Assembly (NCBI GenBank): GCA_025677815.1
Contig: JAIXMP010000023.1
Location: forward strand, 124,001 to 188,000
Reading direction: 5' to 3'
Source: Phascolomyces articulosus
Lineage: Eukaryota; Mucoromycota; Mucoromycetes; Mucorales; Lichtheimiaceae
DNA: 64,000 nucleotides
Notes under the pieces: generated by a model
The model's database searches: none
Told to the model about the DNA's origin: nothing
The model's input: the letters and a program-made list of their open reading frames with translations, nothing else
Program-made: the position numbers and the translations under genes
Part shown: positions 1-64,000 of the stretch, one piece after another
How the letters are laid out: each line of letters begins with the position of its first letter
Numbering within the stretch: the first letter of the stretch is position 1

Positions 1-460
1 TTTTACAAAGTATTAGATCATAGTATATATAATATTGATATTTGGATGGTTAAACATTAATCTTGCTCCCTAAGGAACGGAATCAGAAGTTGCCTTTTTA
101 TTAATTAATTTTTTTCATGGTGCCAATATGACATAAAAAATGTAATAGTATGTAACTGCAACAATGCTTCCCCCTAAAGCACCAAAGCAATGCAGCCACA
201 AAGCTCCTTACGGCGACTGGTTAATTTAGGTATCAGTACTGAAGGAATACCTCTCCCACATCATCAAGTACGACTGTCTTTAGCATCCAAATATGATGAT
301 CATTTAAAAATATTATCAAAGTAATCTAGAAATGGATAGTACAGTTCAAGAAATACTATTAGTAATTTGAAAAACGATTGCACACATAATATAAATATAA
401 ACTGTGCTTATCTTGTATCCATAAAATGAGTAACACAAATGGTTTATCGTAGGGCCCGAC

Positions 461-1878
461 GATGCCTTCACCAAAGGCTTCCAATTCGATCGATACGACA
501 ATGCTCAACTTGAGGCAGACTGGGTGTTGCAAAGTTATAAAAGATGCGATTGCTCTATGATATAACCACTCGAAGAAACTGTTTTGTTCACAGATGATAT
601 AAGCAGAACGAAGGAAATAAAATACTGTATACTGTATCTTTTGATGTAATTTTATGACTATAGCATATTGATTTTTTTAGACTCTCTCAAAAGGACCTAC
701 GTAACATAATACCTGGAGTTAAAAAAAATTCTCAAGTTGTTTCACCATGAACTACTTAGAGTATCACCAATGTAATAATCATCAAAACTGCAGTGGCTTC
801 CTCATATGCTTCTGTAAACTACATGATGGATGCTGCATATTTTCTCGCACATTCTGTTAAAAATAAAGTATTGGTAGCAGATTCGTCAACTTACTTCCTT
901 TCTTATCTTTTTGCTTATCTTATTTTATTTTATTTTTGGTCATGGCTTTTGGTAAAACCACTCGTTGCTGATGATGATGAAAGTTGCCAATCAATTCTGA
1001 AGAAAAACAAGCATTGATAAGACTGAGTGAGCGAAGGGTTGATGGACTGAAAACGGAAATAATCAAATTATTCTACAAATGGAAGATCAGATATGCACTT
1101 TTTTTTAAGACGCCTCTTTTGTTCATGAACTTTCCATATATACGTATCTATCTAATTTCCCAAATTTTTACAAAAGAGAGAGGTGTCTAATATTTTATTG
1201 TTTTTTTTAGTATCAACAAGATCGGTTCTTGGGAAATAATGGATAACTCCAAATAAAGCGAGACTGATTACAGCATAATAGCAGCACATTCGACCTTCAA
1301 CATATTGTTCAGAGATATTAACATTGGAGAAATATTACAATTCATTATATTTGTTATATTGAATGTATGATATTATCAGTCAATGCTAGTCAACAGTGCT
1401 TCACGCCATTGCAACATACACACCATATTCGTACTTTTGTGTACCCTGTCTATTTGAAAAGCGGCGTTTTTGTACCGTCCAAATTCGTAAAGTGATTGAA
1501 AGTGGTCGAAAGTGGTCAAGAATGTGGCCGAAAGTGGACAATTTTTTTTACGGTGCGATGCAATAACTTGAAAACGCAAACGTAAGCTAGTTGTCTAACA
1601 AAACTGCTGTTCATTTCCTGACTCAAAACTATTTTTTTTTAAGTAGCGGTGAAATAACCTCATCCCTAACTAAACAATTCGGTCAATTCATATAAGATGT
1701 TTACAAGGTCGATATTGGAAGAAAAGCTTATGGTAGAAAAATCGATGTCACAATAACTTCGGAAAATACCAGTAACCTCTTGTGTGCCATTCTTGAATGA
1801 AAAAAAAAGGATACCTACAACACAAAGATAGTTTTTGCTTCAACATCCAAGAATTTATGAGTCGATAAATGCCGTTAG
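461..1878 (+). pseudogene. Decayed coding relics of a dispersed hypothetical family
   Basis: Three stretches read like protein but are separated by stops and frame changes. At 461-565 the frame gives DAFTKGFQFDRYDNAQLEAD and more, then stops. At 984-1118 another block contains EEKQALIRLSERRVDGLKTE. At 1696-1878 one frame gives DVYKVDIGRKAYGRKIDVT, a TGA at 1798-1800, then DTYNTKIVFASTSKNL, a TGA where Arg would be expected, and VDKCR. The last block resembles, from memory, a repetitive mucoralean family with an AYGRKID motif followed by a KNLR motif. Function is unknown. The two TGA codons are consistent with TGG and CGA decay. No ATG-to-stop model can be built, so I call it a pseudogene. Assigning all three blocks to one ancestor is inference. 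Confidence 0.4.
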
Positions 1879-3250
1879 TAGGATTATAGATTCCAACGTT
1901 ATCTGGGGTCTAATCCCCTAGATACGTATGTTAGGTGTACCAAAACCTAGTCATTCATCAATTACTATATATATGAAACTTTCTACTTGACGTTGATCAT
2001 TTTTCCTTGTTGCCATTTAGTTTTTATGTCACTTTTTTGCCTCTTCTACTACAGGAGAAGAACCAGATGTGAGAGCGGAGGATATATCTCCTTCTCGGCA
2101 AAGAAGAGTTCAATCTGTTACAAATTCTTGTAAACTTTAATCTATATATATATTAACGGATGTAAATCCTACTTTTAAAGTAAAGCAGCATGTTTATATA
2201 ATTGGTAAGAGTAGTAAATATTTATGTTTAACGCCCATTTTATTATATATATTTGCCACTCAGGTTCAAAGTGCAACTAGGAATGCTGCCGATGCCATAT
2301 TTTAATTTTCCTTTGAAAATACGAACCTTTACACTATATAATTATAGACTCGTATTATTAATAATAATAAAGGAAGGGTAGATAATTATTTATATATAGA
2401 TTCGGTTGTCATCGTAATAAATGAACTTCTTACTGTTTGATACATATACATTCTTTGCCTTTTCCCTCCTTTTTTTTCATGATTACGTATGACATTCTTT
2501 AACAATTACTGCTATTGAGTTATAAGAACAAGCTTCAAACCTTATATCAATAATGTGTGAATTCTTTAATTAAAAAAAGATGATTTATTTATTTATTTTT
2601 CTTAAGAAAAATATTATATCATGGAGTTTATATAATAATATAGCCACAACAATGAAAAATAGTTTCAACGATGAACATGGAGATAATGAATAAAAATGCA
2701 TATTTTTTTATTTTCAACGATAATAAATTATTGTGTGGCAATAAGTATAATTTATCACACCACCAACTTTTTTTTTTTGATAACTCATGGAAAATCAACG
2801 TGCCTGTCAAAAAAAAAAAAAATAGAGACATCCTTAATGCGTATTTTCTATTTTGCACCCTCGAGGATATGGATGAGCGGCATTACAATATGTAATAAAG
2901 ACTAATTTACAATGACCTCCTTGATGGGTCGAGACATGTGTAATGAATATTTATACTGCTAGTAGTAGTGATGGTAATAGTAGCTTTAGTAAAAATAACA
3001 AGAATCACTATCCATACAATGAATGTCAGTATGTGTTGATAATAATATAACCCGGGTAATATGGAATGTAGGGTAGCTACTGTAAACTATAATTATTTAT
3101 TTTAATATCAATGACCCGTATGTTCGGTTTTTATTATCTAAACATGGATCACTCGTAAACGGTGGTGATCTTCGTTATTGATCAGGTATTTTTTGATATC
3201 TCTTTATAATAATACGATCAAATCATTATCAACATCATCTCTTTTTCTTG
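1879..3250. other. Intergenic, no gene seen
   Basis: AT-rich sequence with homopolymer A and T runs. Open frames of 69-76 codons around 2630-2905 overlap each other on both strands, show no domain or splice support, and are chance ORFs. No RNA gene recognised. Confidence 0.6.
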
Positions 3251-4118
3251 GTTCGTAATGAAATACAAAAAAAAAAAAGGAGATAGGGGTAAACAAAAGA
3301 ACGATTCTAAACTAATAAAGGCAGTAAAAGACTCCCCCCTGAAACATGATGATGATGATCTCCTGGTCCATATTTTTATTTAATATTATTATCATTATTT
3401 AGTATTTACTATCATACTATATATATAAACACCTTTTTTAACAATTTTTTCTATTCCTTCAACTTCTATTAATTCCTGCCCTTCACATTCTTTTATTATT
3501 TTTATATATTAAACAATAACCTTGACAGATTTCATTCTATCATTGTTATAAAAACTCTTTCCATTCATTCATTTCTTTAACGACAATAAAAAAAAACAAA
3601 CCTGGTTTATATTACCATTGAATATCTTATCACCACCACGACAAACTATCATTATTTTCATATACAAATAGAACAGCAATGGCCAACAATAGCAACAACA
3701 ACAACATATTACAAATATTGATTTTTATATCATTATTACTATCTGTGGGTACCACGTTAGCAGCAGATTGTTTTTGTAAAGAACTACCACCAATATATAC
3801 CGAGGATTGTTGTATTGGTACTCATGGTGAACTTCGACAAGATTTCGGTACCCATTGTAAATTTGTCGATTATAGCAATCTTGGTGATTTTAATCGTTGT
3901 TGTGATTCATATTTTGGAATGGCTCGATGTGTTTTGACCCCTCGTTGAATTTTGTTATTCCCTCCATTCATTGCTTTTCTTTGTATCCACCTAATTTTTG
4001 CATCTTTACTTTCCTTCACGTATATACTAGCACACTCACTCTCTCTACTTTTTTTTTACCTATCGTAACACGACACCTTGCCATGATCCAATTGTAATGT
4101 ACATTTAGAATAAAAGAA
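3251..4118 (+). repeat. Tandem segmental duplication, copy A
   Basis: This segment is repeated at 5911-6703. Shared landmarks in the same order are: an A-run with GGATAGGGGTAAA-like sequence; AACGATTCTAA; GACTCCCCTGAAACATGATG followed by ATCTCCT and GTCCAT; TTGACAGATTTCATT; ATAGAACAGCAATG at the start codon; the coding sequence; and a 3' block with TTGTAATGTA and GAATAAA. Promoter, gene and putative polyadenylation signal were therefore copied together. Edges are approximate because similarity fades into AT-rich sequence. Confidence 0.75.
3679..3948 (+). CDS. Small secreted cysteine-rich protein, copy A
   Basis: Single-exon gene for 89 residues. Residues 1-29 form a classic signal peptide: an Asn-rich N-terminus, then a hydrophobic core (ILIFISLLLSVGTTLA) with cleavage likely after Ala-Ala, just before DCFCK. 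The mature peptide is about 60 residues with eight cysteines in the order C-x-C, CC, C, CC, C, suggesting four disulfides. It contains the segment THGELRQDFGTHCKFVDYS. The start is the ATG in AGAACAGCAATG, a context shared with the copy at 6329. An AATAAA-type signal follows near 4108. I do not recognise the family. The pattern suits an extracellular or wall-associated small secreted protein, but no activity can be assigned. Eight conserved cysteines and a conserved paralogue make it a real gene. Confidence 0.85.
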   Translation: MANNSNNNNILQILIFISLLLSVGTTLAADCFCKELPPIYTEDCCIGTHGELRQDFGTHCKFVDYSNLGDFNRCCDSYFGMARCVLTPR

Positions 4119-5910
4119 ATAAATAAACCAATTCACCATGAATTCCCACCATTGGTTATATGTATGTATACTCACACATAATGTGATAACCATGAATGCA
4201 TCTAATAAACCAAATATGATTTTGTATATGGCTGAGTTAAAACTACTGTCGATCATAGTAATAGTGGATAATGCAAATGAAAAATAAACCACATGAAACG
4301 TTGTGGTACTTGTGCATTTATAGTAATAAGTGTTAATTCATCAATCACTTTGAATATAACAGTAATTACCAATGAGGTGTTGTAGAACAATGCATAATTT
4401 TATTTCTGCCATCTATTAACAGTATTAGGAACCAGCATTATTACCAAGGGTTTATTCAATTTTTTGGTACATATAGTAGTTATTATTTTATTCTTGGTGC
4501 GTCAAAAAAAAAAAAAAAAAAAAAACGAAGGGCATCTTTCACAACAGTAGTAAATGTACAGGAACTGCTTGTTCATTTTCGAGGTTTATTCTTTACCCTA
4601 ATCCTCTCTATAAGTTATACTTGATTTTATTTATCTTCAACAATATCCAGCAGCTGTTATTTATTGTTTATCTTCCATTTCTTTGTTTGATGATTCCTAA
4701 TAACTCTTGTTTCTATTGGCACGAAAAAGGTTATTATCCATGTCATGGTTTTTTTATTCATAGCATTTGAATTTTTACTTATTGTATGGCATCGTTTTTA
4801 CTAAATAATCTCTGTTGAATGGTTGGTTTATGAACAATTCGACCGTGATGTTTCTTCTTGAATCCCATATTACTAGAATTATAAATATTGTATATTTCTC
4901 CAAAATGCTAGGACTGGATGACGCTTTGTTCATAAAGTGCGTTCTAATCCATATTTAATGGTTCAAACGTACTAAGCTCAATGAGATAGACAAAGTCGGG
5001 TGAGATATTTTCAAGTTAATGTACGTAAATATAGTTTGCATCCCACTTTTTAGCCAGAGGGATGATGCCAGATTTATGTTGGTTAGATTGTTCCTTCATG
5101 AACAAATGGAGAGTTTCTTTTTGTTGCTGATTCTATGGGACTATACTCTCTTTACTGGAGAATGAATGGTGTGGATTAAGCTTTTATTCACTTCTATTCA
5201 TGGTATTGGAAAATTTTACTCCCATTCCACTAAGTAATGAATTGTTTTTTTTTTTTGGGAGGGGAGGGGAGGAGAGTGTCTAAGTAGGACACTATTCTTT
5301 TTATTAGAAAAGCAAAGAGAAATTCCTGTAGTGTTCAATTTTCATTGTCTGAGGTTTATGTTATGCAACATTAGTTGCCATGTTGTTCTTTCATGGAGGA
5401 GGAAGAAGAATAAGAGAGGAGAAAGGGATAAAGAAGAACCAACATCTCATCTTGGTTTCAACAATTTGCGAACAATCATGTAAATCTCCATGGTGTTGCA
5501 TATAAATATATACAAGACAAATTATTGTCTTGGTTGTTAAGACATGAGAAGTTGTTTTGTAATAATGCCTCTATCCTTTTCTTTGCATAAAATGAGGTCA
5601 ACTTATTGATGCTTAATATTTATTGATGATTGTCTAGCCTATAAAAAAAAATAAGAGCATTCTTCTATACTTATGCTAAATAAAGGAATAAAAGTTTACA
5701 CTATAGAGAAAGTAAATCATACACACATTTATTAATAATGATAAAGTTCCCAACCTGGAACAAAAATATAAATAAAGTGCTACTATATATAGCAAAAAAA
5801 CATATAAGGTGTTATTAAGAAAGAATCTTTCCTGTATATACGGCGATGGATGATCTCCTGTCATTGATCATGGATCGTACAAGCAGTGATATTTTGCGAT
5901 TCATGTTGTT
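4119..5910. other. Spacer between the duplicated secreted-protein genes
   Basis: AT-rich, with an A-run at about 4506-4525 and a G/A-rich patch at 5255-5280. Short frames (for example 4056-4292 minus) show no protein-like composition. No gene or RNA seen. Confidence 0.6.
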
Positions 5911-6703
5911 TTGTAATGAAAGAAAAAAAATGGATAGGGGTAAAAAAAAACAAAAAGAACGATTCTAATAAACTAATATACAGATAAAGGTTAAAGACAC
6001 AGCTATAAGTGACTCCCCTGAAACATGATGATTGATCTCCTAGTCCATTTTTGAAAGACCTATTATACACTTCTTTTATTTGATCATCTTACGTTTGAAT
6101 TTCTTTCCTTCACATTCTTTTATATTATATTTATCATATCCTATTATTATACAACGTTGACAGATTTCATTATTCTATTGTCATCGTGTATAAACCCCCC
6201 TTTCCATTCATTTTCTTTAATAACAAACAATAATCGTTTATATTTACTATTGGAGCCATCTCATACTCGAGTCAACGTATCGCATAAAAACAACAATCAA
6301 CCAACTTTTATATATAAATAGAACAGCAATGCCCAACAACATATTATCCCAAACATTATTGATTTTCATGCCATTATTACTATTGGTGGGTACAGCGTTA
6401 GCAGCAGATTGTTTTTGCAAAGAACTGCCGCCAATATATACTGAAGACTGTTGTATTGGTACTCATGGTGAACTTCGACAAGATTTCGGTACCCATTGTA
6501 AATTTGTCGATTATAGCAATCTTGGTGATTTTAATCGTTGTTGTGATTCATATTTTGGGATGGGTCGATGTGTTTTGTCACCGCGATGAATTTTCCAATC
6601 ATTGCTTTTTACTCCATTTTTGTTTTTTTATCCTTTTTTTTTTACGTTTCCTAACACACACCATGTCATAGGATCGATTGTAATGTATATTTGGAATAAA
6701 TAA
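5911..6703 (+). repeat. Tandem segmental duplication, copy B
   Basis: Second copy of the block at 3251-4118, same orientation, about 2.65 kb downstream. It has the same ordered landmarks from the A-run/GGATAGGGGTAAA segment through the gene to TTGTAATGTATATT and GAATAAATAAA. Flanks differ by many small indels, whereas part of the coding region is identical (see findings). Confidence 0.75.
6329..6589 (+). CDS. Small secreted cysteine-rich protein, copy B
   Basis: Single exon, 86 residues, paralogue of 3679-3948. The signal peptide is shorter and diverged (start MPNNILSQTLLIFMPLLLLV, then GTALAA), but from DCFCK onward the mature protein differs at only two positions: Ala/Gly in YFGM-RCV, and Thr/Ser in the C-terminal VL-PR. 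All eight cysteines are retained. The start sits in the same AGAACAGCAATG context. An AATAAA signal lies near 6697. The contrast between a variable signal peptide and a nearly fixed mature part indicates selection on the mature peptide or gene conversion. Function unknown; extracellular location inferred from the signal peptide. Confidence 0.85.
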   Translation: MPNNILSQTLLIFMPLLLLVGTALAADCFCKELPPIYTEDCCIGTHGELRQDFGTHCKFVDYSNLGDFNRCCDSYFGMGRCVLSPR

Positions 6704-9085
6704 ATTATTTCATGAACCTTCCTTACTTAATGTGTACAGCTAATATAAAACCAGACTCCATCACAACATATATTACAGAACAAAAAAAAAAAAATGGACA
6801 ATAGGATCAAGTGCTCTGATAAAACTGAAACGAGTGAAGGATTGACGGTGACACAAAAAACTAGTTTTAGAGTTTCACCATGGCATCAATGTTGTTGTTT
6901 ACGTATGCTTCGTAGTAACATAAAAATGCTACTTATTAGGTTACAAGTTTTTCCTGGGTTATATGGTCTCCTAATATTTTGTAAAGCAAGTAATACCTAG
7001 TCAATTATTGTTTCTTAAGTATAATAATAGAAATAAAAAATTATCTGTCCCTAATACTTTAGAAACTATTTTCAGATATCAGTAACAACAGTTAAAAATA
7101 TACATACATACCCTACATGTTCTATTTAAAATGACATTCTTTTTTTTTACGTATAATATGTGACACAGGTACCATGTTGTGCAAGTAGTATGGTGTACAC
7201 ATTTCTCGGTATCGGAATCGTTTGGTTGTATCAACATTATCATCACGCAAGTTGAAGATCAATTCATAAGTTTACCTGCATTGGATTTTATGTGAGATTC
7301 TCTCTTTCTCATTTATATAGTTATACATCGAAAATGACAGACTCTTCAAATGATATGCATCAGTATGCATCCCCTTTATAGATAAATCCATGCACCGAAA
7401 AAAAAAGAGAGAGAGAAAGAGAAGAAAAGAAAATAGTCTAAACACCAAAAAACGGTCATTTTTTATATTATAAAAAATACATATACATCGGGCGTTTCTT
7501 GAAAAAAGAACATTCTCGGAATGAATCAAAAAAAGATGGGATAAATCAAAAAGAAAAGGAGTAAAGGAAACTATTAGACAGAGAAATATTTTTTACGTAC
7601 GTAAACGATGATACGTATAATATCGTTGCAGAGCAACACTCATCCGTTTTTGAAAAAAAGAAGAGTGATGCATTATCTACTCTTTTTTTTGCATCTATCG
7701 GAATCTAATGCAGAAAGGGTCATTGTGCATTTTCAGGTATGTATGTATATGTAAAAGTAACAACTAGATATCGCCCTGCCTGATAAAAGAGTTTTTTTTT
7801 TTTTTTCTTTTTTGTGCATCATCATCAATTTGGATCGAAAACGTATATAATTCTACACAAAAGAAAAGTTGCTTGATTATATGAGGAAAGTAATACGATA
7901 TCATATATGAATATAATTTTTCAAACGATTTCGTACAAGACAGACGTATTTATACCTATACTAGAATACGTGGCATATACGTAATAAGAAGAATGTGATA
8001 TAATATTTTTATATTTGATAGACCTAGCTAATAACACTCTCCTTTTGAATCCCATCTTTGATAATATACTCCTGTCATTCATTTTATAATAATTATTGAT
8101 TTTTATATTTCAATATATAATGTGCTAGTAACAAAATCCATCATGGCAATGATGAAGAAAATACATATATATATCATCACCCTTGATAATGTTCATCCAT
8201 GATAGCTTTATCATTGGAAACTAGGGTTATCCTAATTGTGTCGATCACCCGTCCTTGACAGGATCAAAGTAACAACAGGTGGAGATTAGCATCGCTACGT
8301 AGAATGAATAGTACTAATTACAACTTATACCAGTATATACTTGGTCGTATGTCATACCCACTCTATTTGAATGGATATTTACTCAATTCATCCCAATTGA
8401 ACAATAATTAAAACAAACAATTATCTAAATAATCGAGGAAGGATGGTGACAAATCCAAGAACCCCAGTTATTTTCTATTCACATATAAAAAAGTACCCTG
8501 CATTGAACATCAAAAAATGCTCACCTCTAATTTATTTAATAAACTTTCAACTATAAAAACCCCAAAAAAATTAGGTAAATGCTTCATGCAAAAAAAAAAA
8601 AATAAGCATAATTTTTTTCTTGGGCATGATATCAAACAACTGTAAGGCATAATCTCTCTCCCTTGCACTTCCTTTCTATTCTTAATGATGTTCTTGTACG
8701 TACCTTCCCCACAACATCTTGTTCTTTGACGGAACGATTTAACATATGCCAATTCAAATTCAAGAACGAATCGAATAGAGTTATCTTCCCTCTCTATGTC
8801 CCTTGCTGATTTTCTTTTACTCGAAATGTAAGGGCCTTTTTGAATATATATGTATCCTTCTCCTACTCTCAAATTCTCCTATTCTCTTGTCATCGATCAA
8901 GTATATTTTGTATCGAATTCCTGTCATCCATCATCATATCCAAAAACAGAGTTCGGAACTTTGATCCCGACGCTAAAATCTGAAAAATTTTAATACCGCT
9001 CACAAAAAAAAAAAATAAAGCAAAAAATAGAGAACCTGGTCTTTATTCCTGTACATATATACACTTACTGACTGTTATTACAACC
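6704..9085. other. Long intergenic stretch, no gene supported
   Basis: AT-rich, with T/A homopolymers and a GA-rich tract near 7400-7435. Frames at 6794-7000 (plus) and 8510-8872 (minus, 120 codons) lack recognisable domains, splice context or a paralogue in the window. The minus frame has a short charged stretch that could be a relic, but this cannot be supported. The last part is presumably the promoter of the Tom5-like gene. Confidence 0.5.
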
Positions 9086-9602
9086 ATGTTTATGCCACAG
9101 GTAACAATCAGGTTATTTCTATTTAAATGAATATCTTCTTACCATTGTACGTTCATTCATTAACATTATTTCCGGAATGAAATAATAAAATAGCAACCCA
9201 AGTTGACACCTGAACAAAAGGCCATGCTTCGACAACGTACATTGGGTACTGTTTCTAATTTTGTCACTGTTGTCCTTGCTCTTCGTGCTGGTAAGTAAAA
9301 AAGAAAAGGGGAAATAAAATAAGGAAACGGGTTGGTGCGGTTTATTTCTTTTTGCAGGTGGTGGTATATGTATTAGGAGGAAGAAGGTTTTATTGTTATT
9401 ATTATTATTATATTATTATTATTATTATTACTATTGTAATAATAACAATGAAGAAAAAGGGAAAAAGGAAGGGAAGGAGGTGGTGGGGTAGTGAATGGAG
9501 TTAAAATGTTGAAAGGAGGTTTATACTGTTGAATTCACTTTTACTAAAATATATTATTATATAGCTCCATTTGCACTTGAATACGTGAAAAAGTACTTGT
9601 AA
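9086..9602 (+). CDS. TOM5: Tom5-like mitochondrial import receptor subunit
   Basis: Three exons: 9086-9100, 9194-9290 and 9565-9602. Introns 9101-9193 and 9291-9564 are GT-AG, and phases join without a break. The product is 49 residues. It has a polar N-terminus (LTPEQKAMLRQRTL), one hydrophobic segment (VSNFVTVVLALRAAPFALEY), and a short basic tail ending in VKKYL. Length (yeast Tom5 is about 50 residues), the single C-terminal anchor and the Pro-Phe plus Lys-Lys ending match the Tom5 family of the outer-membrane TOM complex, where Tom5 helps pass preproteins to Tom40. The identification rests on architecture and weak motif similarity, so another tiny tail-anchored mitochondrial protein is possible. 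All exons are short, so simple ORF calling would miss this gene. Confidence 0.6.
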
Positions 9603-10218
9603 TAGTAGTCAGTCAGCCATCAAAAAAAATAAAACAAAATCACCCATTTCAAAATTACCAAATTTATAATAATAAAAGAGAGTTTTTGTGTTTCGTGTTT
9701 TCTCAACCAACAAGAAGGCATTGGCCTACATATCAATCAATTTCATCATCATCATCATCATCACACACACACATTACACACATTACACATCCACACTACT
9801 TCCAATCACACCATTTTTGTTAAAGGAGTTTCTTTCTCTCTTTTTTTTCTTTCTTCCTTCTCTCTCTTTCTTCTTGATATATCTTTTCCCCCTTCCTCAT
9901 CTTTTCTTCTTCTTTACAATATCTTTTATTTCACTTTAAATATATTTAATCATCCTACCTATATATAAACACATTAAGAAAGAACGAGTAAAGATAACCG
10001 ACTCCGTCTTTTCTTTTACATCATACAGCAATTATCTGATATATATCTTTCTTGTCCAAAAAAAAACAACAACTAAACGTTCTACTAAAAGACTCATACA
10101 AACAATACACCAAACTTACGATTGGAAGAATAATAATAAAACTTTTTTTCGCGTGTTATTTTGAATATATATATAAGTATATTTTTATATATATAATATA
10201 CCCTATCGTCTTTAACTC

Positions 10219-12516
10219 ATGTTTGCAAAATCAAAACGATTTCAAGAAGGTACTTGATTAGAATTTCAAGGTGTCAATTGAAACTTTACCCTTTCTTTCA
10301 TTACCGTTTTGCATAACAAAAAAAAAAACGCACACTTCTTTTTCTTCCCCTCCACCTCCCTTTTCTATACAATAGGTGCCAAAGACTATATTCCAGGACC
10401 AGGTGAATACAATATACCAACAAACGATGAATTAAGTAAACATAAACGTTATGGATTCTTAAATCAAACCACTCGGTTTAATGGCGAAGGACCAGGTATA
10501 TTGATGTGGAGTGGTGGAGTTTTGAAACACGTGGTATCAAAAAAAAACCATTAATTTGAAATATTTAAATGATGATGATGGTGATGATGATATTATATAG
10601 TGGAGATATCTCCCGATTTTTTTACTGGTGACAATTCCACATCAGCAGCTAGTTTATCGAGTGAAACTCGTTTTTCCACTAGTAGTAGCAATAAAACAGA
10701 AGATGCACGTACAAAGAGACAAATCAGCGAACTTGCGGCACAATTTGAAAAATATCGTCATACTATGCAAAAGGAAATCGATTCACTACAACTCAAAAAT
10801 CGTAAAATGGAAACCACCATTCAAAATATGACATTAGAAAAAGAAAATTCTCAAGCTATTGCATTAAAAAAAGATCAAGAATTGGCTTCTATACGACAAG
10901 AAAATACTTCATTACAAAAATCGGTAAATCCTTATTCTATCAATATTCATTATCTAAAACATATATTACCATTTTTCCCTTTCTTCCTTTCCCCAAAAAA
11001 ACCATTGCATAGTATACATTACATTACATTATTCTTCCATTTATTGATTATTATTTTAATCATTTTTGGGGGACCTATGGATTTTTTTATTGGGGGGGGA
11101 CGGATGAATGAATGATACTTATGATCCTATGCGTATATGTTGTATTATAATACTCATATTAATGGTCCTCTCCTACAACACACCCATCTTTTTTTTTTTT
11201 TGGGCGGAATGGAATATTATATATAGATGAGTCGACAAGAAAAGAATATTGACAAGTCGCCCAAGGTAATACGACTCCAGAAACGGTTAGACCAAATGGA
11301 AAATGAGTTGGATGTGGCCAAAGACGCGCTTATTAAAGCACAGCAAGTGGCGGAGGAGGAGAAACGAGACCTTTTATCTATAGCTGCAGAAAAAGATGAA
11401 GCGATTATCACGTTGGAGACTCAGTTAGAGACCCAATCCACTGCTTTAGTTGAATTGCAACAAAAAATGGAAAAACAACAACAACATCATGACGACGTCC
11501 AAGAAAAAGATCAACAGTTGATTCATGAATTACGGACCCAACTTGATGAAACCATGTGCAAACTTACTGCAGCTCATGAAACACTCGACCAAAAAGAGCA
11601 AGAAACGACTGTCCTGAAAGGAGAAATTGAACAACAACAACAACAATTGAATGATGTATGCACAGCAAAAATGACGCTTCAAACTGAATTGGAAACTGTA
11701 AAAGTAACACATGAAAATGAATGTCAACAATGGCAAAGCACTCAACAAACGTTACAACAAGACATTGATCAACTCCACCAAACGTTAGAACAAAAGACAA
11801 CAGAAATCACACAGTTGGCAAGTCAATTAGCAAAAAGTCAGCAGGAGATCCAAAGTATACGTGAAAAGTTACAGGACCAACAACAGGAACTGGAGGCCAA
11901 AGATGGGCTTGTACAAAAATTACATGTGCGATTTGACACATACCATCGACACGTGACTCAAGTCATGCATGAGATGAAGGAACGAATGAAATCAAAGGAC
12001 CCGACCGTTGAAATGGACCGTCTGACAAAAGAATTACTTGAGGCTAAAAAATTCATTAATCGGCAAGCTTTGAACTTAGATGCACTCAAGTCGGAGCTTC
12101 ATTGGATGTCAAAATGGAATCGACAATTGAATCAACTTATTGAAGTTATTCATCAAGATGATATTGCTCATGGTCTTGTGTTGAACACCTCTAGTTCCTC
12201 TTCCTCTTGTTCTTCTTCATTATCCTTCTCTTCTTGCTCTTCTGTAAAAACAGTATCATCCATATCACCTAATCATACCAGCTCTTCTAAACAACGACGT
12301 CGGACAAGTCTTAATCAACATCGTACGGGAGCAACGACAGGAAAACATGTGGTGATATCAACTAAGGGTGGGTCTATTTTTTTTTTTTTAGTTTTCGATT
12401 AATTAATTTTCATTTTCATTTTTTTTTTGTTAATGATTATATTATTAATAGGTATCGTTCCAAGGAATGATTCGGGTTTTGGTACAACTTCCCCTGACCG
12501 AGCTGCAGTAGTGTAG
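10219..12516 (+). CDS. HMMR-like long coiled-coil protein
   Basis: Five exons: 10219-10249, 10376-10495, 10601-10923, 11227-12367 and 12452-12516, giving 559 residues in one unbroken frame. The N-terminus MFAKSKRFQEGAKDYIPGPG followed by EYNIPT and, later, NQTTRF matches the N-terminal signature of hyaluronan-mediated motility receptor (HMMR) proteins: a Pro-Gly-x-Tyr turn and a downstream RF. Residues about 80-420 are heptad-rich coiled coil, with many Gln/Glu/Lys and Leu every seven residues. A more conserved helical block with VTQVMHEMKERMKS lies near residues 390-460. Then come a Ser-rich linker and a basic stretch (KQRRRTSLNQHRTG). In animals HMMR is a microtubule/spindle-associated protein; a cytoskeletal role here is inferred. 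The exon 1 ATG is chosen because its splice recreates GGT-GCC in frame. Confidence 0.7.
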
Positions 12517-12936
12517 ATATTAGTATATTCCCCCAACAGCAACCCCTTCATTATTTATATCAAATTCATTATTATTATTATCAACATCATTACCTTCCAA
12601 AATACTTGTAATTGGACTATCAACATCAACAACAACGACAAATATATACACAACCTAAATAATATACCCCCCAACAATTGTCTTTTTTTTACCTTCTTTT
12701 TTTTTTTCAATACAACTTAATAATACTCCAACAATCAAATTCAAAAGAAAAAAAATAACTCTTAGTAGCTGTGCATAATCATCTTCCCCAAAATAATTTT
12801 CTTCATACTTCTTGTAAGTGACAAAATAAATAAATAAATAAAAATCATTTTCATATATATATATATATATATAGATCACTCAAGCTTTACTTAAATATTG
12901 GGCTGGTTTTTTTTTTTTTTTTTACTTCATGCATGT

Positions 12937-12962
12937 AATAATAATAATAATAATAATAATAT
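12937..12962. repeat. (TAA)n microsatellite
   Basis: Uninterrupted trinucleotide run of about eight units. Confidence 0.95.
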
Positions 12963-13057
12963 TCATAGTTTATAGCTTGTGCACATAGTGTGATGGAATA
13001 AAAATATCACAAAGTGTATACATGAAATCTTTTTTAATTTATCTGCTGATTGATCAG

Positions 13058-13083
13058 TCTCTCTCTCTCTCTCTCTCTCTCTC
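13058..13083. repeat. (CT)n microsatellite
   Basis: Uninterrupted CT dinucleotide run of about 13 units. Confidence 0.95.
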
Positions 13084-13345
13084 CCTCTTTATCCATAGTG
13101 ATTGATAATTATTAATAAGAAAAGCTTAGCATTATTTTCATGTATATCACTTGTTGCAGTATGTATTACAATGTCAATGCTTTTGTTACTTTTTATGAAA
13201 AACTGTGTAGTTACATATCATAACGAAAAATACTTTTAGTTTTTTTGTTTTATTGAATTACTATTAAAAGATCTGACTTTGAAAATGAATAAACAAGAAA
13301 AAGAAAGCTTACATTTTAGTACATTCACATCGTCTGAGTGGCACA

Positions 13346-16300
13346 TCAGTGATCCTGAGCAGTAATACTGTTTGTTAGTAGTACGGAAGTATTACATATT
13401 ATACATCCAAAAAAAAAGGAGAGAATATATTGTACCTTGTTTGGAGTTGATGTTGAATTATGATAATTGTTGACAAGGTAGTTCTTGTTTTGATCAGTTG
13501 GTGTTGTTTGGCGTCGATATGGCGGGAGAGGCTGTGAATCATTAGCTATCATAGCAGAAATGCATCGGATCATAATATTTTTAGCACCAAGTGAGTCGCA
13601 GTTCATGGTATTCATATGGAAAAGTTTTGAAGGGCTCTTGGGGTTCTGACAGATTTTGGCATCATTTACTTTGACTATTCGACCACTCTGTTTATAAATA
13701 TGACAAGCAACACGTTTATAGCAATAAGGGCAAATTGTGGATGTGAGGTATTCGTCACATTCTTCAAGGTGATCATTTTCTACTGCGTTCATCGCTTTCT
13801 TTCACTTTTTTGAACCATGTCTACTATATCCACGAATTGGGGAATTTCTTAAACATAGAGATAGAAATTAATATACTTGATATAAATATCCCAATTTGTT
13901 CTTCACGATTAAGAAATTCAAAACAACCACTTACGAAGAACCCAGTTTCCGAAACAGTGCACAATCTTTGTATTTGAAGTACCATTCGTGATGCTCCTTC
14001 GAATTTTGGTAGCCACTCGCCAATAAGCCTTGGCATCTCTAACTCCCCGAGTTTTCGCATCCGTATTCAACCGCTCTTTTGTAGTCTGCTTGTTTCTGCA
14101 CACATTCCTATTTCGTTTTTTTTCTGTGCTTGGCCGATAAGATTATGTTATCCATATGCTTGGCCGTATTTTTAATAGAATGTTAGATTGGTTCAAAACT
14201 TGTTTCTCTGATGTCCATTTGAATGTCCATATGTCTTCATCATCCTTGTTTTTGTCATCCAATCCATATAAAACGGTGTACTGATTTATCGAAGCTAACA
14301 CAGAGGAACCCGAACTTCCAACAGAACTACTCGTAACAACCATGCCTGGATCCGATCCAGAATCAAAAAACTTTCTTGTCATTCAGATAGACACCTTCAA
14401 AGTCCACCTATAAATAGCAAATTGCGATCAATGTTGAGAAATTATGTCATAAAGATACGATATAATAAAATAATAATATTTTACCACTTTTCTCTTCGGT
14501 AAGGGTCTGGATTCTGAAGCTTTAAGATATTCTTTAATCGTATCCAACTTTTTCCACTCCCCATCTACTTCCTTTCGAATGGTGGTAAGGTTATGTATCG
14601 TCTCTTGAAGTAATGGATTGGAAGTCGGCGTTCGTGAGGTTGATGCATTTTTCTTCATTATTCGTAATGTTGCTGAAGTTTCCATTCTTTTCTTGGATGA
14701 AGTAGCCAGTGTTTTGGTATCCATAGTTTGTCTTGTTTGTAGGTCGTTTAAGTCGTTGTAAGATCTTTAATTTCTTTTTTTTAAGTCGTCACTGTCAATA
14801 GATGGAATATCATCATCTGAAACAGACGTACAAGTTCCTCTTGGGTGCATCTTTATTCTTGACCCAAGCCATCTCATTCTCCAATTATCCACATATAATA
14901 AACTGAATTCAAACTGGAGTTTCCTCTTGTTAAGAATGGAAATAATGCTGTTGGTGCTAAAAAAAGATGACATGGTCTCTACTCCTTTATCATTCGCCTC
15001 CACATGACTTATGGGCTGATCGTCATCTCCATATAGTGTATATCTATCCCCTAGCAAATCATATACAGATACCACAGAAATAGGAAGTGCTAATTTGGAT
15101 GTGTCTGCTACATGTTTGTTTTTCCAGTTACATTGCAGTCAACACTTTCTCGGTAATTGTTGCCAGAGGCGTTAATAAAAAAGGAGAAAAGTTTGACGAA
15201 TGGAATAATAATCATTGTAGAAAATTAAACTCAAAAAAATCTAAACTCCTAACCGAAAAACATGAATTCGTGTTTTTTTAGTGTGGAACCTCGCGAAATT
15301 GGCCCTGAATTTAGCTGGGAGTTTACCTAAATTCGTGTTTTTATGAACATATTTGAGAATACCTTTTTCTACAGTGAATGTTGGCGATACTGGCGGCTAC
15401 ATTTGCTTCTTTGTCTGAGAACTTTGTTGACGAGTAAGTTCTTTTTTTAATATATGCGCCAGTGATAAGATGGTCGATTTTTGGAGATTTCCAAAGCATC
15501 CTTATGATCGATAGTAAGGCTTTAATTCTCGACATTGGGGTTTCTTGCGAGGCAGTTTGCTTCGTTTCAGTTTCCAAGACATCTGTTTGGTCATGGATCA
15601 AATCTTAAACCTCCGGATTTTCTTTATTATCGTCATATAGATCTTCATCTAATTCATCATCAGCAGCAGATTCTTGTTGTTGCTCCTCTTGTTCGTCATT
15701 ACGTTCTTGTAAATTATCTTCGTATTGACCAAGGATGTTTAAAAGATGTGGGATGCCTTGACGACATTGTTGATTTGTAGATAAAAGACGATAACAGATA
15801 TCATCACACAAAGTCTTAAACATTCCCCACCATTTCCGATCTGAAAAAGATCTTCTGGTGGTGTTGTTGACATTCCAGTCATCCTTTTTCTGCCAAGGCT
15901 TGTTGCAATAGTCAATATAACGCTGAAATTTGGTGGAGCGTAAATGGGCCTCGAGTAACAATACAATAAGTTTTTTCAGGTCATGGTCCAGAATTTTTTC
16001 ACTCCACATGTTCCATACTGCCATATGAAGATTGGTTAAAGCATTGGCAAATGTTTATCGGCTTTTGAAAGGATCCGAAATGCGATCTGGACAGTTGGCA
16101 ATTATTCTTTGCATTATTGTCTTTAACCGACTTTCAATATATAAGATTACATATATAAAAGTTAGATGCAAGAAGAAAAAAGAGAATCTTATATCAACAA
16201 ATGGTATTTATACTTACGGATTATCCTCTTTCTCCCCATGTTCTCCTAAATACGCTGTAGCTATTCTTGATAGATGAGTGAATGACAAGAGTTTGTCCCT

Positions 16301-18065
16301 CTCGAACTCTTTTATCGAATCATCATGTAGTATCTATACTTGAAATGTTTCATCCTTGTCTTGAAGGAATTCTTCCGGTACGATAATTGATAAAGACATT
16401 TTCTTTATATCTTTGTTTTTATATATGCTCGCCACCCTTACATTTGAAAGCTAATTTAATAAACAACAATAAGTAAGTCTGTCATTATTACTATCACGAT
16501 AACCACATCCGGTAAAAAAAAAGTACCATTTCAATAAACATGTTACCTGCTTTGGTTAGATCTTGCATTTTGTTTGAAAGACACGTTTGTTCTTAATTAA
16601 AAATACGTGAGACATCATCTTGATCAATACCGTTTCTTAAGGCATAATGGAGGGATGTTGTGACTATGCGGTACTCTTTGAATGGTAATTCTTTCTTTTA
16701 TTTTCCCATGGTTTCTTTGACATACTATTGAATTAAAAAAAAAAGATGAGTGCCAGGCTTTTAAAATATTCACACATCCATGATGGTCTTGTTTATTTTC
16801 ATTGATTATATTTATACCTCCAAAAAGTATTCATCATTAACATCTATGTCTTCATAGTCAGAGCCATCTCCATTATCGGAACCATTATCCCCAATTTGAA
16901 GATCCTCATTGTCTCCATCATCAAGTAGTGACACTAGTTGTTGGTCCTTCAAATCCTATTAGTATTAGAAACATACCGTCGTTAGCTATATATATAAAGA
17001 AAAAATATTTATACGTACCTCCAACAAATACATGTCATGTTCATCAATGAAATATAAGGGTGTGTCATCATCTATGTAAACTTGTGTGGGAGTCAGCTCT
17101 AACAATCGATCAAGTTCTTGCTCCCATTCTTCACCAAATTTGACGCCTTTGAACTTATTACTCACTCGAGTGTAAGTCCCTGCTCGATCAAATAACGGTT
17201 CCCCGTAGTTGGCATGCATATCTTGAGCAAAATCGTTCCAAAACCGTTCTGGTAGCCTGGGTTTCATCTTCTCTCGTTTTCTTCGTAATTCATCAATGGA
17301 TATAAAACCGGACAAGATGTTTTTGCTATAATATTCTTGAACCGAAGCAGTACTATAAATAACAACACAGAAACCAATTCATTAATTTCATTTCATAGTA
17401 GTTGTATATGAAAATCAAAAAAAAAGTTCCAATATATTATAACTTACATATGTTTATCCACAATATCTCGTAACACTTCGGTAGAGATTTGGTAAGATGA
17501 ACTCCGTGCTCTTCTGGGCTTAACTCCTCTTCTTGTCGTTTTTCTGCAACACATATAGCTGGCTCAGGGATGGCTTGTGGCGATGCGGATGGTACAAATT
17601 CTTTATCGCTCACTTATAACGGAATCCATGATCCGTACCCATCAAAACTGTCAATGGCATGAAGAATACAGATTGTATCACTGGCATTGGGTGTGTTGAC
17701 CACAAGAGGCTTCTTTCGTGAAGAAGAAACATAAAACCAAGGCGAGTAAACCTTTAAATAGGCCGTACATTGAGGTTAGAGAGGTGTAAAAAAACTGGTG
17801 TTTTTTTTTTTCAAAGACAATCGTATTTTAATATTTGACAGAGTTGGAAGCAGAGAGTGCTTTGGCTTTCATCCCTTTCTAGACAGCGTTGCTTTAGCCA
17901 CGTCAAACTCTTCAGGATAGATTCTTGAGCAATGGGTTTGTTGTCCGCTTCACGAAATGCGTAATCAATCTCTTTCCTGGTCATGGGCCTTTGGTATGAA
18001 ACAAGCACGTTGTTGCCCTGATATTTGGTTTGGTGGTAATTTAGTGGTGATGAAAGTGTGAACAC
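13346..18065 (-). pseudogene. Decayed Fanzor/TnpB-like RuvC nuclease ORF of a mobile element
   Basis: An intron-containing minus-strand gene relic, read from 18065 down to 13346. The N-terminal part (18065-15605) is of unknown fold and includes RPRRARSSSYQISTEVLRDI, a long exon with LPERFWNDFAQDMHANYGEP, and an acidic stretch. The C-terminal part carries the nuclease core. The RuvC-I motif is GSDPGMVVTSSS (14382-14330). A basic helix with WRVATKIRRSI and CFGNW follows near 14000-13925. RuvC-II plus half a zinc ribbon reads DEYLTSTICPYC (13770-13730). The RuvC-III-like motif is MNCDSLGAKNIM (about 13610-13570). This order matches TnpB/Fanzor proteins, RNA-guided DNA nucleases in IS200/IS605-like and eukaryotic elements. 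Decay is clear. Seven in-frame stops lie at 17614, 16593, 16334, 16055, 15605, 14767 and 14143. Frameshifts occur near 17525, 15105, 14370 and 13810. The second zinc CxxC is lost (CQNPKS), and NRD has become NCD. The element is surely inactive; family assignment is by motif recall. Confidence 0.65.
15256..15343. repeat. Palindrome plus direct repeat, probable TE terminus or footprint
   Basis: Positions 15256-15277 (AAAAACATGAATTCGTGTTT and two more T) form a near-perfect palindrome around GAATTC. The right half recurs as AATTCGTGTTTTTA at 15330-15343. The 50 bp between, GTGTGGAACCTCGCGAAATT onward, is unlike the surrounding coding relic and interrupts it between its NIHCRKRYSQ and NASGNNYRE segments. 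It resembles a solo terminal repeat of a DNA transposon; the identity is inferred. Confidence 0.4.
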
Positions 18066-19815
18066 AATATGTGTTGCTTGTAAGATAGATAATAATTTAT
18101 GATATGATAATTGAGTGTAAACACCAAAATGTGTTAATCAGTTACATATATTTAATGATATTGAGTAACAGGGCTTTTGGTGAGCAACACGATGTTACTA
18201 ATAAGATTTGCTTCTTATAATTACAATTCTTATAGCAACTAAAGTTTTTATATATCAGTTCGTGATATTTAGTGAGCACCAGTAATATTAACGTATATTA
18301 CACCGATTAAAGCAACAGATATCAATACTAATGTTTTAAGCAAGTATCTGTTTATATGTGATTATACAGCTATATTAGCGTGGATTCTTTAGGCCACAGT
18401 AAAATATATAATACGAATAATATATGATATATAATTGAATTATCGTTTGAAGTATAAAAATTGTATAACAAGTGAAGCTTGGATTAGCAGTTCTTGTTAT
18501 TACAAAAGAGTAACTTGTGTAGTATGTTACTATATGATATAATCCTTGATATAATGTCTTGAATTCAATGATAATAGTCAAAGTCAGGTATGTTACTTCC
18601 GACTGGTAATGATAATAGAATAAGGATCAGGAATGTTACGTCTGTCCTATATTGAAATGTTAAGCTTTTTTTAAGCTACAGTAAAATTAAAACAAGCCAG
18701 TTCGGTCTTGAGTGAATCAATACTCTTAAAATTTATGTATATGATAAAGAGAAGTATAATTGATTGATTTTATTTCAGTTACAAAATTGTGGGGTATTTA
18801 TATGTTTTCCAATAATTAAATATTTCTATCCTAAGTAACAACATGTGAAGATACTGCGGTTGCTACGAGATACTGTGGTAATAAATGAATATCCAATAAT
18901 AATATAATGTGTTGAATAAGTGATAATTATATTTATAAATATGTTGCTGCGGTTTGTATGTATCTCTTGTTAATTGGAAGATACCAAAAGGTAAGATAAT
19001 CCGATATTGTCGCAGTAACAGTATTTATATATAGAGTTGTTTCGTAGTAATAATGGTAATAACTGCGGTTCTTTCTGGGGGGTTACAACGTAAATAATCC
19101 CAATATTTGTTTGGAAGTATGATATCGAATTTACATTCATTCAGTTGGAGATCTATACATTGGAAAAGAGGAATATTAATTCATTAACCTTTTATTTTTT
19201 TATTATAAAAATTCGCTTTTGTTTTAGCCATTCGTACATTGAGCACTTGATTCCACAAATTCTTCGGATGAATCATCAGGAAATACAGGTTCTATATCCA
19301 TAGGTTGAACGTCACTCATGGCGAAAAACAAAGTCGTGTCAAAAACAAGATCGTGTCAAAAAGAGAAGAATAATAATCAGGTCGTTCCCCCTTTTTGTCA
19401 GATTCTGCATAAAAATCATGTCACCATTTTTTCAACAACAGACGGGATTCCGCATTTGAAAAAATATGTGGTAGATCCTTTTCAGTTTTCTTCGTTTTGT
19501 TTCATAATAGTTAATAGTTTGTTAAAGAAGTTCTTTTGTGGCTTTAAATTATACTTCTTGGATATATCACTATGTTTTCGTTTTACTGTCATTTATGTAA
19601 AACACCTTCTTTTCTATATTGCTTATATTAATATGCTTCAGATGGATCGATTTTATTATCCAAATAAAAACAATGTTCATTAGCAGTAAAATTATTACAT
19701 TAGTTTATTTCGAGAATATTGATATATAAGAAGACAATCTCAATAAGATATTTATGGAACGAAGGAAAGATCATGTTATTATATACAAAGAGTTAATTAC
19801 AAATTTTATATTTCT
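18066..19815. other. AT-rich spacer with a possible 31-codon relic
   Basis: Between the Fanzor-like relic and the BRCT relic. Scattered imperfect copies of TACTGCGGTT-like and ACAGTAA-like words occur at 18640-19080, but no regular period. On the minus strand, 19319-19224 gives MSDVQPMDIEPVFPDDSSEE and continues briefly to a stop. This acidic start may be an exon of a lost gene upstream of the Fanzor-like ORF. The plus frame at 19318-19683 covers it and has poor composition. A short direct repeat (TCGTGTCAAAAA) occurs at 19334-19361. Confidence 0.4.
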
Positions 19816-21198
19816 CTAGCTCTTGCATTTGTCGTAAAGACCCTTTAACGAGTACATTTTTTTATAGATTTTAAATCCCTGCTTTAATAGCCCAATTCTC
19901 TCTTTTCTTTCATTTTCATTTGTATTATCTGAGATGACCATATACTTTGACTTTTTGTTTGTTATATCAATCATTTTAGTGTCTTGAATAATCTGCCTGT
20001 TTGTAAGCATGACACAAAAACATTGAGCTACACATTTCTCATATTTTTCTTTATTTTTTTTAAAAAAAAATACAGCATTACTATCTCCCATATATTACCT
20101 CCTCTCCAGCTGATGATACAATCAATTCCATGTCTTTTCTTTTCTTATCATCCCTTTCCAATATGTAAATAAGATATACTTTCAATAACGATCCAACTTT
20201 ATACTTAGAATCGATTGCTCCCTTTCCAGCTTTTGCTATTTCCAAACTTTTTTTTTCTAAAGAAAATTGATAATTTCTTTCACCAGATCGTTCCTTGATA
20301 AGATAGTCATCAGGGTCAAGTGGAATTTCAGCTTTAATAGGTTCTCTCATCCAAATCTTCACTGGGTTTATTTATTATAAAATAATTTTGGTATATATAA
20401 CTAATAACATTCTCCTTTGAATCTAGGCATACCAACATGTCTGTTTCCCAACAGAAAAACATCATTTCAGTGAACATAAAAGATCCTCAGTTGGCCTATC
20501 ATTATTACGGGTTATTTGACAATAAATGATATATTCTGATTGATAACCTAGTATATTATCAACAGTTCGCACATATATTAAGTTCCGGGATACTCTGATT
20601 TTATGAAGATTTATATACATGCATCGCTCTTCTGGTATTATCTGTGATAATAAACCATAAAGTATCGGAGAGAAGAGAAAAAAGAGGTAGAAAGCTATAA
20701 TGTAGAATGTATAAGGCCCATAATCTTTCAGCTTTGATGACAACAAAGAAATACGATTAAAATTTGCCTTTTATTATGTCTCCTAAGATCTATCGCCTGG
20801 TGTAGCATCCCGATCGAGACCGCTCAAAAAAGGATAAAAAAATATTAAAAAAAGCCTTATTGGGTTATAAGGAAAGGTCGAGGTAAGAGAGTAAAAAGAG
20901 TCAAATTAAAATTATAAAAAAAAGAAGAGAGTTACCATGCCTATAATAAATAGAATATATAAAATATATTCTTTAGAAGTATGTGTTTGTAGTGCGATGT
21001 GGATGAAGCATGAGTTTATAAGGAAACATATAAATTGAGGTGTGAAAGAAAAAAAAAAGGGGTTAAGTAAAAGGAAAAGATCAATAATTTTCCATTTTGC
21101 TCAGAGTTCGGAGGATCTATCCAAGAAATCAAAGCAGCGCCAGAATTGTTGTCATGGTATTGCTGTTGGTTGCTCTCTGGATGTTGAAGTGTATCCAT
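19816..21198 (-). pseudogene. BRCT-domain gene remnant, copy A (MDC1/PTIP/Rtt107-like)
   Basis: Minus-strand remnant. Its first exon starts at 21198 (MDTLQHPESNQQQYHDNNSG, then AALISWIDP). A degraded first BRCT repeat spans about 20800-20440 (DRPTEDLLCSLK, stop, CFSVGKQ). A better-kept segment follows at 20362-20081: WMREPIKAEIPLDPDDYLIK, then RSGERNYQFSLEKKSLEIAKA. The last exon, from about 20025 to 19816, carries YMVISDNTNENERKERIGLL and GFKIYKKMYSLKGLYDKCKS. The LDPDDYLIK plus Y-x-FSL pattern, then SSAGEEV, then a ViSd...G-x-kIY...L-G ending, is the tandem BRCT arrangement of MDC1/PTIP/Rtt107 proteins, which bind phosphorylated histone H2A at DNA breaks. The conserved GYxFYVTP segment is missing and stops interrupt BRCT-1, so this is a pseudogene. 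A second relic lies at 29657-30451. Confidence 0.5.
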
Positions 21199-21238
21199 TT
21201 CTGCTATAACAAAGAAACACTGTAGTATATCTCATCGC

Positions 21239-23586
21239 TTGCTTTATATTGTTTCATTTCTAGTTTACCAATCTCATGTAGAATATGCATCCACAACGAT
21301 TAACTATGTTTATGAACAAAACTTGCTTCTTGTACTTCTTGATAACCGATCCTATGGTTATACAATGAATAGTTGGTATAACGAAGCTTATGCAGATGCA
21401 CAAAAATTGACCAAAATTGTACCTACATCATCAAGCGGCTATGCAAGAGTGGGTTATCTTCTTTCGATGTATGGACCGCAAATTCGCGTTGTCGAATCCG
21501 ACAATCACAATAATAATACTAATTATAATGATGACAACCTTGAAGCCTCGTAACAAGAACAGCAGCAGCAGCGAACTAATCCGCAACCGGTGGAGGAAAC
21601 GAACAACAACAATGGCCATGAAGTATTACGACAAGGAAGGAGGCAGGATCAAACAAATCATTATCCCATGGAAGAAACAAACAAAGGTTTGGAAAGAAGA
21701 AATGATTGTACCACCATTTCCAAATCATCAGGAATGAACGATAGAACATCGGACCCGGTACAATCATTTCCAGGGATCATTACAAAAAGGATACTCCCGT
21801 TGTTATCACAAAAAGTTCGGCTAATTTTCATACAAGTTTCAAAACTGTGGCAAAAGCGGATTTTGGGTTGTGCAGAGGCATGGAAACAGTTATACGTTGG
21901 ATTCAACGAAAACGACAATATGACATTGATGCGTGTAGCACGTTATCTTGATAACCATGACAAACCATGACACGTGTTTGTCATTGACATCTTTCAAAGT
22001 GAAAATTGCACATCTCACTTTTTAAATCTATTAGAAGAAGGGCACTTTAATAAAACAGAAGCTCTTAATTTAAATGTAATTATATAGTTTTGCAAGTTAC
22101 TTTTTTCTCATATAACTCTCCCCATCCCAAAGGTAACTAAGAATTTTTTTTGACGTATCTGCATATTCTTTTATGAATGCTTAAATTGTCATTATATCCA
22201 TTTGCCACAGTACCACGACAAGGAATCCCAAAGTTTGACGGATTTGTTGCACATGTTTCAAATGCATTGTATTTAATTCAAAACACCTAGGCTCGTCTCG
22301 ACATTCGATTCTGGGTTGACAATGGTAGCATCGTCACCATAGCAACAATCCTGGCAACATGTAGAAAACTGACCGACCTTCGCTACTATATAGGTGATAC
22401 CAAGTCATCAACATTTATTGGAAATTTAGCCACACTTGTCAACCACCATTACTTAGTTAACTTGGACCTTACTGCAAAACCATTATATATTGAGTCTCTA
22501 ATACGACTATGTCTAAAATTACGAAAAATCAATATTGCCAAATTTTGCGATGCTGACGTATGGATCCTAGATGTCTTCTTGACGCAAGCAATAAAAGCAC
22601 CAAATTTGGAAATTTTGGGTATCATCGAATTTTCCACTTCCTGCCACAGTCTACCACAGCTAGAGGGAAAAAAAGACAATATTAAGAACGGAACGGGTCT
22701 ACGAGTCCTATGGATATCCCAGAAGCACGATGAATTATCCGATTCGTACCTAACTAAGGTGTTCCAGCTAATGCATCAACACAGGGAAACTCTGGAAAAT
22801 GTCAATATGACATTGTCAGGACCAATGATAACAAAAACCAAAAGTAGCCTATTCGAGTCAAAAAAGTTAGAAAGGTATCCTGACTTTCACTTTGGAGAAA
22901 TTAAAAGCTTGTGATTTACTGGTTCACCAAAGATTATAGAAAATTTTCGAATATACCAATCAATTCGTAATTCGATGACATTGAAGGATATAGAATTGAG
23001 TGGGATATATAACATGGGCAAGTTAGTCAATATTCTTCTTGAAATACCGCCACTTGAACGAATCGGCAAAATTGGTGGATCAGACAACTATACAGCCAAA
23101 ATCCAGAGTCGCTAATTATATAATTTATTAGATACTCACAATTTTCAAACGTCTCATCAGTATCCATCATCATTGGAATTTCTCCATCTGGAACGTCACC
23201 GTGAGGTATCGGATGCTGTACTTAAAATGCTTACGAGAATTAAAACATTGAAAAAGATTACCTTTACAAATTTATCCAATGTTTCAACAAAGGGCATAAC
23301 AGATTTTTTCTCCAAAATTGGGTGCCAGCTGACATAAGTATCATTAATTTCCATGGCATGTATTGATGATACCTTGTTGACAGTTCTAGGCGAACAAGGA
23401 AAAAAATTACATTCTATTATTCTGAGAGAGCTAAAATTTGTGACGAACCAAGGTGTGAAAACACTGATGGACAAATCTTCTTCAAGTCTTAACTGGATAT
23501 TGGTAGGTCGGTGCAAGAATACTACTAAAGATTGTAAAGCGGGAGCAAAGGAAAGAAAAATAGCCGTTAGTTACTACAAATATTAA
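21239..23586 (+). pseudogene. Broken paralogue of the TPR-F-box-LRR gene
   Basis: Follows the intact gene at 24460-27071 segment by segment, but in several frames. The TPR part (21260-21550) includes NEAYADAQK. The F-box part (about 21700-21970) has VSKLWQKRILGCAEAWKQL against VSKIWRKRILDCADAWRDL in the intact copy. LRR segments lie at 22462-22914 and 22920-23100. The C-terminal LRR (23196-23586) has NQGVKTLMDKSSSSL against NQGIMNLVDKAPSSL. The first 35 or so residues of the intact copy (MLAPLPPRFL...) have no counterpart. Several frame changes and stops (for example TAA after NLEAS at 21550 and TGA at 21970) rule out one product. The sequences are related but well diverged, so this is an old duplicate. 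Confidence 0.85.
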
Positions 23587-23913
23587 ATAAAAAAAGTTAC
23601 AAATGTATTATTTAAAAACATATTATTTAGTGCGTTTACAGCATTACTATTATTATTGTTGTTGTTGTTGTTGTCTTTGTTTTATTTATTTTTTGACTAA
23701 ATAATTCTATCAAACATGAGAACCTATCCCCTCCTCACGCATGAAAGAATAGTATTGATCTATCACGTTATTGTAATGATACTGCATATAATATGATAAT
23801 AACATGTTTACAGGTAAGTATTAAATTAAAAAACACTCACAACCAAGTACGTAATAAATATATATGAGTGTGTGTGTATGTAGTGTTGAACTTACGATTT
23901 TTGATATGGATAC

Positions 23914-24099
23914 AGTAAACCCCCCTTAAATACAACCCCTTCATATTTTTTTTAAAAGCGTTGAATTTATTGAGGGTTGAATTTAATGAACAGACGAGTA
24001 CATATGATTTACATGTAGTATTTTATGGACAAATTACCTCAAAACGTTGAATTTACTAAGGGTTATAATTAAAGGTGATGAATTTAATGGGGATACACT
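23914..24099. mobile_element. Short MITE-like element with pogo-style ends
   Basis: A 186 bp segment whose ends form inverted repeats: 23914-23941 (AGTAAACCCCCCTTAAATAC then AACCCCTT) and the reverse complement of 24072-24099 match at 21 of 28 positions without gaps. A TA precedes the left end. The interior carries two further GTTGAATTTA-type repeats. It has no coding capacity. Ends beginning CAGTAAACCCCC recall pogo/Tigger-type transposons, which suggests a non-autonomous derivative; that family label is inference. Confidence 0.5.
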
Positions 24100-24459
24100 T
24101 TAAATACTTTTTTGTTGAGTGGGACAGGAAAAGATAATGACCGCCCAAATTACTATAGAATACCATACTATAGCAAGTACATGACCTTTTCTTTGTTAAA
24201 CTCGAGCTTTTGATCAATATCTTACCATTAAATGAAATAAAATGATGCCACTGGGGTATATTGTCATTAATGATAACGCTTATTTTTTTTTTGTGTATCC
24301 ATGGGCTTAGAATATGGAAATAGATTAATGGTGGTACAATGTTTTACTTATTTAGTGAGTTGAGATTTAACCTTAGAATATATTTATCTTCAATCTCTCA
24401 ATAAAACAGTTCACCACCTTTTCTTCTCTTTTCCTTTTTTTTTTTTCCCATCTATATTT

Positions 24460-27071
24460 ATGCTTGCACCTCTGCCACCTCGTTTCCTTGATACATTCGA
24501 ATCCCTTCCTGGCCAAATTCAAAGAGTTAATCAAGCTTTTAAAAATAACGACTATCAAGAAATAGTAGAATATGCATCCATAACTATAGATTGGGTATAT
24601 GATCAAAAGTTACTTCTTCTTGCACTTCTTGATATGCGGGCATACGCTTTTACAATGAATGGACAATATAATGAAGCTTACGCAGACGCACAAAAAATGG
24701 TGGAAATCGCCCCCATGTCCGAGAGTAGCTATGTAAGAGGGGGTCATCTTCTCATGAGATATGGACAGCTTATTGATAGACATCAATCATCCTACAGCAA
24801 AGATAATAATAATACTGAAACCTCACGACAACAACAAATCGTTCCCAACACAGAAATATTGAGCAAAATAGAAGAGGCAAGTGAAATTAACCACAATAAG
24901 ATTGCTAGTGAAGTCTCACAACAACAACAAGAACAACATGAACAAGAACAAATCGAACCTAGAACAATAAAAATAGACAAAATAAAAGAATCAAGTAAAA
25001 TTGAATTATTACCCATAAAGAAAATCGACCCGATACAGAAATTCCCAGATGAAGTCATTATAAATTTCCTCACGTTATTACCCCAGAATGAACGACTAGT
25101 TTACATGCAAGTTTCAAAAATATGGAGGAAGCGGATTTTAGACTGTGCAGATGCATGGCGAGACTTGAGTCTTGGAAATAAAGGAGCAAACGATTTCCCT
25201 TTAATACGCGTAGCAAATTATCTTGGTGATCATGTCAACCACTTACGTATGAACTCTGATACCCACGACAGCGTTCGGTCTCCTTTTATTAAAAGTTTAC
25301 AAGAAGGTCATTTTGATAGAATCCAATCCCTTAGACTGGGTAGTAAGTGTTACATTTTAGTATTTTCACGTATACCCTTCTTTTTTTGACATGTATTTTA
25401 AAATAATTAAATTGTATTATTTTATATTTTATATTGTGTATAGTACCACCGTATGGAGTCCGAAGGATGCAGGAATTTGTTGCAGATGTTTCGATTGCAT
25501 TATATGCAATTCAGAACACTCTTACTCACCTTGATATTGATGTACAAGATAATGATAACTCGATTACCATTGGAACAATCTTATCAGCATGCAGAAACCT
25601 TACCAGTCTCACCTACTCTACAAAAAATGAATTATTAATACATATTGGTAATTTTGATACGGTTTACGAACATCGCTACTTGGTCAACTTGGATTTAGAT
25701 GCAAAATTAATATCAAGGCGAGCTATTGACCCTATTATACGTCGATGCCATCGATTACGACGAATTAATCTCACCAAATGTGATATCTCCGTCTTAGATA
25801 TATTGGCACAAATCACAACACCATATTTGGAAATTTTAGGTATCCACAAGGATGCGAAGCACTATGTACCACAGCTACAGGCAAAAAAGGATATTTGGAG
25901 GGAAATTGGTCTACGAAATCTTTATATATTTGCGAATAGTAGCAGAGCTGGTTCTCCTTGGGATATATTGAGAATTATCCAACTTATATACAAGAACAGG
26001 ACAACACTGCAAACCATCCATGTAGAAATACCAAAAGCAGCACAAATAGAAATTGAGCTATTATACGCACGCTATCCTGATTTGAATTTTTGGAAAATTG
26101 AAAGGATGACTTATTTTGGTCCTCAAAGATTATTCGATCAATTTTTGCTACAATCTATTCGCGATACATCAACATTGAAAATCCTAGATCTAATTAATCT
26201 AGACAACAAAGATAAATTAGCCGATACTCTTATTACAATGTCACCACTTCAGCAACTCAACATCCTGGGAACTTCGAGAGGCGTAGTACCAGCTGGTATT
26301 ATTGGTACAAGAAAGAGTGACAGTTGGCTAGTTAAATTATTTACAAGGTACACTCAGCTTTCCATCATGTCGCACACTTTGGAATCTTTTTCCCTTGGAT
26401 CACAGTATGAAATATCTGACGCCACACTTGAAGTACTTGCACAATTAAAAACATTGAAAAAGATAAAGTTTTCCTTTTTACCCAACGTTTCGACAAATGG
26501 CATCGCTAGTTTTTTCAACAAGGTTGGACGGCAACTAAATGAAGTACATTTGGATTTCATGGATTGTGTGGAAGATAATATCTTGGCAATTCTATGTGAA
26601 CAGGGGAATAGTTTATCGGTGATTGATCTACAATTCTTAAAGAACGTGTCGAATCAAGGTATAATGAATCTGGTGGACAAGGCGCCCTCAAGTCTGACAG
26701 AATTAAAAATAGAATTTTGCAATAATATTACCTCCAAATACTGCGAACTGCTCGCAAAGAGGACAATCAAAAAAGTTTATTTTGGATACAATGATTTATC
26801 ATCGTATCTAGAAAAGCCACAAGCATCATCTCCAACTTCATCCCTAGAAAATGCTATATCAACTAGCATTTCAAATGATGCTCCACAATCTATAGCGACA
26901 ACATTATCAATTAAACCAGATGGTGCAACTTCACCGCCACGAGAAATAGTATCTCCACTACGACCAGTACTGTTATCACCATCGCCACCAGCACCAACAT
27001 CTCTGCCACCATGGGAGACTGGGAGAAAAGCAACACTGTTAAACTGGTGGAAGTCTGCTGTAAGGCGCTGA
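24460..27071 (+). CDS. TPR-F-box-LRR protein (Dia2/Pof3-like SCF substrate receptor)
   Basis: Two exons, 24460-25342 and 25444-27071, joined at a GT-AG intron in phase 1, giving 836 residues. Residues about 15-105 form TPR-type helices (VNQAFKNNDYQEIVEYASI, NEAYADAQKMVEIAP). A polar linker (about 110-188) follows. The F-box is at about 190-232 (FPDEVIINFLTLLPQNERLV, WRKRILDCADAW). About 18 degenerate leucine-rich repeats (260-760) include LTHLDIDVQDND, LKILDLINLDN and LKKIKFSFLPNVSTNGI. The tail is Pro/Ser-rich. TPR + F-box + LRR is the architecture of yeast Dia2 and fission yeast Pof3, SCF ubiquitin-ligase receptors linked to replication stress. The F-box recruits Skp1 and the LRR binds substrate. 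Mucoromycota have many such copies, so orthology is not implied. The start is the first ATG of the frame, after a pyrimidine-rich leader. Confidence 0.85.
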
Positions 27072-27386
27072 CAAAGACGGATTCAACTTATTCAAGCATA
27101 TAGCTTGACAACTATATGTGCTACGACTAATGACAAGAATCGAGGAAGGAATGCCCATTGGCATTTGCAACTATATAGTTATTTCATCGATTACAATCCT
27201 TATAATTCAAGCATATACCACACATTATTTAATAATGCAAGCATGTAGTTTAGTTAGAGAATTACTACACCGATAGCAATATTGGTAGGCATCTTAGCAA
27301 CTTACTACCTGTGTAGTCTGGCACCGAATCTTACTACCTTTGAAATCTACTATCTGTGTGATCTACCAAAGTTTGCCACCTCCTGC
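27072..27386. other. Intergenic downstream of the F-box gene
   Basis: Contains loosely repeated TTCAAGCATAT and CTACTACCTGTGTG-type words near 27205-27365. No gene seen. Confidence 0.5.
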
Positions 27387-27430
27387 GATGTCTCTTTATC
27401 CCTTTCCTTCATTATTTGTACCTATTGAAT
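27387..27430 (+). repeat. Inverted repeat, left arm
   Basis: Matches the reverse complement of 29462-29505. The first 28 positions are identical, followed by a match with a few substitutions to GTACCTATT-AAT. Confidence 0.9.
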
Positions 27431-27754
27431 TATTTTATTGTCAATACATAATAAATATAGAAAATTATAAAAAGGAAAAACTTGTACGCAAATAAGACAT
27501 CTCATGACAGAATTTATAAATCCGAATAAAATGACTTTAATAGTAAAAAATATTATATTATAAGGGTTGCATTTAAAAATCACAATTCATTTTAATCTTC
27601 AAAATAATAAGGAGTTCTTTAATGCATGTAGGTATTTAAATGCTACGTATTATATTTAAAACAAAAAAATCAGTACGTATTACTGTATTCTAATAATTTC
27701 TATGATTGTACTATGCGATACTTCTTATTTTCCATGAGACAGATATAGGAAAAA

Positions 27755-29110
27755 GTGCTGTTAAATAAAGGTATACATCTACGTGTTCTAGTGTTTTATG
27801 TCTTTTATCAACGACCTGATAAATCAAACCTTATGATCTCTTCTTGTCTCTATGCCGATGATGTCGCATTAATAGGGTCTCCTGCGGATATGAAACGCTT
27901 ACTTCGGGTCGCTGAAAGACATTCTCTTGACCAAGGCTATAAATGGCACCCTGATAAATGTGCTATCATTGAACCACCAGCACCAACTACTACCACCAAC
28001 TCCAATGTCCAATTATCGACACAATACCGGCTATACAACAAAGCTATACCTCTGGTCAACAACTTTCAATACCTTGGTATCCCTTTTGACCATAATGGTA
28101 TTAACTCTACACAGTTGGTTAACCAACGCAACACCAAAGCAACAGGAAATATGGCACTGTTACGACAACTAGGTATTCACCAATATGGAATCGGACTATG
28201 GCCTGCCTTGAAAATATACCGGACCTTTGTCCGACCTGGTCTCGAATACGGCCTTGCCATTACCGCCCTGTCTGCAACACAGAAAGATAAATTCAATAAT
28301 GCACAAAAAGGCTGCATTAAAATGTGTCTCAATCGAAATGCATCAACATATTTTCCTACAATTGTTCCAATGGTATTAGCTGACCTACCTTCCATGCATA
28401 CCAGAACGCATACATTGCAACTCAAATTTGTCACTCGACTCCAACACCTACCAACCACCACCTTAGCATGATCCATTGAACTATCTTTCCTCTGGAACAA
28501 AAAGAAAGACAAGCACTAGAAAAATATATCATCAAACAACCCCTTCTATCAGCTTTACACTAAAATAAAATATAGAAGCAACCCACCTGATGATCCAGTA
28601 GAGAAAGCCATTTCTCAGAAACGCGACGAGGAGCTCGTTGCTCGAGCCAAACAAAGGAAAACCATCCGTTGTCTTCGAGGTCAACGAATGATTGACCCGG
28701 TACTGTACCTCCCTGCTACATCGTGTGACCGCCATAGGCTAATTAAATGGAGAATGCATTGGCTACCATCCTATCCCCTAAAGCACTGTCGATGCGGCCA
28801 CCATGCAGCAAATCGAGAACATTTTGCGACTTGCCCTTTAATGGAAGAAATAAACGACGAACTATCTACAACATTCGGTACAATACCTCAACTCAAGCAA
28901 GAAACCCAACCTCTTGACTATATTATAAACCACCTACCACGCTCAGAGGTTGGTTTATCATCTGGTAAATGGTTAAACTGTTGGTTCGTCCTGATTCATG
29001 CCCTTCGAGAAATTGACCGACTAAGTCACTCTGAAGATGACTACGAAGAAGATGAACCTGAACCTGAAGAGCCATCACTGCCATCCCAACTAACCGCTAG
29101 TTCAACTTAA
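27755..29110 (+). pseudogene. 5'-truncated non-LTR (LINE) reverse transcriptase remnant
   Basis: Frame 27755-28471 carries the RT catalytic box as SCLYADDVALIGSPADMKRL, then GYKWHPDKCAI, NNFQYLGIPFDHNGIN and the thumb region (GLEYGLAITALSATQKDKFN). A stop at about 28469 and a frame change precede 28590-29110, which holds AKQRKTIRCLRGQRMID and a terminal zinc-knuckle-like segment CRCGHHAANREHFATC. Upstream of YADD, the expected INDL motif is in another frame (FMSFINDLINQT near 27797-27835). The endonuclease and N-terminal RT are absent, typical of 5' truncation during target-primed insertion. A 3' UTR-like tail runs to an A-run near 29401. The fingers/palm N-terminal motifs are missing, so it is dead. 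Confidence 0.85.
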
Positions 29111-29461
29111 GAAAACTTAAATAGTTTCCCCTCCCCTTTTCATTTATTCCGCTTCGTCCCATAAATCCTTATTTTTCTCGCTTCTTCTTTCCTCCACTTG
29201 TACTATTACCCTCAATACCTACTCTAGCTTAGCTTTTCCTCCTAAATGGGGGTTTTTCAGCTGATACCACAAATTTTCATTCATATATAATCTCATCTCA
29301 AAGTACCGTAAGGAAGCGACCATATGCCTATAGGCGCAGGTCAATCCAGTCTTCCACCTTAATAAATATAAATTTTAATCTATGTCTTTTATCAGTGTCA
29401 AAAAAAACACTGTTAAGCTAAGATGGATATTATTCATAGCATTAGCTTTGTTAATGCAATG

Positions 29462-29505
29462 ATTAAATAGGTACGAGTAATGAAGGAAAGGGATAAAGAG
29501 ACATC
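29462..29505 (-). repeat. Inverted repeat, right arm
   Basis: Reverse complement of the arm at 27387-27430, with the 28 bp perfect core at the outer end (TAATGAAGGAAAGGGATAAA then GAGACATC). Confidence 0.9.
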
Positions 29506-29656
29506 AGCTATGATATGTTTCATATTATTGTAGATCTTTGATTAATAAATGATAATAAAATATATTGTTTTTTCTTCCGTTTGTACATACTAAATAATAT
29601 TATACTGTAATTACATACAAATCACACATACGCCTATCTATGTCTATCCTACTACA

Positions 29657-30451
29657 TCATTTTTTTAATTGATCAAACAAAGGATGAACAAAAAATCCAT
29701 TTTTGGAAAAGTGAACAAATAAAGGTTTTAAGCTACACATAAATCGTATTTGTACAACATATAATTTTGCCTTGTTTACTAATCTTATGGTGTGGGTGGG
29801 TGATGATGCATGCGGGTCAAGTATCCTTTTTGAAAATGGTGAAAGATTAGTTTCCTCAGGAATGATTCTCAAAATGCATAATGATCTTGAGCTTGATACA
29901 CTTTTTAAGGGCTTGTGGCGCGCATACAGCCACCACCATTACACCAATTTCTTTTTTAAAATCGAAATGCATAGCTTATCTAAAACTGGTATTCCATGAG
30001 AATATAAAAAAAAATGAATTTATTAGGGGACTGACCCAGCAATATGGTGAAAATTATTGTTTAATTTAATGTCTCCTTTGAACACAACGTCAAGGCTGAC
30101 ATACTTGTTCGAGACAGATCGTAAAAAAGCATAAAGTAATAAAAGAAAAACGCCTGTTTGAGGTACAGGGAAAAGGTATAGGGTAAAAGGAAAAGGTACA
30201 TAAAATGGTTTGTTACATGTTTGAAATTGCTTAGTATTAGAATCATTGTGGGGAAAGGGAACTCAAGCTAAGTTGGGAGGTGCAAATGCTTATTGGTTTT
30301 TTACATATACAAATAATTGTGTTGTATAAAAAAAGAGGAGTATATCTTACCTAGTCTATTTCAGGGGAAGGTAGGGTTCAATCCATTTGATTAGGGCTTG
30401 GCCTGGGTCTGGATCAATATATTGTTGTTGGTTGGATTCAGGATGCTGTAG
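29657..30451 (-). pseudogene. BRCT-domain gene remnant, copy B
   Basis: Paralogue of the relic at 19816-21198. The first-exon motif is LQHPESNQQQYIDPDPGQAL then IKWIEP (30451-30375), against LQHPESNQQQYHDNNSGAAL in copy A. The copy A start ATG corresponds here to a changed codon. Downstream, GTCTCG...GGAGACATTAAA at 30116-30069 parallels GTCTCG...GGAGACATAATA of copy A. A BRCT-1-like segment, THTIRLVNKAKLYVVQIRFM then CSL, lies at about 29795-29720. BRCT-2 is not found. Both copies read on the minus strand about 9 kb apart. Broken frames and missing domains make it a pseudogene. Confidence 0.4.
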
Positions 30452-30959
30452 ATATCAAGTTCTGCCAGTACGACATATAGTTGGCCGTTTATACTGGATC
30501 TGTTGTATTTTTGAGCTGGAAGTTGATTTCGATTTCGGTAATTTGTTGAGGAAAAAGGAGATTGGGTTATCTGTTCTGTGGTGAGGAATATTTAGACGAC
30601 GGTGCATCCGTAAGCACTGTATACCATTTTTTTTATGTAAAGTTGATGTGGTGCAGGATATGCATGTTTTCGTTCTACCACCAGGGAGCCATCCCATCCA
30701 CCATCGATGACCCAGCAATAGAGTGTATATCATATATCACATGTATAATGGAGAACCCACTTTCTTTTATTTAATGTGTGTGTATGATCAAGAGGAAAAA
30801 TATATATACATATTGTTTTTTTATTCTTGCTATGTTCCGTATCAAAGTGTTTATAGTAATGTTATATTTTATATTGTTTTCTAATAATGACACTACAATC
30901 AGTAGTGCCTTTTTAAAACAATGTTTATTCTTTCACCTTTTTTTTTCTATAGGTTTTCC

Positions 30960-31110
30960 TTCGGTTGACGGTTCGAGAACGGGTTTATTTTGGCCGGATC
31001 AGGATTCTCAACTAGTATCGTTCAAGACAAAAGGTTTGGTTCAAGAATTTGAATCGTTCTCGTTCGATACAATTTAAACGGCCGGGAAACGGGCTCACCC
31101 AACCGAACTA
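30960..31110. repeat. GC-richer palindromic segment, possible MITE
   Basis: The left part has CGGTTGACGGTTCGAGAACG and GGCCGGATC. The right part, in reverse complement, has CGGTTGGGTGAG, GGCCG and CGAACGAGAACG. The matching words occur in inverted order around a centre near 31035. Composition differs from the AT-rich surroundings. No coding potential. A MITE origin is inference. Confidence 0.3.
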
Positions 31111-32284
31111 CAAGTCTTACACTTGTCTCAAGAGCTTTTGTAATTACAATGTGTAATCCAATGAAAAGCAAGCAAAAAATCATATTGGTTAAAACAAAAG
31201 TTAATAAGAAAAAAGACAGCAAAAAAAAAAAATAATTTGTTTCACACCTGGTGGATAAACATGTACATTGCATTACTTAAACCTGTTCATTGTTAAATCA
31301 TTATATATATAATATACAGATACTCGCCCATTGGATTAATGGTATGGATATCATAGGTGGGGCCACTGAAGCCAATCAGAGAATTTAATAAAATATATGG
31401 TCTGGACCAATAAGAACTCGATTGAATAAAAATCTGTTGCTGTGCCTGGAGCCTACACAGAATTAATTTTTTTTAGAAAGCGAAAGGTTGTGCGTGCCTG
31501 CATAGTGCATTATAAAATATCTTTTGTTCTACTTGTTTCATCTCTCCCACCACTAATTTATTCAACGCCATTTAATTCCATTCACCTACATTCAACCACA
31601 TTCAAACGCATTGAATAATTTTGTTTTGTTTTTTTTTTTCACATTAGAGGGAAATTTCAACTACAAAAAAAAAGAGGTCGACCTGATGCATAATAAAAAA
31701 AAAAAAACTTTTTTCTCCCGTTATTGATAAAAGCATGTTGGAATGATGTGTGCAGGTGAATGTGCTTTATGCTTGGAAACAAAATATTGAGCAGTAGTAA
31801 TCATGGGACTTAAACGTCATCAATTTTTGCTATTTCTGAAGGCGCAGTAACTCTCACCCAATTTGGGCCAACATTCTTCTCTCAACCCAATAGACACACA
31901 CTTTCTTCTACTTCTTCAAAAAGGTACTTTTGAAATCTTTACACCGTTTTCAATGATCCTCTCTTGACATTGAATGGCGTTAATTGCTTTATTTTTACTG
32001 ATTTATTTAATCAACCTTCTTTATTCTCTCAAACTTTTCCTCCAATACTTTTTTTTTCGTTTACTATTCCATATCTTCATTTTGCTTATGCATTCTTTTT
32101 TATATTATATTCTTTATTTTTAGTATTCTCAAACATATTTTTTTACGTTCATTCTTCTATTTGGATCTTCTCATTTCGAAATGAATGCCGTTATATTGTT
32201 TCCAAAGCATTCAGGGTTCCAATGTTTTCTTTTTCTGGTCGATGCCATTTCTTCCCTTTTGGTCAAGCCTATTCTCTGCATTTC
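31111..32284. other. Intergenic, with three CCAAT boxes
   Basis: CCAAT boxes at 31330-31334 (reverse), 31372-31376 and 31407-31411 lie within 80 bp, preceded by a TATATATAATATA stretch at 31302-31318. This looks like a promoter, yet no protein-coding gene follows within 1 kb. The next distinctive sequence is the tRNA-like fold and GC-richer island from 32291. The plus frame at 31964-32305 is hydrophobic low-complexity and not supported. Confidence 0.35.
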
Positions 32285-32290
32285 GTATTA

Positions 32291-32346
32291 GCCAAGTCTA
32301 TGTAGTTTTGGTACATACGGCGACGGGTTCGACTCCTGTACTTGGT
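32291..32346 (+). ncRNA. tRNA-like cloverleaf lacking a D-arm
   Basis: Reads as a compact tRNA fold. Acceptor arm is GCCAAGT (32291-32297) with ACTTGGT (32340-32346), seven pairs including one G-T. Anticodon-like stem is TATGTA/TACATA (32299-32304, 32312-32317), perfect six pairs. The seven-base loop GTTTTGG has T at position 33 and TTT as anticodon. A five-base variable region is CGGCG. T-arm is ACGGG/CCTGT with canonical loop TTCGACT. GGTTCGACTCC is a perfect pol III B box, and TTAGCCAAGT just upstream resembles an A box. There is no room for a D-arm. It may be a tRNA-derived SINE head, a tRNA-like domain of a longer RNA, a transferred mitochondrial tRNA, or chance. Confidence 0.45.
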
Positions 32347-33030
32347 TCAAGGGGCCTGAGTTCTTGTTGGTGCCAGGTCCCACTGGATATGGCGCGTCTT
32401 TTTGACAATCCAACGGAGCCGAGGAGACGACAGTTGGTTTAGCTGAGGTTAAGGTGCGGCCTTCTGTTCCCCTTTCGGCACACCCAAGGTTGTGGTCAGT
32501 AACCATTCGCATGCAAGGAAGAAGTCAGACTTAGGAACTGGCCAGGGTACAGTACTTGCATGTGCCCACAACAGTCTGTATAATCTTGGTAGAATTGTCC
32601 TTATTGTGTACTCTGGAAGGACGTTGATTTCCTTTGATCAACTAAATGCACATTTTGGAGGCTAACAGTGCGATAGCCATACGTCTCTGCATTCCACAGA
32701 ACTCGCATTCCCTGGGAGTAATTTGACTATCCATAGTCATCCCGCTTGTGCAGTTAGTACAACCAAGTGTTCGAAAACGGCTTTCGGTCGCCCATGAGTC
32801 TTTGTAGCTGACTCAAAATGCTATGTCCGTTCATGACAAAAACTGTCGAGGCAGTGCTATCATTTTACATGGTAGCCTTCCACCACACCAGCAAGAAAAA
32901 AGTGCTCGGGCGAAAAAGCCATGTGAGAAGGGGGTGAAACCAATAAAAGAGGGGAACGAAAACAAAAGAGGGACGCGAAGGAAGAGAGTTTTCATGCATG
33001 AAATACTTTTACCTTTTTCTCTTTGTTAAA
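32347..33030 (+). other. GC-richer, non-coding-looking island after the tRNA-like fold
   Basis: From about 32347 to 32830 the sequence is visibly richer in G and C than its neighbours, lacks homopolymers, and has no convincing frame on either strand. It contains short self-complementary words. This is the profile of a structured RNA or a SINE body. I do not recognise SRP RNA, RNase P, U-snRNAs, rRNA or telomerase RNA in it. Confidence 0.3.
32399..32403 (+). terminator. Possible pol III terminator
   Basis: A TTTTT run 53 bp after the tRNA-like fold, the first T5 downstream of the B box. It would give a transcript of about 110 nt if pol III uses the boxes. Confidence 0.3.
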
Positions 33031-34360
33031 ATAATAGGTGAAATTTCGAGTACCATAGCCAACAAAAAAAAATCAATATGAATTCATAACATTGATAGCC
33101 CATCTGCTCCTGTTCTGTTTGTATGTATTTCAATTATAACTATTTCATTACTAAAAGAAACTTTATATATGAGCAATTAAACTAATATACGTTATATATG
33201 AATATATAATAGGTTATGCCATTTCTCAAGCTGACGATTCTTAATCATGATACGCCCCTGTTTTGCGGGTATGTTTTTTTTCTGTTTCTTTGAACAATAA
33301 CCAGTTTATTATAGAAGAAGAACAATTGACAAACATATGTATTTAGGCATGGTTTCCAAGTTGAACGATTTTCTTTATGTTTCATCATGGTCTCTCTGCG
33401 TGGGTTTTCCTTTATCGATGAACAGGGAGCAACGTTTAATGGATCGACCAATTTGCAACAAAGACCTCCAGGCCATCCAAGTTATTTATAGTAGTATTCC
33501 TTTAGTCATTCGCAATTGTATTCCTTTAGTCATTCAATTTTTCCTTCTGAACAACAAAAACATTTGGATCTTTTGACATAGTGCAGTTGGGTCAACCAAC
33601 TGAGGGATAGGGTGGGTTTTCCTCGTTTTAATAAACATCAAACTTAAAAAAAAACATGACTCTGTTGGTATTTTATTTTTATGTTTGACATATTTAATTC
33701 ATTTTAATAATGACTTTTTGTACTTGATCAACCTTATCGGAATGACTCCGAGTGCACGGGCCATGGTTATAAAGTTGAGATATTAGATGGTTCATCTTTA
33801 TTCAAAAAGAAAACAGGGCTTATTGGTTTGCACCTATGCTCTAGAACAGCTCAACTGTTGTGGTGATTGATGTGCCTGTTGTAGTAAATCCTAAGCCATA
33901 TTAAGAAAATAATCGTCTCTTTTTCATTTGTGATAATAATAATGAAGTTTGTATAGTTCAGTGTAATTTTCTTAGTCTTGTTACTTGTTACTAATAATTG
34001 GAAGGTGGAAGAACGGAACAAAGAAACATGACATTTTATTATTAATAACGTCAAAAGTATATTATATACAAGCATATGGGCATGGTATGAAAGAAAAAAA
34101 AACACCGTGAAGGGGGTTTTTTCACAGTGTTTTTTTTCCTATGCTTCATTCTATTATTGATTGAGTTGCAAAAACACACACAAACAAAACACACAAGATT
34201 ACGTAACAGCGATTTATTATTATTCTTTTCCATTCCTAATGGATTTATCATCTGAATAAGATTTTATTATATATATAAATGATAATGACTACTATGTGAT
34301 CATTTTATTAAAAAAGAAACAATACGATAGCCGTAGTAGAAAGATTATTTATTTGATTAA
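33031..34360. other. Intergenic, no gene supported
   Basis: AT-rich. A GTATTCCTTTAGTCATTC direct repeat lies at about 33494-33537. Frames at 33245-33451 and 33851-34251 are chance. Confidence 0.5.
34094..34137. repeat. Strong hairpin
   Basis: A-run plus CACCGTGAA (34094-34111) pairs with TTCACAGTG plus T-run (34121-34137) around a GGGGGTTTT loop, one mismatch. It would work as a terminator on either strand or be a TE end, but no adjacent gene shows which. Confidence 0.6.
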
Positions 34361-35784
34361 ATCATTGTGGGTCCTTCGTATATTGAAACGCCGACACCCA
34401 TAATACCATTTAGAGGCACAAAAATAGGTACTCTTTTCTTTCTTTTTGCATATAAACTCTCTTTGATACATACATACATACATAAATATACACACGGTCA
34501 TTACTTAACCTTGAATCAATTCCCAATCGTTCGATTCGATCCAATCCATGTCATGGCCATCTATTCAGTTGATACCCTTCCACTTGTCCTGTTACGAAAC
34601 CAAATACCCTGTTGCGATAGCAAATATACACGCGTAATATATATGTTTTCTTGACCCAAACTTGACAGCCGATTCAAAAGAGACTTGGTCATCTCAATCT
34701 TCACTTTTGTCAACTAACACTGGGACGCGTCATCATTCTCGTAGGGAGCCTAATCCACTTGCAATTTGGGCTATCAACTTTTGGGTATATAACTATATAT
34801 TTTTTTCTTTCTTTCAAAGTCGGGACCTCTTTTTTCTATTTGTAGCAGGATGAAACAGTTTTCATAGTATCCATGGAAAATGTCTCATCTCTTTTTATTT
34901 ATTTATCGGTCTAGACTATCAAGTGAACAGCAGCCGCGAAAAACAACAATTCTGGCCTCATGCTAGCACATTACAATGTGCATCACTCGACCTTCAAGCG
35001 TGATCATTCCAATACGTGTGTATAAGGACCATGATTTTCTGTAGATGTTACAGTAAATCTGAAGAAACATGGCAATACTAGGGGTCAACCGGATGGATTG
35101 GATGAAAACTTACAGTCAATCAATAGCATTATCATGATGAAAATGGTGATGATAACAATGGTACGTAGACACAATTTTTCGATTACCGAAAGGGGCTCAT
35201 GTGGGAAAAAAAATGTTGTCATTGGAAACCCGGATGTGCTCAATGAGATGCATGATGCTAATCAAATATTTTCCTTTCTTACGGCTTTCCCGAACAGGTA
35301 TGACACGGTTATATTTATTTATATTGGAAAGAGGAAAGAGGATAACGAATCGAACATGAATTGGATGATGATGATGGTGATGATAATGATGGTGATGATA
35401 ATAATGATGATGATAATAATGATGATGATAATAATGATGATGATAATGGAACACGGCATGTGTTATCATGGCTTTATTTATTTATTTATTTTTCGAGAAG
35501 TGTTGTTCAACCCAATGGTGTGGGAATATGGATCAAGAAAGAATGACGGGATAAGGACAACGAATCTGGATGGTGACTTGTGTAGGTATTTGCATCAACA
35601 GTTTCAGGTACTTTTTTTTTTTTCTTCCCTTATTTATTGCATAAAAATCAAATCATATATAAAAATAAAGTATATATTTAAACTCATTTTCTTAATAATG
35701 GTTGTATTATTGGACTTTCTTGACGATTTGAAAGAGGAGGAGATATGTGATGTGTACGAGGTTAGACACTGGCTATATATTTAA
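34361..35784 (+). other. Possible coding relic with GAT microsatellite
   Basis: Some short stretches read like protein (SKETWSSQSSLLSTNTGTRH near 34670-34730; NVVIGNPDVLNEMHDANQIF then SFLTAFPNR near 35210-35300; FLDDLKEEEICDVYEVRHWL near 35710-35775) and end at plausible GT donors. They cannot be linked into one model, and the open frame 35098-35784 that contains two of them is mostly kept open by the microsatellite. Unrecognised; possibly a decayed multi-exon gene. Confidence 0.25.
35363..35447. repeat. GAT/AATGAT microsatellite
   Basis: Imperfect GAT, GGTGAT and AATGAT units over about 85 bp. Keeps all frames open and creates false Met-, Asp- or His-rich ORFs. Confidence 0.95.
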
Positions 35785-38700
35785 AGAGATACAGGATCAA
35801 ATGACGTATAATGTTGCTTTGGTAAGGGGATTACCATTTTAGTCAATTGGGTCTGTTATTCATTAAAAAAACCACTACTGTATATCCTATATATGCATCT
35901 CATACGAATCCATTTTTGAGATAATCTGATTCTCGGTTATTATATTCTTTGCTTTTGTGGTATGGATAAGAATTAAGATAGATGTAATGACAAAGAGAGA
36001 TAGAGACAGAAGAAGTCTTGTGAGAATCGATATGGATTTATTATGATAATAAAGATGATGATCAAAGTAAAGATAAAGATGATTATATTCTAGTTTTACA
36101 AGTACAGTATTAATATGTTTTCTTATCCATGCCACTTAATCGTTGATCATGGTAGTTTGTTATTATTACATTTGTTTGATATAACGGATATATATTACAG
36201 GATCATTATTACATTATTATGTTATTGTATTATTATTTATTTATTTGTAATAACGCGATGTAGTAGTATCGGTGATTATATATGTGAGAAGAAGTGTGGA
36301 TATGTAGATATGCCACAACTTTCTCCAGGATTACGATTTTTTTCAGGAATAAAACACTCAGTTAGCAAATCTAGTTGCTCCCATTGTAGTTTTTTTAGGT
36401 GTATATTTATGACTTGGAATTTTCGGATCCTTTTTCTTTTTCTCGAATGGTCTTTTTTGTTCTAACACAGTACATATATTACTTATTGGATGTCCAATAA
36501 AAAGTGACTAGCCACGGTGATGTTTCGTTTTGGTTGAAAAGGGCCTTTTTTTTTTTAGCGATGATGGTTCTAGATTTTTGAGGATTAAAGCGTGGGTACA
36601 AATAGCGATAGTAAAAGTGGCATCAACAAGAGCTTATTTTTATCACATCCTGAAACTATAGCACAGGATTATACCTCTTACTGATATGCTGATCCAATCA
36701 TCATTGGCATGCTGGTTATATTAAAACTCATGGTTGATAGAAACATCAATTTGTAACCAAATAATAATACTGTTTTGGGCGCAGGAACGGTAGAGAACAG
36801 TCAGGACAATCACGTTCCTCCATTATTCTGATGACAGCGCATTAATGTAGTAGTTACTTTTTATTACTGAGAGCAGTTATAATATATTGGCATATCAAAA
36901 AAAAAAATGAAAGAATCAAAGCATCCATACGAGATTCTCACTGTTTTAGATTCATCTACCATGAACAAATCGAATCAATCAACAAAGCATCGTAAGTGCC
37001 GTAAATATAATAAGTTTTGAAAAAGTGAAAGTGTAGTTACAAGTAATATTATTTCGTAGTAAGTGTTTATATATCGTATTTTGTCTTCATAGAATAAAAA
37101 TGACAAAGTATATAACAGTAGAAACTTCAGTGATACGTGTATTTTTATTCACATTTTATGATGGTCAAGTTTTTAACATGGGATATGTAGTATAGATAGA
37201 TATTATTATTGGGATAAATTGGATATGGAAAGAACATTACACATGAAGGTTCTAATTATGAATCAGTACACTGCATCTGCATGGATGTTATATGTTTTGG
37301 ATATATATAGCATATTACTTTAGAAAAAAAACATTCAGAATATATTCAAATGTTTGTGTGTGCAAAATACCCCAAATTTGAATTTATCTCGAATATTTTT
37401 TAAATATCTTTTGAAAATGCATATTTTTTGTATATATTTCGAATGTTTTTGACTTTCCAATAATGGAATATATTCAGGATATATTCAAAGTATATTTGAA
37501 GTAGAATTTTTTTTAAACATATAATTTTTTTACGAATTTAATACGTTTCACTGTTCCATTATGGCTCAAAGCCCGTTTGCTTGTACGTATTGTAAACTTT
37601 AAGTACGCGTTGTTGTTGTTACCGTGAATTGTGAGAAGCAGTAATGAATCCTGTATGGTATTTGCTTGCAAAAAGAGGAGCTTTAATATTTGTTATCTGT
37701 GGCATTTAAACCAAATTATGCAAACATGAAGCAAAACAAAACTAATCTTCTTGAAGAACGAATACTACTTGGTGTTCTATTATTTTCTATGGCTCTCAGC
37801 AAACAGTCGACGGCGAGAAATATTAATTATTATCGTGATCCAGCATTATTATTATAAGATGATAATGCCAAATCTTGAAAGGTTCATTTCGATGTATGCC
37901 AATAAATAAAGCATCAAAATCGAATTATTGTGTGAAATATGACGGTAGGATGTTTTTTTTTCCTAAGCCTCAAACAACAATGTAAAGCAATTTGATACAA
38001 TCATTCTGTTATTGTTTGACAGCTGTCGCTTGTAAGAAAAAAATCTTAGGTCCGGCAGTTATTATGGCCACATTCAATGCCGAAAGTACGAGCCCAGTAA
38101 AACTTATCTTAGTTAAAAAGATCAAGGCGCATACACTTTTAATAGTAATCTTTGATTTCTTAAAAAGAAAAGTGAACGGCACAAGGAGGTTAATAAAGCC
38201 AATATTCAAATTGCGATTGTCTTGAATTTCATCATATTAAACGTCTTTTTATTTTTTAATAATATGTAAAATGTCACGTTAAATTTTAAAGAACATTGAA
38301 TCCGGCACATGTTTGTTCTTTTTAACACTTTATCAAATTTATTTTTGAATTATATATATAAAGAACATTGTGAAGGCACAAAGTCTTTTATGAAAAGAAT
38401 GGCTACAAAAAAAAATAGAACCAAATCTATTTTATTGTTTTTTTTATTATCATTTTTTTTTTGTATTGGACGTTGAACCCCACTGTCGAGGAACAACGAG
38501 AATAAAGGGCAACAAAGGGGGATGTCAACCAGGAAATATTATAAATAATATTACTTTTAAAAGAAATATTCAATTATAATATTACAAAGCGGCTAGTTAT
38601 CAAAGGTGGCAGGTACGTTAAGTCCCTGTAGTCAAAAAGGTGCTACTTTGAAATACTATAACTAAATATTACTCCAAAAAATATTATTAATTATAACATT

Positions 38701-39823
38701 TCCAATCACTCACGGTGTAGAGAGCCCTTGGCAAACTAATGTGAGTGGGGGTATCAAAGAGATTTTTTTTTTGTATATTTTATTGGAATAAGGGACCCAT
38801 AGGGTCTCCTCTTTAAAAAGTTAAGATAAATTTATATACAAGGTGATACGAAGGAAAAAGGATATATGATCATTATAACTATAGTAAGGGGTATCAAAGA
38901 GAAAAAAAAAGGCCATGAACAGCACTCTTATTTATACTTTTTAAATTGGGACTGGTTTTTTCTTTTTTATCCCAGTAAGTCGCGCAGTTGTTTTCATATA
39001 TTAATGATAGGCAGTTTAATATAGTGTGTGTGTATATTCTTATAACATGAAGAGAAAAGCAGTAAAAAGAACGGTAAAAAAGTATAAAGTATGACCTTCT
39101 TCCATGAATTAAAAACATGAGCAGATCACTTTTAGTTGCTGGTACTTCAGGTGCAACTTCGATATACGATGCAAAACCACAGTTTTGGATTATCTAAAAA
39201 GATGAACTTTTTTCAAGCGTAGGATAGCAAAATCGAATCCTTGAACATGACAAGGAGATATAGAATAAAAAAAACTGATGGATCAAAAACGAATCCATTA
39301 ATCATATTTACAGTTAAGCTGTTATTTTTTCCCCTCTATAATTAAACCTTTATATTATTATATGAGTAAAAAACTGTCTTTCGTTTACTAACGATTTTCC
39401 ATGTATATGTTGGTAGTTTACATTGGCAAATTCAGGAAAGACAAGATAATTGTTTAATATCTAGTATTTGTAATGGTTTTGTTGTGCTTATGGTAATAAG
39501 TGCAACAAACTTGAAATTTCTCTATCGTCGTTGATCCATCTACCCGTGTTTTCTTTGGTATTTGCTATTATTATATAAAATAATACTTGCAATATGTCAT
39601 GAAAATGACATACTACTTAGCGTTATTGCACCAAAACAAGGACTACTCGTATTACTGCCATTAGCCATTCTTTTGAAGCATAAAACAATTACAGACAATG
39701 TGTAGCCTCAGCAGGTGTTTTTTTTAGAAACAGTCTAACTGCAATGCGTTGGCTTTTTTCCCCTCATATACACTACTAGTGGAAGAAAAAAAATAACAGT
39801 AGTAAAATCATTTACTGCTACTA
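35785..39823. other. Gene-poor AT-rich region
   Basis: No supported gene in 4 kb. Degenerate GAATATATTCAAA-type words recur at 37330-37510. A GGGGTATCAAAGAGA direct repeat lies at 38747 and 38887. A 66-codon hydrophobic minus frame at 38009-38209 overlaps a plus frame, and neither is convincing. Confidence 0.5.
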
Positions 39824-40213
39824 ATGGCCTTATTCACCATAGTAAAAAAAAGATTTGAGCTTTTGGCAGGATTTAGCAGAACTCCATTTGACGTAATACA
39901 AACTTTTGATACCTTACTGTATATAAACATCTTGAACATCTTCAGTTCTTTATCTACACTTTTTAGAAGATTAAAATACAAAGTAACCGGCCAAAGATAT
40001 ATCTATGTAACTAATACGAGAACTCTTATATACTCTTTCACAACCAGAGGAAACACACTGGAACGATATAAGTCAATAAATTCCCATTTCTTGGAAGAAA
40101 TAAAAGAAACAAAAGAGTGTCATTTATTATGCATTAGGATAGTAAGCAACTCTTTTGGTGGTATACACATATTGTTATTGGAAATATTCAAATATGATTT
40201 ATATATTTTATAA
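39824..40213 (+). CDS. Hypothetical protein, doubtful
   Basis: An open frame of 129 codons from ATG with mixed composition rather than pure low complexity (RRLKYKVTGQRYIYVTNTRT; HFLEEIKETKECHLLCIRIV). No domain recognised, no paralogue in the window, no clear introns. It could be a relic or chance in AT-rich DNA. Confidence 0.25.
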   Translation: MALFTIVKKRFELLAGFSRTPFDVIQTFDTLLYINILNIFSSLSTLFRRLKYKVTGQRYIYVTNTRTLIYSFTTRGNTLERYKSINSHFLEEIKETKECHLLCIRIVSNSFGGIHILLLEIFKYDLYIL

Positions 40214-41237
40214 AAATAATTTGATTATTGATGTATAGTACAGTCTTACTTTTCTTATAATCTAAATATTTACAATAGTATATATACTAACCAAAAAACA
40301 CAACTAATAATATCAATATGTAAAGGAAAAATATATCAAGCAAGCTTCTAGAAAAATCTGTGTGTCAGATGAAGTATCACTGTTAGCGTCGTTATTAAAA
40401 ACAAGATAAGTGGTGAATTCATTGTTTAAAATAAACCCATATATATATATATATGTCAAACTTTTCTTAATGAAGCTTAATTGTAAATTACAGTTGTTTA
40501 GTTTATGTATATAAAACAAATAAACAGATCACAGCCAATAATACCAAATGTTCAAAAGCAATAAAAAGATATATTGATCCGACTAAAATGAAGCTATACA
40601 CACAACAAAAATAATAGTATTCTTCCCATTTATATTATTATTATGGTTGTCTCAATCTGAAATATCAAATTGCCTCGTTTCTCAAGTTAAAAATACCCAG
40701 TAAAAAAAATTATAATAATGAAACTTTCCCTTCTTCAATCGAAAATCCCAAAGCATTTTTCCGTAGATATGAATTATTGGGTTTTTCTTAATACTTCGCG
40801 GGCGACATATTTTCATTTCGCGTATGCAATGATTTTTAACTTCATGGATTTCCCGTATATTTGTATTATAAAATGGGCGAAGTTAAAAAATCATCAGCAA
40901 AATTGGAAATGTATGGGCGCGAAGTACTAGGAAAAATCCAATAGTGTACCAATGGCTGGATTTATAATCAAATATTTTCTTATTTCGACTCTCTATACAG
41001 CAATTCTATAAATATTCAAAATGATGATGGTTATTCGAAATTTAAGAGGCATCTGGATTTTCCAAAGTCCTAAAGTATGTATTTATTTTTTTACAAAACT
41101 GCCGCGGATATTCTGCAAATAATTTTGAAATTGTCGTGTTCTACAAACACCAAGAGTGATGATCTAATCAGATGATCTGATACCTTGGAGAAATTTGATA
41201 TGACAGGAACAAAACACAACAACAGACGTTAATACAA
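40214..41237. other. Intergenic, no gene seen
   Basis: AT-rich. The frame at 40718-40930 has no support. Confidence 0.5.
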
Positions 41238-41663
41238 ATGTGTCATTTGGCTGAAGAGATACATGAACCAAGAAATCCGTTTGGACTTGAATTTCTTCAC
41301 CTTTATGACATAAAGAAAATGAAGAATAATAATGCATCAACTGAAAAAAGAATACTTTTTCTGTTTCAAGAAGAGCCAGAGGAAGTAAAAATTCTTTATC
41401 AGATCCTCATTTCGTACAACTTGGGAACAAATAAAGAAGTCCCGATTCAACACCTGATCCAATCGAAAGTTGTGCCAAATATAAGTAAAATCATTGCTTG
41501 TAACGGAAAAGTTCTACCAAAAAAATCATATATAAATTGTAAAGTTACACTGTTATCGTATGACCGTTCATCCGCGGCAGAGAATAGTCAGAATCAATTA
41601 TTACTAAAGGTACAAGCAACCAAGTATGTTATAATATCTGCTGCCAATATATCATATCAGTAA
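41238..41663 (+). CDS. Hypothetical protein, doubtful
   Basis: An open frame of 141 codons from ATG with protein-like composition (HEPRNPFGLEFLHLYDIKKM; FQEEPEEVKILYQILISYN; SKVVPNISKIIACNGKVLP). Not recognised. No signal peptide or membrane segment. It has no splice-linked upstream exon that I could find. The acidic and basic residues are spread as in a globular protein, so it may be a fragment of a lost gene. Confidence 0.3.
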   Translation: MCHLAEEIHEPRNPFGLEFLHLYDIKKMKNNNASTEKRILFLFQEEPEEVKILYQILISYNLGTNKEVPIQHLIQSKVVPNISKIIACNGKVLPKKSYINCKVTLLSYDRSSAAENSQNQLLLKVQATKYVIISAANISYQ

Positions 41664-42001
41664 ATCTGCACAGTTTGATCTATCGGATCGAAACGAAACA
41701 TAATTCTGATGGCATCATAACCAATAGTACCATATAAGCTACCAGCTTTAAGCAATTTACTGATGGACTAACCATCCTTGAAGAAGCATGACATAGGGAA
41801 ATGTCGGATAAATTTTTTTAAAAGAAAAAAACTCTAATCAAGGTTACACTCGTTGATGGAGTGTAAAACGAAAAATAGTCGGCTTATGCGTTAATAATCG
41901 AAAGAGAGGAAGAACATAGTAAAAGGATGAGTATAAATATAATATATTGTATGTTTTTATTTTGATTATGAAGATATGATTGTGATATTATATATAAAAG
42001 T

Positions 42002-42003
<2 letters not shown>

Positions 42004-42033
<30 letters not shown>
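42004..42033. repeat. Poly-T tract of 30
   Basis: Uninterrupted run of thymines, about 90 bp beyond the stop of the minus-strand transporter. On that strand it reads as poly-A in the 3' flank. Confidence 0.95.
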
Positions 42034-42034
<1 letters not shown>

Positions 42035-42120
42035 TAAAAGCAACAATGACGTTAATATGTAAGAAAAATTATAGGGATAATATATAAACATGGAATAGAT
42101 TAGATTGTCTTGATGCACAA

Positions 42121-44203
42121 TTAGAAGACCATACCCTTGACTTGTTCAACCTTGGTGAGATTAATGTTTCTAATGAGGAGAGTCCAAATAAAGCATAGGC
42201 CCATAATGGCAGTACCAGCAGAAAGCATTCTAGTTTGTGCATAACCATAAGCTTCCTGAATAGCCACTCTGGTAGCGGATCCAACCTCATAGCTCAGCTG
42301 TGTGGTAAGATCACTATAAATCATTGGTAGATTTGACAGCTCTGATTCGGGGAGATATTTTGCAAGAGCAGGTTGGAATGTATTGGACCAAATGGCACCA
42401 CAAATGGTTGCTCCTAGAGCATTACCAATGGTACCAACAACATAGAGGAAAGCAAGGGCAGCAGCAATATGTTGATGGTCAACAGCAGCCAGCACAGCAA
42501 TTTGTCCAATCATGATAAAAACGGCACCACCAATGGAAGTGAATACTTGACACATGACAAGGAAACCGACGGATTGGTTGGGACGACGGAAATAAATCAT
42601 CAGACCTTGGGCCAAAATATATAGAGGAACAGCAAAGTATAAAAGCCATTTGAAATAACCTGTTCGACGCATCAAATAACCAACGCCTAGCAATAAGATA
42701 CCTGATACAACTTCAAATGTATGTCCAATATAACCTGATTCAGCCAAGGTGATATTGTTGACTACTTGCAAAAATGAAGTAAAATAATTGGCCCAGCAAA
42801 AGTATGAAATTACATAAGTCGCATTGATCAAACAGGCACCAATGATAGTACGGTCGGTCAAGATACTGAAATCGAGCATAGGTGTAGGAGCCAAGAATTT
42901 TTCATAGAGGGAGAATGCAACAAGTAAAACAAAACCGACAATAATCATGGCAATAATATATCCAGTCTGCCATCCATTAGGTGCGCTGCTGGCAATGTTG
43001 AATGGAAGGAGAAATACAGTGAGACCAACTGAGAACACAATGACACCACCAACTATTGTTACAAAAGACTATATGTTTAGTATATTTTTATATCATATAT
43101 CTGACTGCTAAATGATGAATGACAAACAAGACAAAATACTCACTGTCAAACTCAATGAAGTAGTACCAGACACTTTGAAGGAAAGTACGATCACTTTTTT
43201 CTTTTTTAATAATGCCTTGCTTTTCAGCCTTGCGGAGGTTATACTTTAGTACAAAGAATAGAGGAGCCGCTACAACAGGGAAAACAATGGCAAAAGTACC
43301 ATAACCCCATCGCCAGCTAATATCATAATAGAAACCTTCAGCTGCCTTTGCGCCAGCAAATGCGGTAATAATATAAGGAGTATTGATGAAAGCATATGCC
43401 AAAGCACGATTTTTCAGCTTAGATGAATCAGCAGTAATGATGGCCAAACAAAACACCATACCACCAAACCCGATGGAATAGAAAACCTAATAATAATAGT
43501 ATACATATATACAATTGTTAGCACCAAATTAAACCAGTAGTATTCTTAATATATATCACTTTCAAATATCAAAAAAGAAAATTACATGAGCAGCACAAAA
43601 AGTGGCAAGATTGTGGCATGTAGCCATTAAAATCAAACCCAAGGTAGCAAATGTACACATGATAAAATAACCCTCAGCGCGACCCCAAACATCAATAACT
43701 TTGGCCAAAGGAACGTATGTAGCAGCTGACATGGCATTGGCGACAATGTAAATGACGTTAAGCAAAGAATGAGATGAAAAACTACTGGTAACAAAAGGAA
43801 TCAAACTATATGAAACTGAAGATTGCATTGCATTGACAAAATAAAGTAACCACACACTGTCATACGATAAAAGAAAAAAATTAGTATGATCCGTATTATC
43901 AGTAAATCAAAGTATATACAATTCAAAAAAAAAATGGTACACCTACTTGATGAAAACAGCAATTAATGTAGGCTTGGACCAAGTCAAAGTAACAGCTTCA
44001 GCACGCTGAACACCACGTTGGGCCTCGTTGTCGGGACGTTCTTCTTCAGATTGTTGTGTTTGTTCATTGTCATCCTGAGTAGGTGAAGAAACGGCACTCT
44101 CTGCATCAAGCTCTTTTTGTTTTTCATTTGGAATCGTATCCTCCGTTGGCTTTGTAGTCGATGTGCCAAAGACTGCTGGACGTAACCGCGAGAACAATTG
44201 CAT
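42121..44203 (-). CDS. Siderophore-iron MFS transporter (SIT/ARN family)
   Basis: Four exons on the minus strand, 43947-44203, 43586-43856, 43144-43486 and 42121-43052, all with GT-AG introns, summing to 600 residues. An acidic cytosolic N-terminus (about 85 residues, with EEERPDNEAQRG) precedes roughly 14 membrane segments, the SIT/ARN number. Family landmarks include WLLYFVNAMQSSVSYSLIPF in helix 1, a loop with PLAKVIDVWGRAEGY (MFS motif A), SWRWGYGTFAIVFPVVAAPL (motif near helix 6), LTDRTIIGACLINATYVISY, and ESELSNLPMIYSDLTTQL in the C-terminal loop before the last helix. Members import ferri-siderophores by proton symport at the plasma membrane or endosome. The specific siderophore cannot be told. 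The intron 3 acceptor is the AATAG at 43055, needed to keep frame. Iron-responsive GATA control is typical for the family but was not tested here. Confidence 0.92.
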
Positions 44204-46073
44204 GGTCCGGTTATTTATTTATTTTTTTTTAAAAAAAAAGCGGACCAGGTAGGTTAAGAGAAAGAAGAGTTTTCAGCAAAAAAAAATCATTGCAGATATT
44301 TAAATCAAACATCTGTTCGTGTTGTACGAGTACAAATTTGTAACAATACAAAGATATTGGGATGGCGCAGGGGTTTTTTCAAGTATTGACAACATACTTG
44401 TACTATCCTAATTCTTGGGATCTTGATGTGGTTTTTTTACGTCCCCGAACATTTACTACCGACCATATTTTCTTCGCGTTCTATGGAGTGATTTTAACAA
44501 GCGAAAACGAAAAATAACAATAATATTTTCTAGAGTTTATTGGATATTCAACCTTTTGAATTATCCAATGGAGTAAACTACCAGTACGTTAGAATGAGTA
44601 AAGAAAATAGTAAAAAATTAGAATCACAGTTGACAATTGTAATACTTATTGCATAACACTTAATTTTTTTTCTTTGTTATTTATTACTATCCAGCGACCT
44701 GTTAAAGAAATACAACATACGCTGTAGAAATGCCTATTTCAATCCATTATTAATACTATGGATATCATGTGTAGCACAACTTGCCATTTTTAGAATATAT
44801 AGCAATGTTATTTTAAAATATAATCTTTCCAGCAACAATCAGACGATCTCAGGAGTGTCTGTCTAATCTTTTTATTGGGATGATCGAGAATTGTTTGTTG
44901 TGCACCAATAGCATCATATTCTGGTACAAGTATGCAAATATGGTATGTGAACACTTCTGGCTGGGGAATTTCTTGAAGTATATACTCTTCTTTACCAGCG
45001 CCATAAATAATAATCTGGTGTTGGGAACCATTTCTCATATGTTATTCGTATCTATATCAACTGACCCAAGTATGAGAATATTTATATTAAGTAATGACCT
45101 GTTCAATGAATTAACATTATATTTATGAAAGGAAGGGGCAATAAGGAGATGTTCCCCTGCTCTAATTGGATTGAGTCATAGCTTTCCATAATTTATAACA
45201 TAGAAATATGTAAAAACGAAAGATTTTACATACATATATCTTGCTGTGGTATTTTTGAATCATTGTTAAGTTCAAAATTTTTATAGAAATTATTGATCTA
45301 CTCTATGAATGATAAAATGATGATATAGCTTTGTATATATCAATTAGCTCAAGGCAGTAAACCAGGTTAATCAGATCGAGCTGTGACATTGTCTACTAAT
45401 TAATTAATAGCAATTAGTTATTGAGTTTGTTGACTGCCAATAACCTTCACGATATCAGCAATAAAAGTTCCCAGATAAGCATTTAAAAAGATACATAGAC
45501 TCTATATCCTCAAGATGCACGCAGTAGTTGTAAAATCGAAATTCTTATCAGACTTGTAAATAGGAAGTGGTGTTGGAATTAATGTTCAAGTAAATTATCT
45601 CATTTTTGTAATTATCTTTCCTTCTTATATTGAACTATAAAGTGGCATTCGGATATAACATAGTAATAGGATCATATGTAATCATTGGGTATATTATGTT
45701 CCTGAAAGCCATTGCCGTCTCCTTTTGTAAATAAATACAAGTTATATAAATCAAATCATTTTTATAATATCATTTATATGTTGTTCATGAATGAATGTTG
45801 TGAGTGTATTGTGTATCAAAGTATGTGTGTATATGTTGTGATTTTAATAGATCGTCAATAACTTTTTCTTAAGCATTTAAATAAGAAAAGTTAAAAACTA
45901 AAACGAGGATGGATGCTAAAAATTTGAGATGGGTAATTAAAAGAAAGAAGAAAGAGGGAAAAAACGATATTTTGAAGACAAAGTGATAATGATAATGCGT
46001 GATGGTAATATAGTAGTAGTGATAGGTAGGTAGATGGATGCATGAATAACAAGGATGGGTAGATGGTGAGGAT
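44204..46073. other. Intergenic with one doubtful minus-strand frame
   Basis: Upstream region of the transporter, then AT-rich DNA. A 76-codon minus frame at 45038-44808 reads HQIIIYGAGKEEYILQEIPQ and VFTYHICILVPEYDAIGAQQ, with protein-like composition but no recognisable family. It may be a relic exon. Confidence 0.4.
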
Positions 46074-49000
46074 TTATTTTTTCTCACTTAATAACTTGAG
46101 AGCATCTGCTTCCATTGAGTTATAGGCATCATCTGATTCGATATTCTTTGCCCATCCAGTAGCTCTTGATTCTAACCATTCATGCCATTTTGATTTTCTC
46201 ATTTCCTCAATCTTGTCCTTGTCTTCATTACCAGATGAAATAGGAGGTCTTACAAACGCGTCTTCGGTTCCAATGATGTAATACATGTGGTAGTTCTCTT
46301 GGGATACTTTGTATTGTAATTGTGATTGAACTGTGATTTCACTTAAGTGACGATCGTGTGGTTTCCAATTTCTTTTTTTAAAACATATCATCATTTAGTA
46401 TTTTTTGTTACTCATCATCAGCCTATCCCTTATCTCTCCACTTTAAATACCACTGTCAACAATAAATAAGCTTACCGTTGTAAAAAGGATGCATGCATCT
46501 TGGATACATCAATGCCTTCAGTAGAATTGGCCCAATCCATATAGCTGGCAACATAGTTCTCATAATGATCTTGAGATGATGGCTCCAACATATCATCATC
46601 TTTATCAAGTAATTGAATGGACATTTTATTGGCCTCTGTGTTCTATAGCAATAAACAAAAAAAAATCACAAGAATGGCGTCAGATCACATTATACCTGCA
46701 TAATAAAGTTGCTTTTTGGGGGGGGAAGTAAAAACGAGGGAATGTGTCGTAATTCATTTTCTTTACTTACGAAGTTGACTTTATATAAATATTCGTCAGC
46801 ACCAACTACCTCTTCTGCTCTCAAACGGTATACTGAAGTGATTCGAGGACAAGTTGATTCTAAAGTCTGATCACTACGGAAGAGGTCCACCAATTGGCCA
46901 CATTTATCATCTACTGCAAATGTTTGTACCTAGTTTAATTTTTTAGTCAGTAGAAGAAAGAAATGCCATTGTTCTTTATATAGATAAAAAAAAGCCGTTT
47001 ATCCTCCTTCTCCTTTTAAATCCATTAGCAGAAAAAAACATACTTGTTTAACAATAGATTGTATTAATTTATCGATCGTAAAGAGGACGTAAGCATCTGT
47101 TACAAAGATGTAACGAGCCTTTTCCTCGAATGCATTTTGATCAAAATCACCATTGAAATATCGGTCGATTAAATCAAGTAATGAATTATAGTATCCAATA
47201 GAAATATCAATGTCTAGTAAAAGAAATAACATATACTTCATTAAGTAACCTTATATCTTCACGCTTTTTATTTTCAATCCATTAAAAATAACTTACCGTC
47301 AAAACGACTGGTATAGAGATCAAGTTCGTGGGCCACCTTGTTAATTTTTTTGCCTTTGTTTGGATTAGATTTCATATCTTCATCCAATTTTTTCATCTTG
47401 TTTAACCGTTCGTATGTCAACTGATACAAGCGGAAAAAAGTGTAGAATGCATTGTTACAAAAGAAACTATATGATGTTCTTTTGTTCATGTTGGGTGCAG
47501 TAGCTGCAGCGGCGGCGGCAAACAAATGGTTCCCTTCAGGGTTTTGCACATCATTGTTGCTCTTTGTTGTTCCTGCTGTTGCTGTTCCTGTTACTGATGC
47601 TTGCTCTTCCTTTTCATCACACTCTACTCCATTAGTCGCGTCAATGGCATTATTCGGTTTTTCATCAGCACTCATATCTTGAGGTGATGACGACGATGCA
47701 GCTCCACCATTCATGTTCTCCCGTTCATCAGCAGATGACGGATCTTCAGTCTTTATTGGCTTGCTATCATCATAAGATTCATCTCGTTGATTAGTATCAG
47801 CTTCGAAATCCTCTCCTTCCTCAGGGGCAGGTGTGGTAGACGTATCGCGTTGAGCAGAAGGGGACTTGTCAAACGCTTCACCATCATCAGCTGATGTTGG
47901 ATTCTTGTTTTTCTTTGTAAGTACACCTCGTAAAAGATCGGCAGACGTATCATTGTGGTCATCGGTACGGCTTCGTCCGTTTCGTCGTCGAGTGGTAGGT
48001 GTAGTAGAAGGCGAGCGACTTCTTCTGTTTCTCGGTGATCGAATGTTATCCATATCAGCATCGGAATCTTCTGTGTTGATAGAATGTCCCTCATCGTCTT
48101 CATCCGCTGAAGCATCTTCCTCATCTTCAGATTCAATAGAATAACCTTCTGGAATCACATCACCCACATGGAAGAATAAGGGAATGAATACATTAATGAA
48201 GTTTCGGATCTTTCGACGGTCATTGCTACTAAATCCATTTTGCTTTTCAATATATGAAAAAATCAATCGAGTAACGTCTCGGAAAACATCTTGATCTGGG
48301 AAGATGTATTGTAATGGATATGCGTCCTTGTCCTTGATATCCACTTCATTCTCACGGAAATCGTCGTGCAAGTTTTCGATTTCCAACACCAATGCTTTTT
48401 GGGCTATGCCCTTACGGTCATTGCTTTTAAATGAGGTACCTTGATAATCTAATGCTCGATAGAAATTTTTGGCGTCTGATTCTCTCCAAATCTTGTTATA
48501 TTCGTGCTAATAAGAGAAAAAAAAGGACATTGGTGAGGTTAGTTTTTTGTTTTTTTACCCTAAACTACGTTTTTTCTTCCTCGCTGTATTTCACTGACTA
48601 GCCTATAATACTATAAAAAATAACTCACCTGAGCTTTTCGCCATTCTTCATCTTTAAGTGACAATCGATTCAACAGAATTGGGACAGCCCGGTCTGGATG
48701 TTCATATAAAACATTAATGACCTTTTGACCAAGCTCATCAGGGTACACCTTTTTAATAATTCTTTCGTAAATCGTGACTGATTGTCCACCAAGACCAGGG
48801 CTCAACTTGAAGGATTCCTTTTCTTCATCAGTCATAGCTTCAATTTGCTTTGCGAGGGGTACCAAAAGTGCAATTGTATTCAAATTGGCGTCAATATTCA
48901 GATCATAGTCATATCTATCGATAGAATCCATATCATTATTAACCATCTTTTCGATTCTTTAAAAAAAACGCCACATATCCACCCATTGCATTTTGTGTGT

Positions 49001-52000
49001 GTAGGTATGTGTATTAGGTTGCTTCTTACCGTTCTTCTTCGCATCGGTGCATTGCTTCTTCGTAAGCATTCTTTTTTGAGGCAACAAAGCCACTGTCTTC
49101 ACTTGCCCAAATAGGATGAGATACGTATTCATCGTTCAAGACTTCCCAACACAATTGGTCTCGGCCAGAACAAGGTTGATTTTGCCACTAGATTATTATA
49201 ACAACAATAAGATGAATATAAAGCTCCCAAACTATTCAATGTATTTCTTTCTCTCCCTCTCCCTCTCCCTCTCCCTCTTTCCCTTCGTTTTCTTCTTTCA
49301 CCCCTTCCCAAATAATAACATTTCAAACTTACATCCTTTGATACAAGACGATAACTTGGACTGTTGTCCACTGTAGGGCAGTGGTTGAGATCAGGTTTGG
49401 GCACAATGACTGATGGCCGTTCAATGACTTGATCCTTTAAATCAACAGCAACAACCGACTTGAACCAATCGAACAATTCACGATCACTACCCAGGAATCC
49501 CTCCACTTGCTTCATTAAACCGTCAGCATCAATGATTTGCTGGGTGTACAAATTCAATGTCTTTAAGAATTCTTCATAAGATGGCTTGTTGCCGATATGC
49601 TTTCGGATTTGTTCAAATAACTCCACTTCTTCAGCAGAAATGGTAGGTCGGGCAGGATCAAAGTAGGAAGAAGCTGGATATCCAGCAATAAGATCTTCTT
49701 CCATGCCAGCTTTTTGATTCTTCTTCTTTGGCTAATGAAAAAAGAAGAGAAAAGAATACTGTTGAGTAAAAAAAAAATCGCATGCAAATGTTTTTTTTTC
49801 AAAAATTGAACAGCTGGGAGGACTTACTCCAGTCTTTTTCTTTTTACCAGGTGGCAAGTAATTTTGATTTTGTGCTGCTGAAACATATAAACGTTTTGAA
49901 CCTAAAATATAAATATGTGTTTTTTTATAAGCAAAACAAGCAATGAATATCTATTAAGAAGGCAGATGTATTTCAGCTTACTTGTATAAGAAGGCTCGAT
50001 TTCATCCAAAAATTCGGGTGCGGGTTGACCGGTGATTTCTGGTAAAAATTGTTTAAATTCATGAAGAAGATCAGGCGCACCATTAAACAAATATTGAACA
50101 TGTGTATAAACCTAAATTATATGGATATATAAGATTATGAATACTCTCTCTTTGATTTTTTCTTCCTTACTCAAAAGCCAACTCTTTTTACCTCTTGAAT
50201 AGGCTTTCGTTCTTTTTGATATGTTTGTAATATCTCCAAAAATTGTTTATAAGTTTCGGGATCACCGGCATAACGGTTCTACATTTAACCGGGGAGTTTT
50301 TTTTTCAGAAAAAAGAAATCAGATTATGGGGTAAACAAGATCGTGTCACTTTTGTTTTGTTGTCACAATAGATAAAACCCGCAGCACACTTGTCTTTTCT
50401 CTCCCTCTCTTTTTTCCTTTCCTTATCGTTTTTAAAACAATAAACCTACCTTGATCTTATTCACATAATTGATGGCATGATTAAATTCTACAGGAGCTTT
50501 ACGAGTTCCTCCTCCACTTGAACTTCCAGTCATATGTGGTGGATCCGATTGATCTTGAGATGCTGCTGCGCTACTATTGGTTAATGGTGGTGGTGGTGGA
50601 GGTCGTCGTGAACTACTTGCACCAGGTGGAACATAACCATGTGCTGAACTTGTAACGGTACTTTGTGGTTGTGGTGGTAATGGATGGATAGGATGAGTCA
50701 TGGAAGGTGGCATTGATTGTGGAGGTGGAATAGATGATGCAGATGTAGGTGGTGGCGGTGGAGGTTGGTGAGGATGATGAGGAGGTAAATGACCATAAGG
50801 TGCTTGATAGTACGAACCAGCGGCTGTAGGTGGTGGTCCGGGTTGTTGCTGCTGTTGATGATGAGGTGGAGGAGGTGGAGGAACGCCACCCATGGCACTT
50901 CCATGAACCATATCAGGTTCTCTTCTTTGTGATAATGGTCCAGGACCTTGTGGAAGATGAGGAGGTGGTACACTACCAACAGGTCTTGATGTTCGTTTAT
51001 GAGTAGTACCAGAAGGTGTGGTGACCTTGATAATATCAGGTTCATTTGGATCACTGGAACATTCAATACGATACCCAGGTGGTAAAAATGTATTGAATCC
51101 AGAAATCAAATCAGGGTGACCATTGAATAAAATGGAAACACGCTCAATCACACCAGGTGTATCAATACTAAATAGGATGTTTAGAGAAAAGCAGATTTTT
51201 GTCCATGAGTATAGAATTCATTGTTGTATGTATTTATGTGTGGGTGCGTAGGTGTATATTATATGGGGGGAGGAGAAGACGATGAGGAGGGATAAGGGCG
51301 GATGATTAATTTTTTCAAGGGAAGGGAAGGGAGGGAGGTAAGAGAAAAAAAAATACTTACGCTTGACTTTTAAAGTCCTTCATGATATCTAAGAATTGGT
51401 TATATACATCAGGATGTGCTGAAAACTGAACCTTGACTTGGTCTAAATAGGTCAATGCATCACGAACATTCAATGGTCGATAGCCTCCAGTGTTATTGTT
51501 ATTGGAATTGTTATTATTACTACTGCTATTAGCATTAGAACTGTTGTTATTGTTATTATTATTGGTAGTAGTAGTCGTATTTGTAGAAGCGGTTGATAGG
51601 GTGGTTGTAGGAGTTTGTTGTTGTTGTGGTCTACCAGAAGGCTGCGTCATGAGAGGTGGAGCAGGTGGACTTGCTGCTTGTGAACGTGGTGGTAATGGAC
51701 CACTATTACTTTCTGGAAATGACGACGACGATGGGAGAGGCGGCGCGCCGCTACCGCGTGAACTATTTGTTGAAGGAGGAAGTGGAATGGGAGGTAATGA
51801 CGGTTTAGAAGCACTAGAGCTACTACTATTGTTTGTATTGGTATTATTGCTGTTTCTACCACTCGATCCAGGTAATGTGTTGGGTGATGGTAAACTTGGC
51901 ATGGATTGTGTGTTAGCATAAGAAGAAGTCATTGGACTTGGTGTAGACATGGACGGACTAGTGTGGTAGGGTGGAGGCATGTCAGTACCACTAGCTCCTC

Positions 52001-52370
52001 CCATGCCTGGTGGTGGTAAAGGACGCGAAGTTGTTGAAGAAAGTGATGGTCGTGACGATCCACTAGAAGAAGTGATTGGTGGTGGTGGTAATGGCTGCTG
52101 ACCATAAGGGGAAGTACCCGATGAACCAGACGACATTGGAGGTACAAGCTGTGGTGGTGCTGCTGCTGCCGAATTAGGTGGCCTAAAAAAAGTAAGAAAA
52201 TGGAGAAAGGAAAAAAAAGCCCCCACAAGAAGAGTAAGTACAAAGATTAAAGACGTGTTGTTTTCGCGGATCCCCAATGCTCAATTACTATCAAGATCTT
52301 TTTTATTTCTTGTTTCTATTGTTGTTTATTACCGTATGTTTGGTAAAGGCGTCTGTTTTGGCGAGGACAT
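46074..52370 (-). CDS. SIN3: Sin3 transcriptional corepressor
   Basis: Fourteen exons on the minus strand (first to last): 52333-52370, 51361-52182, 50450-51167, 50192-50278, 49982-50111, 49828-49901, 49333-49731, 49030-49187, 48629-48956, 47297-48506, 47044-47213, 46771-46929, 46476-46642, 46074-46371. They sum to 1585 residues with consistent phases. After a Pro/Ser/Asn-rich N-terminus come PAH1 (about 248-322, [20 protein letters not shown]), PAH2 (about 513-580) and PAH3 (about 654-710). The HDAC interaction domain spans about 757-918 ([40 protein letters not shown]). The C-terminal Sin3 domain is split by an acidic Ser/Asp-rich insert (about 1040-1240). Sin3 scaffolds the Rpd3-type histone deacetylase complex; PAH domains bind repressors and HID binds the deacetylase. 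Exon 1 ([13 protein letters not shown]) was chosen because its phase-2 donor fits the next exon. Confidence 0.96.
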
Positions 52371-53171
52371 AAAAGGGGGGAAGAGTGAGAAAGAAAGTAA
52401 AAAAACGAGCAAGCGCACTGATTAACTTCTTCTTGCGACACCCATTAGAAATGTCCGGACCGAAGTGTGACTCGGTCTCACATTTGGAGAAGCGGACCCT
52501 GAAAACACTTGTTGTACCTGGCTGTCTGGTGGGTCAAGCAAATCCGCATTAACCAATCATGATCTTTCTATTGTCATGAATTTTTAGAGGATTGGCCAAT
52601 TTAAAATGCATAGAGCGGATCATAATTGTTGGTTTTTGATAAGTTTTGCTTCTTATCAGCAAATGATGGCAAAGACGGTGGATGATATATATTATATAAA
52701 ATAGGATACTCACTATAACATAGATATGTTATTTTTCTCTCTCATCTAATAATACTACCTCTTTCTCTCTAAATATATCACGACCTGTTGCCACATCAGC
52801 CTTATTATACCCGAAACATCCCATATTATGATTATTTAACTGGCTTTATCAAACGAGCATTTTTTTATATTTTACTATCCTTTTTCATTATTATCAAATT
52901 TTATAACATTGTAACAGCTATTATTTTACATATAAAGAGATACATAGCAATTACGTCGACGACATGTAGATCATTGGATATAATATAGATATAGTAGCTA
53001 CGTTAATTATTAAGCTTTACATTATTTTAAAAGAAGCAACGTAGAGTATATGGAGATGAATTTACATGGATTGACCCTCACTTACAACAAAAAACGACAA
53101 TAATATTATGAAACGATATTCATTTATTGAATAGTTGTATATAGGGTTCTCTATTACTATTATAAATAAAA
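52371..53171 (-). promoter_or_regulatory. SIN3 upstream region with CCAAT boxes
   Basis: Lies between the SIN3 start and the 3' end of the oxidase gene, both on the minus strand. Three CCAAT boxes occur at 52553-52557, 52591-52595 (reverse) and 52596-52600, the last two back to back as ATTGGCCAAT, about 180-230 bp upstream of the SIN3 ATG. This is a plausible HAP/NF-Y site cluster. No other gene seen. Confidence 0.45.
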
Positions 53172-54716
53172 TTATAATTTGGCAAGCGTATGACTGAATG
53201 AATATCTTTCAGCCGATGCAATGAAACTTTTATCAATTTCTTGAACATTAGAACAACCTTTCCATAAAAAATGGTTAGATTTCGCAGAACAATAACATTA
53301 CTAAACTCTTTAACCATTTATCCATAAGTTTTACCTGATAATGTCATGGTTAATCGAAAATCATAATTCAACATGTTAAGCACTTGCTTCACGCCATTTT
53401 CTCCTTGATAAGCTAAACCCCATAATGCCGGTCTACCGACAAAAACACAACGTGCACCAATGGCTAACGCTTTGAATACATCAGTGCCTGTACGAATACC
53501 CCCATCCATATATACTTCTACTTTTGTTCCTTTGCATGCTGCAACGATTTCAGGTAATATTTCAATCTAAAAAAAATAGATAATCATCATGTTAATAAAT
53601 CCAATTTATACATACCACCATCCAAAACATCTTTCCTCCCCACCAAGAGTATATATTTTTACCGTTGCAGGACATGAATCCAATTGTCTTCCACCATGAT
53701 TAGAAACAATGATAGCATCTACACCATATTGAATGGCCAATTCTGCATCTTCTTCACGGAAAATACCCTTGACAACAATAGGTAATTTGGTAATGGATTT
53801 CAAATATTTGATATCTTTCCAAGTCATGCCAGGATACATTTCTCCATGATAATAAGAAACTGATCCATCATTTTCCTCATCTCCATGGAAATTGGCTCTT
53901 GATAAATGTTTGGGTAATGTAAACCCGCTTCTTAATACATGCAATCGTTTTCCTAGTCGAGGTCGATCCAAGGTTACCACCAATGCTTTAAATCCTGCCT
54001 TTTCACAATCTTTGACAAGTTTTTGGGTTATTTCCTGTTCTTCTTGAACATAGATTTGAAACCATCGTAAAGCTTCTTTGGGTACACTGGAGGCCACTTG
54101 TTCCTATTATGCAATTGGATAATATTGTATATATAAAATGATTTTTTTTGTATTATTAAGTTATTCTTTTTTTTCGATTACAAAATACAACATACCATGG
54201 TATAATTGCTATTCGTGGATTGACAAAAACATGTACCAACAGCCGCGCAAGCTAAAAATATATTTTTAAAGTTGTCAAAAATCCATGTATTACAAACAAA
54301 CAGAAAAGCAAAAAGAAACAACATTTACCCCTTGCAGTGGCTATTTCACCGTCATGATGCGCAAGTGCATGATAAGCAGTAGGTGCGACACAAATGGGTG
54401 AACTAATCTTTTCACCCAATATGCTTGTTGCAATTGAAACTTGCTCAACATCCACCATAACTTTGGGACGTAGTAATAAACTAGTAAAGCATATCATCGT
54501 CGCCATATAAGTCTCATCGTGTTGATGGGTATATATTGCATATAAAAAAATACGAGTAGAATATTATCACTATTCTTACTTGTTATAGGCTTCTATATTA
54601 CGACGTAAAGTGACTTCCGAGTCAGCACCTCCAATATAAAATCCAAAAGCACCTGGATTCATAGTACGTCGAGCATATTCTTCAAAATCAGCCACGGTAG
54701 CTGGAATGTTATTCAT
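53172..54716 (-). CDS. FMN-dependent (S)-2-hydroxy-acid oxidase, peroxisomal
   Basis: Six exons on the minus strand: 54580-54716, 54329-54480, 54196-54251, 53663-54103, 53335-53566 and 53172-53257, 367 residues, the usual length of the glycolate/lactate oxidase family. Visible FMN and active-site motifs are [15 protein letters not shown] (N-terminus), [28 protein letters not shown] with the catalytic Tyr, LDRPRLGKR with Asp, PIVVKGI with Lys, [15 protein letters not shown] with catalytic His and Arg, and [20 protein letters not shown] for phosphate binding. It oxidises an alpha-hydroxy acid to the 2-oxo acid with O2, giving H2O2; the exact substrate is uncertain. The last exon adds [20 protein letters not shown] and ends in AKL, a canonical PTS1 signal. 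Without it the frame would end early at 53318. There is no cytochrome b5 domain, so it is not Cyb2. Confidence 0.92.
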
Positions 54717-55339
54717 CTTGTGTATATCTGATGGTACTAAAAAAAGAAGAAGAAAGAACCGTTATAAAATAAGTTTCGCTGTGTGAGTGTGTGTTAAAAT
54801 ATGCAAAATGGTCATAAGACTATTTTTTTGCAAGTTTCTTTTTATAACCATTTATGGATTTTAGTCTGCTGTTTTCAAAATCATCCGTGTATTTCTCCTT
54901 GTGGGAAAAAAAGGGAGTAGCATCAAACTAATCCATAAATATATAATTATCATTTATGGCTAACCTTTGGATGTGTTACATAGGAGCACGTATCAAAAGG
55001 CGACCATGGTAAATAGTTATCCCTTTTTAGTTAAGGATCTGTTTATGCTATATATCTTTAGATGATGATCATAGGCACAATAAGGGAATTGTTGTAGCAT
55101 TTCACTACTAATTTTTAACAGCTAAACTATGGATGATAATATAGCTGGAAGTCTCTTTCAAGGGACAAATGATACTATACGACAAAGAAAGTGTAAATGT
55201 TATTTATATTAAAGAAAAAAAAAAGGTACTTAAGGCATTTGGAAATTGTTGAATTAGAATGCTGTGGACCACCAAATTATTCTATCTTTGATGTATTCAT
55301 TATGGATAATGACCCTGTTTTCACGCTCTAAAATATATC
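54717..55339. other. Upstream region of the oxidase gene
   Basis: AT-rich, with an A-run at about 55212-55225. No gene seen. Confidence 0.5.
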
Positions 55340-55737
55340 ATGTTAGTGATTAATGTGGAATATATTGATGATCCATGTTATTCAATCCATACCCTCATGT
55401 ATATAGATATCAATCATTCAAATAGCGACAGTATTTTTACGAATGAAGAATTGAATTTATTTGAAGAAGAAGATACTAGTTCATTTCTGTTGTTTATTGA
55501 TCCTAAAAGAGTTTTACAAAAAAGTTTGAGGGATTGGAAAAAAGTTGATAAATTAAACCAGATGAAAAGCTACTTTATTATTCACCGACCCTCTTATCGA
55601 GTACAACATTTTATGGTATGTATAAGTTTTAATTAGTTCACTTATAGGAGGCCGCTTGTGAAGCATATGTTTTTACTGCTAAAAATCTCACAGAATACGA
55701 CCCAGAACCAACAACATCCTCGATGAGTTTTTATTAG
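55340..55737 (+). CDS. Hypothetical two-exon protein
   Basis: An ATG frame at 55340-55615 reads NEELNLFEEEDTSSFLLFID and SYFIIHRPSYRVQHFM, then meets GTATGT. After a very short 32 nt intron ending TATAG (55616-55647), the same frame continues as EAACEAYVFTAKNLTEYDPE to a stop at 55735-55737, 121 residues. Just beyond, a different frame reads SDAYMYSFEKNSIYHN (55740-55787), suggesting an old frameshift and a longer ancestor. Unrecognised. The smooth junction supports coding origin, present or past. Confidence 0.35.
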
Positions 55738-57397
55738 TAATGAGCGATGCTTACATGTATTCGTTTGAGAAAAACAGTATATACCACAATACTAAATGTA
55801 TGAACGTATAATCCCTCTTCTTATATAAATGGAAAGGAAAGCTGTCCATGATAGATGAAGACTGCAGAAAGACGATGGATATGATGATTTATCGATGACA
55901 GCATCGAGGCTTACTGCACGGAGTTTGGTAGATGCATAGCAGGTCATACCAAGTATATAACAATACAATGGCAGTTTTTAAGTTACATCATATTGTAAAA
56001 TATTCTTTTTATTAAATGTTGTCATTTAAGATCCTACTTCAGTTCATGATGTCGTTATTTCTGGGCAATCTGTTATGATAATAATAAGGCAAAGCAAACG
56101 CTGGATGATATGACACAAAATTCTATGGAGGATTGAATATTGTCTTAAACAGGAAATAAGATCATGACGGCTGATGTTGGATACATATGCTCAGCGTTTT
56201 GATACATTATTATATCGAACCAACAAAGGTGGTTTTGTTGATATAATGATATTGTTGTTGAAGATTTCAGTCGCCTTAATGATGAAAATGAAGAATCAAT
56301 CCTCCAATATCCTTCCCATAGTTGTATTGTATAACTCCCTCATCTTTGGGTGGAATTCTTCGATCATGCCAGGTACAAGTAGCCTTCGTCATCCACATTA
56401 TCCACTACGATCCATCTAACAAACGACAAATGAAAACTGAAACAATTTCCTTTATACTATATTTTGTTTACCCACCATCTGTAACGTAGCGTCACTATGC
56501 ATATTTATAGAGACGAAGCTTACAAAAGAAAAAATAGGCAATGGATTGATTGCTCTCATCTATTATGTATTCGGTAGTCCTGTCAATTTAAGAAGTAGCC
56601 AATTTTCTGGGAGGTATGTAGCCTAAATTTGTTTGGCATATGTGGCTCAAGGTCGGTGACTCATTTCTATCTTGCTAAATTCAATTTCCAACAAAGCATG
56701 TCCTTTGGCTCCTTTTTCACCCTTATTTTTTCATTCTAACACTCAGTTATTAGAGGACCAATGACCATATGCAACTCTCGATTTGACATAAGCTATATTT
56801 AAAAGAAAATGTTCATTTTACACCCTACGGATATCATATATTGATTCGCTTTTGACAAAAGAAAGATGTATTGGACAAGAAAATAGGATGATCAGGAGAA
56901 TATGGATATATTTTAAGTTATACCATAATTAATAAGCCCTTCTTTTTTGTTGGATGGTTAACTATATTTTACATGTAATATTCATTTAAAGCGTTAATAA
57001 GAAAACCTGATTCTTTGAACATAAAGTCTATTTATAAAAAGATCGAATGTTTTTTGTTGTTGTTGTTACACCCTGCTTCATTTGAAGCTAAATGAGTCGC
57101 TGATCGTTCTACCCGTAATAAAGAAAATAAACCATTCATCATAATAAAATTTGATACAAATGTAATATACGTTATAATAATAATAATAATAATAATAAAG
57201 GAAAGACCAAGGTTGGCTTACATTGAAGCATAGTAGTTTTAAGGTTTATTAATCGGTATTTAGCAGTTGATGACTCGGGGCATCTAGTTTAACCCCACCC
57301 AGGACTTGGGCGCTTTATTATCCCCAACTTTACCCCCGCGTCCAATTTTTTTTTCTGTTACGAGTCTTTTTTTTTTTCGTAAAAGTAAAAAAATATA
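55738..57397. other. Gene-poor region
   Basis: A relic-like stretch just after 55738 (see previous entry) and a weak frame at 56174-56419. A TAA/ATA microsatellite lies at 57176-57199. No supported gene. Confidence 0.45.
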
Positions 57398-57530
57398 ACG
57401 CGCTTCGGACTTTGACACTTGACATCCGTGATTTTTTTTTACTTACGATTTTTTTTTTCAATATTTTCACCTCGAACGCGACGTGCGCGCGCGTTTCCTT
57501 CGCGTATTTATCGTGTACCGCGTTCCCCCC
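57398..57530. promoter_or_regulatory. CG-motif cluster (ACGCG and alternating CG/GC)
   Basis: ACGCGC at 57398-57403, ACGCGA at 57476-57481, GTGCGCGCGCG at 57484-57494, TTCGCGT near 57499-57505 and ACCGCG near 57517. These are strikingly CG-dense for this AT-rich window and flanked by T-runs. They resemble MBF/E2F-type sites or a promoter, but no gene with a clear frame starts nearby on either strand. Confidence 0.35.
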
Positions 57531-58615
57531 AAAAAAAGTAAAAATGTTATTTGTTTAGAAGAACCATTGATATTGGTAATTCCATATACCTCCATTCAAA
57601 AAAAAAATTGCATTATAGTTTTTTTTTCTTCTTTCTATTCATTGCGTTTTTTTTTTTTTTTACGAAGTATTGCAAGTTACGAATTCATTTCAACATGGGA
57701 CATGTTAATGACAAAGGAGAAAAAGATGTATTAAGTTGCACGTAACCATGGAAACCAAAATATATAAAAAAGAATAGGGTGGTCAAAGCGTTTCGTTATT
57801 AAGGAACAAAATGTTTCAATGGCAACAACAACGACAACAAAAATGTGTTGCCATGATGGTTTTTCTTTTTGCTGGTGTAACCATTGAAAATAGAATTCAT
57901 CGTCAGGATATTATTTTACTTTTGAAAATAAAAGAGTGAGATATGATTCACGTTTTGTTTGACAGTTTGTGTAAGTGTCTTGCTTTCAAGGTAAGGTCTA
58001 AATTCTAAAATCAAAGGATCGACATAGGTTGAATGATTTTAACTTGTTTTGGTTTTTTTCTTGGTCATGATCCAATTGTAATTACGATGGAATTATTATG
58101 TAAAAGAAGTTTATATTTGTATACAATCGTATCAAACTAATGCATATACAAGTAAAGAGAAGGAGAAACACCTTTAATGTTTTTATTTGTTATTTCCCAT
58201 TTATAAATGCTCTTGTTGCATTATTTAATGTGCCTTTAGCTTATTTATGCATTAAAGAAAACAACAACTTACAACAACTTACATCATCATCATCATCATT
58301 CATTATATTCTATTATACAGCACAGACATTTCCATTACAACTCCATTTCATTCATCAAAATAAAAACATTTGTATCATCTATTTTGTTTTGAGATATTAT
58401 AAAACAAAATACATATAAAAGATGCAGGGGGAAAAAACGAATTTATAGTTACATGCCACTATTGAAATTCTGACTATACCAACAACAGAAAAATCATTAG
58501 TTCTTTTTATAAAAAAAAAATCCCACAAAAAAAGAGAAATGTGCTTGATATTCTCAATAGAAGAATAATCAAATATGATAAACCGTCATCATCATCATCA
58601 ATAATAATAATAAGA
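57531..58615. other. Intergenic before the Whi5-like promoter
   Basis: Frames at 57551-57745 and 58140-58418 have no support. Simple ATC/AAT repeats lie at 58284-58300 and 58586-58612. Confidence 0.5.
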
Positions 58616-58825
58616 ACGCGGAAGCGATTGAGCGGTGAAAATGGGATATCTATCATAAGTAAAAAATGAAAAAAACGCGAAATTTGGAAAAGTTGATTGA
58701 TTAAGAAACACGAGACGGAATTTCAAAAAAGTAAGAAACGCGCCTTTGATTTTTTTTATCTTAAAACGCGTGTTTGTTGGTTTTAAACCTTCTTTTTTTT
58801 TTCTCCCACTTTTTCAATTACGCGC
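58616..58825 (+). promoter_or_regulatory. MCB/E2F-like site cluster upstream of the Whi5/Nrm1-like gene
   Basis: Five ACGCG cores within 210 bp: ACGCGG 58616-58621, ACGCGA 58675-58680 (reverse reads TCGCGTTTTT), ACGCGC 58738-58743, a perfect MCB palindrome ACGCGT 58766-58771, and ACGCGC 58820-58825. They end 110 bp before the ATG at 58935. In yeasts MCB sites bind MBF, and the repressor gene NRM1 is itself an MBF target. Confidence 0.6.
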
Positions 58826-58934
58826 TTTCTTTTTCTCTCCCGTGCGAGAAAATAACAAACCACTTTTACCACTTTTTCACTTTTTACTCACCTTTTTTTC
58901 TTGCTTTCTTTTTCCATTTTCAATTTGAAACAAT

Positions 58935-60386
58935 ATGCAAGTCGCACCTACTATAGTACATCGTCATCATTCCGTTGATACACCAATGACACCTCCTTCT
59001 TCTCAAGAAAAACCTATTGATGATTCATCTCCTTGTTCTATAGACGTATCTCAAGTAAGTTTTGTTTTCTATCAATCTCAATGTTGTATGTCTTGGAATG
59101 TTCCAAAGCAACAAAGCAACATACCACTTTATATATACACAATTTCTCAAGGTAATATTGATCGAAATTAATACCTTTTTTTTTTTTTTTACTTGGTATA
59201 GCATTTGATTTCATTAAAAACGAGACTCGATTTTGCATGTTTCAAATTACATCATGGATGGGAAAATAGTACATTGATTGATGTGGAATCGATGTGGAAG
59301 AAAAAACAACGACAAATGTATAGTGAAATACCAACACCACGTGTCACGCAACAAGATATTCTCGATAAACGATCTCAAGTTCCTTCAGCACGTACCAATA
59401 AAGCCAAACGCGCGAGATTGACGCGTACTATGTCTGCTCCTTCCCCTCCACCTGCGCATCATACTTATAAAAAACGAAAAAGTCATCATCATCAACAACA
59501 ACCGTTACTTTTATCATTACCTCATCACCATCCATCCTCTTCATCATCACAACCGCAACCACACCATTATCAACCATCATCATCACCTCAATTCCATCCA
59601 TTATCCTCACCTTCTCCACCTCAACAACATCATGGATTGGCATCCCCTCCATCTTTTTCTTCACGACCTATTGAAATTCGACCTCGCTTAATACAACCTC
59701 AAATCCCTCGTGATCCTTATCGATTCTATCATCATCCTCATGATAAAGAACATCTTTCTCAAGAAGATTCAACAGTAGAAAAAGAGGATGATGAATTAGA
59801 AGAAGATGAAGAAGAGGAAGGAACGATGTTATTACAAAAGAGACAAAGTATGGATATCGAGGTAGAAGAAGATGATGATGCAGAATCATTACAAGGCATG
59901 GACATGGGAAATACTCGAACGAAACAACAAAGGGGAATGGAACAACCTAAAAGTTCATTGGACTTTTTATCTTATGCCATTGCAATGAAGGAAGGAGAAG
60001 ATCATCACCATGGGGAATCAGGTACCAGTGCATCGGCATCCCAACCCCTCCCTGATGTAAGTCCGATGGAACCGAATGTCATGGACAATGAACAACAAGA
60101 ACAACAACAAAGACAAGAAGGGAGTAGTCAAGAACGGACCACGTTACTTCGAAGACCCGATTGGGATTGTCGTACGCAAAAGAAGCCTGCATCTGCATTT
60201 CATAGTGTTACCAATGATGATCGATTTTCTGGTGGTGAAACAGATAGTGATGAACCCAGTCCTCCAAGCTCACCTGTGGCTGCAGCTGCTCATGCTATCA
60301 TGATGTTTGTTCATGATCATTATTCAAGAAATAACAAAAGCCCGGTGTATCATAATAACAAGAATAACAAGAATAATAATAACTAA
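58935..60386 (+). CDS. Whi5/Nrm1-like G1/S transcriptional repressor
   Basis: Two exons, 58935-59054 and 59202-60386, phase 0 junction, 434 residues. Residues about 41-72 (ISLKTRLDFACFKLHHGWEN then STLIDVESMW) match the short GTB-type motif that Whi5 and Nrm1 proteins use to bind SBF/MBF, with LKTRL, an F/Y-K pair, GW and a following acidic-hydrophobic stretch. The rest is disordered: His/Gln/Ser/Pro-rich (110-180), a Glu/Asp-rich block (190-225), and Gln-rich. Several Ser/Thr-Pro sites (TPMTPPSS, PTPRVT, SPPPAH, PSPPSSP) are candidate CDK targets, as in Whi5. A conserved-looking helix AHAIMMFVHDHY lies near the C-terminus. It should bind G1/S transcription factors in the nucleus and repress until CDK phosphorylation. 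The upstream MCB cluster fits feedback control. Whi5 versus Nrm1 cannot be decided. Confidence 0.75.
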
Positions 60387-63270
60387 AAGATCTCATATAC
60401 ACATTTATACATTTGTATCAAAGCAACTTATATAATTCACTCACTTACTTTATATACATTTCCGCCGCCCCCCCTTCCCTCCCTCTCATTTTCACACAAA
60501 GTATTATTCGTTTTGTCACTTTTCACTTACTTGCACAAATTTTCTATATATACATATTATTTCTTTTTTCTGCACTTTCTTCTTTCAATCACACACACAT
60601 ATATATATCTTGTACATATTCCACGAATAAATTACTTGATCCTCAATCTTTTTTTTGATTAAGAAAAAAGATTACCCCCAAAAAACCCGAGTTTTATATG
60701 AAAAAAAGTTTCACTTTGTTTCAGAGTCATAAAAAAATCGTGATGTTCTAAAAGCAGCACATCTTTTTAGGATAGTGATAATTATCATATTATTATCGTT
60801 CAATAATCTATGCTAGGAGCTTCTGGATCGTTTAGCACCAACGTCTAGCTCAAATTCACCATCTATAAAACAATTAGTATGAACAGATGATAACGATATA
60901 GTATTATATATTTATATTACCATTTGAAACAAATTAGAGTTTTGACGGTCAAACTGAGAGTTGCATCCTATAATTTATATAGACCAGTTCAAGGCTGGTA
61001 CATGGGTGGCATAAGGTGTATAGGACCGTTTGCCCAAAGCAATCAACCACAATAATATCACTACGGCCAAAATGAGCATTAATAATGAATGGATTTCCAT
61101 GAATCTGCATGATCACTAATGCCATGAATTTCTATGAAAAGTGTCAGTTCATGAAGATCCATAGATCTATACAGAATCATAGATATTCAGTCATATTCAT
61201 TACCTATTTATATGCAGATTCATGTAGATTCATATCCTATTTTTTAAGAAAATTTGTATTTGCTCTATGGATGTAGTATATAGTATATCTCTACATGGAT
61301 GAAACCACTTTTATTCTATTATGATATGCACTTTGGATAATAAAATCTTCTTTTTGATGGCCATTGCCTATACAAAATAACGAGAAAAGTAATAAAGGGA
61401 CTATGGTAATTCCTCATAAACCAGCATCATGGTTACACAAAGAAGTTTAAGTAAGGATTTTTCATGGATAATCACGCAGTTTCATATACCTATGAATATT
61501 CATTCATATACACACATACTCATAGATTTATTTTATGGATATTCATCCAGTTTCATTCAGCTTTATATACTATCCATTTTCATATACTATCATGCAGACC
61601 CATTCAATTTTATACTAGAGATTCATAGCAATATCCGCATGATATTGCATCACTGCACTTTTTCATAGATACTCATAGATATCCACAGCCTTTCATAATC
61701 CACAAATTCATAACCATGCAGAATCAAGTAAATTCATATTTTTTTTTTTGCCGTGGTGAATAATGCTGTGATCTTTTCTTCTTAACAAAGAAACCAGTTA
61801 TTTTGCTTTGGAAATTATATAAAAAAAGGTGATGAATCAGTTAGCACCAGCACATCATGGTATTACTCTCTGTCTATTTTGTGCCAAGTCGAGCTCAAAA
61901 TTCGATATATATATAAGATCATGGACTTCTGCGATTATCACAGTACCATTGGGATGCAGATCATTTAATATTTGGATAACATACAACTTCTACTAGCAGT
62001 TCTCTCAGGGAAAAGGTTGTGATAGCAGTTTGGTGAAGAAACATTCTTGATAAAAAAAAAGACGCTAAAAGACACCATTCATCATCACTATTATGCGAAA
62101 AAGTTACATATTATGAAAAATTTAAATTTACGAATAACCAAAAATTCGCAGTAATTCTATTTCTTGACAAGGACATTTGAATGATCTTATAGAATCGAAA
62201 CAACATGACGAACAACTATGATTGATATACTAATCGTACGTACGAGCTTATTGAAAATTATATTTTTCAAATACATTTAATAGTTTTAGTATTTTTGGAT
62301 AGTTATTATTCTACATCAACTCGCACAGTCGATGATGAAAAGAAAAGGCAAGGACGGGTGATATACTAGAAGTAGTATACACAACTTTTGTTACCATGTT
62401 CTTTGAAAACATTTCGATGATTTTAAGTGATTGTTCTTCCACATTTCATACACACAGGCAGATATCTCGGTTTCAGTACTAATATAAATAATTCAGGCCA
62501 TTTCATATACTGTAACGTTTTATTAAAATGGGGACTACTTATTAAAAAAAACGACAGGTTATTAATAATTGGATAACTTTTTTTATTATGCAGGGGAATA
62601 AAATACATACCGCAATCCCGATTGTTTTTTTTACTATATTAATCAAGTCTAATTTATCAACATAGCTTATCCAATATGAATTTTCTTTTGATGATAAAGT
62701 GCTTCAAGTTTCAACTTGTTTTTTCCCGCGGTCTATGAAGGAGAGGGGGGTGAATTAAATATGGGATATTTTTAATGAGAAAAAATATATACGTACTACT
62801 ATATTTATACTATAAAGTTATCCAATTAAACGTACTTTGTAAATAAAAAAAACACAGACCCACACAACCGTAAGAACAGATCAGCTATAGATTAGTATGC
62901 TTAGTCGGTTCTCCAAAAAAAAAAAACTTTTGTGATGTTGAACATAACGTTTTACCTTTTTTTTCTTCTTTTCAACTTTTTATCCAACCTTTTTTTTTCT
63001 TCTATGCATACTTTTGATCCCACTTTTGATCAAAACTCTTTCGATCCTATTGCTGGTACTCTTTTGCGACGACGGCAACTTTTCATTATTTTCCCCTAAA
63101 TATCCATCTTATCCCTTCTTACAAATAAGGACACATATCTATTTATAATATACATATACACCTTCTTCCTCTTTCTCTATCTCTTTTTTGATTGTAATTC
63201 GTATAATTCATTAGTCATTAGTCTTCACTATCTATTTCAATTTTTGGCAAGCCGACCTTATTTAATATAT
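60387..63270. other. Gene-poor region before the phosphatase
   Basis: 3' flank of the Whi5-like gene (C-run near 60464-60475, AATAAA near 60626), then AT-rich DNA with the ATTCAT-rich patch at 61085-61730. Frames at 61429-61668 and 62423-62608 are unsupported. Confidence 0.5.
61085..61730. repeat. Degenerate ATTCAT/ATGAAT-rich repeat patch
   Basis: The words TTCATG, GATTCAT, ATTCAT, TCATAGAT and their complements recur every 10-25 bp over 650 bp on both strands without a fixed period. Looks like an eroded minisatellite or nested palindromes. Confidence 0.5.
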
Positions 63271-63902
63271 ATGGTGAATATAAGTGATAAGCGTTTTACT
63301 CCCATGGCAACACGAAATGGATCACCCCTTGGACGCATGTTATCCGTCATTGATTGTCCTAATTCATCATTACGGTTTCTTATTCTTGATTGTCCAACGG
63401 AATCCACTTTGGATTTTTACATTGAACATTTTGATCGACTTAACGTAACCACTATTGTCAGGTGTTGCGAACCGACCTATTCGGCCAATCGTTTAATTGA
63501 ACGAAATATTGATGTGATTGATTTACCTTTTAAAGATGGTGGCGTGGTAAGTTCTTTTTTTTGTTTTCTCTCTTTTTTTTTTTTTTTTGGTGACACCTAT
63601 CACAAACATCTTACGAAAACTCAATTGTTTGAATAATATTTTAGCCTCCACCTGGTGTTGTACGTGAATGGTTATCTTTAATTGAAAAAACCAAAAGCGA
63701 AGGACTGAATAATAGTACGACGACAAAGTCATCATCGCAACAACCTCCTACGATTGCTGTGCATTGTGTGGCAGGACTTGGACGAGCACCTGTATTAGTC
63801 GCTATTGCATTAATTGAAATGGGTATGAAACCTTTGGATTCCATTGAACATATCAGAGCAAAAAGACGTGGTGCTTTTAATAAACCTCAAATTGCCTATC
63901 TG
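63271..63902 (+). CDS. PRL-type (PTP4A) protein tyrosine phosphatase, 3' end off window
   Basis: Exons 63271-63546 and 63645-63902 (GT-AG, phase 0), followed by a donor GTAAGC. Further exons lie in or beyond the last 98 bp. The 178 residues seen include [40 protein letters not shown], the general-acid region IDLPFKDGG, and the P-loop [20 protein letters not shown] (CX5R with the PRL-specific Ala after Gly-Arg). It ends [17 protein letters not shown]. This matches animal PRL-1/2/3 throughout. The family dephosphorylates or binds CNNM Mg2+ transporters and is usually prenylated at a C-terminal CAAX, which is not visible here. A Gly/Ser/Thr/Gln-rich insert ([14 protein letters not shown]) sits before the P-loop strand. 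The start could also be ATG 63304; I chose the first in frame. Confidence 0.9.
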
Positions 63903-64000
63903 GTAAGCCCTCTTACTGCATTTATGTGATATATCTAGAGTATGGGAAAATTGGGATATGGAGAATACTCATGTACAAATGTTATTTTTAATGATATATA

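Follow-up and report, generated by a model that had tools for sequence, protein, structure and literature searches.

The minus strand of the window, the 64,000-nt stretch of Phascolomyces articulosus DNA analysed here, very probably carries a mobile-element copy, now inactivated, whose product was a Fanzor-type protein. This TnpB-like RuvC nuclease would have had a zinc finger separating RuvC-II from RuvC-III and a long extra region ahead of the RuvC core. The evidence is that the C-terminal core shows homology, the catalytic residues occur in order, roughly half of the N-terminal region is collinear with relatives, the element ends are fixed, relatives have a covarying hairpin at the 3' end, and further elements with no recognisable Fanzor ORF have both ends in common with them. 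Fanzors, the RNA-guided nucleases of eukaryotes, attract interest as genome-editing tools, and what they do in nature is not yet agreed. The copy in the window can no longer produce a Fanzor-type protein. Its features are as follows.

13317..18006, minus strand: Fanzor-like mobile element remnant; 3' end fixed at 13317; solo LTR inserted upstream on the 5' side
13346..13801, minus strand: open stretch with the RuvC-II glutamate, zinc finger and RuvC-III aspartate (DEYLTSTICPYC ... NCDSLGAKNI); family profile E 3e-25; an intron is read through near its end; stop codon at 13348-13346
13355..13435, minus strand: intron, GT...AG; precisely this segment is missing from the C29 copy
13848..13934, minus strand: intron-like segment between RuvC-I and RuvC-II, GTAAGT...TTTAAG, boundaries uncertain; ~86 nt gone in C29, ends not identical
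14143..14382, minus strand: RuvC-I open stretch (GSDPGMV), ending at an in-frame stop; aligned to GSDPGLL of P0007; E 9.7e-7
14408..14484, minus strand: putative intron immediately 5' of RuvC-I, from splice signals (GTAAAA...TATAG); similarly placed intron in relatives C31 and C33
14770..15138, minus strand: N-terminal e4 homology, part two; exon profile E 5.7e-6; 31% over 84 aa to C31
15213..15376, unstranded: small repeat element within the gene; many genomic copies; C100 sister copy lacks the insertion
15344..15604, minus strand: N-terminal e4 homology, part one; exon profile E 2.9e-6
15608..16054, minus strand: N-terminal e3 homology; exon profile E 1.1e-4; 34% over 44 aa to C33
16055..17988, minus strand: most N-terminal part, reading MTRKEIDYAFREADNK... 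from about 17986; unmatched by e1/e2 of better-preserved relatives; the C23 and C100 copies match part of it at the DNA level
18011..19087, unstranded: solo LTR (TGTAACCC...GGGCAACA) flanked on both sides by ACGT; separate from the gene; contains 18011-18065

Catalytic core of the window copy

The first-pass annotation had described three catalytic motifs, in order, on the minus strand. Motif reading and a six-frame scan bore out the motifs, their order and the strand. Specifically, GSDPGMV (RuvC-I) lies at 14358-14338, with the aspartate of DPG at 14352-14350; DEYLTSTICPYC at 13756-13721 provides RuvC-II and CxxC, with the glutamate codon at 13753-13751; and NCDSLGAKNI lies at 13603-13574, with the RuvC-III aspartate at 13597-13595. 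In a scan of the 64 kb in all six reading frames, DPG occurred three times and E-x6-CxxC once, and the sole neighbouring, ordered pair was 14352/13753. The fourth cysteine of the zinc finger is gone in the window copy, which reads CQNPKS where several relatives have CxxxxC. The residue preceding the RuvC-III aspartate is cysteine (CD) in the window and arginine (RD) in the majority of relatives.

A profile of the relatives, which includes P0007, a closely similar copy in this genome, was searched against 3,149 ORFs from the window and five fetched loci. It matched 13801-13349 (E 3e-25) and 14382-14146 (E 9.7e-7).

The description of the ORF as intron-bearing held, because the C29 sister copy lacks exactly 13435-13355, a segment with GT...AG ends. 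A frame change between RuvC-I and RuvC-II of the window was considered and rejected, as an intron-like segment lies there; given a loss of ~86 nt as in C29, the two motifs would share a frame.

Relationship to Fanzor nucleases

Searched against the PDB, family profile A1 gave as its best two matches SpuFz1 (8gkh, E 3.1e-5) and PpFz1 (9cf0, E 5.8e-4), both Fanzor1; the next sequence had an E of 0.36. These alignments set DE[YF], [ST]SxxCPxC, CxNxxC and NRD upon identical motifs. The smaller profile A3 reached only E 0.017 with SpuFz1. The family also has both Fanzor fingerprints published in PMC10711439, DPG and a glutamate six residues ahead of the zinc finger. The first was present at RuvC-I in the window (14352) and in all seven sequences P0001-P0007, two of which are from the window's own genome. 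The second, as E-x6-CxxC, was present in the window (13753) and in five of the seven; the exceptions were P0004, which stops ahead of the second cysteine, and P0006, which is divergent there. The C4 zinc finger followed by RD was complete in C31, C89, C84 and P0005. C26b has an intact finger with Q before the D, C33 is one cysteine short, and P0002 is without the second cysteine pair. In exon 5 of C33, DPG and E are 205 residues apart, which fits the Fanzor spacing pattern D-X(125,275)-[TS][TS] (PMC3627910).

Matches to PF07282 were below the cut-off of 26.3 bits in C33, C31 and P0002 (20.6-25.2 bits); no scored member reached it, and P0003 and P0004 were unmatched. Window pieces alone gave no accepted match in Pfam, NCBIfam or the PDB, and none of 109 candidates from a protein search with the window C-terminus was related. 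Single-sequence PDB searches returned only repeat proteins and a ribosomal protein for the C33 C-terminus and only a ribosomal protein for P0005 (E 0.21). AlphaFold models were of low confidence, with mean pLDDT values of 51.4 and 41.9 from alignments of 7 and 6 sequences, respectively.

The first-pass annotation had also considered that the C-terminus might fall in an unrelated zinc-finger family. Two other zinc ribbons in Pfam did match a window piece below cut-off, at 17.3 and 15.4 bits, but an unrelated zinc-ribbon protein with a chance resemblance to Fanzors is highly improbable: the profile search placed SpuFz1 and PpFz1 at the top instead, and both fingerprints are present. Moreover, hhalign of the family with an ORF of the same genome that exceeds the PF07282 cut-off scored 31.9 (E 0.0031) against a maximum of 23.9 in 50 shuffles, with a probability of only 10%. 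The Fanzor/TnpB-like assignment is supported by the two fingerprints and the best PDB matches.

The genome holds a gene family, in that 31 of 33 listed stretches, the window included, match the window C-terminus at E<=1e-3. Homologues are present in Zychaea and Fennellomyces, and Zychaea P0002 matches the C31 relative at 37% across 788 aligned columns. A viral-contig scan yielded no relative. In the present analysis, the lineage turned up solely in moulds of the Lichtheimiaceae. The mucoralean placement proposed at the outset is supported.

Extent and decay of the remnant

Homology of the C26 and C29 sister copies ends at the identical element base, 13317, after ...TGTACTA. The C100 copy aligned with the remnant in three pieces within 16962-14507, and the C23 copy mainly over 17283-15900. 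The extent originally given, 13346..18065, failed at its 5' end: position 18065 is inside an unrelated solo LTR, and the remnant therefore begins at or below 18006. At the 3' end, homology reaches 13317. The copy is dead, as had been suggested: stop codons interrupt its reading frame, a small repeat element sits within the gene, and the solo LTR lies just upstream.

N-terminal region and protein size

The claim of a large extra N-terminal region was upheld in part. Exon profiles of relatives gave collinear matches across about half of the region, with e3 at 16054-15608 and e4 at 15604-15344 and 15138-14770. For the first ~1.9 kb (about 17989-16055), these profiles detected no match to better-preserved relatives. 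Because a C31 row in the e1 profile was in the wrong frame, the negative result for e1 is weak.

The gene model of the C33 relative has five exons, ~1,415 predicted codons, and introns of 88-98 nt. Summing the exon lengths places RuvC-I near residue 1,115. Published lengths for Fanzor1 are 600-700 (PMC11423790) and up to ~800 (PMC10711439); the predicted C33 product lies outside this 600-800 aa range. The better-preserved relatives look approximately twice the usual Fanzor size.

Some of this extra region could instead be a neighbour inside the element, with an upstream gene (e1-e2 and perhaps some of e3) adjoining a Fanzor gene of near-normal length (e3-e5; annotated at 840 aa in Zychaea P0002). 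The annotated P0002 and P0003 of Zychaea begin in e3, e1 and e2 were found in none of six homologues, and neither matched the window, the e1 profile being partly faulty. Two genes are nevertheless unlikely: the e1-e2 and e2-e3 gaps of C33 (98 and 91 nt) have GT...AG ends and resemble its other two introns, L042 has e1 and e2 upstream of the core, and L053 has e2.

The Fanzor1 TDG motif (WED domain) was absent 5' of DPG in P0001-P0007, several of which are N-terminally short, and was absent from e2, e3 and e4a of C33 and from e3 and e4 of the window. In L001, a canonical ORF of the same genome, TDG lies 37 residues ahead of DPG. Homology of e4 to the WED domain was not found on comparison with a canonical Fanzor-like ORF of the same genome (score 14.0; shuffles, mean 14.5 and maximum 20.7). 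An ORF upstream of the C33 gene, reverse-transcriptase-like by eye, gave no Pfam match at E<=0.01.

The 3' end and elements without a Fanzor ORF

A search for a conserved structured RNA had been suggested downstream, at 13000-13350. It found nothing of the kind in the window lineage: the copies have only 29 nt in common past the stop codon, and the window 3' end folded no better than shuffles (z -0.95). Copies of the C33 lineage have a conserved terminal region of ~90 nt with a covarying hairpin that spans the stop codon. Ten terminus hits were fetched, and alignment A5 omits two of them: L073, and L089, which has nothing but the terminus in common. The hairpin has 14 pairs, of which 5 changed on both sides, and 89.7% of cells are paired. 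Its whole-structure covariation was 0.202 versus 0.145 ± 0.014 in shuffles (0/500) and was <=0.069 when slid. The 5 two-sided pairs were equalled in 102 of 500 shuffles, and the 13 pair types in all 500. RNAalifold on its own yielded 5 pairs, and a second hairpin in this lineage had zero two-sided changes.

The sequence CGCCTGTATTTTT has 30 genomic occurrences versus 2 for a reversed control. Approximately 20 longer elements, in none of which a Fanzor ORF could be recognised, have both ends in common with C33-lineage Fanzor copies, and left ends are common to the C33 and C1 Fanzor copies and the Fanzor-less elements. The latter measure ~1.06 kb when read from the C1 copy; others are longer, reaching ~4.2 kb in C21. 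A short inverted repeat, AGGCGTTTTATA / AGGCGTTTATAA, is present at the element ends, and no target duplication was seen in seven left-right pairs read by eye.

The conserved 3' hairpin of the relatives may be part of a guide RNA. Instead, it could serve as a transposon end at the DNA level, where a transposase binds, or as a signal for mRNA 3' ends, common to elements moved by one transposase; this is a real possibility, although less likely than not. The hairpin is near the end of the element, the ends have the short inverted repeat, and both ends are common to elements without a Fanzor ORF. Further, single-sequence folding was significant in two Fanzor-less rows (z -2.86 and -3.05) and not in five Fanzor copies (z -1.49 to +0.49). 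However, the compensatory changes favour a folded strand. The conserved region also extends from the stop codon to the end of the element and recurs in elements that lack a Fanzor, as reported for the SpuFz1 omega-RNA and its ghost loci (PMC10432273).

Proposed function of intact members

By analogy with SpuFz1, we infer that an intact member would perform RNA-guided cutting. Its protein would bind a short RNA read off the 3' end of its own element, and in the C33 lineage the source of this RNA would be the conserved region with the hairpin over the stop codon. Sequence past the element end would act as the guide, again as in SpuFz1. By cutting matching DNA, the protein would help the element, and the Fanzor-less elements with the same ends, to be retained or to spread.

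A more ambitious proposal, tentative and on balance doubtful, is that the Lichtheimiaceae hold a Fanzor group of their own, separate from both Fanzor1 and Fanzor2. Its protein would be roughly double the normal size and lack TDG, with a lysine-rich linker and a helical hairpin joining the N-terminal region to RuvC; a 3' hairpin RNA belonging to the group would accompany it, as would Fanzor-less same-end elements that could be served in trans. For work on ghost loci and trans action, a large and divergent lineage of fungi in which the element ends are defined, the 3' hairpin covaries and a Fanzor-less set exists would add a system besides Spizellomyces, and the extra N-terminal region may contain new RNA- or DNA-binding parts.

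Comparison with known systems

The family resembles Fanzor1, represented by SpuFz1 of Spizellomyces punctatus and PpFz1 of Parasitella parasitica, in its DPG RuvC-I, the glutamate six residues before the finger and, in some relatives, the C4 finger with the RuvC-III RD. It is likewise a multi-copy element, and its C33 lineage has a conserved region from the stop codon to the 3' end. The SpuFz1 omega-RNA was reported to run from the stop codon to the element end and to be shared by ghost loci without a Fanzor (PMC10432273); the Fanzor-less elements with identical ends resemble these S. punctatus loci. The family differs from Fanzor1 in predicted length (~1,415 codons in C33, with RuvC-I near residue 1,115, versus 600-700 or up to ~800), in the lysine-rich linker and long helical hairpin ahead of RuvC-I, in a C-x4-C second knuckle, and in that TDG was not found ahead of DPG.

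In the MCi-2 Fanzor1 family of Mucor circinelloides (Bao and Jurka 2013), a 6-kb conserved 3' region encodes the Fanzor, TIRs are unrecognised, the transposase is uncertain, and MCi-2A and 2D have 11-12-bp target duplications (PMC3627910). MCi-2 is also mucoralean and multi-copy; by description it differs from the present family, which has a short inverted repeat at its ends and no duplication in the seven pairs read by eye. ROr-4, PBl-3 and MCi-4, of Rhizopus, Phycomyces and Mucor, are MuDR-type Fanzor1 elements with MuDR-like TIRs and 9-bp duplications (PMC3627910), neither of which was seen here (seven pairs by eye). They are alike in that Fanzor1 sits inside DNA elements of Mucorales which have no gene for a MuDR transposase.

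Core motifs and family assignment

Three motifs were present on the minus strand, in the order described by the first-pass annotation:

14358-14338, minus strand: GSDPGMV (RuvC-I)
13756-13721, minus strand: DEYLTSTICPYC (RuvC-II and zinc finger)
13603-13574, minus strand: NCDSLGAKNI (RuvC-III-like)

A six-frame scan of the 64-kb window found E-x6-CxxC once and DPG three times, with a single pair that was close together and ordered. DPG and a glutamate six residues before the zinc finger are given as the Fanzor fingerprint in PMC10711439. When a 13-row family profile (A1) was searched against 177,635 PDB sequences, the top two matches were the Fanzor1 proteins SpuFz1 of Spizellomyces punctatus (E 3.1e-5) and PpFz1 of Parasitella parasitica (E 5.8e-4); the third had an E of 0.36. 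In these alignments, the DE[YF]-x-[ST]S, CPxC, CxNxxC, and NRD motifs fell on the same motifs of both proteins, and the PpFz1 match started ~50 residues N-terminal to the glutamate. The fingerprint and profile matches uphold the original Fanzor/TnpB-like assignment. A profile of seven full-length rows (A3) retrieved SpuFz1 at E 0.017 only.

The PF07282 zinc-finger domain scored 20.6-25.2 bits in the relatives on contigs C33 and C31 and in the Zychaea mexicana protein P0002, under the cut-off of 26.3, and had no match in the homologs P0003 and P0004. Also in this genome, a 376-aa ORF (L001, G000:C23:1326491-1329715) is canonical Fanzor-like, with PF07282 above the cut-off and TDG before DPG. 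Aligning the family to this ORF using hhalign yielded a score of 31.9 (E 0.0031, probability 10%; maximum of 50 shuffles, 23.9). No TDG motif, a feature of the Fanzor1 WED domain, was found before DPG in the seven homologous proteins (P0001-P0007) or in five exon pieces, and the similarity of exon e4 to the canonical ORF was no higher than that of shuffles. Based on these two results, the family is assigned at the Fanzor level, nearest to Fanzor1 by profile, and to no subgroup.

N-terminal region and gene size

Exon profiles of the relatives (e1-e4, N-terminal; e5, containing the RuvC core) were run against 3,149 ORFs from the window and five loci. The e3, e4, and e5 matches in the window were collinear:

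16054-15608, minus strand: e3 (E 1.1e-4)
15604-15344, minus strand: e4, first part (E 2.9e-6)
15138-14770, minus strand: e4, second part (E 5.7e-6)
14382-14146, minus strand: e5, RuvC-I side (E 9.7e-7)
13801-13349, minus strand: e5, C-terminal (E 3e-25)

The e5 profile includes P0007, which favours both e5 matches. For the e2 and e3 profiles, the next-best window match had an E of 0.36 and 0.55, respectively. The large extra N-terminal region proposed earlier is supported in part: e3 and e4 matched in order at 16054-14770, and the e1 and e2 profiles had no match in the N-terminal region of the window, the e1 profile being partly faulty.

The predicted C33 gene has five exons, approximately 1,415 codons, and GT...AG introns 88-98 nt long, with RuvC-I near residue 1,115. 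Neither the C33 nor the C31 copy is free of disabling changes. Fanzor1 proteins are described as mostly 600-700 aa long (PMC11423790), some reaching approximately 800 aa (PMC10711439). Ahead of RuvC-I, a lysine-rich linker and a predicted long helical hairpin occur in the relatives; within the P0005 model, this hairpin alone was confident (residues 111-210, block pLDDT 71-93).

Decay of the window copy

In-frame stops flank the RuvC-I stretch on both sides, and others immediately precede the RuvC-II stretch or fall within the N-terminal region. Two repeats lie in or beside the gene:

15213-15376: small repeat element interrupting the e4 region, absent at the same place in the C100 copy
18011-19087: solo LTR directly upstream of the remnant, with ACGT on both flanks

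Because of the stops and the insertion within the gene, this copy is unable to make the protein, in line with its earlier description as a dead copy. The 5' limit originally drawn falls within the solo LTR, outside the gene, and needs correction. The LTR itself (TGTAACCC...GGGCAACA) belongs to a young family, with at least 41 matches listed, itself included, at 90-100% identity (best 40 of 52 candidates).

In the genomic DNA, the frames of RuvC-I and RuvC-II differ, and an intron-like segment at ~13934-13848 separates the two. The C29 copy lacks ~86 nt here, and since a loss of this length would restore a single frame, a frameshift is not demonstrated. The gene is intron-bearing, as first described: a GT...AG intron at 13355-13435 is exactly missing from the C29 sister copy (L066), which also lacks a second intron-like segment nearly exactly. 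By its sequence, the C29 copy reads as if it were the product of a spliced RNA.

Relatives within the genome and in other fungi

The window C-terminal piece had at least 33 matches in the 47.4-Mb, 110-contig genome, of which 31 reached E<=1e-3 (counting the window itself, and some loci twice). At the DNA level, sister copies were 89-95% (C29, three pieces), 85% (C26, downstream of 14505 only), 89% (C100, three pieces within 16962-14507; C-terminus 40% identical as protein), and 66% (C23, over 1.45 kb) identical. At 14507/14505, C100-like sequence upstream switches to C26-like sequence downstream, a switch from which the sister copies may be chimeric. In sequence, P0007, the P. articulosus hypothetical protein BDA99DRAFT_535621, resembles the C100 copy. 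A second lineage (C33, C31, C1, C89, and others) has decayed less than that of the window. A third Fanzor-like lineage (L051 and L052, C22 versus C45; 96% identical) has the finger NEHMSSQICVFC...CNNSNC...NRDAVGA and a common end after GTGTACC.

As protein queries, residues 506-823 of P0001 retrieved three proteins, all of Zychaea mexicana, from 3,377 candidates, the window piece no relatives from 109, and A1 at least four from 7,996 scored: two from Zychaea (one itself a row of A1), one from Fennellomyces sp. T-0311, and P0007. P0002 (840 aa) was 37% identical to the C31 relative over 788 alignment columns.

In print, Fanzor1 is recorded in Rhizopus, Phycomyces, and Mucor, the Mucor MCi-2 family having a 6-kb Fanzor-coding region (Bao and Jurka 2013, PMC3627910). 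Among the papers best matching Fanzor with mucoralean terms, PMC11423790 alone named Fanzor; none of those best matching Fanzor with Lichtheimiaceae and Syncephalastrum genus names mentioned it.

Element ends and a candidate RNA

The copies in the window, on C26, and on C29 share a single end point, after TGTACTA and 29 nt past the stop codon. As homology stops there and folding of the window 3' end was not significant, the downstream structured RNA suggested earlier was not recovered for this lineage. Six copies of the C33 lineage end in GCCTGTATTTTT followed by unrelated sequence, C33 itself having ACCTGTATTTTT. The genome contains 30 occurrences of CGCCTGTATTTTT versus two of the reversed control. 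Inspection covered 17 of these occurrences: six at Fanzor-like loci matched by the window C-terminal piece, ten others, and L073, which has ~40 nt of the end in common. Nine of the ten carry the whole ~90-nt end and one the terminus only.

No Fanzor ORF was seen in the family of the nine whole-end loci (L092 and L099 read). Its 3' part occurs in at least 24 stretches (best 40 of 54 candidates scored) and its longer body in at least 20 (best 40 of 122), the query included in each; most of the latter have a piece of the common left end. Approximately 770 bp of this left end also precedes the Fanzor genes of C33 and C1, with 94% identity. Most Fanzor-less copies read have termini AGGCGTTTTATA (left) and AGGCGTTTATAA (right), with a variant left end in C21 and right end in C33g. 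The C1 Fanzor copy has AGGCCTTCTATA and AGGCGCTTCTAA, such that both ends differ in a similar manner. Together, L099 (G000:C21:307000-311000) and its relatives comprise ~20 long elements in which no Fanzor ORF could be recognised, both ends being common to C33-type Fanzor elements.

A 16-row alignment (seven Fanzor, nine Fanzor-less; 14 distinct), with the structure derived from the Fanzor-less rows, has a 14-pair 3' hairpin whose 5' arm spans the stop codon (89.7% paired, with two-sided changes at five pairs). Covariation over the whole structure scored 0.202 versus 0.145 ± 0.014 for shuffles that ignore kinship, none of 500 reaching it, and no more than 0.069 after sliding. Such shuffles matched the two-sided pair count in 102 of 500 cases and the pair-type count in all 500. 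A second hairpin had no two-sided change in the 16 rows, and RNAalifold alone recovered five apical pairs only. Single-sequence folding was significant in two Fanzor-less rows (z -2.86 and -3.05) and not in the five Fanzor copies tried. The C33-lineage arrangement is the same in kind as that reported in S. punctatus, where the SpuFz1 omega-RNA extends between stop codon and element end and Fanzor-less 'ghost' loci have it too (PMC10432273). By analogy, intact members would be RNA-guided DNA nucleases, with the guide taken from the flank of the element.
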